Source of the DNA: Deltaproteobacteria bacterium
GTDB lineage: Bacteria; Desulfobacterota; Desulfomonilia; UBA1062
Reading direction: 5' to 3'
DNA length: 32,457 nt
Assembly: GCA_018434685.1 (NCBI GenBank)
Contig: JAHDOV010000038.1
Span: 1 to 32,457, forward strand
In this document: one piece after another, positions 1 to 32,457 of the stretch
Layout: each line of letters starts with the position of its first letter
How positions within the stretch are numbered: the first letter of the stretch is position 1
The notes under the pieces: model-generated
Database searches by the model: none
The model's input: only the letters and a program-made list of their open reading frames with translations
Told to the model about the DNA's origin: nothing
Translations under genes and position numbers: made by a program

Positions 1-162
1 CTGGATAGTTACAAGATGAAGTATAGGCACGATTCACACATGAAATGCGCCCCCGCGAAGGTGGGGGTCCAGAGCTTACCGATAATACTGGATTTCCCCC
101 TTCGGGGGAATGACGGGAAGAGAAGGCCAGTGCTCCCGATGAATATTCTGGATTCGTTTTTT
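1..162. other. Gene-free left edge with GC-rich hairpin repeats
   Basis: I see no credible gene here. The stretch carries short G/C-rich inverted repeats: CCCCC...GGGGG around 51-67, and TTTCCCCCTTCGGGGGAA around 93-111 followed by TGACGGG. These resemble the dispersed ATTCCC...GGGAATGACGG intergenic repeats of many proteobacterial genomes, and a related hairpin occurs at 31470-31489. The open frame that crosses this region runs through palindromic DNA and is unlikely to be translated. Confidence 0.4.
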
Positions 163-348
163 ACCGCAGAGACGCAGAGGTCGCTGAGGGGAAATTCTAT
201 TAAAACCAATCGGGAGACGACGATTGGTTTTAAATCCACTTTTCAGGATTTTGTTCAACGTTGTCTTTACCGAGCAGACTGTTTTATTTGCCGGTATCTC
301 CCGGCAAATAAGAGATTTTTTTCTCTGCGACCTCTGCGTCTCTGCGGT
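163..348. repeat. 186-bp MITE-like element with 26-bp terminal inverted repeats
   Basis: The left end (163-188, beginning ACCGCAGAGACGCAGAGG) is the reverse complement of the right end (323-348) over 26 bp with one mismatch. Inside are two further perfect hairpins: a 13-bp stem at 200-212/221-233 with an 8-nt loop, and an 11-bp stem at 284-294/301-311 with a 6-nt loop (core TTTGCCGG/CCGGCAAA). It has no coding capacity. This nested architecture fits a non-autonomous miniature inverted-repeat element. It ends about 48 bp before the recB start, so it may supply a terminator or affect recB transcription. No target-site duplication was established. Confidence 0.65.
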
Positions 349-395
349 GATAATTCGCTCTTCGGTTCTCCCCATGGGGCTGAGCAGGAATGCAT

Positions 396-3300
396 ATGAA
401 AGAACTGGATCTGGGAGGCATACTCCTTGACGGGGCTCATCTGATCGAGGCCAGTGCCGGCACCGGCAAGACCTACGCCATTGGTTCGCTCTTCCTGCGG
501 CTTCTGCTCGAAAAAGAGTTCACCGTCGATCAGATCCTGGTGGTTACCTATACGGTCGCGGCAACCCAGGAGCTTACCAGCAGGATACGCGGGAATATCC
601 GCAAGGCATTGTATGCCTTTCAGTCAGGCTGCAGCGACGACGCATTCATTTCAGGACTCTTGAAGGCCTATCCGGAGCATGACCGGGCTGTACTCATTCT
701 CGATCATGCCCTGAAGCTCTTTGACGAGGCAGCCATATTCACCATCCACGGTTTCTGCCAGCGGGTCCTCACGGAGATGGCCTTTGAGAGCGGAAACCTC
801 TTCGATGCCGAGCTGATAACAGACCAGAGAGATATCCTCCTTGAGGTCGTCGATGATTTCTATCGAAGACACTTTTATGAAGGCCTCCCCCCGGAACTCG
901 TTCAGTATGCCCTCAATAAAGGCTATACACCGGATTTCTTCCTGAGGCTCCTGGCCAGGACGAGCCTCGATGCCGAGATCATTCCAAAGAGGCCAAGGAC
1001 TGATGTCGGTCCGTATATTGAGGCGTACAGAACTGCCTTTGAAGAGGTGAGGGACGCCTGGTCTGAATCGAGAGAAGCGATAGAAACGGCACTTCTCGTT
1101 CCCCGCGGGAGACTCAGGAGGAACATCTACAAAGAGGAAAAAATTCCCGTGTGGTGCGAAGAAATGAGCAATTTCATTGATTCAGGCGGGAATGGTCTTC
1201 TTCTGTTCGAGCAGTTCGAAAAATTCACAGTATCCGGGATCTCGAAAGCTGTGACCAAGGGGAATACCCCGCCGGAGCATCCGTTCTTTGCCCTGTGTGA
1301 GGTTCTCAGAACCAGGGTGGACGCACTTGTTGCATGCATGGATGAATACCTGGTCTGGGTTAAATGTGAACTGTTCGACTATGTCCGGGTTCACCTGGCA
1401 GAGAAGAAAGAGAAGATGGGCGTCATTTTCTTTAACGACCTGCTGCTCAAGGTTCGTGAGGCGCTTGCCTCAGGTCCTGGTCCGTCTCTGACCCGGGCAT
1501 TGAGAGACAAGTATCGCTGCGCGCTCATCGATGAGTTCCAGGACACCGACCCGATCCAGTATGAGATATTCAAAACCGTTTTTGAAGGCCTGCCCATGTT
1601 CCTGATCGGGGACCCGAAGCAGGCCGTCTACAGCTTCAGGGGCGCGGATATCTTCACCTATCTCAATGCGGCACAACACATATCCGAGGAGAACAGGCAT
1701 ACCCTGAAGAAGAACTGGCGCAGTGAAGAGGCGCTGGTAGTTGCCGTGAACAGCATCTTTTCGCGTTCGGGCAATGACAACCCCTTTGTGTTCAATCAGA
1801 TAGGGTTCGAGCCTGTGGCTGCGGCGGATAAAGAGGGCAGGGTGGGGCTTAGGGATAGCCAGGGTGCGCCGTTGACCCTGTGGTTTGTCAGCCCGAGAGA
1901 CAAGAAACCCCTGAACAAGAACACAGCAGAGCATGATATTGTCCGGGCAGTGGCAGTGGAGATATCCCGGCTCCTTGAAAAGGAATCTGCTCAGAGGGTT
2001 CTCATCGATGATGGGCCTGTCGAACCCGACGACATAGCTGTCCTGGTACGGGAAAACCGTCAGGCACTTCTGGTAAGGGATGAACTGGCGGGATACGGCA
2101 TCCCGTGCGTGGTTTTCAGCGACGAGAATGTCTTTATCAGCTGGGAGGCCTTTGAGATGGCGGTGCTCTTAAAGGGAATTTCCCAGCCGCATTCAGAAGG
2201 ACTGGTCAGGGCCGCGCTCGCGACCTCGATCTTTGCATTGAACTCGCGTGATATCGATGCATTGACCAAAGACGAGGCTGCCTGGGAAGAATATCTGATG
2301 CGCTTCAGGCACCTGCATGAGCTGTGGGAGAGATGGGGATTCATGAGGATGTTCAGGGAGCTGATCGCTGATGAGCAGGTTCGGCAAAAGGTGCTCGCCG
2401 TGCGAAGGGGCGAACGCATGCTCACCAATTACCTCCATCTCGCAGAGCTCTTGAACCAGGCATGCGTGGATAAAAGGCTCGGCATGAGAGACCTTCTGAA
2501 ATGGCTTGCCCTGCAGCGCGACACGGCGCAGGGCAGTGCGGACGAATATCAGCTCAGGCTCGAGAGTGATGAGAATGCCGTGAAGATCCAGACCGTGCAC
2601 AAGAGCAAGGGCCTGGAATACCCCATCGTGTTCTGTCCGTTCTCCTGGGGCGGCTCGGAACTGAGGGACAAGGACCATGTCCTGTTCCACGACCGATACC
2701 GCACCTGGAAAGCGACCTTTGATCTCGGCTCCGACAGGATCGATGACAACAGGAAGCAGGCGGAAAAAGAGGCGCTGGCGGAAAACATGCGGCTTCTCTA
2801 TGTCGCGCTCACCCGCGCAAAGAACCGCTGCTATGTCGTCTGGGGCGCGATCAGTAAAGCCGACTCATCCGCTCTCGCATACCTGCTTCACCATGCAGCA
2901 CTTCCCTTGGAGAGCGACGGGATCGAGCCCCTGAAGAAGATGAATATGGATGCAGATACCATGAAGCAGGATTTATGCGGTCTGGAGTCGTGTTTGCCAT
3001 CACCCATTGTGACCCGGGATATTCCCCAGTGCATCCCGACGCCATATGCACCACCCGAGACAGGTGATAACACCCCTGCCCACAGGCAGTTTGGGGGTAC
3101 AATAGACAGGGCCTGGAAGGTCACGAGCTTTTCTGCCCTGACCTCTGACATCGCTCACGTGGTCGAGGCGCCGGACTATGATGCCCTCTATCTGAGGCCA
3201 ACTCAGGTAATCGAGGCGGGCGAAAGCTGGAAAAAGGATATCTTCAACTTTCCACGCGGTGCGAGGCCGGGCATCATGATGCATGAACTGTTCGAAAAGC

Positions 3301-3980
3301 TGGACTATCTCTGTGATGATGCATCGATCTTGGCGCTCGTATCAGATACCCTTGATAAATTCGGGTATGACCTCTCCTGGCAGGAAGTGATTGCAGCTAT
3401 GGTGAAAAAGGTCCTCTGCGTTCAGATCGATGATTTCTGCCTTGCCCGGGTCAGAAAAGAACAGAGGCTCAACGAACTCGAGTTCTACTTCCCCCTGAAC
3501 AGGGTGAGCAGAAACGATCTTGCCAGGTGTTTTGCCTCCCTTTGCGCCGATGAGATCCCCGAGGATTTTCCGAACATGATCGGGGAGCTGCATTTCGATC
3601 CGGTCCACGGCTTCATGAGGGGGTTCATTGACCTGGTCTTCTGCGTAGACGGCCGCTACTATCTTGTTGACTGGAAGTCAAACTATCTCGGGAGCGAGGC
3701 AGGGGATTACAACGCCGCAGCGCTTGAGGCTGCGATGAAGAACAACTACTATGTTCTGCAGTATCATCTCTATACAGTTGCGGTTCATCACTACCTGAAG
3801 AGGCGTCTGCGCGGGTATTCCTATGACGAGCACTTTGGAGGGATAATCTACGTCTTCCTGCGGGGCGTTGATCCCGGGCTCGGGGCAGAATACGGGATAT
3901 ACCGTGCGCGGCCTTCTATAGAATCCATCGAACAGTTGAGCAGTGTCCTTGTCGCCGGGGATTGTGAGGATAGGGCATGA
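396..3980 (+). CDS. recB: RecB, helicase-nuclease subunit of exodeoxyribonuclease V
   Basis: RecB is the 3'-5' helicase and sole nuclease of the RecBCD complex, which processes double-strand breaks and degrades foreign linear DNA. Visible UvrD-type motifs are Walker A EASAGTGKT (residues 18-26), Walker B LIDEFQDTDP (near 377), LIGDPKQAVYSFRG, HKSKGLEYP (near 735) and LYVALTRAK (near 802). The C-terminal nuclease domain has GFMRGFIDLVF and the catalytic VDWKSN motif (Asp near 1092, Lys near 1094), matching E. coli LDYKSN, then an FGGIIYVFLRGVD stretch. Length (1,194 aa) is close to E. coli RecB (1,180). ATG 396 is preferred over ATG 390, because AGGA (386-389) touches the latter but lies 6 nt from the former. 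The stop overlaps the recD start (ATGA). Confidence 0.97.
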   Translation: MKELDLGGILLDGAHLIEASAGTGKTYAIGSLFLRLLLEKEFTVDQILVVTYTVAATQELTSRIRGNIRKALYAFQSGCSDDAFISGLLKAYPEHDRAVLILDHALKLFDEAAIFTIHGFCQRVLTEMAFESGNLFDAELITDQRDILLEVVDDFYRRHFYEGLPPELVQYALNKGYTPDFFLRLLARTSLDAEIIPKRPRTDVGPYIEAYRTAFEEVRDAWSESREAIETALLVPRGRLRRNIYKEEKIPVWCEEMSNFIDSGGNGLLLFEQFEKFTVSGISKAVTKGNTPPEHPFFALCEVLRTRVDALVACMDEYLVWVKCELFDYVRVHLAEKKEKMGVIFFNDLLLKVREALASGPGPSLTRALRDKYRCALIDEFQDTDPIQYEIFKTVFEGLPMFLIGDPKQAVYSFRGADIFTYLNAAQHISEENRHTLKKNWRSEEALVVAVNSIFSRSGNDNPFVFNQIGFEPVAAADKEGRVGLRDSQGAPLTLWFVSPRDKKPLNKNTAEHDIVRAVAVEISRLLEKESAQRVLIDDGPVEPDDIAVLVRENRQALLVRDELAGYGIPCVVFSDENVFISWEAFEMAVLLKGISQPHSEGLVRAALATSIFALNSRDIDALTKDEAAWEEYLMRFRHLHELWERWGFMRMFRELIADEQVRQKVLAVRRGERMLTNYLHLAELLNQACVDKRLGMRDLLKWLALQRDTAQGSADEYQLRLESDENAVKIQTVHKSKGLEYPIVFCPFSWGGSELRDKDHVLFHDRYRTWKATFDLGSDRIDDNRKQAEKEALAENMRLLYVALTRAKNRCYVVWGAISKADSSALAYLLHHAALPLESDGIEPLKKMNMDADTMKQDLCGLESCLPSPIVTRDIPQCIPTPYAPPETGDNTPAHRQFGGTIDRAWKVTSFSALTSDIAHVVEAPDYDALYLRPTQVIEAGESWKKDIFNFPRGARPGIMMHELFEKLDYLCDDASILALVSDTLDKFGYDLSWQEVIAAMVKKVLCVQIDDFCLARVRKEQRLNELEFYFPLNRVSRNDLARCFASLCADEIPEDFPNMIGELHFDPVHGFMRGFIDLVFCVDGRYYLVDWKSNYLGSEAGDYNAAALEAAMKNNYYVLQYHLYTVAVHHYLKRRLRGYSYDEHFGGIIYVFLRGVDPGLGAEYGIYRARPSIESIEQLSSVLVAGDCEDRA

Positions 3981-5857
3981 ACACCGGGAGTACGAGCATG
4001 GACAAGGAGTATCCTGCAAAGGAATCTGTTCTGAATGATGCGTTTTCTCGCGGGGTTCACAGCGGTTTCTTCCACCAGATCGACATCCATTTTGCCTGGT
4101 TTGTCCGGCGGCTGTCTCGGGACGTACATCACCATGTTGTCCTTGCAGCGGCCCTGCTGAGCAAATACACCCGTGAAGGACACATCTGCCTCGATCTGGC
4201 GGTACTGGCAGGAGAAGAGATCGTGCTTTCCCGGGATCCCCTGTGCACTGTGCCGTGCCCTGTTCTGGAGACCTGGACCAGCGCTCTGAGGGCATGCCCT
4301 GTGGTGGGGATGCCGGGGGACTATACCCCCCTTGTCCTCGATGAGGCGGCCAGGCTCTACCTCTGGCGCTACTGGGACTATGAGCAGGCGTGTGCAGAGA
4401 AGCTGCACTTTCTGAGCAGACAAAGAAAGGTCTTCGATAAAGTGCTGTTGAGGCAGGGCCTTGACCTGGTGTTTCCGGCAGGAGACGATAGTGAGACCAT
4501 GGAACAGAAGCTGTCCGTTCTTGTGGCTCTCAACAGCGGTCTGTGCGTGATAACCGGGGGGCCGGGCACAGGAAAGACCACGCTTGTTTCCCGGGTGCTG
4601 GCACTGCTCGTGCAGCAGGATGCGAGGCTGCGCATCGCCCTGGCAGCGCCAACCGGCAAGGCTGCCCAGCGGCTGGGAGAGGCGGTTTCAAAGACCGCAA
4701 GCAGACTCGACCTGCCGGAGCCGATACGGGCTGCAGTGCCGGAGAAGGCAGCAACAATCCACCGGCTGCTCGGCATCATGCCGTCTCAGCCCTGGCCCCG
4801 GTACAACCGGGAGAATCCCCTGCCGTATGATGTCGTGGTGATCGATGAGGCCTCGATGGTGGATCTATCCCTCATGACCAGGCTCGTGCAGGCCATAAAA
4901 CCTTCTGCCAGGCTCATCCTCCTGGGAGACAAGGACCAGCTCGCGTCTGTCCAGGCAGGTCATGTGCTGGGCGATCTCTGCGATACCGGGACCCGGCACG
5001 GGTATTCAGGGCGAATCAGCACCCTTGCCAGAGAGGTCCTGGAATGCGATCTCGACTCCGGCGAGACTCAGGGCATGAAGGACTCTGTCATCGAACTGAC
5101 CAGGACCTACCGGTTCACCCCGGACAGCGGCATTCACCGGCTGAGCAGGTGTGTGAACCAAGGAGATGTAAACGGCTGCAGGGACATCCTTGAGTCAGGG
5201 GGCTGCGCGGATATCCGTGCACAGGAACTGCCCGGAGGTGCCCTGTTCGGCCAGGAGCTGGAGAGGGTGATACTGGAATCGCCCTATGCCCGGTATCTGC
5301 CCAAGACAGACCCGCAGGAGTGTCTGGGGCTCTTCAATTCGTTCAGGGTCTTGTGCGCACTCAGGGAAGGCCCGTTCGGGATTCACCGGATGAATGCGGT
5401 CATAGAGACTATTCTTGCGGCACACGGCCAGATAAACCCATCGCGGCAGAACTATCACGGCAGGCCCATCCTGATAACCGCCAACGACTATACCCTCAGA
5501 CTGTTCAACGGGGACGTGGGGATCATACTCACGGACAGCGACGATGGTAATCTGCAGGCATTTTTCCCGACACAGCAGGGGACAGTCAGGAAGGTGTCTC
5601 CCGTACGTCTGCCCCGGCACGAGACGGCATTTGCCATGACCGTGCACAAGAGCCAGGGCTCTGAATTCGACCAGGTCCTTCTGATGCTACCGGACAGGGA
5701 TGCACCCATCCTGACGCGGGAGCTGATCTACACCGGGATAACCAGGGCCAGGGAACATCTCGATATCTGGATGGCCGAAGATGTCTTTGCTGTTGCCGTT
5801 GCCAGAAGGACACAGCGCACCTCGGGTTTGCATGATTTGTTGTGGGGGCATGAGTAG
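3977..5857 (+). CDS. recD: RecD, 5'-3' helicase subunit of exodeoxyribonuclease V
   Basis: RecD is the fast 5'-3' motor subunit of RecBCD. The 626-aa product (E. coli RecD is 608) has an N-terminal RecB-interacting domain, Walker A GGPGTGKT (residues 194-201), Walker B VVIDEASMVD (Asp near 290), a LILLGDKDQLASVQAG motif III, and C-terminal SF1B motifs TVHKSQGSEF (near 555) and LIYTGITRARE. Its ATG overlaps the recB stop as ATGA, implying translational coupling and balanced subunit synthesis. A second in-frame ATG is at 3998. A hairpin terminator lies about 150 bp downstream. No recC is present in the window, and the expected RecC partner would be encoded elsewhere. Confidence 0.97.
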   Translation: MNTGSTSMDKEYPAKESVLNDAFSRGVHSGFFHQIDIHFAWFVRRLSRDVHHHVVLAAALLSKYTREGHICLDLAVLAGEEIVLSRDPLCTVPCPVLETWTSALRACPVVGMPGDYTPLVLDEAARLYLWRYWDYEQACAEKLHFLSRQRKVFDKVLLRQGLDLVFPAGDDSETMEQKLSVLVALNSGLCVITGGPGTGKTTLVSRVLALLVQQDARLRIALAAPTGKAAQRLGEAVSKTASRLDLPEPIRAAVPEKAATIHRLLGIMPSQPWPRYNRENPLPYDVVVIDEASMVDLSLMTRLVQAIKPSARLILLGDKDQLASVQAGHVLGDLCDTGTRHGYSGRISTLAREVLECDLDSGETQGMKDSVIELTRTYRFTPDSGIHRLSRCVNQGDVNGCRDILESGGCADIRAQELPGGALFGQELERVILESPYARYLPKTDPQECLGLFNSFRVLCALREGPFGIHRMNAVIETILAAHGQINPSRQNYHGRPILITANDYTLRLFNGDVGIILTDSDDGNLQAFFPTQQGTVRKVSPVRLPRHETAFAMTVHKSQGSEFDQVLLMLPDRDAPILTRELIYTGITRAREHLDIWMAEDVFAVAVARRTQRTSGLHDLLWGHE

Positions 5858-6009
5858 TATCCCGATCAGGATTTCGCAGGATTGCGACCTGGAACATTTT
5901 GAGTTAGATAAACACCCTCCTGATTAAACTTGCGTTGCTGCGCTTCGCTCAGACAAAATTGCTCGTTTCGCGGATTTTTCCTTCCCTCGATCACCGGCTT
6001 CATGGGGAC

Positions 6010-6038
6010 CCCCTTTGGTCCTTACCATAGGGGCTTTT
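6010..6038 (+). terminator. Rho-independent terminator after recBD
   Basis: CCCCTTTGGT (6010-6019) pairs with ACCATAGGGG (6024-6033), with one T:T mismatch and a CCTT loop. It is followed by CTTTTCTGTTTT. Its position downstream of recD fits the end of the recBD transcript. Confidence 0.7.
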
Positions 6039-6052
6039 CTGTTTTACAATTA

Positions 6053-6093
6053 ACGACCTCGTCGTTGACAACCGATACCATTATTGATACTAT
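6053..6093 (+). promoter_or_regulatory. Putative hicAB promoter with overlapping palindromes
   Basis: A perfect TTGACA (6065-6070) lies 17 nt before TACTAT (6088-6093, 4/6 match to consensus). The -35 overlaps the inverted repeat AACGAC-ctc-GTCGTT, and the -10 lies within GATA...TATC dyad sequence. HicB-type antitoxins commonly bind such dyads to repress their own operon, so this is a candidate operator. The predicted start site falls at or just before ATG 6100, implying a very short or absent leader. Confidence 0.45.
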
Positions 6094-6099
6094 CAAGGC

Positions 6100-6360
6100 A
6101 TGAGCCTTATAGACGAACTTGTCGAGCACATGAGGAATGCGCCGGCCAATGTTCGATACGCAGACCTGTGCAAGGTGTGTGATCACTACTTCGGCAAGGC
6201 AAGGCAGGAGTCAAGCAGTCACAGGGTTTATAAAACACCATGGCCTGGAGACCCGAGGGTGAACATCCAGGACGATAAAGGAAAGGGCAAGGCATATCAG
6301 GTAAGGCAGGTGTTGAAGGCAATCGAGAAGAAGGAGAGCAGGCATGACTCTAAAGAATGA
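6100..6360 (+). CDS. hicA: HicA-family toxin (mRNA interferase)
   Basis: The 86-aa product fits the HicA family of small RNA-binding folds that cleave mRNA and are neutralised by HicB. The central SSSHRVYKTPW segment carries the catalytic-type histidine (His41) in the equivalent of the G-S-H-H/R motif, followed by a strand (RVNIQD) and the C-terminal helix KAYQVRQVLKAIEK. The upstream extension (DELVEHMRNAPANVRYADLC) is longer than in minimal HicA proteins but appears in this subgroup. Only a weak AAGG lies immediately before the ATG, consistent with a near-leaderless transcript. It overlaps hicB by 17 bp. Confidence 0.88.
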   Translation: MSLIDELVEHMRNAPANVRYADLCKVCDHYFGKARQESSSHRVYKTPWPGDPRVNIQDDKGKGKAYQVRQVLKAIEKKESRHDSKE

Positions 6361-6673
6361 TCACTATACCTATCGTGTTACCTGGCTGGAAGAAGACGGG
6401 GAATATGTCGGCCTGTGCGCTGAGTTTCCGAGTCTGAGTTGGCTTGCACACAACCCCGAGGCTGCTTTGAAGGGCATCCGTCAGGTTGTAGCAGATGTGG
6501 TCAACGATATGAAAGAATCCGGTGAGGAACCCCCGAAGGCACTGGCTTCTCGCCGATTCAGCGGTAAATTCATGGTGCGCGTACCTCCTGAGGTTCACAA
6601 AAAGCTTGCTTTAGAAGCAGCCGAGAACGGCGTAAGCCTTAACCGTCTGGCAAGTTTGAAACTCGCCGGGTGA
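6344..6673 (+). CDS. hicB: HicB-family antitoxin
   Basis: The 109-aa partner of the upstream toxin has the usual HicB layout. The N-terminal half (YTYRVTWLEEDGEYVGLCAEFPSL, residues 5-28) is the partially degraded RNase H-like fold that binds HicA. The C-terminal segment (GKFMVRVPPEVHKKLALEA, from about residue 73) is a ribbon-helix-helix DNA-binding domain expected to repress the operon. AAGGAG (6331-6336) sits 7 nt before the ATG, inside hicA, giving the antitoxin a much stronger ribosome-binding site than the toxin. This suits an excess of antitoxin. Confidence 0.9.
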   Translation: MTLKNDHYTYRVTWLEEDGEYVGLCAEFPSLSWLAHNPEAALKGIRQVVADVVNDMKESGEEPPKALASRRFSGKFMVRVPPEVHKKLALEAAENGVSLNRLASLKLAG

Positions 6674-6843
6674 CAACAAAGGATTGAAGACAACTTTCAG
6701 GCATGATGCTCCAACATGATACTGATCCCGGGGTACGACAACGTGTTGGTCTGTCATGTTACAGTCGGTTTCTCCTGTTGTCTCATCCGATGATTCTTAT
6801 TATACTTCATGGAGAAAGATTACTCTATGATCGAGGGTGGGGT

Positions 6844-6945
6844 ATGAAAAATCTGTTTTCCGGTTTTCTGGCATTTGTGATGGTGCTCGCTGCAATCCTT
6901 GTTCTCATTCACCTGAGCTGCATGGGCTATCTCGAGAGATCATGA
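6844..6945 (+). CDS. Small single-pass membrane protein, 33 aa
   Basis: I do not recognise this gene. A GAGGG ribosome-binding site (6833-6837) lies 6-7 nt before ATG 6844. The short product starts MKNLFSG, continues with one hydrophobic helix (FLAFVMVLAAILVLIHL) and ends in a charged tail (YLERS). It lies 44 bp before the flavoprotein gene in the same orientation and may share its transcript. A longer in-frame version from 6703 is less likely, because the site at 6844 explains initiation better. Confidence 0.4.
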   Translation: MKNLFSGFLAFVMVLAAILVLIHLSCMGYLERS

Positions 6946-6989
6946 TCCGTGCCCACCAGCGCGACAAACATGTATGAGGAGTTGGTGTC

Positions 6990-7568
6990 GTGGAAAAAGA
7001 AAAAAAGGTTCTCGTTGTGTTGGGCAGTCCGAGAAGGCACGGAAACTCTGCGGTCCTTGCGGAAATGATAGCCAAGGGTGCCGAGTCGGCAGGGGCACAG
7101 GTGGAGACGGTTTTCCTCCATGATTTGGAGATTGCCCCGTGCAGATCCTGCTATGCGTGCCAGAAACCCAAGAGCAGGGGGTGCGCCATCGACGACGACA
7201 TGCAGGACATCTACCGCTCGATGCTCGATGCCGAGGCCTGGGTTATCGCGAGCCCGGTTTTCTGGTTCACCATGTCTGCCCAGACCAAACTCTGGATGGA
7301 TAGGTGCTTTGCCTTGTCTGCCTATGCAGAGAATCCCTTCTCGGGGAAGAGAGTCGCCGTCGCCATGAGCTATGGGGGAGAAGACCCCTTCGACTCGGGG
7401 TGTGTCAACGCGCTGAGAACCTTCCAGGACGCCTACGGCTACGTGGGTGCAAAGATTGTCGGTTTTGTCTACGGCAGCGCCATGGATGCGGGTGCGATCA
7501 GGGAAAACAAGGCATTGATGAAGACGGCAGAGGATCTGGGCCGCCAGCTAGTGAACGAGCGGGACTAA
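6990..7568 (+). CDS. Iron-sulfur flavoprotein-like NAD(P)H-dependent FMN reductase
   Basis: This 192-aa cytoplasmic protein has a flavodoxin-like fold. The FMN phosphate-binding loop GSPRRHGNS is at residues 12-20, and the ASPVFWFTMSAQTKLWMDR region is typical of the NADPH-dependent FMN reductase family. Cys51, Cys54, Cys57 and Cys65 form C-x2-C-x2-C-x7-C, matching the compact cluster motif of iron-sulfur flavoproteins (C-x2-C-x2-C-x4-7-C). It may therefore carry both FMN and a 4Fe-4S cluster and act in electron transfer. The start is GTG, with GAGGAG (6976-6981) 8 nt upstream. Its 3' end converges on the RCC1 gene, 43 bp away. The physiological substrate is unknown. Confidence 0.85.
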   Translation: MEKEKKVLVVLGSPRRHGNSAVLAEMIAKGAESAGAQVETVFLHDLEIAPCRSCYACQKPKSRGCAIDDDMQDIYRSMLDAEAWVIASPVFWFTMSAQTKLWMDRCFALSAYAENPFSGKRVAVAMSYGGEDPFDSGCVNALRTFQDAYGYVGAKIVGFVYGSAMDAGAIRENKALMKTAEDLGRQLVNERD

Positions 7569-7611
7569 AGGCCCTGCCCAGGGCGGGTTGAGGGGTCTTT
7601 GAATGTTCCCC

Positions 7612-8775
7612 TCACTGACCGATGAACACGGGAATGCTCCTGTTGATGGTGGTGCCGTCCCCGAGCTGCCCCTGGGAATTCTGGCCCCAGGCAAAGAGCG
7701 CACCCTCGGACTTGAGCGCAAGGGTATAGCCGGCTCCGGCACTGACCTGGGCCCAGTCCGTATCGGAATTCACCGGGATAGGGGTATCACTCTCTTCGCC
7801 GGTGCCGTCCCCGAGCTGTCCGGAGGCGTTAGCCCCCCATGCCCAGAGCGTATGGTCGTCCTTGATCGCGCAGGTGTGGCTTCCGCCGGCGCTGACCTGG
7901 GCCCAGTCGGTATCGGTATTCACCGGCACCGGGACAGTACTGTCTTCCAAGGTGCCATCCCCGAGCTGGCCGGAGGCGTTGGACCCCCATGCCCAGAGCG
8001 TGCCGTCGGCCTTCAGTGCACAGGTATGGCTTCCACCGGCGCTGATAGAGACCCAGTCGGTGTCGGCATTCACCTGCACCGGGGAACTCCTGTCCAGACG
8101 GTCACCGATACCGAGCTGGCCTTGCGCGTTCGCGCCCCACGTCCAGATGGTTCCATTCTCCTTGAGGGCAGCGGTGTGCGAAAATCCGGCACTCACTGCG
8201 ATCCAGTCCGAGTCTGCCCCGACCTGTACCACGGCGTTCCGGCTCTGCAGCGTGCCGTCTCCGAGCTGGCCGGAAGCGTTATATCCCCAGGCCCAGAGGG
8301 TGCCGTCCGAGCTGACCCCAACACTATGATAGCTGCCTGCGCTGAAGCTGTTCCAGGTAATGTCGGAGAAGACTCTCTCCGGTTTCTTTTTGCCCGATCC
8401 GGTACCGTCTCCGAGCTGACCGTATAGGTTGAATCCCCATGACCAGAGGAATCCGATGGGCTTCTGTGCAAGGCTGTGAAGGCCGCCTGCGCTCACGGCT
8501 ACCCAGTCGTTGTCAGTGCCCGCCTGGACAGGGGCGTTCTTTGACCGCCAGGTGCCGTCTCCGAGCTGGCCCTCGTCGCTACGGCCCCATGCCCACAAGG
8601 TGCCGTCGGTCTTTACCGCAAGACTGTGCCATTGCCCGGCGCTGATGCCGGACCACACGATGATCTCCTCGCCCGCGGCCGTATCATCATCGTCGTCATC
8701 ATCTTCGAAATAGGAACACCCTGCAGCCATGGCGAGAAAAAGGACCAGCAAGAGCCATTGCAGCTGAGATTTCAT
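7612..8775 (-). CDS. RCC1-repeat lipoprotein with seven-bladed propeller
   Basis: A lipoprotein signal peptide (MKSQLQWLLLVLF..., lipobox AAGC at residues 17-20) is followed by SYFE and seven consecutive Asp residues. The remainder is seven RCC1/alpha-tubulin-suppressor repeats of about 50 aa, each with SAG-x3-H/Y-(S/T) and WGxNxxGQLGDGT signatures. Seven repeats are exactly one propeller, so the gene appears complete. The +2 residue is Ser, compatible with outer-membrane retention. The start is ATG 8775, with GAGGAGGG (8781-8788) 5 nt upstream; the TTG five codons earlier lies inside that site. Function is unknown; RCC1 propellers usually mediate protein binding. It is transcribed divergently from the clostripain-like gene. 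Confidence 0.88.
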   Translation of the reverse strand: MKSQLQWLLLVLFLAMAAGCSYFEDDDDDDDTAAGEEIIVWSGISAGQWHSLAVKTDGTLWAWGRSDEGQLGDGTWRSKNAPVQAGTDNDWVAVSAGGLHSLAQKPIGFLWSWGFNLYGQLGDGTGSGKKKPERVFSDITWNSFSAGSYHSVGVSSDGTLWAWGYNASGQLGDGTLQSRNAVVQVGADSDWIAVSAGFSHTAALKENGTIWTWGANAQGQLGIGDRLDRSSPVQVNADTDWVSISAGGSHTCALKADGTLWAWGSNASGQLGDGTLEDSTVPVPVNTDTDWAQVSAGGSHTCAIKDDHTLWAWGANASGQLGDGTGEESDTPIPVNSDTDWAQVSAGAGYTLALKSEGALFAWGQNSQGQLGDGTTINRSIPVFIGQ

Positions 8776-9244
8776 TCGATCCCTCCTCAATGGTAATTGT
8801 CTTCAAATTCACAGGAGAAATAATCATGGAGAACATCAACAATCGGTATGAAGTATGCAACATTCATGCAAAACTAAACGTATTATAATCATTTCACATT
8901 TGAATCATGTCTTGCTAACCTGCCGTGAATATTAGTAAAATATTTCCAACAGGGGGGAAATATTTTTCACCTTTTTCGGTGCACCCTTATTTGCTCACCT
9001 CAGTAGTCTGTTATGTCGTGGGCTCTTCGATATTATTGAAGAATGTGGGCAGGGGTGACCACCTCGTGTTCGATCTGCGCATAAAGGGCGTTGTGCTGTG
9101 ATGAAGAATGCAGTTGCTTTATCATGGGTATTTTGATTGGTATGAGAGATTATCCTGGGGAAGGTGGCCTTCAGGGCGCTGGGTTTCCATAAGAGCAGGG
9201 GCACATGAACCCATGAAGAAGGAAAGGCAGGTGGGACGATAGCC
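8776..9244. other. Divergent intergenic region with AT-rich hairpin
   Basis: This 469-bp region separates two divergent lipoprotein genes and has no credible gene. An ATTATAAT palindrome at 8882-8889 gives a TATAAT -10-like hexamer on both strands (8882-8887 minus, 8884-8889 plus), but I see no convincing -35 on either. An 11-bp perfect stem, AAAATATTTCC (8937-8947) with GGAAATATTTT (8956-8966), surrounds an 8-nt loop. It could be an operator or a terminator-like structure. Confidence 0.4.
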
Positions 9245-10972
9245 GTGGAGGGCATGAGTCAGTGGTATGGTATCCGCTTCTTGCGGAAACAGGTTGTTTT
9301 CCTATTCAGTGCGCTGGCCGTTATGGCCGCCTTGTGTGCCGGGTGTGGCGGCAGCAGTGCGGACGACCAGGCCGTACATGACTATGCCAAGTGGACCTAC
9401 ATGGTCTATGCCGCTGCAGACTCCGACATCTCTGAAGCAGCAAAGCTCGATATCGACGAGATGGAGACGGTGGGTTCGGGCCCAGATGTCACTATCGTGG
9501 TGCAGGTGGATTTCAGCCCCAGTGACAGCCCGTCAGACACCTCCCGTGGCATGGTGATTCAGGACGACAACCAGGGGGAAATCGTCTCGGACCTTGTAAG
9601 CATCGGGAAAAAGAATATGACCGACCCTCAAACCCTTAGCGAGTTCATCCGCTGGGCTGCCGCCACGTATCCTGCCGAACATTATGCACTGGTTCTCTGG
9701 AGCCATGGTTCCGGGTGGAAGAGCCTGGATCCAGCTCCAGCCGTGGCAAAGGGGATGATTGTCGACACCTCCGATGCCCCTGGTGAGATCATGTCCCTGC
9801 AGGACATCGCGGGTGCCGTGAGGCAGAGCGGGGTGGACCTGGACCTTATCAACTTCGACACCTGTCTCATGGGCATGTACGAGGTGGCCTATGAATTCAG
9901 GGGGCTGGCCCGGGCCATCACGTTTTCCGAGGAGCGCTACCCCGTGTTCGGTGACCCGTACGATGACATCCTTCGGGAGCTGAGTCTCAACCCCGATATG
10001 GATGCGCGTGAACTGGCACAGGTCATTACAGCCAGGTGCAGGGACTTCTATGTGAGTGCGGGCATCCCCATGACGAAATCAGCCCTCGACCTGGCATACA
10101 TCGACGAGTTTCATGCCGGCATTTCTGACCTGGCCAGGGGAATGATCGAGGCCATGGACACGCAGCGTGATACGATCCAGGCTGCACGGAACGATTCTGT
10201 GAGTTATGATTTCCCTGAAAACCATGACCTTGGGGATTTCCTTGCCATACTCTCCGGGACCACCGACTCGATAGAACTGCAGGATGCCATCGGTCAGGTG
10301 CAGGAGGTCATGTCCGATCTCATCATCAGTGATGCTGCATACTCGCCTCTGCCGATCGACGGGTTGTACCGGTCGCAAGGCCTTGCGGTCTTTCTTCCAA
10401 AGAGCAGCCAGGTCTCAGAGAGTGATCTCGATGCGTATTCCTATCTGGCCTGCAACGAGCCTTCTGCCTCTCCCACCTGGGGGGATTTCGTCGAGCTTCT
10501 CGTGAGTGGAGATACAACCTTGTCCGAGCCTTCAGCTCAGGGTGGCTTCACGGTCCGGATCGAGTGGGACACTGAAGCCGATTTGGATCTGTACATCGTG
10601 GAGCCGGGGGGCACTATTGCCTCTCCGGTACTTGGACCCTCATCCGGCGCCTACGGTGAATGCTCCTTGGATTCGAACGAAAGCCTCGTCTCGCTGGAAT
10701 ACTATGTTGCCGATGAGAACGTGGAGACAGGGGCGTACGACATATGGGTGCGCTTTTACGGAGACGACCCCTCTCTCTCTGGTCCCACCACGGTCTCCTG
10801 GTATATCCTCGATCCGGTAAACGGCATAAACGAATACACCCTGGAAGCCCAGACGGTCATGGACCTTGAAAATCAGGTTCCTTCGGGCTGGTCGGGCAGT
10901 GAAACCGAGATGAGGAGCCTGATGAACAACGAATATTCCAACTGGTGGTATGCAGGGACCTTGGCCAGATAG
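9245..10972 (+). CDS. Clostripain-family (C11-type) cysteine peptidase lipoprotein
   Basis: A lipoprotein signal peptide ends in lipobox CAGC followed by GGSSADDQ, so the protein is probably membrane-anchored on the outside of the cell. The catalytic domain (about residues 45-420) starts WTYMVYAAADSD, has the His of LWSHGSGW (His154) and the Cys of NFDTCLMG (Cys207), the clostripain/C11 dyad. The C-terminal ~130 residues (from about VRIEWDTEADLDLYIVEPGG) look like a beta-sandwich, possibly a calcium- or ligand-binding accessory domain. The start is uncertain: GTG 9245 or ATG 9254, the latter with GGAGGG too close. A REP element follows 135 bp downstream. The substrate is unknown. Confidence 0.85.
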   Translation: MEGMSQWYGIRFLRKQVVFLFSALAVMAALCAGCGGSSADDQAVHDYAKWTYMVYAAADSDISEAAKLDIDEMETVGSGPDVTIVVQVDFSPSDSPSDTSRGMVIQDDNQGEIVSDLVSIGKKNMTDPQTLSEFIRWAAATYPAEHYALVLWSHGSGWKSLDPAPAVAKGMIVDTSDAPGEIMSLQDIAGAVRQSGVDLDLINFDTCLMGMYEVAYEFRGLARAITFSEERYPVFGDPYDDILRELSLNPDMDARELAQVITARCRDFYVSAGIPMTKSALDLAYIDEFHAGISDLARGMIEAMDTQRDTIQAARNDSVSYDFPENHDLGDFLAILSGTTDSIELQDAIGQVQEVMSDLIISDAAYSPLPIDGLYRSQGLAVFLPKSSQVSESDLDAYSYLACNEPSASPTWGDFVELLVSGDTTLSEPSAQGGFTVRIEWDTEADLDLYIVEPGGTIASPVLGPSSGAYGECSLDSNESLVSLEYYVADENVETGAYDIWVRFYGDDPSLSGPTTVSWYILDPVNGINEYTLEAQTVMDLENQVPSGWSGSETEMRSLMNNEYSNWWYAGTLAR

Positions 10973-11106
10973 GCTGACGAGGCTGGTGGACAGTGAGCGC
11001 GAAGACACCGGTGGATCGGACAGGATCCCGGCAGGTAGGGGCTTCTTCTGCTGTAGCGTTCATTCCAGCATGCTTGAAACAGGAGATAATCGCACCGAAT
11101 CGTCTC

Positions 11107-11180
11107 CTGTAGGAGCGCCTTCAGGCGCGACAACAGGAAGCATGCCTTAAACCAGGTCGCGGCTGATGAAGCGCCTACAG
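11107..11180. repeat. Two-armed REP element (BIME type)
   Basis: The left arm CTGTAGGAGCGCCTTCAGGC (11107-11126) is itself a hairpin, and the right arm (to GCGCCTACAG at 11180) is its approximate inverse. The family recurs at 14473, 14573, 16896, 20142, 25591 and 31876. It lies between the clostripain-like gene and the convergent usp gene. Confidence 0.8.
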
Positions 11181-11266
11181 GGGATAATGATTTTATGATG
11201 CTGAATTAAGGGTTTCTGCCTGCTCAGACAAATGAAACTTCACCGGACAGGATTCCTTTCTTGGAC

Positions 11267-11698
11267 CTACCGCTTCACGACCAGGACAGGGCTTGTTGCA
11301 TTGCGGATAACCCTCTCCGATACAGAACCGAGGAACATGTCCTTGACGTTGCTCCTGCCATGGGACCCCAGCACGATTATGGTTGCGTTCTCCTCTTTTT
11401 CTACACGCAGTATCTTGCTCGCAGGGATCCCGGTCTCGATCCGTACTTTGACGCGCAGGCCGCTTTTTTCGAGGTGCCGCTGGATGAAACTGATCTTGTT
11501 GAGGGCGCTCTCCCGGAGGTCATTCTCGATGGTCTTGTAATTCTCCGGATCCCACACGAGCAGCTCGAGGCTCCGTATATCGATGACATGGAGGATGGTC
11601 ACCTCCTGTGCGCCTGCATATTTGAGTTGTTCCACATATTTCAGGGCCTTCTGCGCTACATCAGAAAAATCAGTCGGATAGAGTATCGTTGTAAACAT
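11267..11698 (-). CDS. Universal stress protein (UspA family)
   Basis: This 143-aa single-domain Usp has the alpha/beta nucleotide-binding fold. It opens with MFTTILYPTDFS, in which the Asp contacts adenine in ATP-binding members. It ends with the complete G-x2-G-x9-G-S motif (GSHGRSNVKDMFLGS, residues 111-125) followed by VIRNATSPVLVVKR. The intact motif predicts ATP binding and dimerisation. The start is ATG 11698, where GGGGAGGAA immediately upstream is a strong ribosome-binding site; upstream in-frame codons lack one. It is a single gene with no obvious operon partner. Usp proteins act in stress survival and energy limitation, but the specific target is not predictable. Confidence 0.93.
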   Translation of the reverse strand: MFTTILYPTDFSDVAQKALKYVEQLKYAGAQEVTILHVIDIRSLELLVWDPENYKTIENDLRESALNKISFIQRHLEKSGLRVKVRIETGIPASKILRVEKEENATIIVLGSHGRSNVKDMFLGSVSERVIRNATSPVLVVKR

Positions 11699-11935
11699 GC
11701 TTCCTCCCCATGCGGTCAAGATCATAGAAGATGAATCCTTTAATGGCATTGTAATGAACCTGTCAGGAAAATCCAGCACTTTTTATCCAGCAGTAAATTC
11801 CAGGATGGGAACCAGTGATGATCCCAAGGCTCTTTGTCCTGTGCAGGCAGCTGAATGTGTGGTACCTGCTTGGATGGTCGGGTAAATACTCGTTGCAGCG
11901 TTTCATGACCCAATGATTCGCGATGAGGGAAGGGC

Positions 11936-12571
11936 ATGTTCGCGTATCTTGTATCAGGGGCAGTTTTCGGCCTTTCAGCCGGGATCTCGCCAGGGCCTTT
12001 GCTGACCCTGGTCATAACTGAGACCCTCAGGGGCGGACTGAGGGCGGGAATCAGGGTGGCCTTTGCACCGTTGATCACCGATATCCCCATTGTCGTGCTG
12101 ACCTTGTTCATCATTTCAACGCTTACGCACTTCAATGTGTTCCTGGGGTCCATAGCACTGCTGGGTGCTCTTTTTGTGGCCTACCTCGGGTATGAAAGCC
12201 TTTCGGTGAAAGAGTTCCCTGTGGGGGCAGGAGATTCTGGCAGTCGTTCACTGAAGAAAGGGGTTGTTGCAAATCTTCTCAATCCCCATCCGTACCTGTT
12301 CTGGTTTTCAGTGGGTTCTCCCCTGGTCATGAAGGCATATGCGAGCGGGTTGTTGAGTGCAGCAGCCTTTGTGGGCAGCTTCTATGTGCTGCTCGTGGGC
12401 TCGAAGGTGGCAGTGGCCGTTGCGGTAAGCAGATCACGGGATCTTCTGGCTGGCAACGCCTATCGGTATACCATGATGGCTCTTGGAGTGGTCCTGTTTG
12501 TATTTGCCGCTATTCTGCTGAGAGAGGGGCTCATCCTCTTGGGATGGTGGCCGTGCTTAGGGGTCTCCTGA
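11936..12571 (+). CDS. LysE/RhtB-type amino-acid exporter
   Basis: The 211-aa integral membrane protein has about six hydrophobic helices and the LysE family hallmark near the N-terminus: GLSAGISPGPLLTLVITETLR, with the conserved G-x-SPGP segment. The mid-protein segment GVVANLLNPHPYLFWFSVG is also typical (N-x-NPK/HP). Members export amino acids or related metabolites by proton exchange; the substrate here cannot be assigned. GAGGGAAGGG just before the ATG is a good ribosome-binding site. Its last 15 bp overlap the 3' end of the opposing hydrolase gene. Confidence 0.9.
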   Translation: MFAYLVSGAVFGLSAGISPGPLLTLVITETLRGGLRAGIRVAFAPLITDIPIVVLTLFIISTLTHFNVFLGSIALLGALFVAYLGYESLSVKEFPVGAGDSGSRSLKKGVVANLLNPHPYLFWFSVGSPLVMKAYASGLLSAAAFVGSFYVLLVGSKVAVAVAVSRSRDLLAGNAYRYTMMALGVVLFVFAAILLREGLILLGWWPCLGVS

Positions 12572-13426
12572 AGGCAGGATCGATCGCTGCTGCTGAGGCT
12601 TAGACGATCGGGGTGTGTTTGCGAGACAGCCGAACAGGACATCCATGAATTCATCCGGCTGGTCTATGAACGGCCAGTGGCCGGCTTTCTCGACCGCGAA
12701 CCAGTTCACCCCTGCGGCATGCAGCAGCGCCCTCGAATATGCTCCGGTGCCCCTGGGGTTCCCCAGGATGTATGCCTGCGGGATTCTGAGATTGCCGAGC
12801 CTGGTAGGAATCTCCTGCGTTTTGGATATCTCCTCGAGTTCGCAAGCGTTACGGTGGAGGGCTCTTGGTTGGCACATGAGCAGACCTGCATGGTAGGTTC
12901 TCAGAGCCCTGTCCCTGAGTCCTCCTAGGTAGATTCTGTTCCGCAGGGCATCCAGTTCGTGAGAGATGAAGTCTTCAGGGCTCACCGAGGCAATCGCGCT
13001 GCTTATGGTGCAGTCTTCGAACGAGACATTCCCCTCTATGTTGATGAAGGTCTTCACGAGTTCCGGGTGCTTCTCGCACAGGATCATACCGATGACACCG
13101 CCCATGGAGTGGCCGATTACCATGACAGCACCAATGCCCTGGGCGGTCAGCCATTCGGCCAGGAAATCGGCCTGGTCTTCGAGGCTAAGAGGGGGATCAG
13201 GCCAGGGGCTCTTGCCATAGCCTGGCAGGTCGGGCAAAAGGTGGGTCCATCTGCTGAACCGTTCATGAGCCATGATCTCTTCAAAACACAGGCCCGATTC
13301 CCCGAGGCCGTGGATATAGAGGATCGTACCTGAGGGATTATCGGATTCGCAGGTCCTCACATGAATTCCGCCAATATGCCCCTGCCCTATTGCACCGATA
13401 CCCTTCATGACTGTGGAGTGTATCAC
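12557..13426 (-). CDS. Alpha/beta-hydrolase fold protein
   Basis: The 289-aa protein has the alpha/beta-hydrolase core: oxyanion-hole HG in YIHGLGESG (residues 38-46), nucleophile elbow GHSMGG (Ser107) and C-terminal catalytic His in KAGHWPF (His250). The usual Asp after strand 7 is not obvious (the segment reads YILGNPRGTG), so the acid may come from the INIEGNVSFEDC segment after strand 6. No signal peptide is visible, so it is probably cytoplasmic. The start is GTG 13426 or ATG 13408; neither has a well-spaced ribosome-binding site. It could be an esterase, lipase or related hydrolase; the substrate is unknown. Confidence 0.85.
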   Translation of the reverse strand: MIHSTVMKGIGAIGQGHIGGIHVRTCESDNPSGTILYIHGLGESGLCFEEIMAHERFSRWTHLLPDLPGYGKSPWPDPPLSLEDQADFLAEWLTAQGIGAVMVIGHSMGGVIGMILCEKHPELVKTFINIEGNVSFEDCTISSAIASVSPEDFISHELDALRNRIYLGGLRDRALRTYHAGLLMCQPRALHRNACELEEISKTQEIPTRLGNLRIPQAYILGNPRGTGAYSRALLHAAGVNWFAVEKAGHWPFIDQPDEFMDVLFGCLANTPRSSKPQQQRSILPSGDP

Positions 13427-13658
13427 CCTCAGATATTTTTATAAAGAGGACCCTGGCAGAACTGCCGGGAACGTTTCCACGATCATTAAAGTTCCACCGG
13501 CGCGGCAGGGATGATGTGAGAAAAAAAGGCAAAAAAAAAGCCAAGAAGCAAGGCGCTACCTGGCAGTTATGGAAAGAGTATTTTTTTTGACGTTGATCAT
13601 ACTATCGGCAGGTTAAAGAAAGTACTTGAAAGAAAAAATGAAGGGATCAGGATTTGTG

Positions 13659-13754
13659 GTATGAGATGAATGGTTCAAGGTACATGGTATAAGGTCTGGG
13701 GTGTAAGGTAGAAACCAATCCTTTACCTTAAACCTCATGCATTATACCTCATAC
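13659..13754. repeat. Nested palindrome built from heptamer-like units
   Basis: Three nested inverted pairs are visible: GTATGAG (13659-13665) with CTCATAC (13748-13754), GGTATAA (13686-13692) with TTATACC (13742-13748), and TAAGGTA (13704-13710) with TACCTTA (13724-13730). It sits 10 bp beyond the nth stop and is the main content of the 338-bp gap between nth and the hydrolase gene. The ACCTTAT-like unit recurs as direct repeats near 30161 and 31940. Confidence 0.65.
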
Positions 13755-13764
13755 ACGTCTTTTT

Positions 13765-14418
13765 TTACCTGCTTTTCTCCACGCCTTTTCTTTCACAATA
13801 CTGGGTGAGCCGGCACCTGGAACAGTAGGGGCTTATGGGCACACAGAGGTTCTGGCCATAGGGGACGAGGCAGTCATTGATCCGCTTCCAGTATCTTTCC
13901 GGCAGGACCTGGCGCAGTTTCATTTCGGTTTCGTCCGGCGTCTTGGTCGAGAGATATCCCCACCTGTTCGTAATCCGATGAACATGGGTGTCGACGCAGA
14001 TCCCCATTTCATCGAACCCCAGGATCAAGACCAGGTTCGCCGTCTTTCTGCCGACCCCGGGCAGCCCCAGGAGTTCCTCCATGGTTTGTGGAACCGCGCC
14101 GTTGTATTTCTCCAGGAGAATCCGTGAGGTCTCGATAATATTCTTTGCCTTGGTTTTATAGAACCCCACCGGAAAGATTGCCTTTTCGATTTCGTTTAAC
14201 GGCGTCTGAACGATCTGCCTAGGGGAAATGGCCAGCCGCGAAAGGCGGGCAAAGGCCTCATCCGTGGTGGAATCCTTTGTCCTGAGGCTCAGCATGGTGG
14301 AGATGAGCACCTTGAAGGGATCATGATCCCGTGCCACCCTGCCCACAATTGGCTCGTGCAGGCTCAGGATCTCTTTTTCGAGTATCTCGAAGACCGCATC
14401 TATTGTTGTATTATCCAT
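13765..14418 (-). CDS. nth: Endonuclease III (DNA glycosylase/AP lyase)
   Basis: This base-excision-repair enzyme removes oxidised pyrimidines and cleaves abasic sites. The 217-aa product has the helix-hairpin-helix LPGVGRKTA with catalytic Lys125, the catalytic Asp143 in CVDTHVHR, and a complete 4Fe-4S ligand set, C-x6-C-x2-C-x5-C, at Cys192, 199, 202 and 208. The early motif reads MLSLRTKD where E. coli has MLSAQATD, a variant seen in other endonuclease III subgroups. The start is ATG 14418, with no strong Shine-Dalgarno sequence visible. Two REP elements lie between it and the upstream barrel gene. Confidence 0.95.
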   Translation of the reverse strand: MDNTTIDAVFEILEKEILSLHEPIVGRVARDHDPFKVLISTMLSLRTKDSTTDEAFARLSRLAISPRQIVQTPLNEIEKAIFPVGFYKTKAKNIIETSRILLEKYNGAVPQTMEELLGLPGVGRKTANLVLILGFDEMGICVDTHVHRITNRWGYLSTKTPDETEMKLRQVLPERYWKRINDCLVPYGQNLCVPISPYCSRCRLTQYCERKGVEKSR

Positions 14419-14472
14419 AATGAGACAGCTTTATCAGAAACAGGCAAATAAGATAAGGGTTTCCTGATGACA

Positions 14473-14554
14473 CTGTAGGAGCGGCTTCAGCCGCGACCGT
14501 GGCAGGATCGTAGTTTGGGAGGAGATGGAGTCGCCGCTGAACCGGCTCCTACAC
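14473..14554. repeat. Two-armed REP element (BIME type)
   Basis: The left arm is CTGTAGGAGCGGCTTCAGCC and the right arm ends CGGCTCCTACA. The core between them (GTAGTTTGGGAGGAGATGGA) is nearly identical to the element at 20142 and similar to that at 25591, showing mobilisation as a ~80-bp unit. Confidence 0.85.
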
Positions 14555-14572
14555 AGGGTGTGTTTGATAACA

Positions 14573-14598
14573 GTGTAGGAGCGGCTTCAGCCGCGACC
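14573..14598. repeat. Single-arm REP sequence
   Basis: GTGTAGGAGCGGCTTCAGCC continuing GCGACC repeats the left arm of the element 100 bp away. It forms a GCGGCT/AGCCGC hairpin. It lies just beyond the stop of the barrel gene and could stabilise that transcript's 3' end. Confidence 0.8.
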
Positions 14599-14653
14599 TC
14601 GGCATGGATGAGATATGTCGGTCAGGATATGTTCTCCGATATATGCTGAGGAC

Positions 14654-15724
14654 TCAGAATCCCAGGCCCAGACGCATCATATATCGTCTGTCATCGCGCT
14701 GCCCGGAATAGGTGCCGACCTCTTCGGCATAGGTGAGAACATCGAACTGCACATTCTTTGTTTCGAGGCCTACTCCGAAGGTTGGATATCCCTGGTACAG
14801 GCCTAAGCGAAGGAAGAGAAACGGTTTGACGGCCCACTCGGCCCCGAGCCTTAGCCGTTTGCCCATATCCTCATCGTCGCCAACCTGGTTGAAAAGGTCG
14901 ACGTAATCCAGGGCAAAGGTCCACTTGTCCAGCGTTGCGGCAAGACCCAGGTCGATATGCTCATCGATATCCTGCGCATCACCCATATCGTTGTCAACGA
15001 AGTTGTTTGCGCTGATGCCGATTTGAAATGCGGAAGTTTTCTCGCCTATCTGAATATCACTGAATTTGTAGATAAGGCCGATGTCCAGGAGTGCCCCGCT
15101 GCCGTCTTCGGTATCGTCATCCAGCCTGTCCTCGAAATCTTCGGTGGTGATATCGAGGACCGTGTACTCTTCGTCGAGGCTTCTCCTGAAGATGTATTTG
15201 GCGCTTGCGCCGACGAGGAGATTGTCATCGAGGAAAGAAAGGGCATAGCCTGTGGCTACGCCGGCATCGGTCACTGTCTCGACAATCAATCTGGGGGATT
15301 GCAGATTTCTGGCCTGGAGGTTTGAGTTGAAGGTGCCGATGAGGGCGAGGGCAAAATTCGGTTTCGAATAGCTGGGGACAAAATTTACGCCGGCATGGGC
15401 ATAATCTCCGATATAGCTCCTGAGAAATTCCGCTGTCTCTTCTTCATTGTCAAAATCAACATCGAGGGCATCGCTGTATATATCGTATGCATTCTGCCCG
15501 AATTCCACCTCGAGAGGGAAGATGGAGATGCGTTTCTCTCGTATATCTGCGAGCCCTGCGGGATTGTAGAAGAGTGCATTGGCATCGTTGGATATCGCCA
15601 CGAACGCCCCGCCCATTCCCATGGGCCGGACCCCTTTATAGATCCTGAATGAGGACTCTTTGGCAGAGAGGCTGGCAGTACACACCAAACACAAGAGGAT
15701 CACGAGGAAAGATAATCTCTTCAT
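14654..15724 (-). CDS. FadL/PorV-like outer-membrane beta-barrel protein
   Basis: The 356-aa product has a Sec signal peptide (MKRLSFLVILLCLVC..., cleavage near SLSA-KES). Mature residues then read GVRPMGMGGAFVAISND followed by NALFYNPAGLAD, the N-terminal signature of FadL/PorV/UPF0164-type barrels. Alternating hydrophobic strands and a terminal aromatic (RLGLGF) support outer-membrane insertion. The start is ATG 15724, with GGGAG (15731-15735) upstream. It lies 28 bp after a lipoprotein gene on the same strand, so the two probably form an operon. A transport or secretion role is possible, but no substrate can be named. Confidence 0.75.
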   Translation of the reverse strand: MKRLSFLVILLCLVCTASLSAKESSFRIYKGVRPMGMGGAFVAISNDANALFYNPAGLADIREKRISIFPLEVEFGQNAYDIYSDALDVDFDNEEETAEFLRSYIGDYAHAGVNFVPSYSKPNFALALIGTFNSNLQARNLQSPRLIVETVTDAGVATGYALSFLDDNLLVGASAKYIFRRSLDEEYTVLDITTEDFEDRLDDDTEDGSGALLDIGLIYKFSDIQIGEKTSAFQIGISANNFVDNDMGDAQDIDEHIDLGLAATLDKWTFALDYVDLFNQVGDDEDMGKRLRLGAEWAVKPFLFLRLGLYQGYPTFGVGLETKNVQFDVLTYAEEVGTYSGQRDDRRYMMRLGLGF

Positions 15725-15752
15725 ATGAATCTCCCGGCAGTTCATTGTATTG

Positions 15753-16670
15753 TTAAAGGCTGTTGACATAGTCAAAGATTCCTGTGGAGGTTACCGTTTC
15801 AATGATGGCGGCATCGGTAATATCGCCGGTCGGCATCATGAGGATTTCCCTGAGGAACCCATCCAGTTCATCCTTGAGGGCATTGGACTGTGGTATGGCC
15901 TGCTCTATGGCCTGTATGGCATTGTTCACATTGATCAGGTCTTCCTGGTATGGGGTTAACCCGTCTTCATTAACGTCCTCTTCGCCAAAAACGCTGGCGT
16001 CCACATTCTCCCAGGAGGATGCATTGTCTTTGTATACTCTGTATGCTTCTTTGTTAATTGGTACCGAGGTCGATCCAAAAGCATTTGCTGTTGCATCGCC
16101 AACAATAAAAACAAAATGGGTCGCGGAGGTAATGCCCAGTTGAAAGATATCCTCTAGAGATTCCATTTCAGCTTCCTGAAGTGAATAAAATATATTTTTT
16201 ACGTTATCGAGATAATCTAATAATTCTCCAATGCAATTTCTATCTATAAATACTGCATCGTTCGTTATAATCAGGACAGTTCTGTCCATTGCATTACAAA
16301 TCCTCTCATCTTTATCATCTTCGTTTTTAACTATAGGTGCGGTGAAGAGAGATAATGTCGCTTCCACTGCATCAAATGGGTCGGCATCTTCATAGGCAGA
16401 GTACGTTATAAAATTAGTAAGATCTATGCCGGCCTTACCCATATAACCCGATGCCAATAACCGTGCCACTTCAGGGTTGAGTGCCGTGGTGGTGTAGATC
16501 GATGCTAGGGAATGTATGACCTCATCGTAATCTTCATCATCGAGAGCTATTGCTGCTTCCTCTAATGTGGCTTCAAGGCTCGATTCATCAGAGAGTCCCT
16601 CAAACAAACTGTCATTGCTGCAGCCAAAGAGCATAAGCACAAGGATAGATGCCAGTAAGATCTTCTTCAT
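15753..16670 (-). CDS. Lipoprotein of unknown function paired with the barrel protein
   Basis: The 305-aa product starts MKKILLASILVLMLFGC, with lipobox LFGC followed by SNDS; the +2 Ser is compatible with outer-membrane retention. The N-terminal half is acidic and helical (LEATLEEAAIALDDEDYDEV), possibly TPR-like. A later NEDG segment (EEDVNEDGLTPYQEDL) resembles a short acidic calcium-binding loop, but this is weak. The start is ATG 16670, supported by GGGGGG upstream; the frame extends further but without such a site. It is the first gene of a two-gene unit with the downstream FadL/PorV-like barrel. I do not recognise a named family. Confidence 0.75.
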   Translation of the reverse strand: MKKILLASILVLMLFGCSNDSLFEGLSDESSLEATLEEAAIALDDEDYDEVIHSLASIYTTTALNPEVARLLASGYMGKAGIDLTNFITYSAYEDADPFDAVEATLSLFTAPIVKNEDDKDERICNAMDRTVLIITNDAVFIDRNCIGELLDYLDNVKNIFYSLQEAEMESLEDIFQLGITSATHFVFIVGDATANAFGSTSVPINKEAYRVYKDNASSWENVDASVFGEEDVNEDGLTPYQEDLINVNNAIQAIEQAIPQSNALKDELDGFLREILMMPTGDITDAAIIETVTSTGIFDYVNSL

Positions 16671-16895
16671 TAATCCCCCCTGTTTATAAAGCAAGCCATG
16701 TCTGCCGGTTACACTCTTCATAGAGCATGATGACAATTAGCAAGTATGGCGCCATTATAGCGTTCTTCATTGTTCTGTCAAAATAAATTTCCGGCAACGA
16801 TTGTAACGTTCCTACTATATTGATGGATTAGTAATTATCGTGGATCTGATGGTTCGAAATGTTCAAGGGGAGAAATTTGCATTCTGGATCGTATA

Positions 16896-16972
16896 CTGTA
16901 GGAGCGCCTTCAGGCGCGACAAAAGCTGGAACTATACCAGCCTCCGGTCGCGGCTGTAACCCGCTCCTACAG
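16896..16972. repeat. Two-armed REP element (BIME type)
   Basis: The left arm CTGTAGGAGCGCCTTCAGGC and the right arm, ending CCCGCTCCTACAG, are inverted. The core differs from the copies at 14473 and 20142, resembling the shorter variant at 11107. Confidence 0.8.
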
Positions 16973-17605
16973 TAGATCAGCTGTTTTCCAGGTGAAGTAT
17001 GGAATACCATGTGGGGTGGATAACCACAGTTCTGATAAACTCAGGTTCCTGCCTCGATGGAGACGACATAGTAAGGACATATCGTGTGAGGTGCACAATC
17101 GTGGTTAGCAAATGGGTTGGGGTACAGTGGGATTTCTGGTCTGATCTCATGCCATATCTTATAGTTGTGAAATAATATGTGTGAACAGAAGATAGCGACC
17201 TGGTATAAATAGTGATGTGTGAGTTTCGAATAATGATTACCTATGCTGGAGTGGAAAATCTTTACGGATTGTGGGCAAAAGATTTCCTTGTGAAGGCATC
17301 ATTTTTATCCCAGTGCTCTAGCGATACCGAGCTATATGAAACGATAAGGACTGCAGGAGTGCCTCTTTTTTGTAATAAATCAGGTGGTTGACAGGCCTTC
17401 AATGGTCATCTTGAAAAGCATTCAGATCGTCGGAATAGATATTGCTATGGACGTAACTAGTTAGTATGAGTATGATTAAAGAGTAATGATAGTTCATTAT
17501 TAAGACACGTGGTGGAGGGCCGGGTTGATTTTGATTGTATCCGGCGTATTTTATCCTGATGTGGTTTGACTGGAGCGAGAAACCTTCCGTCGTGATGCAT
17601 AGATA
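16973..17605. other. Gene-free AT-richer region
   Basis: About 630 bp between the REP element and the large lipoprotein gene. It is more AT-rich than its surroundings and has no open frame that I can support on either strand. TTGACA at 17387-17392 is a possible -35, but no convincing -10 follows at the right distance. It may be eroded sequence plus the leader of the downstream gene. Confidence 0.35.
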
Positions 17606-20059
17606 ATGGGGATGATGCCAATGAGACAACAGAGACTGCACAGGTGGTTCCTTGTTTTCTTTCTTCTGCTTATTTTGTCTGCGTGCTCCGGGAGCAGCAG
17701 TACGGACGAGGAGATCGCTGGAGCTGAGTCGATATACGACCCCGAGGCCTCAGTGGGAGCGGTGAGCTTTGCTGATGCCTGTGGCATAGAAGTGTTCATG
17801 CTGGGTGAAAACGATGAATACCTGGAGCTGCAGGATGGAACCTATGTCGAGCCGGGGGTAAGGAAAATTGGCATACGGCTCGATGATGAAACCGATGTTG
17901 ACAGGATTTTCTTTTCTGACGGGGGCGTGTATCAGGTCGAGGCATTCAAACAGGGGGATCTCTATAGTGCGGATTTCAACGTCAGCGAAGAGAGCCTCTA
18001 CCAGAATATTCTTGTCCAGGTTATCCATTCCAATGGGCGGGCCAGCAAAGAAAAGGTCGTACTGAGGACTGTCCGGCAGGATTTTGAAGACCAGTATATA
18101 AAAAATGGAGTGGGGCTGCTCATCTCTCGAGAGATTCTCGATGGGCAGCGCTATGCCCTGGCTGAGCAGCTCGATGGGATTGTCCGGGACGTATTCCGGA
18201 ATATCTTATCGCAGGGGTCTGGCCTTTTCACGGACCTGGGTTATGGAGATGCCGATCCGGCTACCATTGATATCGATGTGGTGACGTTGAGGCCGCTGAG
18301 CACACAAACTCGGCCGCAGGCAGTGTTCCAGGTATCCCTGATCGTGCAGGATGTCCATTTCGAAGCGCTGCCTCTCTACGGGGAAAACCTTGTCACGACA
18401 ACCAACAATGATCTTGCCATGAGTTTTTATCTTGCCATCGAAGATGCAGGTGGGGATGGCAGCATCCATCTGGTCCTGGATTTTTCCAATTCCGTGCAGC
18501 TGAGCTTTCTTCAGGACTTTTTCATGAAGAGCGTCGTGGAAGAAATGCTCATTTCGCAGTTGACCCGGATCGAGCTCCCACCATTCTCCTGTGATCTCTC
18601 CGGCATGGACGATGAGATTATCGCAGCTCTGCCTGAGAATATCCTGGTTAACGGCAACGAGCTCGACCTCGACGTGCTGTTCGACGGCCTCGTTCTCGAC
18701 CTGAACAAATACCTGTTTGCAGATATCTATGGAATTCCGGCTGATACCACAGCAGAGGTGTTGTCTATCGGGCTGGGGTTATACGTTGCTGATTACGATG
18801 AGATCGTGTGGGATTCCTATGATGCTGCGCCGCCCAGCGATGCCCCGGATATCGAAGGAGTTTTCGAGGATCTCTGCGTGAAAGTGGTTAATGCTGCGTT
18901 CGAAAAGAGCAGGCAGACGTATGAAGGGCTTATCACAAAACTCTCTTACGGAGACGATAATCCCACAACGCCTGATTTTATCGTGAACTTCTTTGCACTC
19001 GAAGATACCGGGGAAGAAAACATTAAAACCGTCCACCTCAATTACACCGTAAAGAATGTCGATCTCCAGGCAGTGTCACTCTTTGGATTTTCAGTCATTT
19101 CCACTGAGAACAATGATCTCACCATTGATTCCTCTTTTTTCCTTGAGCACCGGGTCGTAGGCACAGGTGATTGGTTTGTGCTGGCTGTTCAGGATGTCTC
19201 TACGGTTAATTTTGAAGAATATTTTGTGGGCAGGCAGGTCATTGAAGAGATGATCAAAACCGACCTCGCGGATATGGATGCGACCTCGGTTGCTCTTGAC
19301 AATATAATCTCGGATATCGACCTGAACATCGACTTTGCCGCGGTAGTGTATTCCGGGGAAGAAGTGCCGCTTTTCCCGGATGTTTCGCCTTACACTGCAT
19401 CACCCACGTGGGAGCTTGTTCTGTCCACCCCCTATAATATTGCCGGTGCTATCTCTCAGCATAATATCAACTGGGTGATGGCAGCCCTGCTGGATCAGGG
19501 CGTCCAATGGGATGTCTATGAAGTGCTCGTTGCCCTACTGGGGGAGGATTTTGATGGCTTCAATCCGGAAAGATCGCAGGACGGGCAGACCATACTGCGG
19601 CTGAGTGTACCCCCTGTGATCGATGTGAGGACTGCTCAGATTCGGGTGCTGGTCAATGATGTCATCCTCCAGTACCTGATCAGCGGAGAGCCCCAGTGGG
19701 AGGTATCGGTGGACCTGGATCTCGTTGTCGAGCCCAGGGTCGAGGGTGGTAAATTGAATTTTTACCTGACCCAGATCCCTCAGAACAATCATTTCCATGT
19801 CATGCGGGACAACCCCGGCAACCTCGGGATATTTGATCATTCTTCGCTGGTGAGTGACGTCCTTGAGAGTCTTCCACAGATGCTGGGAGGAGAGCAGGGG
19901 GATCCGCTCATTTCGTTCGACCTCGATGCCTTTGGCCCCGAGGTAGTCTTTGAAGATATTGACACGCCACTGGAGGTGTCGGCCGGTGGCGGTTATCTGT
20001 ATTTTGGCGGTGCTGTTTCACGGCTGGATTTAAAGTGGTTCCTAGAGCAGGGGCTATGA
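17606..20059 (+). CDS. Large lipoprotein with internally duplicated domain
   Basis: The product (817 aa from ATG 17606; ATG 17621 gives 812 aa and may be better, with GGGGA upstream) has a signal peptide and lipobox LSAC followed by SGSSSTDEE. Two copies of a ~160-aa domain are visible, offset by about 235 residues. The first has LGYGDADP near 213 and TTTNNDL; the second has LSYGDDNP near 448 and STENNDL, with matching VQDVHFEALPLYG and VKNVDLQAVSLFG strands between and VVEEMLISQL/VIEEMIKTDL helices after. The C-terminal third, with AISQHNINWVMAALLDQGV near 615, weakly recalls lipid-binding TULIP/BPI-type domains. No family is firmly recognised. It lies upstream of the RND-LolA-OMP operon. 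Confidence 0.8.
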   Translation: MGMMPMRQQRLHRWFLVFFLLLILSACSGSSSTDEEIAGAESIYDPEASVGAVSFADACGIEVFMLGENDEYLELQDGTYVEPGVRKIGIRLDDETDVDRIFFSDGGVYQVEAFKQGDLYSADFNVSEESLYQNILVQVIHSNGRASKEKVVLRTVRQDFEDQYIKNGVGLLISREILDGQRYALAEQLDGIVRDVFRNILSQGSGLFTDLGYGDADPATIDIDVVTLRPLSTQTRPQAVFQVSLIVQDVHFEALPLYGENLVTTTNNDLAMSFYLAIEDAGGDGSIHLVLDFSNSVQLSFLQDFFMKSVVEEMLISQLTRIELPPFSCDLSGMDDEIIAALPENILVNGNELDLDVLFDGLVLDLNKYLFADIYGIPADTTAEVLSIGLGLYVADYDEIVWDSYDAAPPSDAPDIEGVFEDLCVKVVNAAFEKSRQTYEGLITKLSYGDDNPTTPDFIVNFFALEDTGEENIKTVHLNYTVKNVDLQAVSLFGFSVISTENNDLTIDSSFFLEHRVVGTGDWFVLAVQDVSTVNFEEYFVGRQVIEEMIKTDLADMDATSVALDNIISDIDLNIDFAAVVYSGEEVPLFPDVSPYTASPTWELVLSTPYNIAGAISQHNINWVMAALLDQGVQWDVYEVLVALLGEDFDGFNPERSQDGQTILRLSVPPVIDVRTAQIRVLVNDVILQYLISGEPQWEVSVDLDLVVEPRVEGGKLNFYLTQIPQNNHFHVMRDNPGNLGIFDHSSLVSDVLESLPQMLGGEQGDPLISFDLDAFGPEVVFEDIDTPLEVSAGGGYLYFGGAVSRLDLKWFLEQGL

Positions 20060-20141
20060 GGTTGCCAAGGAATGAAATATCTGCGCCTGGGAATAAGCAT
20101 GCATTTGTTTCTGGGGATACATCCTGTCCAACCTGCCCGAA

Positions 20142-20221
20142 TTGTAGGGGCGGCTTCAGTCGCGATTGGGCAGGGCCGTAGTTTGGAGGAGATGGAGTCG
20201 CCGCTGAACCGGCTCCTACAG
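20142..20221. repeat. Two-armed REP element (BIME type)
   Basis: The left arm TTGTAGGGGCGGCTTCAGTC is slightly degenerate. The core GTAGTTTGGAGGAGATGGAG and right arm GCTGAACCGGCTCCTACAG are nearly identical to the copy at 14473. It lies 82 bp after the large lipoprotein gene. Confidence 0.85.
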
Positions 20222-20329
20222 TTGATCTGTGATAACTGTGCAGCGTATTTCATGAGGCACCTGGTAACCGTGCAGCGGGTGTATATTCTCATGCCTGTTC
20301 GATCTCAGGTTGAACGGTAAAAAATGACA

Positions 20330-20358
20330 TTTACAAGGGGGAGATTTAATACTATAAA
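20330..20358 (+). promoter_or_regulatory. Sigma-70-type promoter of the RND/LolA/OMP operon
   Basis: TTTACA (20330-20335; 5/6 match) and TATAAA (20353-20358; 5/6 match) are separated by exactly 17 nt. The predicted start near 20365 gives a leader of about 230 nt before the permease ATG. Confidence 0.6.
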
Positions 20359-20364
20359 TACGAT

Positions 20365-20593
20365 AATGACTCTTCATTACTTTGAAATGCATTAACATTA
20401 TAGGGGATGGGAAGACCAAGGCCTTTAACAGAAGCAAATATATTTGGAAGCAAGTGGTAATGAAAATACATTACCGAATATTAAATGTTATTATGGAAAA
20501 GGAGGGGCTGGTGGACTCGTTAGGTAATTGGAAACATTTTACTATGAGGGCAGGGGGAATGTTATCCGGATATTTCTCGGGGAGAAACGGCCT
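20365..20593 (+). other. Long AT-rich leader with possible coupled small ORF
   Basis: The predicted 5' leader of the permease operon is AT-rich and matches no riboswitch I recognise. A small open frame (ATG 20493, 34 codons; or ATG 20559, 12 codons, preceded by a GGGGG-rich site) ends at the TGA of 20595-20597. It thus overlaps the permease ATG as ATGA. This could couple permease translation to upstream reading, or it could be fortuitous. GGAG (20581-20584) is the permease's own ribosome-binding site. Confidence 0.35.
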
Positions 20594-23014
20594 ATGAAGA
20601 AGATCATTGCATTCAGCGTGTATCATCCGTACTGGGTAATTGCTGTTGTGCTCGGCATTACGGTCTTCTTTCTCGTTCAGATTCCAAACATAAAGATCGA
20701 CCCCCGTGTCGAGATCGTGCTGCGCGACAATAATCCCGTGGAAGAGGTGTGGAATGAGAACAAGGAGGATTTCGAAGCCTATGCCGATATTCTGGTCGGC
20801 ATGCTGCACACTGATATCTACCAGACGGGATCCCTGAAGAAGATTAAATCCATATCCGAGGAAATTGAGCAGATCAAAGGGGTGAAAAAGGTCACCAGCA
20901 TTCTCAATGTCAAGAATATTGTGGGCAGTGAGTCTGGTCTCGATGTCTCACCCATGGTGGAAGACGGGGAAGTTCCCCAGGGCGCTGAGGCCCTGGCTGA
21001 ACTGAGAAACAAGGCAGACAACTGGGAGGTGTATCAGGGTGCCTATGTCACGAGCGACGGCAAGGGCACTGCCATATCGGTCGTTCTGGACAGCGAGGTG
21101 GAGACCGACGAGATCGTGCCCATCTACTACACCCTCTTAGAGATCATGAAGAAGTATGAAGGCCCTGAAAAGTTCTTCATCTCGGGGCAGACCGTGGTGG
21201 AGGCATTACAGGGGCATTACATGATAAAGGATCTGAAGCTGTTGATCCCCCTGGTTACCGTGGTGCTGTGTGGCTTCCTCTTCCTGTTTTTCAGAAATAT
21301 CAGGGGAATGCTGCTCCCGCTCGTCGGGGTCGGGATCTCGTCGATCTGGACGGTGGGGCTCATGCCGATGCTGAATATCCCGCTGACCATGGTCACGAGC
21401 GTCTTGCCGGTAGCACTGATGGCTGTTGGGTCTGCCTACGGAATCCATGTGCTGGAAAATGTCTTTTCCGACGCGGCAGAGGGCAAACAGGGTACCGAAG
21501 GTATAATCAGCGCGCTCAACAGGGTGAGTCTCCCGGTGATCATGGCAGGATTCACCACGATCGCGGCGTTCATTTCACTGTGCACTTCGGCCATTGTGCC
21601 GCTCAAACAGTTCGGGGCACTTTCCGGCTTCGGACTCCTCGTCGCTGTATCCATATCCCTGACCTTCCTTCCCGCAATCCTCTCCGTGCTCGATTCCAGG
21701 GGCAAGGCGTATGTTCCTCATCATCATTCGAACAAGGATATCATCGGTCCACTGCTTCGGTGGTTTTCCCGTGTCAGCATCACCAGGAGCAGGCTGATTC
21801 TCGGCATCAGCGTGGTGCTGTTTGTGCTTTCGGTCATGGGCGGTATGCTGGTGAAGAGTGATTTGAATCTCATCGAAGATTTCCGCAAGGGAAGCCCCAT
21901 ACGGGTTGCCGATGAGATCCTCAACGAAAGGTTCGGCGGCACCTCGCTTTTCAATGTGGTCCTCAGCGGGGTTGAACCCGATGACATGAAAGACCCTGCC
22001 GTGCTTCGGGACATGGAGCGCCTCCAGGCTGAACTTATGAAACTCGAGAACATCGGCAAGGCGGTTTCCATCGTTGATTTCATCAAGAGGATGAACCAGG
22101 CGATGCACGATGGCGACCCTGCATACTATGTGATTCCCGAATCCAAGGACCTGATCGCGCAATACCTGCTGCTCTTTTCCTTTTCAGGGGGGAGCGGTGA
22201 ACTGGACAGCTTTGTGAACTTCGATTTTGAAAACGGTCAGATTCTCCTGCAGATGAAATCACAAAGCGGCTACCTCGCGCAGAGGGTCGAGGATACTGTC
22301 AGCAGCTTCAAGGGCAGCTCGCTCTCTACTCCGCTCGTTGACGACATCTTCACCACCGGCCTGGCAATGCTTGCCAAGGAGTTCAACCGCCTGGTGGTAC
22401 AGAGCCAGTTCCGGAGCTTCTCCGTGTCGCTGGTCCTGGTGATCCTCATTGTGACGCTGACCTTCAGGTCCTTCAAGCTCGGGGTATACAGTGTGTTTCC
22501 GCTCATCGTGCCGATTGTGTTCAACTTCGGGATCATGGGCATTTCCGGCATACAGCTCAATGCAGCAACAGCGATTATCGCGAGCCTCGCCATCGGAATC
22601 GGCATCGACTACTCCATTCATTTTCTGAGCCGGTACCGGCACGAGATCGCCCTTCGCAACGATGTGAAGCGGGCCATCGATGTATCGCTCAAAACATCAG
22701 GCCGGGCCATCCTGTACAATGCGCTTACCGTCGCAGCCGGCTTCCTCGTCCTGATTCCCTCAAACTTCATTATCATCAGCCAGCTGGGCATCCTGGTGGC
22801 CTTGGTCATGATCACCACGTCGCTCGCTTCGATCACCATACTGCCTGCCATGCTCATGGTGTTTCCCCCGAAACTCGTCAAGGATGCTGTTGCGATTCCC
22901 GTGACCGAGGTTCCCCTGCGGCTGGTTCCACAAGGTGGTTCATCCCAGCGGGCAAACGTGGTAGGATGTAAGGATAAAATCGATCAGAAAAATTATGATA
23001 GGGGGGTTCAATAA
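20594..23014 (+). CDS. RND/MMPL-superfamily inner-membrane permease
   Basis: The 806-aa protein has the classic duplicated 6+6 RND topology. There is one helix near the N-terminus (YWVIAVVLGITVFFLVQI), a periplasmic domain, five helices between about 220 and 380, a second N-type helix (LILGISVVLFVLSVMG), a second periplasmic domain, and five C-terminal helices. LAIGIGIDYSIHFLSRYRHE is the conserved MMPL/SSD-type motif in transmembrane helix 10. Such permeases move lipids or other hydrophobic molecules using proton-motive force. The start is ATG 20594, with GGAG 9 nt upstream. Its stop overlaps the next gene's start (TAATG), so it is the first gene of a three-gene operon. Confidence 0.9.
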   Translation: MKKIIAFSVYHPYWVIAVVLGITVFFLVQIPNIKIDPRVEIVLRDNNPVEEVWNENKEDFEAYADILVGMLHTDIYQTGSLKKIKSISEEIEQIKGVKKVTSILNVKNIVGSESGLDVSPMVEDGEVPQGAEALAELRNKADNWEVYQGAYVTSDGKGTAISVVLDSEVETDEIVPIYYTLLEIMKKYEGPEKFFISGQTVVEALQGHYMIKDLKLLIPLVTVVLCGFLFLFFRNIRGMLLPLVGVGISSIWTVGLMPMLNIPLTMVTSVLPVALMAVGSAYGIHVLENVFSDAAEGKQGTEGIISALNRVSLPVIMAGFTTIAAFISLCTSAIVPLKQFGALSGFGLLVAVSISLTFLPAILSVLDSRGKAYVPHHHSNKDIIGPLLRWFSRVSITRSRLILGISVVLFVLSVMGGMLVKSDLNLIEDFRKGSPIRVADEILNERFGGTSLFNVVLSGVEPDDMKDPAVLRDMERLQAELMKLENIGKAVSIVDFIKRMNQAMHDGDPAYYVIPESKDLIAQYLLLFSFSGGSGELDSFVNFDFENGQILLQMKSQSGYLAQRVEDTVSSFKGSSLSTPLVDDIFTTGLAMLAKEFNRLVVQSQFRSFSVSLVLVILIVTLTFRSFKLGVYSVFPLIVPIVFNFGIMGISGIQLNAATAIIASLAIGIGIDYSIHFLSRYRHEIALRNDVKRAIDVSLKTSGRAILYNALTVAAGFLVLIPSNFIIISQLGILVALVMITTSLASITILPAMLMVFPPKLVKDAVAIPVTEVPLRLVPQGGSSQRANVVGCKDKIDQKNYDRGVQ

Positions 23015-23796
23015 TGAAGTGGAATGGTACGGGGCTCGGTTTCATCTGTTTGTGCATCGTCATGGCAGCTGCTCCCTGCATGAGTGCGGACATGACTGCC
23101 TATGAGATCGTCAAGAAGTCGGAAGACCTGCTCGATCAGGCAAAAGACTCCCAGACGGATATTCTGATGACCCTCGTGAACAAGAAGGGGCAGACGAGGG
23201 AAAGGACCCTGAGCGCCTCTGTGAAGAAATACGAGGACGACAGCTCGAAATCGCTGCTCTTCTTCAACTCACCCGCCGATGTCAAGGGGACCAGCTTCCT
23301 TGTCTGGACCGACGAGAGTAAGGATGACAAACAGTGGCTCTACCTGCCTGCCCTGCAGCGGGTGAGGCAGATCAGCTCGAGCGGCAAGGGCGAGAGCTTT
23401 ATGGGGACAGAGTTTACCTTCTTCGACATGGGAAGCCAGGATATCGATGACTACACCTTCACCCTCCTGAAGGAAGAAGACTTCGATGGTGAGCAGTGCT
23501 ATGTGATCGAGGCGATCCCCAAAGAGGTGGAGTTCTACAACAAGATCACCATCTGGATTCGCAAGGGCAATTTCATCCCGGCCAAGGCCGATTTCTACGA
23601 CACAAAGGGCGAATACCTCAAACAGGGATTGTTTGCCAACGTTAAGAATATCCAGGGGATAAATACCCCGACCCATATCGAGATGAAAAATGTCCAGAAC
23701 TCCCGAACCACCATACTCGAGCTGAGTAATATCGTTTATGATACGGGCCTGAAAGACGATATATTTACCGAGAGATACATGAAGAGAGGTAAATAG
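23014..23796 (+). CDS. LolA-like periplasmic outer-membrane lipoprotein-sorting protein
   Basis: The 260-aa product has a Sec signal peptide (MKWNGTGLGFICLC..., cleavage near CMSA-DMTA). The mature part resembles the LolA/LolB-like fold proteins annotated as outer-membrane lipoprotein-sorting proteins. Typical features are PADVKGTSFLVW, QWLYLPALQRVRQISSSGKG and SFMGTEFTFFDM. These proteins form half-barrels that carry lipids or lipoproteins across the periplasm. Linkage to an RND permease and a large outer-membrane protein is common in Desulfobacterota and suggests a transport route from inner to outer membrane. It is coupled to the permease gene by a TAATG overlap. True LolA function is not implied. 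Confidence 0.88.
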   Translation: MKWNGTGLGFICLCIVMAAAPCMSADMTAYEIVKKSEDLLDQAKDSQTDILMTLVNKKGQTRERTLSASVKKYEDDSSKSLLFFNSPADVKGTSFLVWTDESKDDKQWLYLPALQRVRQISSSGKGESFMGTEFTFFDMGSQDIDDYTFTLLKEEDFDGEQCYVIEAIPKEVEFYNKITIWIRKGNFIPAKADFYDTKGEYLKQGLFANVKNIQGINTPTHIEMKNVQNSRTTILELSNIVYDTGLKDDIFTERYMKRGK

Positions 23797-23799
23797 TCG

Positions 23800-25311
23800 T
23801 TGAAGACCCCTGGGGCTCTCCTGGTTGTGTTGCTGTGCTGGGTGCTTTTCCCGGTGCGCGTGGATGCCTACGAATATGAGGGCGAGAGCCTCATGCTTGC
23901 GCTCAGCGGCCATCTTGAGAGCGGCGCAGTGTACGAGTTCGACCAGGACACCCCGAATGAAGATCCCTCGAGCGAGCTGGGGATCGACTTCAAGGCGGAC
24001 ATGGGATCGGTTTCGTCGTTCAAGCTCCTGCTTCGGGCCAGGGATGACGGCAAAGTCATCGACCCGGGGAATACCCGGCTCTTTAACGAGTTCGACCGGA
24101 TATACCAGGACAAGAATCCCTTTATCGATGTGGAGGAGGCATATGTTGATTTCTTCACCAGCTATGTGGACCTCAGATTCGGCATCCAGAAATTTGCCTG
24201 GGGAAGGCTCGATGAGATCAATCCGACCGACAATCTCAACACCGAGGATCTCACCCAGGGGGGCACCAACGACGAGAGCGAAAGGAAGATCGGGGTGCCT
24301 GCAGCAAAGGCAAATGTCTATTCAGACTTTGTAAATCTCGAGCTTGCCTGGATCCCCAAGTATGTCCCATACCGGCTTCCAACCCCCGAAGAGAGATGGT
24401 TTCCCGGCATACTCAAGGCGCCTGAAGTCATCGAGACAGCTACCGCGGCTGGGAACATCCCGGTCACCCCGGTGTATGAGGATATCGACCTCTCCGGGTC
24501 AGGTTTCAAGTATTCGGAATACGGCATACGCCTTTCCCGGTATATTGCCGGGTGTGATATCTCACTGAGCTATTTCCGGGGATACGACATGATGCCCGTT
24601 ACCAGTGCGCCGACCGATGTCACCGTCGTGCTGGAGGATCTTCTGGCACTGGATTATTCCATCTCCGCCGAGGTGACCTACATCCCGGAGATCTACAAGA
24701 TGAACGTATACGGGCTCGATTTCACCACGACCGTGGGGTCGTTCACGCTTCGGGGTGAATATGCCTACTTTCAGAACAAGCACTTTAACAGGAAGTTCTC
24801 TTCCGTACTGAAGGATGAGCTCACCCAGGAGCGGCAGGATGCCATCATGGATGAGTTCCTGGATCGGTACCTGGACACGGAAGATCCCCAATCCTCCACG
24901 ACGGTCCGCATTGACCCGCAGGTCGCCCTGCAGGAGGATTCCATGAAGTATGGCCTGGGTGTGGATTATATTTACGGGGATACGAGCGTGAGCGTCCAGT
25001 TCATCCAGGAATATGTGCCCGACTTTGACAATGACAAACCCGTATACTTTATCAAGGATGGGTTCGACACTCTCGTTACGCTCTCCTTCAAGCAGTTTTT
25101 CCTCCAGAACACATTCGAGGCCAACCTGGATGGCGCCTATGACTTGGAGTTCAAAGACTATATCATCAAACCCTCGGTCAGGTATAAGTTCACCGAAACG
25201 CTCCAGCTGACTGCCGGGGTAATAGTGCTGGACGGCAAGGAAGATGATTCACTACTCGGACAATACCGGGACAACGACGAGGTGTATGCGAAACTGAGGT
25301 GCTATTTTTAA
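23800..25311 (+). CDS. Outer-membrane barrel protein (DUF1302-like), third gene of the operon
   Basis: The 503-aa product starts at TTG 23800, 3 bp after the LolA-like gene; AGAGG lies about 10 nt upstream. A signal peptide (MKTPGALLVVLLCWVLFPV..., cleavage near DA-YEYE) precedes many amphipathic strands. VDFFTSYVDLRFGIQKFAWG followed by DEINPTDNLNTEDL is characteristic of DUF1302-type outer-membrane proteins found beside RND permeases. The C-terminus ends in aromatic YAKLRCYF, as expected for a barrel. It is the likely outer-membrane component of a transport route with the two upstream genes. A strong terminator follows 32 bp later. Confidence 0.82.
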   Translation: MKTPGALLVVLLCWVLFPVRVDAYEYEGESLMLALSGHLESGAVYEFDQDTPNEDPSSELGIDFKADMGSVSSFKLLLRARDDGKVIDPGNTRLFNEFDRIYQDKNPFIDVEEAYVDFFTSYVDLRFGIQKFAWGRLDEINPTDNLNTEDLTQGGTNDESERKIGVPAAKANVYSDFVNLELAWIPKYVPYRLPTPEERWFPGILKAPEVIETATAAGNIPVTPVYEDIDLSGSGFKYSEYGIRLSRYIAGCDISLSYFRGYDMMPVTSAPTDVTVVLEDLLALDYSISAEVTYIPEIYKMNVYGLDFTTTVGSFTLRGEYAYFQNKHFNRKFSSVLKDELTQERQDAIMDEFLDRYLDTEDPQSSTTVRIDPQVALQEDSMKYGLGVDYIYGDTSVSVQFIQEYVPDFDNDKPVYFIKDGFDTLVTLSFKQFFLQNTFEANLDGAYDLEFKDYIIKPSVRYKFTETLQLTAGVIVLDGKEDDSLLGQYRDNDEVYAKLRCYF

Positions 25312-25343
25312 AAAAAGAGCAAAGTCAGATGTACTCTCTTCTG

Positions 25344-25382
25344 AGGCTTCTGCGGGGCACGGCCCACGCAGAAGCCTTTTTT
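25344..25382 (+). terminator. Strong rho-independent terminator
   Basis: AGGCTTCTGCG (25344-25354) pairs perfectly with CGCAGAAGCCT (25367-25377), with additional GGC/GCC pairing within the loop, followed by six T residues and a C. It ends the RND/LolA/OMP operon. Confidence 0.92.
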
Positions 25383-25590
25383 CTCGGCATGTGAAAACGG
25401 TTCAACTTCAAATCTTGTACCTTGTACCTGTTATCTCTTTAACCTAGCTCCCAGCTGTAGGTCATGGTGATGCCGGAGGCAGCTCCTTGACAATGACATC
25501 CCAATGCACGGCATCACTTCTTCACCTAGTGCCCAGCGCCTCCAGATCATTGAAGGCGACCCAACATACAGAGCCCATTCTACCTTCCTA

Positions 25591-25669
25591 TGTAGGAGCG
25601 GCTTCAGCCGCGACCAGCCAGGACCGTTGTTTTGGAGGAGATCGTGGTCGCCGCTTAACCGGCTCCTAC
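25591..25669. repeat. Two-armed REP element (BIME type)
   Basis: The left arm is TGTAGGAGCGGCTTCAGCCG and the right arm ends CGGCTCCTAC. The core (TTTTGGAGGAGATCGTGG) matches the copies at 14473 and 20142 with a few changes. Confidence 0.85.
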
Positions 25670-25783
25670 CGGTGGAGCATTCAGCTCATTGATCTATAGG
25701 GGCGAGATCATGGTGCCCGTCAACGGCAGGCAGCTCACTTCGTTCACAGCCTGCCCTACAGTTTGTCCTCAGTTTGTAATACA

Positions 25784-25903
25784 CTTCTGCCTGGGATCAT
25801 GAGCTTCAATGTTTTCCTGCCTGGGTTCTTGAACTTCTCTGCTCGTTCTGCCTGAGATCATGTTCCTCAAGTCTTGCCCTGCCTTGCATCCCGAGCTCAC
25901 CTG
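25784..25903. repeat. 120-bp mosaic repeat, copy 1
   Basis: Begins CTTCTGCCTGGGATCATGAG and ends CACCTG. It aligns without gaps to 32075-32194; by hand I count about 18 differences in 120 positions. Shorter related fragments lie around 30224-30303. Confidence 0.75.
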
Positions 25904-25913
25904 CTCGAACATT

Positions 25914-28900
25914 TCAGCTCAAAGACAACAAATACGACCGCAGATTGGCCTTTTCCTTCTTCAATCCGAGCTTGTCCCTGATATTGTTTCGGTGGAACTC
26001 GATCGCCCGCTTCGAGATATTCAACAGATCTGCAATCTCCTTGGTCGATTTTCCCTCCCGCACGAGATTGGCCACCTGGATCTCGGTCGGGGTGAGGTTC
26101 ACGTATTGTGATGAGAGTTTCTGCAGGAATGGCGAGATGATGTCATTGAGGTTGGATTCGAGAATCGACACATAGAGCATCTGTTTGGTATCGAGTTCGC
26201 CCTGCTTCAATTTTTCAAGATAGGGCAGGGCGAGTTCCCTGATGTTGGAGAGCACCTTTTCCTCGAGCTCGTTCTTATCCTGCTCTCCCCGTTTCAAAAG
26301 GACCTTGAGCGCGGTATTTGCCTCCTCGAGGTTCAACGACTTGATCTTCAGCTCCTCTTCTTTCTGCAGCAGAGATTCCTGGGCTGCCTTGCGCTCCTCC
26401 ACCTCTTTTTTCAGCCGGATATTTGCCCGCACCAGCTCTTCTGTCCGGTCCTCGACGCGCTGCTCGAGGCTTTCGTATGCCCGCTGCAGTTTCTGATCGG
26501 TGAGTTTGCGTTCAGTGATGTCCACGAAAGAACACATCAGGCAGATCGGCCTGCCGTCATCGTTAGTCACCATGTTTGCCGAGAGTTGGACAGCGATCGG
26601 CGTGCCGTTTTTCTTCGTGGCAATGATCTCGCCGAACCAGTTTCCTTTTTTGTAGACCATCTCCAGGATGTTCAGGGCATCTTCCTCGGATTGGGCAAAG
26701 GAGAGCGCGGATTTGCCGAGCACCTCGGACTCGTGTTTCCCTCCCCACAGGCGGAGAAAGGCCTCGTTCACATAGGTGATGTTTCCCTCCAGGTCGCCGA
26801 TGGCAATGCCGTTGATCGACGAGGCAATGGCACTGTCTTTTACCCGGAGTTCTTCTTCCATATCTTTCCTGTCCGTTATATCGACAAATGAGTCCATCAT
26901 GCAGATGGGTTCGCCCTTTTCATTCTTCACGAGGCTTGCCGAGAGGTGGAGTGTAATGGGGGTGCCGTCTTTCCGGAAACCCGATACCTCACCTGACCAA
27001 CTCCCTTTTTCGAGGATTGCCTGGTAGATGGCAAGTGCCTCTTCTTCGGATTGTGCAAGCTCGAGAGCCGATCTCCCGAGCACCTCCAAAGGGTCATGAG
27101 CCCCCCACATCGTGAGGGCGGCCTCGTTCACATAGGTGATATTCCCGGCGAGGTCGGCGATGCCGATGCCCTGGACTGAAGAGGCGATGGCATAATCCTT
27201 GATGCGGAGTTCCTCTTCCATGCGCTTGCGGTCGGTGATGTCGACAAAGGAATCCATCATGCAGATTGGCTCGCCCTTTTCATTTTTTACGAGACTTGCC
27301 GAGAGGTGGACCGTAATGAGCGAACCGTCTTTTCTCCTGCCGGTGATCTCTCCAGACCAGCCGCCTTTTTCAATGACCTCGGCATATACCCTGATTGCCA
27401 CTTCTTCTGACTGTGCCAGCTCGAGGGCGGATTTCCCGAGCATTTCAGAGGCGTCTTCAGCGCCCCACATCCTGAGGGCGGCCTTGTTCACATAGGTGAT
27501 ATTGCCGGCGAGGTCGGCGATGCCGATGCCCTGAACAGAGGAGGCAATGGCAAAATCCTTGATCTGGAGTTCTTCCTCCATGCGTTTGCGCTCGGTGATG
27601 TCGACAAAGGAATCCATTATGCAGATGGGCTTGCCCTGTTCATTTTTCACCATGCTGGCAGAGAGCAGCACGGTAACCGGAGAACCGTCTTTCCGAAAGC
27701 CCGAGACCTCGCCTGACCAGCTTCCCTTGTCCAGAATGGCCTGGTATATCTCCAGGGCCTCTTCCTCCGACTGTGCCAGATCGAGGGAGGATCTTCCGAG
27801 CACTTCAGAGGCATCTTCATCGCCCCACATCTTGAGTGCCGCGTCGTTTACATAGATGATATTTCCCTCGAGATCCCCAATGCCGATGCCGTCGATGGAG
27901 GCAGCTATGGCACTGTCTTTAATCCGCAGCTCGTTCTCCATATGCTTGCGCTCGGTGATGTCTACAAACGAACACATGATACATATGGGTTCACCCTTCT
28001 CGTTCTTCACCAGGTTTGCCGAGAGCAGGACCGTAAAGACTGATCCGTCCTTTCTCTTGCCCGATATCTCCCCGGACCAGCTTCCCTTGGCGAGGATTAT
28101 CTGTATGATCTCAAGGGCCTGCTGTTCTGACTGAGCAAACAGTGCAGCTGACTCACCGAGAACCTCAGATGGGTCATCGCTTCCCCAGAGCTTAAGCACC
28201 GCATCGTTTATATAGGTTATTCTGCCATCGAGATCTGCTATGACGATGCCGTTCATGGAGGACGATATGGCAAAATCCTTGATCCTGAGCTCTTCCTCCA
28301 TGCGCTTACGCTCGGTGATATCGACGAAGGAGTCCATGGTGCAGATTGGCTCACCCCGGTCGTTCTTCACCACGTTCGCCGAAAGGAGAACGGTTATGGC
28401 AGAGCCGTCCTTCCTCTTTCCGGTCACCTCGCCGGACCATTTGCCGTTTTCGAAGAATTCATGAAAGATCTTCAGTGCCTCTTCTTCAGAGCGGGCGAAC
28501 TCCAGGGCAGACTTTCCGAGCACATCCGAGGCATCTGCGGCGCCCCACATCCTGAGCGCAGCATCGTTCACATAAATGATATTTCCTTCGAGATCGCCGA
28601 TGCCGATGCCATATATGGCAGAGGCAATGGCGCTGTCTTTTACGCGGAGTTCCTCTTCCATACGCTTGCGATGGGTAATATCCACGAAAGAACACATCAG
28701 GCAGATGGGTTTGTTTTTCTCATTGCGGACCAGGCTTGCAGAGAGGAGCACGGTAATGGCAGAGCCATCTTTTTTCCTGCCGGTGATTTCTCCTGCCCAT
28801 TCTCCTTTTTTCAGGACTGTGTCCATGATCTCGATGGCTTCTTTCTCTGACTCGGCAAAGACCGTGGCGGGATTTCCAAGGATCTCTTTTGGATCATCGC

Positions 28901-29087
28901 TTCCCCACATGGCAAGCGCTGCCTTGTTCACATAGGTTACAATGCCGTTGAGGTCACCGATAGCAATGCCGTTTAGGGACGATGCGATTGCGAAATCCTT
29001 GATGCGAAGTTCTTCTTCAATCTGTTTAAGCTCGGTAATCTGATCCTTCAGCGGTTTTGACTCTTTAGTTAGCTTCTTTCCCGGCAC
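25914..29087 (-). CDS. Seven-PAS, LuxR-type soluble sensor-regulator
   Basis: The ~1,060-aa cytoplasmic protein has no transmembrane segment and no histidine-kinase domain. Counting from ATG 29096, seven PAS/PAC units start at residues 27, 147, 267, 387, 507, 627 and 747, each exactly 120 aa (360 nt). Each has EEL-(R/Q)-(I/V)-KD at its start, then G-I-(A/G/V)-I-(G/A)-DL, TYVN/IYVN, W-(S/A/F)-GE and SFVDIT near the end. A coiled coil (about 867-945) and helical linker lead to a GerE/LuxR helix-turn-helix (1001-1060: LTPTEIQVANLVREGKSTKE...ISKRAIEFHRNNI). The Shine-Dalgarno AAGGAGG (29097-29103) abuts ATG 29096 but lies 9 nt before in-frame GTG 29087, which I prefer. It probably integrates ligand or redox signals to control transcription. 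Confidence 0.93.
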   Translation of the reverse strand: MPGKKLTKESKPLKDQITELKQIEEELRIKDFAIASSLNGIAIGDLNGIVTYVNKAALAMWGSDDPKEILGNPATVFAESEKEAIEIMDTVLKKGEWAGEITGRKKDGSAITVLLSASLVRNEKNKPICLMCSFVDITHRKRMEEELRVKDSAIASAIYGIGIGDLEGNIIYVNDAALRMWGAADASDVLGKSALEFARSEEEALKIFHEFFENGKWSGEVTGKRKDGSAITVLLSANVVKNDRGEPICTMDSFVDITERKRMEEELRIKDFAISSSMNGIVIADLDGRITYINDAVLKLWGSDDPSEVLGESAALFAQSEQQALEIIQIILAKGSWSGEISGKRKDGSVFTVLLSANLVKNEKGEPICIMCSFVDITERKHMENELRIKDSAIAASIDGIGIGDLEGNIIYVNDAALKMWGDEDASEVLGRSSLDLAQSEEEALEIYQAILDKGSWSGEVSGFRKDGSPVTVLLSASMVKNEQGKPICIMDSFVDITERKRMEEELQIKDFAIASSVQGIGIADLAGNITYVNKAALRMWGAEDASEMLGKSALELAQSEEVAIRVYAEVIEKGGWSGEITGRRKDGSLITVHLSASLVKNEKGEPICMMDSFVDITDRKRMEEELRIKDYAIASSVQGIGIADLAGNITYVNEAALTMWGAHDPLEVLGRSALELAQSEEEALAIYQAILEKGSWSGEVSGFRKDGTPITLHLSASLVKNEKGEPICMMDSFVDITDRKDMEEELRVKDSAIASSINGIAIGDLEGNITYVNEAFLRLWGGKHESEVLGKSALSFAQSEEDALNILEMVYKKGNWFGEIIATKKNGTPIAVQLSANMVTNDDGRPICLMCSFVDITERKLTDQKLQRAYESLEQRVEDRTEELVRANIRLKKEVEERKAAQESLLQKEEELKIKSLNLEEANTALKVLLKRGEQDKNELEEKVLSNIRELALPYLEKLKQGELDTKQMLYVSILESNLNDIISPFLQKLSSQYVNLTPTEIQVANLVREGKSTKEIADLLNISKRAIEFHRNNIRDKLGLKKEKANLRSYLLSLS

Positions 29088-29138
29088 CGGCCACATCCTC
29101 CTTGAATAGCTAATGTATTAATAAAGCCATACGGCTTG

Positions 29139-29168
29139 TATAGGCTGTAGGCTATAGGCTGAAGGCTG
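29139..29168. repeat. Heptamer tandem repeat
   Basis: Four near-identical 7-bp units, TAGGCTG, TAGGCTA, TAGGCTG and AAGGCTG, run directly up to the stop codon of the S23-type gene remnant. They are related to the CTGTAGG half of the 15-bp unit found upstream of both gene copies. Confidence 0.6.
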
Positions 29169-29296
29169 TTAGTTCTTGCGCATTGATCGAAGCAGCGCAC
29201 CCAGAACCTTCTCTGTCTCCACGATTCTTGATTCGCAGCCGGAAATATTGCGGTCATCAGCCAGTTCAAACACCCTGAGATTGTATGATCCCGCAT
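29169..29296 (-). pseudogene. Deleted copy of the adjacent S23-type four-helix-bundle gene
   Basis: The first ~40 bp and last ~85 bp match the intact gene at 29414-29770, but the middle is missing. The junction (TCATCA at 29254-29259) corresponds to two TCATCA copies in the intact gene (29499-29504 and 29727-29732), 228 bp apart. A further 1-bp loss near the start shifts the frame. Together these give 229 bp, which is exactly the difference between 357 and 128 bp. It ends at the same codon position (GCGCAAGAACTAA). The gene is non-functional. Confidence 0.85.
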
Positions 29297-29310
29297 CCCC
29301 TCCCCTTCAG

Positions 29311-29401
29311 CCTAAATCCCTACAGTCTAAATCCCTACAGTCTAAATCCCTACAGTCTAAATCCCTACAGTCTAAATCCCTACAGTCTAATTTCCCTGCA
29401 G
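29311..29401. repeat. 15-bp tandem repeat array
   Basis: Five consecutive 15-bp units, the last four identical TCTAAATCCCTACAG and the first differing by one base, are followed by a degenerate sixth of 16 bp. On the minus strand it reads CTGTAGGGATTTAGA and runs into the G-rich start region of the gene remnant (about 14 bp away). A degenerate version precedes the intact gene at 29776-29846. The units are contiguous, with no unique spacers, so this is not a CRISPR array. Confidence 0.9.
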
Positions 29402-29413
29402 CCTAAAGTTCTG

Positions 29414-29770
29414 TTAGTTTTTGCGCATTGATCGAAGCAGTGCGCCTAAAACCTTCTCTGTCTCCAGAATCTTTGATTCACAGCCGGATATGTCATGGTC
29501 ATCAAAATACCCCAGGCGCTTTGACAGGCCAACTTGATAATGCAACTCCCTTAAGGAACCGAATGCTATTTCAAGAAAACGTAGATGCTCGGCCTGGCTC
29601 TCACGTGCACATCCCTCAACGATGTTTGATGGAACTGAAACAGCCGCTCTTCTCATTTGGGAACTCAACCCATATATTTCCTCCTTGGGGAATTCCCTGG
29701 TTGCCTGATAGATCAGAAGCACCACTTCATCAGCCAGTTCAAATGCCCTGAGTTTCGTGTGATCACGCAT
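29414..29770 (-). CDS. S23/four-helix-bundle protein (23S rRNA intervening-sequence type)
   Basis: The 118-aa product matches the small four-helix-bundle family first found encoded in 23S rRNA intervening sequences. Signatures are KLRAFELADEVV near the N-terminus, REFPKEEIYGLSSQMRRAA, then SVPSNIVEGCARES and a C-terminal helix ending LLRSMRKN. It is free-standing here, not inside an rRNA gene. Family function is not settled; relatives form pentameric helical bundles and include the Avd accessory protein of diversity-generating retroelements, but no reverse transcriptase or variable repeat is seen here. G-rich AGGTGGGGG abuts the ATG. A deleted tandem copy lies just downstream on the same strand. 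Confidence 0.9.
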   Translation of the reverse strand: MRDHTKLRAFELADEVVLLIYQATREFPKEEIYGLSSQMRRAAVSVPSNIVEGCARESQAEHLRFLEIAFGSLRELHYQVGLSKRLGYFDDHDISGCESKILETEKVLGALLRSMRKN

Positions 29771-29775
29771 CCCCC

Positions 29776-29846
29776 ACCTACATTCTAAAAGTCTTCATCC
29801 TAAAAGCCTACAGTCTAAACACCTACAGTCTAAATGCTTACAGCCT
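29776..29846. repeat. Degenerate 15-bp repeat array upstream of S23-type gene
   Basis: On the minus strand successive units read CTGTAAGCATTTAGA, CTGTAGGTGTTTAGA, CTGTAGGCTTTTAGG and ATGAAGACTTTTAGA, then ATGTAGGTGGGGG directly before the start codon. These are diverged forms of the 15-bp unit at 29311-29401, in the same place relative to the gene. Confidence 0.75.
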
Positions 29847-30330
29847 GTTCATTATACCTGTCGTATTAATAATAGGTAAACTTCAATGTTGCAGTCGATA
29901 AGAATTTATTATCAAGAATCAATCAGGATAGTCCGCAGTCACAATCAGTATAAATACCTGTCCGCGATATGACATGGAGTGGTTTGTAGGTCATGGTGTT
30001 GCCAAAGGCAACTCCTTGACAGCGACGCGATCATGCCCTTCCGATATTCGCAGGCAGCTCGCTTCGCTCCCAGCCAGTCCTACATGTATTGCAATTGTTA
30101 CCCATGTTTTGAGCTAAAACTGTTATCGATGTCCTAACCTGTTCAAGGTTTTCATCTCAAACCTTATACCTTATACCTTATACCCTTAATCTTCTTCACC
30201 TAGTGCCCAGTGCCTCCAGATCACTTCTGCCTGAGATCTTGAGACAAAGGTCTTGATCTGCCTGGCTTCTCGATCATTCCTGCGTTAAAAACTTCTGCCT
30301 GGGATCTCGAACAACCTTGAATTCTCACAA
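29847..30330. other. Intergenic repeat modules
   Basis: No gene is supported. Modules present are a TGTAGG...CCTACA-bounded element at 29985-30084 containing the hairpin-prone GCTCGCTTCGCTCCCAGC, ACCTTAT-type heptamer repeats at 30161-30186, the CACCTAGTGCCCAG module at 30191-30223, and fragments of the 120-bp mosaic repeat at about 30224-30303. Confidence 0.6.
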
Positions 30331-31359
30331 TCAAAACTCCATCACAAGCCCGATCATAACAGACGACACGCATACATTGTTGAAGACCCCTATTTCCAAA
30401 GGGTCCTCATAACTCCACGTAGAGAGATCAGAGCCCTCATACCAGGCAGGATTGGCTGTCTTATACGATATCTCAAGGATAGGATCAAACTGCTGCAGAT
30501 TATAGAACCCGGTATTGAATTCTGCAACAAGCCTGAAATTGTTCTTCAGAGGAATTTCAACGCCGGCCAGGAAGTTGAGGAGCGTGCCGGTGACCACTTG
30601 AGATTTATCAAGATCGATCCTGTATTCCGGTCCTTCGAAGGATTCTTCCTTAATGGCCCTGCTCTTGACCTCGCGCCGGGCAATGCAGAACCCCAACCCC
30701 CCGCCGACATAGGGGTTTACCTTCTCCTCCTTATGAATCCAGTATTTTGCATTGAGGGTTATGGGGAGAAGAAACAGGGTGGTTTCGATATCGATGCTCT
30801 GGAGAGATTCAGCACTGGTAATGAGTGCTTCACCGCCTCCGAAATAGCTCTGGCCGAGATTTACATCAGGCAAATCTTCCGCTGTTATTACTTCTCCCTC
30901 ATCCGGAACAAATCCGGGAAAATACTCCTCTGCCGCAGCCTGGATGGATTCCCTGTCGCCGCCTGTCCGCCACTTTCCCTTCAGCATGATAAGATCAATA
31001 GCAACTGTCACAGAGATGTTTTCTTTCATTCTCTTTTCCAACCCGAGCGAGACTATGGCACCATAGTCCAGAAACTCCCTGAACTCCTTATCATAGTTTG
31101 CCATTGAAGCCCCTGCTTTAATGAAGTTCGTCAGATCCTTTTTCTGAACAGTTGGCTCTGTTTGGGGGATTGTTAATGGTGTGGGCTCATTTTGGGGAGG
31201 GATAGGGGTGGTTTCTGAGTGGTATTGACCAAGATTGTATTGAGTCACTCCTATAACAGCATCAGATGCCGGCTTCTGTGGAGTTGTTTCCTGTTGAGCA
31301 CAAATATCCTGGGTGAAGATTAATAAGAAAGCTATCGACAAGAGAATAACTTTTTTCAT
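30331..31359 (-). CDS. Outer-membrane beta-barrel protein, unknown function
   Basis: The 342-aa product has a Sec signal peptide (MKKVILLSIAFLLIFTQ..., cleavage near CAQ-QET). A Pro/Thr-rich linker (TPIPPQNEPTPLTIPQTEPT, about residues 50-70) follows. From about residue 75 the sequence alternates in barrel fashion, with NPYVGGGLGFCIARREVKS in the middle and LLNFLAGVEIPLKNNFRLVA later; both are typical of small OmpA-like/OmpW-like barrels. It ends MIGLVMEF, with the C-terminal Phe of a barrel. The start is ATG 31359, with AGGAGCGGGGA upstream. I cannot assign a specific family or ligand. It is monocistronic as far as can be seen. Confidence 0.75.
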   Translation of the reverse strand: MKKVILLSIAFLLIFTQDICAQQETTPQKPASDAVIGVTQYNLGQYHSETTPIPPQNEPTPLTIPQTEPTVQKKDLTNFIKAGASMANYDKEFREFLDYGAIVSLGLEKRMKENISVTVAIDLIMLKGKWRTGGDRESIQAAAEEYFPGFVPDEGEVITAEDLPDVNLGQSYFGGGEALITSAESLQSIDIETTLFLLPITLNAKYWIHKEEKVNPYVGGGLGFCIARREVKSRAIKEESFEGPEYRIDLDKSQVVTGTLLNFLAGVEIPLKNNFRLVAEFNTGFYNLQQFDPILEISYKTANPAWYEGSDLSTWSYEDPLEIGVFNNVCVSSVMIGLVMEF

Positions 31360-31875
31360 TCCCCGCTCCTATACGTGGTCACTTCATAATAATAAAATAA
31401 GTGGTACAAGCTTTAAAACCACACTCCCAATGGGCTAACTGCAATACCTGTTGTTTTAACTAAGCCGTCATTCCCGCGCAGGTGGGAATCTATTGATTCA
31501 AAGATTCAAAAGAGTTCAACGTCCCAACATCATCAGGCGGCAATCTAAGAGCAATTCTGCAACTGCCCCCCCATATAATCTATTATAAAACCCAGCACTG
31601 AGACACCTGCAAAAATTATTCCCTGAATTGTAGAATCCAACTCATTGATTTCATGTTTTTAATAAATGGTTCAAGGGCAGGAGAAGGCCAAAATGAAAAC
31701 TCTTTCCTTTTTATGGGTAAAAACTTGCCTACAGCGACGGCTTAAGCTCCGAGATACAGGGTAGCGATTGAGTTACTGAACAGGTGTATGGTCTCATCCC
31801 TGATGGCACTAAGTGTTTTTCCTGATGATGAAGCAGCTAATAGAACAGGATTCTCAGTTTGATAAGCGTTATACC

Positions 31876-31901
31876 CTGTAGGAGCGGCTTAAACCGCGAC
31901 C
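31876..31901. repeat. Single-arm REP sequence
   Basis: CTGTAGGAGCGGCTTAAACC continuing GCGACC is a degenerate left arm of the REP family; the right arm is absent. Confidence 0.75.
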
Positions 31902-32074
31902 TGGGTAAGGGCGGTTCAAGGTTTAAGTTTTCACCTCAAACCTTATACCTTATACCCTTCTTCATTTTCTTCACCTAGCGCCTGATGCCTAGAACCCAGT
32001 GCCTCTAGATCACCTGCCAGGCAACTCGCTTCGCTCCCAGCCTGGCCTACAACTTGGGACTGCGTATCGCCAAA

Positions 32075-32194
32075 CTTCTGCCTTGGATCTAGAGCTTCGG
32101 TGTTTTCCTGCCTGGATTCTTGAGCTTCTCTGCTCATTCTGCCTGGGTTCGTGTTCCCAAAATCTTGCACTGCCTTACATCCCGAACACACCTG
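32075..32194. repeat. 120-bp mosaic repeat, copy 2
   Basis: Begins CTTCTGCCTTGGATCTAGAG and ends CACCTG. It aligns gap-free to 25784-25903 at about 85% identity by hand count. Confidence 0.75.
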
Positions 32195-32336
32195 ATCACG
32201 CTTATCCCTTACACCCTGATCATCGTTCAATTTCCCTCTTTCTCGATATGCAGCATAAAACGAAATTTCATCTGGTTCATTCCACATCTTTATGGTAGAA
32301 ATAAGGCATATATTATGATTATGAGGGGAAGGGAAG

Positions 32337-32457
32337 GTGGCTGGTACATTGCGAAGACTCCTGTTTTTTTTATTATGCAGTTGTTTCATCAGCGGGTGCA
32401 GCGAAAGCTCCAGCAGCAGCTCGGCAGGCGAGGCACCTCTTTTTCCAACACAGGAAA
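32337..32457 (+). CDS. Lipoprotein, N-terminal 40 codons, truncated by window edge
   Basis: An open frame starts at GTG 32337 (translated MAGTLRRLLFFLLCSCFISG, then C) and runs off the right edge. Two Arg residues, a hydrophobic core and a lipobox ISGC followed by SESSSSSSAGE are a textbook lipoprotein signal and Ser-rich tether. This closely resembles the CSGSSS start of the 17606 lipoprotein. AGGGGA (32324-32329) lies 7 nt before the GTG, and the frame is closed upstream by TGA at 32322. The rest of the protein is outside the window, so its function cannot be stated. Confidence 0.6.
   Translation, partial: MAGTLRRLLFFLLCSCFISGCSESSSSSSAGEAPLFPTQE

Follow-up and report, generated by a model that had tools for sequence, protein, structure and literature searches.

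The reading that best explains our observations jointly, to which we give a probability of roughly 0.55, is that the PAS–LuxR gene studied here encodes a one-component regulator built on an old array of PAS units, in which stable ends enclose a middle that turns over, two classes of unit carry out the sensing, and a neighbouring barrel gene is the target. The gene lies in a window of 32,457 nucleotides, the whole stretch of contig JAHDOV010000038.1 (assembly GCA_018434685.1, Deltaproteobacteria bacterium) that was analysed. The features of the window are collected in Table 1.

Architecture of the seven-PAS LuxR regulator

The open reading frame 25914-29096 on the reverse strand amounts to 1060 aa when counted from ATG 29096. 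A GGAGG box directly abuts this ATG, whereas GTG 29087, three codons later, is properly spaced from the box and aligns with the starts of the orthologues. GTG 29087 is thus the probable start, and ATG 29096 the less likely one. The PAS units begin at aa 25, 145, 265, 385, 505, 625 and 745 (ATG numbering), a spacing of 120 that holds six times with 0 indels, and direct DNA repeats at 360 nt run across the array. Using Pfam, we found PAS_9 in seven stretches of the protein (E 2e-106) and GerE near the C-terminus (E 2.3e-13), the latter with 50 bits against a cut-off of 23.5, which places the protein in the LuxR/GerE family. The seven-unit array is real, and chance is excluded.

No histidine kinase family (HisKA/DHp, ATPase) matched the protein in Pfam, nor did the family lists of 25 C-terminal relatives contain one. 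The protein's Pfam matches include no receiver domain, so it does not classify as a response regulator, and hydropathy reveals no membrane segment (highest 19-residue value 1.30). A preliminary description of this DNA had proposed a gapless seven-PAS array fused to LuxR, free of kinase, receiver and membrane segment and passing signals directly from PAS to the DNA-binding domain. This layout is borne out: seven units of exactly 120 aa are followed by GerE, with no other output domain.

An AlphaFold model of two units (5-6; pLDDT 91, pTM 0.66) shows PAS folds linked by one helix (117-134), and a Foldseek search with it matched the PAS-helix-PAS structures MmoS (TM 0.74), DosP (E 1.6e-17), NifL and FixL, as expected of a PAS fold. 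The C-terminal model has a helix of ~105 residues, an antiparallel helix forming a hairpin, and a LuxR fold. We considered whether the hairpin is a relic kinase DHp and rejected this, as HisKA gave no match and the fold search had nothing but LuxR proteins in its best 50. The same coil-hairpin-LuxR end is present on PAS and GAF proteins throughout the phylum, and the array therefore sits on a common local chassis.

A further repeat-bearing gene in the window, at 7612-8790, encodes an RCC1-repeat protein with seven RCC1 stretches; its 150-nt tandem DNA repeats are ~78% identical.

Table 1. Features of the window and related sites
Feature	Position	Strand	Remark
Seven-PAS LuxR regulator gene	25914..29087	(-)	1057 aa from GTG 29087; ORF opens at ATG 29096
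PAS unit 1, class A (A21, C111)	28665..29024	(-)	positional orthologue of unit 1 in genus g4 relatives
PAS unit 2, class B (G21, D111)	28305..28664	(-)	
PAS unit 3, class A (V21, C111)	27945..28304	(-)	
PAS unit 4, class B	27585..27944	(-)	
PAS unit 5, class B	27225..27584	(-)	nearest to unit 6 (80% aa, 78% DNA)
PAS unit 6, class B	26865..27224	(-)	
PAS unit 7, class A (A21, C111)	26505..26864	(-)	positional orthologue of last unit in g1, g4 and g10 orthologues
Predicted ~105-residue helix and antiparallel helix (hairpin), last PAS to LuxR	26100..26504	(-)	no Pfam name; conserved in many of the phylum's PAS-LuxR proteins
LuxR/GerE helix-turn-helix domain	25956..26099	(-)	aa 1000-1047
Four-helix-bundle (23S rRNA IVP/TIGR02436) gene	29414-29770	(-)	within element 29139-29843; between barrel and PAS-LuxR genes
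Outer-membrane beta-barrel protein gene	30331..31359	(-)	OmpW/OMP_b-brl-like, weak match; upstream, same strand as PAS-LuxR gene
Convergent envelope cluster	17606..25311	(+)	817-aa lipoprotein-like, HAE3 RND transporter (20528-23014), LolA-like (23014-23796), 503-aa predicted barrel
Palindrome sites TAATGA-N4-TCATTA	17484-17499, 20364-20379		also L122:5251, L123:5061, L125:5023, L127:1436, L128:6134 and 6274

Age and divergence of the array

Unit pairs within the window array are 58–80% identical in amino acids and 63–78% in DNA. Third codon positions are 36–59% identical between units, which is near saturation, and identical residues are written with the same codon in 37–62% of cases, against 42% expected under random codon choice. 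The longest exact run between units is 29 nt, and a shuffle test of identical-codon runs found no conversion tract in the window gene that is significant after correction (smallest p 0.01 over 21 pairs). Because the units have diverged this far in DNA, with third positions near saturation and no significant tract, we read the window array as old, neither young nor visibly homogenised at present. With identity this low, short-read collapse is also no threat to the count of seven.

Of the checks proposed in the preliminary description, the unit-by-unit DNA identity matrix, with the values given above, speaks against a recent array. A search of the own genome turned up no other gene with the same 120-aa unit, and proteins that match the PAS region in part do so at 21–39% identity. 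A contrasting case in the same class is a histidine kinase of genome G028 (L050:1-4332, reverse strand), in which seven gapless 124-aa PAS units within a ten-PAS protein share 83–95% aa identity. This array, judged by its unit identities, is a truly recent PAS amplification.

Unit number, spacing and turnover in orthologues

We compared orthologues in a family of 24 genomes. Complete arrays hold seven units in G014, six in G002, G005, G015 and G023, and three in G007, so the proposal that unit number varies holds; the arrays of G012, G019, G021 and L065 are interrupted by a contig end or a gap, and G009 and G011 show the LuxR end only. All adjacent unit spacings in the orthologues (44/44) are exactly 120 aa, whereas the spacing in other multi-PAS proteins of this class mostly varies from 119 to 132. 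Since old units keep 120 aa in all orthologues, the lack of indels over 2.5 kb is better explained by a constraint on linker-helix register together with turnover of whole units than by recency. Such a register may reflect a need to hold the linker helices in phase.

In a unit tree built on 120 alignment columns, in which few branches are starred, one group (92) gathers the final units of the window array, of G002, of G014 and of the g4 genomes, the first unit of the window array groups with the first units of g4, and a single clade (97, starred) holds the middle units, with the same-genome groups G014 4-6 and G023 4-5 inside it. Reciprocal best matches give a similar picture. The preliminary description had reasoned that ancient, stable repeats would each be most similar to their positional counterparts; units 1 and 7 mostly are, but most middle units are not. 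A codon-run test of the relatives identified exact inter-unit tracts of 50–82 nt, significant after correction in G007 (units 2-3, 25 identical codons, p<0.0005) and nominal in G005 (units 3-4, 22 identical codons, p 0.001), G014 and G015. These comparisons show that the ends of the array are stable and that the middle turns over, through whole-unit recombination and short gene conversion, over species time.

In five relatives the assembly is interrupted within the PAS-LuxR gene, by a break or by a gap (L131 at its end, L132:1-270, L067, L069 and L038), and short-read unit counts in this family therefore need care.

Two classes of PAS unit

Two alignment positions, 21 and 111, divide the units of the window and the orthologues into two classes with no mixed unit (51/51); this pairing, judged from the alignment, is not repeated independent covariation and gives no evidence of repeated co-change, because the class split largely follows one deep, old divergence. 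Class A has A or V at 21 with C, A or G at 111 (28 units), and class B has G or T at 21 with D, Y or N at 111 (23 units). In place of the seven similar sensors described earlier, the window array thus has two residue classes in the order ABABBBA. The order is AABBBBA in G014, AABBBA in G005, G015 and G023, ABBBBA in G002 and AAA in G007.

In a profile alignment, position 21 corresponds to Ser39 of NifL and position 111 lies two residues before His133. Both NifL residues have been reported to line the FAD cavity (PMC12540587), and residues 21 and 111 are accordingly putative pocket-lining residues here. The full set of NifL-type FAD residues (Ser39, Glu70, Asn102, Tyr110, His133) is not present, as the alignment gives A/V/G21, mostly A53, G82 (A82 in unit 7), I/V/F90 and F113. 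The LOV photo-adduct cysteine motif of the E-alpha helix is absent, cysteines occurring only at 108 and, in class A, at 111. For a FixL/DosP-type haem histidine in the F-alpha helix, no histidine is common to the units. With all these residues missing, we rejected flavin and haem sensing; the ligand is therefore not a standard flavin or haem.

Neighbouring genes

The outer-membrane beta-barrel gene upstream was found in 10 of the 24 genomes, which are exactly those in which the full search found the array gene, and it is adjacent in 10/10, at a distance of ~130-180 bp from the PAS-LuxR gene in 6/10. In G009 and G011, the LuxR end lies at a contig end and the upstream side falls outside the contig. 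The co-occurrence follows in part from adjacency and shared descent. A search for a conserved operator upstream of the barrel gene found none; the dyads shared there occur only as pairs in close relatives and carry no information. In the window, the two genes are separated by an IVP gene that is flanked by 15-bp repeats TTTAGACTGTAGGGA, with a second, decayed and internally deleted copy at ~29166-29300. The genome carries 14 copies of the 13-mer TTTAGACTGTAGG, spread over the window contig and 6 others.

The convergent envelope cluster on the other side of the PAS-LuxR gene is similar to AmeABCD, an HAE3 RND system that serves monoterpene tolerance in Castellaniella (PMC6394551). Only three copies of the palindrome TAATGA-N4-TCATTA are present in the genome of 4.29 Mb (0 for the reversed control); one precedes the 817-aa gene, one the RND gene, and the third stands by a TetR gene and two acyl-CoA dehydrogenase genes. 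Relatives repeat this pattern, G002 at the cluster genes, G007 at the TetR/dehydrogenase locus and G005 at both.

Alternative readings

One rival reading, which follows the preliminary description, has the array arise by recent tandem amplification, its units held similar through gene conversion that still goes on and their number setting the sensitivity. The perfect 360-nt register, the differing unit numbers of the orthologues, the exact tracts in relatives and the closeness of units 5 and 6, the nearest pair in the window, would fit such a history, but gapless spacing is by itself no proof of recent duplication. The near-saturated third positions and the tract tests led us to reject a recent amplification of the window array, its end units are nearer to orthologues than to neighbouring units, and the truly recent array of G028 is far more uniform. 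Ongoing conversion finds support in the relatives and none in the window gene, and we regard this history as a whole as improbable. Alternatively, most units may bind no ligand and serve as structural spacers that fix oligomer state or rod length, as the helical extensions of the multi-PAS protein PpsR do, with only one or two units sensing. The absence of flavin and haem residues in all units is consistent with spacers, as are the exact spacing of units that have diverged and the fact that three PAS domains of PpsR build dimers to octamers (PMC3949515). However, the putative pocket residues are class-specific across species, a feature for which pure spacers would have no need, and we consider this explanation unlikely, though one to be taken seriously. 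It is quite doubtful that the array is a mixed-sensor rod, in which class A at the ends and class B in the middle would each bind a ligand of its own and the count of B units, altered by between-species recombination, would set the threshold at which a single DNA-binding domain responds.

The regulator might also control the convergent RND-LolA-barrel cluster, with the palindrome before the cluster genes as its site. In 6/6 genomes examined the palindrome stands before the RND gene, and in two it precedes the 817-aa gene (shuffle maximum 2); the cluster adjoins the PAS-LuxR gene in most orthologues. Against this, G000, G005 and G007 have the palindrome outside the cluster, beside a TetR gene and two acyl-CoA dehydrogenase genes, and the cluster does not adjoin the PAS-LuxR gene of G007, where the 503-aa barrel is on another contig. 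We rejected TAATGA-N4-TCATTA as the regulator's own site, as it tracks the TetR/acyl-CoA dehydrogenase locus instead, and control of the cluster by this route seems very improbable. Because of that location outside the cluster, the palindrome is most likely the operator of that TetR, and its distribution suggests a small TetR regulon joining acyl-CoA metabolism to an envelope transporter. We retain the old-array regulator with two-class sensing and a barrel-gene target as the preferred reading.

Proposed mechanism

The protein would be a soluble one-component transcription regulator, in which seven PAS units are stacked via short signalling helices of fixed register and the stack runs into a long coiled coil and then the LuxR-type DNA-binding domain. 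It would most likely act as a parallel homodimer, in which the response of the PAS units to ligand may rotate or displace the predicted coiled coil and thereby determine how the two LuxR domains pair on DNA. Because the two kinds of unit differ in putative pocket residues, they probably read two small, apolar or weakly polar ligands; alternatively, class A may form the coupling ends and class B the sensing body. As judged by linkage, the regulator would most likely act on the outer-membrane barrel gene that lies directly upstream and hence on its own transcript.

Comparison with known systems

The PimM-type PAS-LuxR regulators of Streptomyces, with one N-terminal PAS and the HTH at about residues 117-221 (PMC9774167), likewise fuse a PAS sensor straight to a LuxR-type helix-turn-helix. 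They are short, whereas the window protein, with seven PAS, 1057 aa and a long coil and hairpin, does not belong to the PimM type. PpsR of Rhodobacter, a transcription factor with three PAS and an HTH in which helical PAS extensions drive oligomers (PMC3949515), is also a multi-PAS transcription factor, but its three PAS are diverged and joined to a Q-linker, in contrast to seven one-family units in strict register on a GerE domain. Multi-PAS histidine kinases reach up to 19 PAS in cyanobacteria, and Desulfomonilaceae are PAS-rich (PMC10468136). These kinases share the tandem array, gapless in some cases such as the G028 HisKA protein, but have a kinase output, whereas the window array ends in a DNA-binding domain and its units are far more diverged than those of G028. 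The LOV-HTH protein EL222 carries a PAS-fold sensor on GerE, and by sequence its GerE ranks with the best PDB matches to the C-terminus of the window protein; unlike the single flavin LOV domain of EL222, the window units have no LOV cysteine motif.

A literature search found no paper on tandem PAS with LuxR or on PAS-LuxR proteins of Desulfobacterota. PAS-LuxR fusion (PimM), multi-PAS transcription factors (PpsR) and long PAS arrays in kinases are already known. What is new is a long, fixed-register, two-class PAS array directly on a LuxR domain, with a unit number that varies among orthologues. This natural series of 3, 6 and 7 units, with a fixed 120-aa register and the same output domain, is suited to testing how a signal passes through serial PAS domains and whether the number or the kind of units matters.

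Follow-up and report, generated by a model that had tools for sequence, protein, structure and literature searches.

Heptad-armed S23 units as a probable free-standing, mobile form of the 23S rRNA intervening sequence

An S23 gene and a broken S23 copy beside it, found in 32,457 nucleotides of Deltaproteobacteria contig JAHDOV010000038.1 (this whole stretch is called the window below), are most probably two units of a free-standing, mobile form of the intervening sequence (IVS) of 23S rRNA, a form with hypervariable heptad arms. What we observed of it comprises its anatomy, a heptad period, arms that are complementary and change together, presence and absence at fixed sites, a position at stop codons, an orientation bias and selection on the protein. 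A first-pass annotation, made from the letters of the window, had suspected a repeat-flanked mobile module, and this is strongly supported by empty sites, copies at multiple sites and dispersed arms.

Results

The S23 gene, its remnant and their arms

The intact gene of the window encodes 118 amino acids (Table 1) and matches Pfam 23S_rRNA_IVP with an E value of 3.9e-32. Its place in the S23 family is given by PF05635 (111.1 bits, cut-off 33.8) and TIGR02436 (109.3 bits, cut-off 24), and its closest solved structure is 2gsc (E 8e-24). The remnant downstream retains both ends of the gene, as the first-pass annotation had stated: the 3’ ends are 84% alike over 94 nt (29166-29259 and 29411-29504) and the 5’ ends 90% alike over 29 nt (29254-29282 and 29727-29755). 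The 94-nt 3’ end matches at 79/94 positions at the remnant and at no more than 42/94 anywhere else in the window, so the likeness is not due to chance. The deletion that had been read from the letters, 228 bp by microhomology plus one base, is exact. TCATCA occurs at 29254, 29499 and 29727; the last two are 228 apart (29727-29499), and the remnant has lost exactly what lies between them, leaving the TCATCA at 29254 as its junction. The further missing base is near the gene start (CACACGAAACTC versus CATACAATCTC).

Table 1. Features of the S23 locus in the window
Feature	Position	Strand	Evidence
Intergenic region with the element, 1234 bp; three relatives with the same gene pair are S23-free	29097..30330	no strand	
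Entire locus with its heptad arms (two leader arrays, the S23 gene and its remnant, one inverted arm)	29132..29850	-	
3’ arm: repeats inverted relative to the leaders	29137..29167	+	pairs I2, I3
S23 remnant, frameshifted: 228 bp deleted between TGATGA direct repeats and 1 base lost	29169..29296	-	
5’ arm of second unit: 15-bp repeat x6.9	29303..29407	-	
Intact S23 / 23S_rRNA_IVP gene, 118 aa	29414..29770	-	profile match
5’ arm of intact unit: 15-bp (7+8) repeat x4.5, ending just before ATG	29777..29843	-	TRF

Both copies carry the 15-bp leader that had been ascribed to them, and the order along the S23 gene is array, S23, array, remnant, inverted array. The ORF is bordered by inverted repeats, a trait of rRNA IVSs, in the form of pairs I2 (29137-29153 with 29805-29821) and I3 (29150-29165 with 29304-29319); TRF also finds period 7 (TAGGCTG) in the 3’ arm. 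Because the repeats beyond the remnant, which the first-pass annotation had not reported, run inverted, the unit reads as leader, S23, inverted leader. Another trait of an rRNA IVS, location inside a 16S or 23S rRNA gene, does not hold for this element, whose neighbors are protein-coding ORFs, and an Rfam search of 28900-32457 returned nothing at E<=1. The RNA fold of the window element was no better than that of shuffled sequences (z -1.12, 3/20 as good).

The spacer that holds the element also contains other dispersed repeats. ACCTTAT heptad runs at 30161-30184 and 31940-31956 belong to a pair of related dispersed sequences, which represent another heptad-bearing repeat family of the genome, and at 26760-28772 a 360-bp repeat is present 5.6 times within one gene, which we take to be a PAS-domain gene.

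The pair had been called a tandem duplication. A second, broken copy is indeed there, but the duplication itself is unproved: a recent local duplication is not demonstrated, because the two copies are as distant from each other (73/88 bases the same) as from the copy of another genus, G006 (76/88 for copy 1, 74/88 for copy 2). Nearly an even chance should be given to a history in which related elements came to lie side by side by two independent insertions, or by old recombination between arms, and this would be compatible with a mobile element. The distances just given speak for it, as does the difference in repeat detail between the two leaders; the shared orientation and leader type speak for duplication, and so does the junction, where TAACAG is joined straight to the next leader as unequal exchange predicts. 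These sequences fit an old tandem duplication as well as they fit two related insertions made separately. In the G006 copy itself (L146, contig C173), a gene-less hairpin carrying this kind of repeat stands in place of the N-terminal part of the ORF.

Repeats and S23 copies elsewhere in the genome

In the 4.29-Mb genome, a 13-mer of the leader is found at 15 places, 6 of them in the window, and a reversed-pattern control at none. One interspersed sequence bounded by leader repeats gave 17 matches, counting itself and the window, with the best of the remaining ones reaching 92-95% identity. Among the matches listed, no copy of this interspersed sequence other than the window’s was seen to hold an S23 gene. 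A second S23 element of the host genome has different repeats (TTTTAAGTTTTAGGTGTTAAGTG and its inverse) and lies at two contig ends; its ORF is without the 5’ half (L002 at the start of C40, L003 at the end of C47). The host 23S rRNA gene is absent from the assembly.

Heptad arms across loci

The main sample came from a profile search of data holding one genome per species, from which we took the best 80 of 574 relatives as named loci from many phyla, including one archaeon. A relatives’ sample held 26 usable loci plus the window, leaving out L035 and L037 (broken or fragmentary), L038 (a partial match) and the own-genome fragments L002 and L003; a plasmid sample held 12 loci fetched of 22 matching records. 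For the arm test, the upstream 150 bases were aligned with the reverse complement of the downstream 150 bases. This was done on 77 of the 80 loci, L052, L056 and L125 being dropped for short or N-filled flanks.

The median score was 17 at these 77 S23 loci (from the best 80 of 574), as against 9 in both controls, which were 319 genes other than S23 and 308 mismatched S23 pairs. The mismatched-pair maximum of 15 was exceeded by 43 of the 77 loci and the 99th percentile of the other genes by 28; over a third (34, scoring <=15) had no arm complementarity above control. Among the relatives plus window, 15/27 exceeded the 99th percentile of the mismatched control. Self-match at lag 7 beside S23 was 0.404 upstream and 0.379 downstream, with echoes at 14 and 21, compared with 0.266 in a coding control; a second method gave 0.43 and 0.44 in S23 flanks versus 0.318 in the other intergenic regions of the same loci. 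The mild excess in these other regions is what dispersed gene-less arrays would give.

On plasmids, heptad arrays were visible by eye beside the gene in 12/12 copies, weakly in L224 and with the downstream array in the same sense in L222. The RNA of L223 folds to close with a long stem (z -8.8). Plasmid matches came from 22 of 72,556 records, 20 of them cyanobacterial, with Gemmatirosa and Azospirillum the only others; none of 50,697 phage records matched. A distant S23 subgroup (L243-L247, L254, L255) has no visible heptad arms. Copy number ran from 1 to 16 across 18 named genomes, and the family was present in 0/14 control genomes. The arms of the one Clostridia genome with 16 copies vary from copy to copy.

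Position and orientation of the insertions

Neighboring genes were called with a codon-trained gene caller, a cruder ORF-based count having mis-called high-GC loci; that count put both neighbors co-directional in 51/72. Both neighbors were protein-coding and within 400 bp at 65/80 loci (best 80 of 574), and none of 15 other loci scanned matched an rRNA family in Rfam. The statement that S23-type genes are mostly known inside 23S rRNA therefore does not describe this sample. The neighbors were in tandem in 58 of the 65, with S23 in sense in 55 of these 58; control adjacent gene pairs were tandem in 82% of 310. Among plasmid copies (L220 and L221 being the same site), 9/12 were in sense with both neighbors and 3/12 antisense to both, so sense transcription is not obligatory.

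The upstream gene’s stop codon marks the start of the array. With that stop as anchor, which could be set at 63/80 loci, the lag-7 match was 0.23-0.30 deep within the upstream ORF, climbed to 0.33 and 0.41 over the final twelve bases and reached 0.53-0.57 from the stop on; the stop triplet itself recurs at +7 in 15/63 and at +14 in 15/63, other lags giving 0-5. The window element, about 490 bp from the upstream stop, is an exception to this placement.

Some insertion sites are within operons. In Xanthomonas and Luteimonas the unit lies between two genes, whose ends were recognized by protein motifs and which we take to be accB and accC; the S23 protein of this site matches 2gsc (XCC0516, a Xanthomonas homologue) with an E value of 6.4e-40. 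Another such site is cas10|cmr3 in Picosynechococcus. CRISPR-operon units lie between cas10 and cmr3 (L231 1417-1846) and between cas6 and cas4 (L222 1285-1966). The S23 family is named among CRISPR-associated proteins in a figure legend of PMC10910872, and such units may explain the association of ‘23S rRNA IVP’ with CRISPR in that legend.

Filled, empty and gene-less sites

A comparison with genomes lacking the insertion had been called for: the gene pair flanking the window element is adjacent and S23-free in three relatives (G012, G005 and G002), with diverged flanks. Filled and empty sites with matching flanks, by which a mobile element is recognized, occur on plasmids; those at the window site have diverged.

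The element of a Trichormus plasmid has S23-free counterparts on plasmids of Nostoc linckia and N. carneum, with flanks 98% and 97% identical. These empty sites read ...AAAAAGTAA TTAACAAAT(A/T)A(A/T)T ATG, and the filled site reads AAAAAGTAA, the whole unit, then TAATTAACAAATAAAT ATG. A gene-less hairpin is at this site in Brasilonema and a 5’ remnant in Nostoc C052, so that one plasmid site shows empty, full, gene-less hairpin and remnant states. Four further plasmid sites have S23-free counterparts. At the L226 site, a further plasmid (L274) is S23-free, its spacer being longer and containing this kind of repeat. The elements L220, L227 and L230, whose proteins are 79-83% alike, have the same arms and lie at different places on different plasmids. 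GTAA, a possible target-site duplication, stands on both sides of the element at one site (L220 versus L265), the other sites being too diverged to compare.

At the accB|accC site, 31 of 35 Xanthomonas genomes have the S23 unit and 4 the hairpin only. We had considered these 4 as empty sites and rejected them as such: the arms remain, and they are gene-less hairpins.

Evolution of the arms and selection on the protein

Both arms at the Xanthomonas accB|accC site change sequence together. Their repeat is GGGAATC, GGGATTC or GGGACCC according to the Xanthomonas group, and GTGATTG in Luteimonas. Mean arm complementarity within a locus was 25.6, 18.5, 27.2 and 28.0 for the groups (15, 15, 4 and 1 loci; one of 36 located loci matched none of the group rules and was left out here), and between groups 7.5-20.0. 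The highest between-group scores came from the two groups with similar repeats, and the own-arm score of Xanthomonas group B, 18.5, is below its cross score with Luteimonas, 20.0. This co-change and the copy-to-copy differences in Clostridia indicate arms with no fixed sequence that nevertheless tend to retain period and mutual complementarity.

Arm and protein similarity were compared at 133 loci (8778 pairs) after removal of listed armless or duplicate loci. Over all 8778 pairs there was no relation (Spearman 0.01); the link appears only above about 55-65% protein identity, and 21/29 pairs with >=65% identity share arms. The window shares arms (score 38) with a locus of a MAG whose label, Akkermansia, places it in another phylum, at 69% protein identity. 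Gene and arms thus travel together, as seen at high protein identity.

The S23 protein is under strong purifying selection, with dN/dS at 0.06-0.24 in 8/12 pairs with unsaturated dS. The window gene gives a dN/dS of 0.07 against a Brocadiaceae MAG, at a dS near saturation (1.92).

Discussion

Two other explanations must be set against a mobile element. One holds that the heptad arrays are slippage microsatellites or local regulatory repeats with no functional relation to S23. Heptamers are over-represented in bacteria, and slippage has been proposed for them (PMC4692102); the mild lag-7 excess in other intergenic regions of the same loci fits such an origin too. Slippage, however, does not turn one array into an inverted complement of the other, change both arms together at one site or give presence or absence of a whole unit, and inverted heptad pairs are not equally common at other genes (median 9 against 17). 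We consider this explanation very improbable.

It is also unlikely that the unit is a domesticated, non-mobile cassette for mRNA processing, whose arms form a transcript hairpin excised by RNase III. An rRNA IVS hairpin with an S23 ORF is cut out by RNase III (PMC4990558), and the sense bias and the long stem of the L223 fold would suit a cassette. Near-identical plasmids with and without the unit argue against it, as do occurrences of one element at unrelated sites and antisense copies, of which L223 is one. Against a mobile element it counts that no transposase or recombinase is linked to the unit, and mobility itself is read from comparisons of sites.

We know of no nuclease among S23 proteins. 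In the reading that we favor, the unit is a long hairpin made of a 7-bp repeat array, the S23 ORF and the inverted complement of the array. It inserts by the stop codon of an upstream gene, mostly within tandem gene pairs and mostly in sense, and because of this placement the ORF could ride on the host transcript. The two arms change fast yet together, differing from element to element, and gene-less hairpins are left at the same site and scattered elsewhere. An S23 oligomer, a relative of the retroelement protein Avd, may bind the arm hairpin as RNA or single-stranded DNA, and this binding may help the unit and its gene-less copies to move or persist, with a cutting or copying enzyme presumably supplied by the host to a unit that has no transposase of its own. 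In the window, the second unit in tandem has lost 228 bp of its ORF by deletion between 6-bp repeats. The sense bias, the position of the ORF inside a hairpin and the RNase III excision of rRNA IVSs all point to an element living in transcripts.

More tentatively, S23 proteins may mark out a class of mobile hairpin elements that occurs widely in bacteria and in one archaeon. Such elements would have no nuclease, recognize heptad hairpins, insert at operon stop codons and make their own arms by templated copying, each new insertion receiving a new self-complementary repeat; rRNA IVSs would then be relics of this class, and so would the orphan heptanucleotide repeats known from Xanthomonas, Nostoc, Beggiatoa and Geobacter. 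In the open-licence literature we found no description of free-standing S23 hairpin elements. An old question, with hypotheses of 1990 and 1993 (PMC4990558), asks if rRNA IVSs are what is left of a mobile element that was aided in its movement by its ORF; it becomes testable through free-standing units whose filled and empty sites occur in cyanobacteria that can be cultured. The free-standing form further connects a protein family that is common yet uncharacterized both with the heptanucleotide repeats for which several genome papers had no explanation and with insertions in operons, among them CRISPR operons.

Comparison with known systems

The unit resembles REPIN/RAYT systems. REP or REPIN sequences with a RAYT transposase comprise one coding unit flanked by inverted repeats and many gene-less hairpins per genome, and the S23 system likewise has a coding unit with inverted flanks plus many gene-less hairpins in one genome. 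It differs in that the S23 arms are heptad arrays of arbitrary sequence and S23 is a four-helix-bundle protein; no RAYT transposase was found in the window unit, whose sole encoded product is the S23 protein.

Avd of diversity-generating retroelements belongs to the same fold family as S23, and the homology of the two is stated in PMC10053308. The window gene matches the NCBIfam Avd model with an E value of 1.3e-7, below the cut-off for an Avd equivalog (31.9 bits versus 80). The solved structure of a Xanthomonas S23 homologue is a pentamer (PMC4990558).

As in the rRNA IVSs of Coxiella and Leptospira, the S23 ORF of the unit is enclosed by stem-forming inverted repeats. In the Coxiella IVS, tandem GACAGAT heptamers lie upstream of the S23 ORF and there is a terminal stem; one strain has a 176-bp deletion in the ORF, which is reported as decaying (PMC4990558). 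Unlike rRNA IVSs, the unit described here stands by itself among the protein-coding genes of chromosomes and plasmids and has arms specific to each element, and unlike the decaying Coxiella ORF its protein is under purifying selection.

The orphan heptanucleotide repeats are heptad arrays such as those found here, where the same kind of array bounds S23 genes. Published families are GGGAATC (Xanthomonas), GGGGA(C/T)T (Nostoc), TAACTGA (Beggiatoaceae) and GGGACCG (Geobacter), and a search of PMC4692102, PMC4679880 and PMC2700814 found no mention of S23. A repeat-binding protein has been suggested as the mobile element behind the TAACTGA repeats (PMC4679880). Two Xanthomonas genomes contain 183-186 GGGAATC arrays, including 70-75 inverted pairs, between aligned ORFs and near or overlapping stop codons (PMC4692102). 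The free-standing S23 element appears to account for several of these families, and in one Xanthomonas group GGGAATC, the published repeat, bounds the S23 unit between accB and accC.
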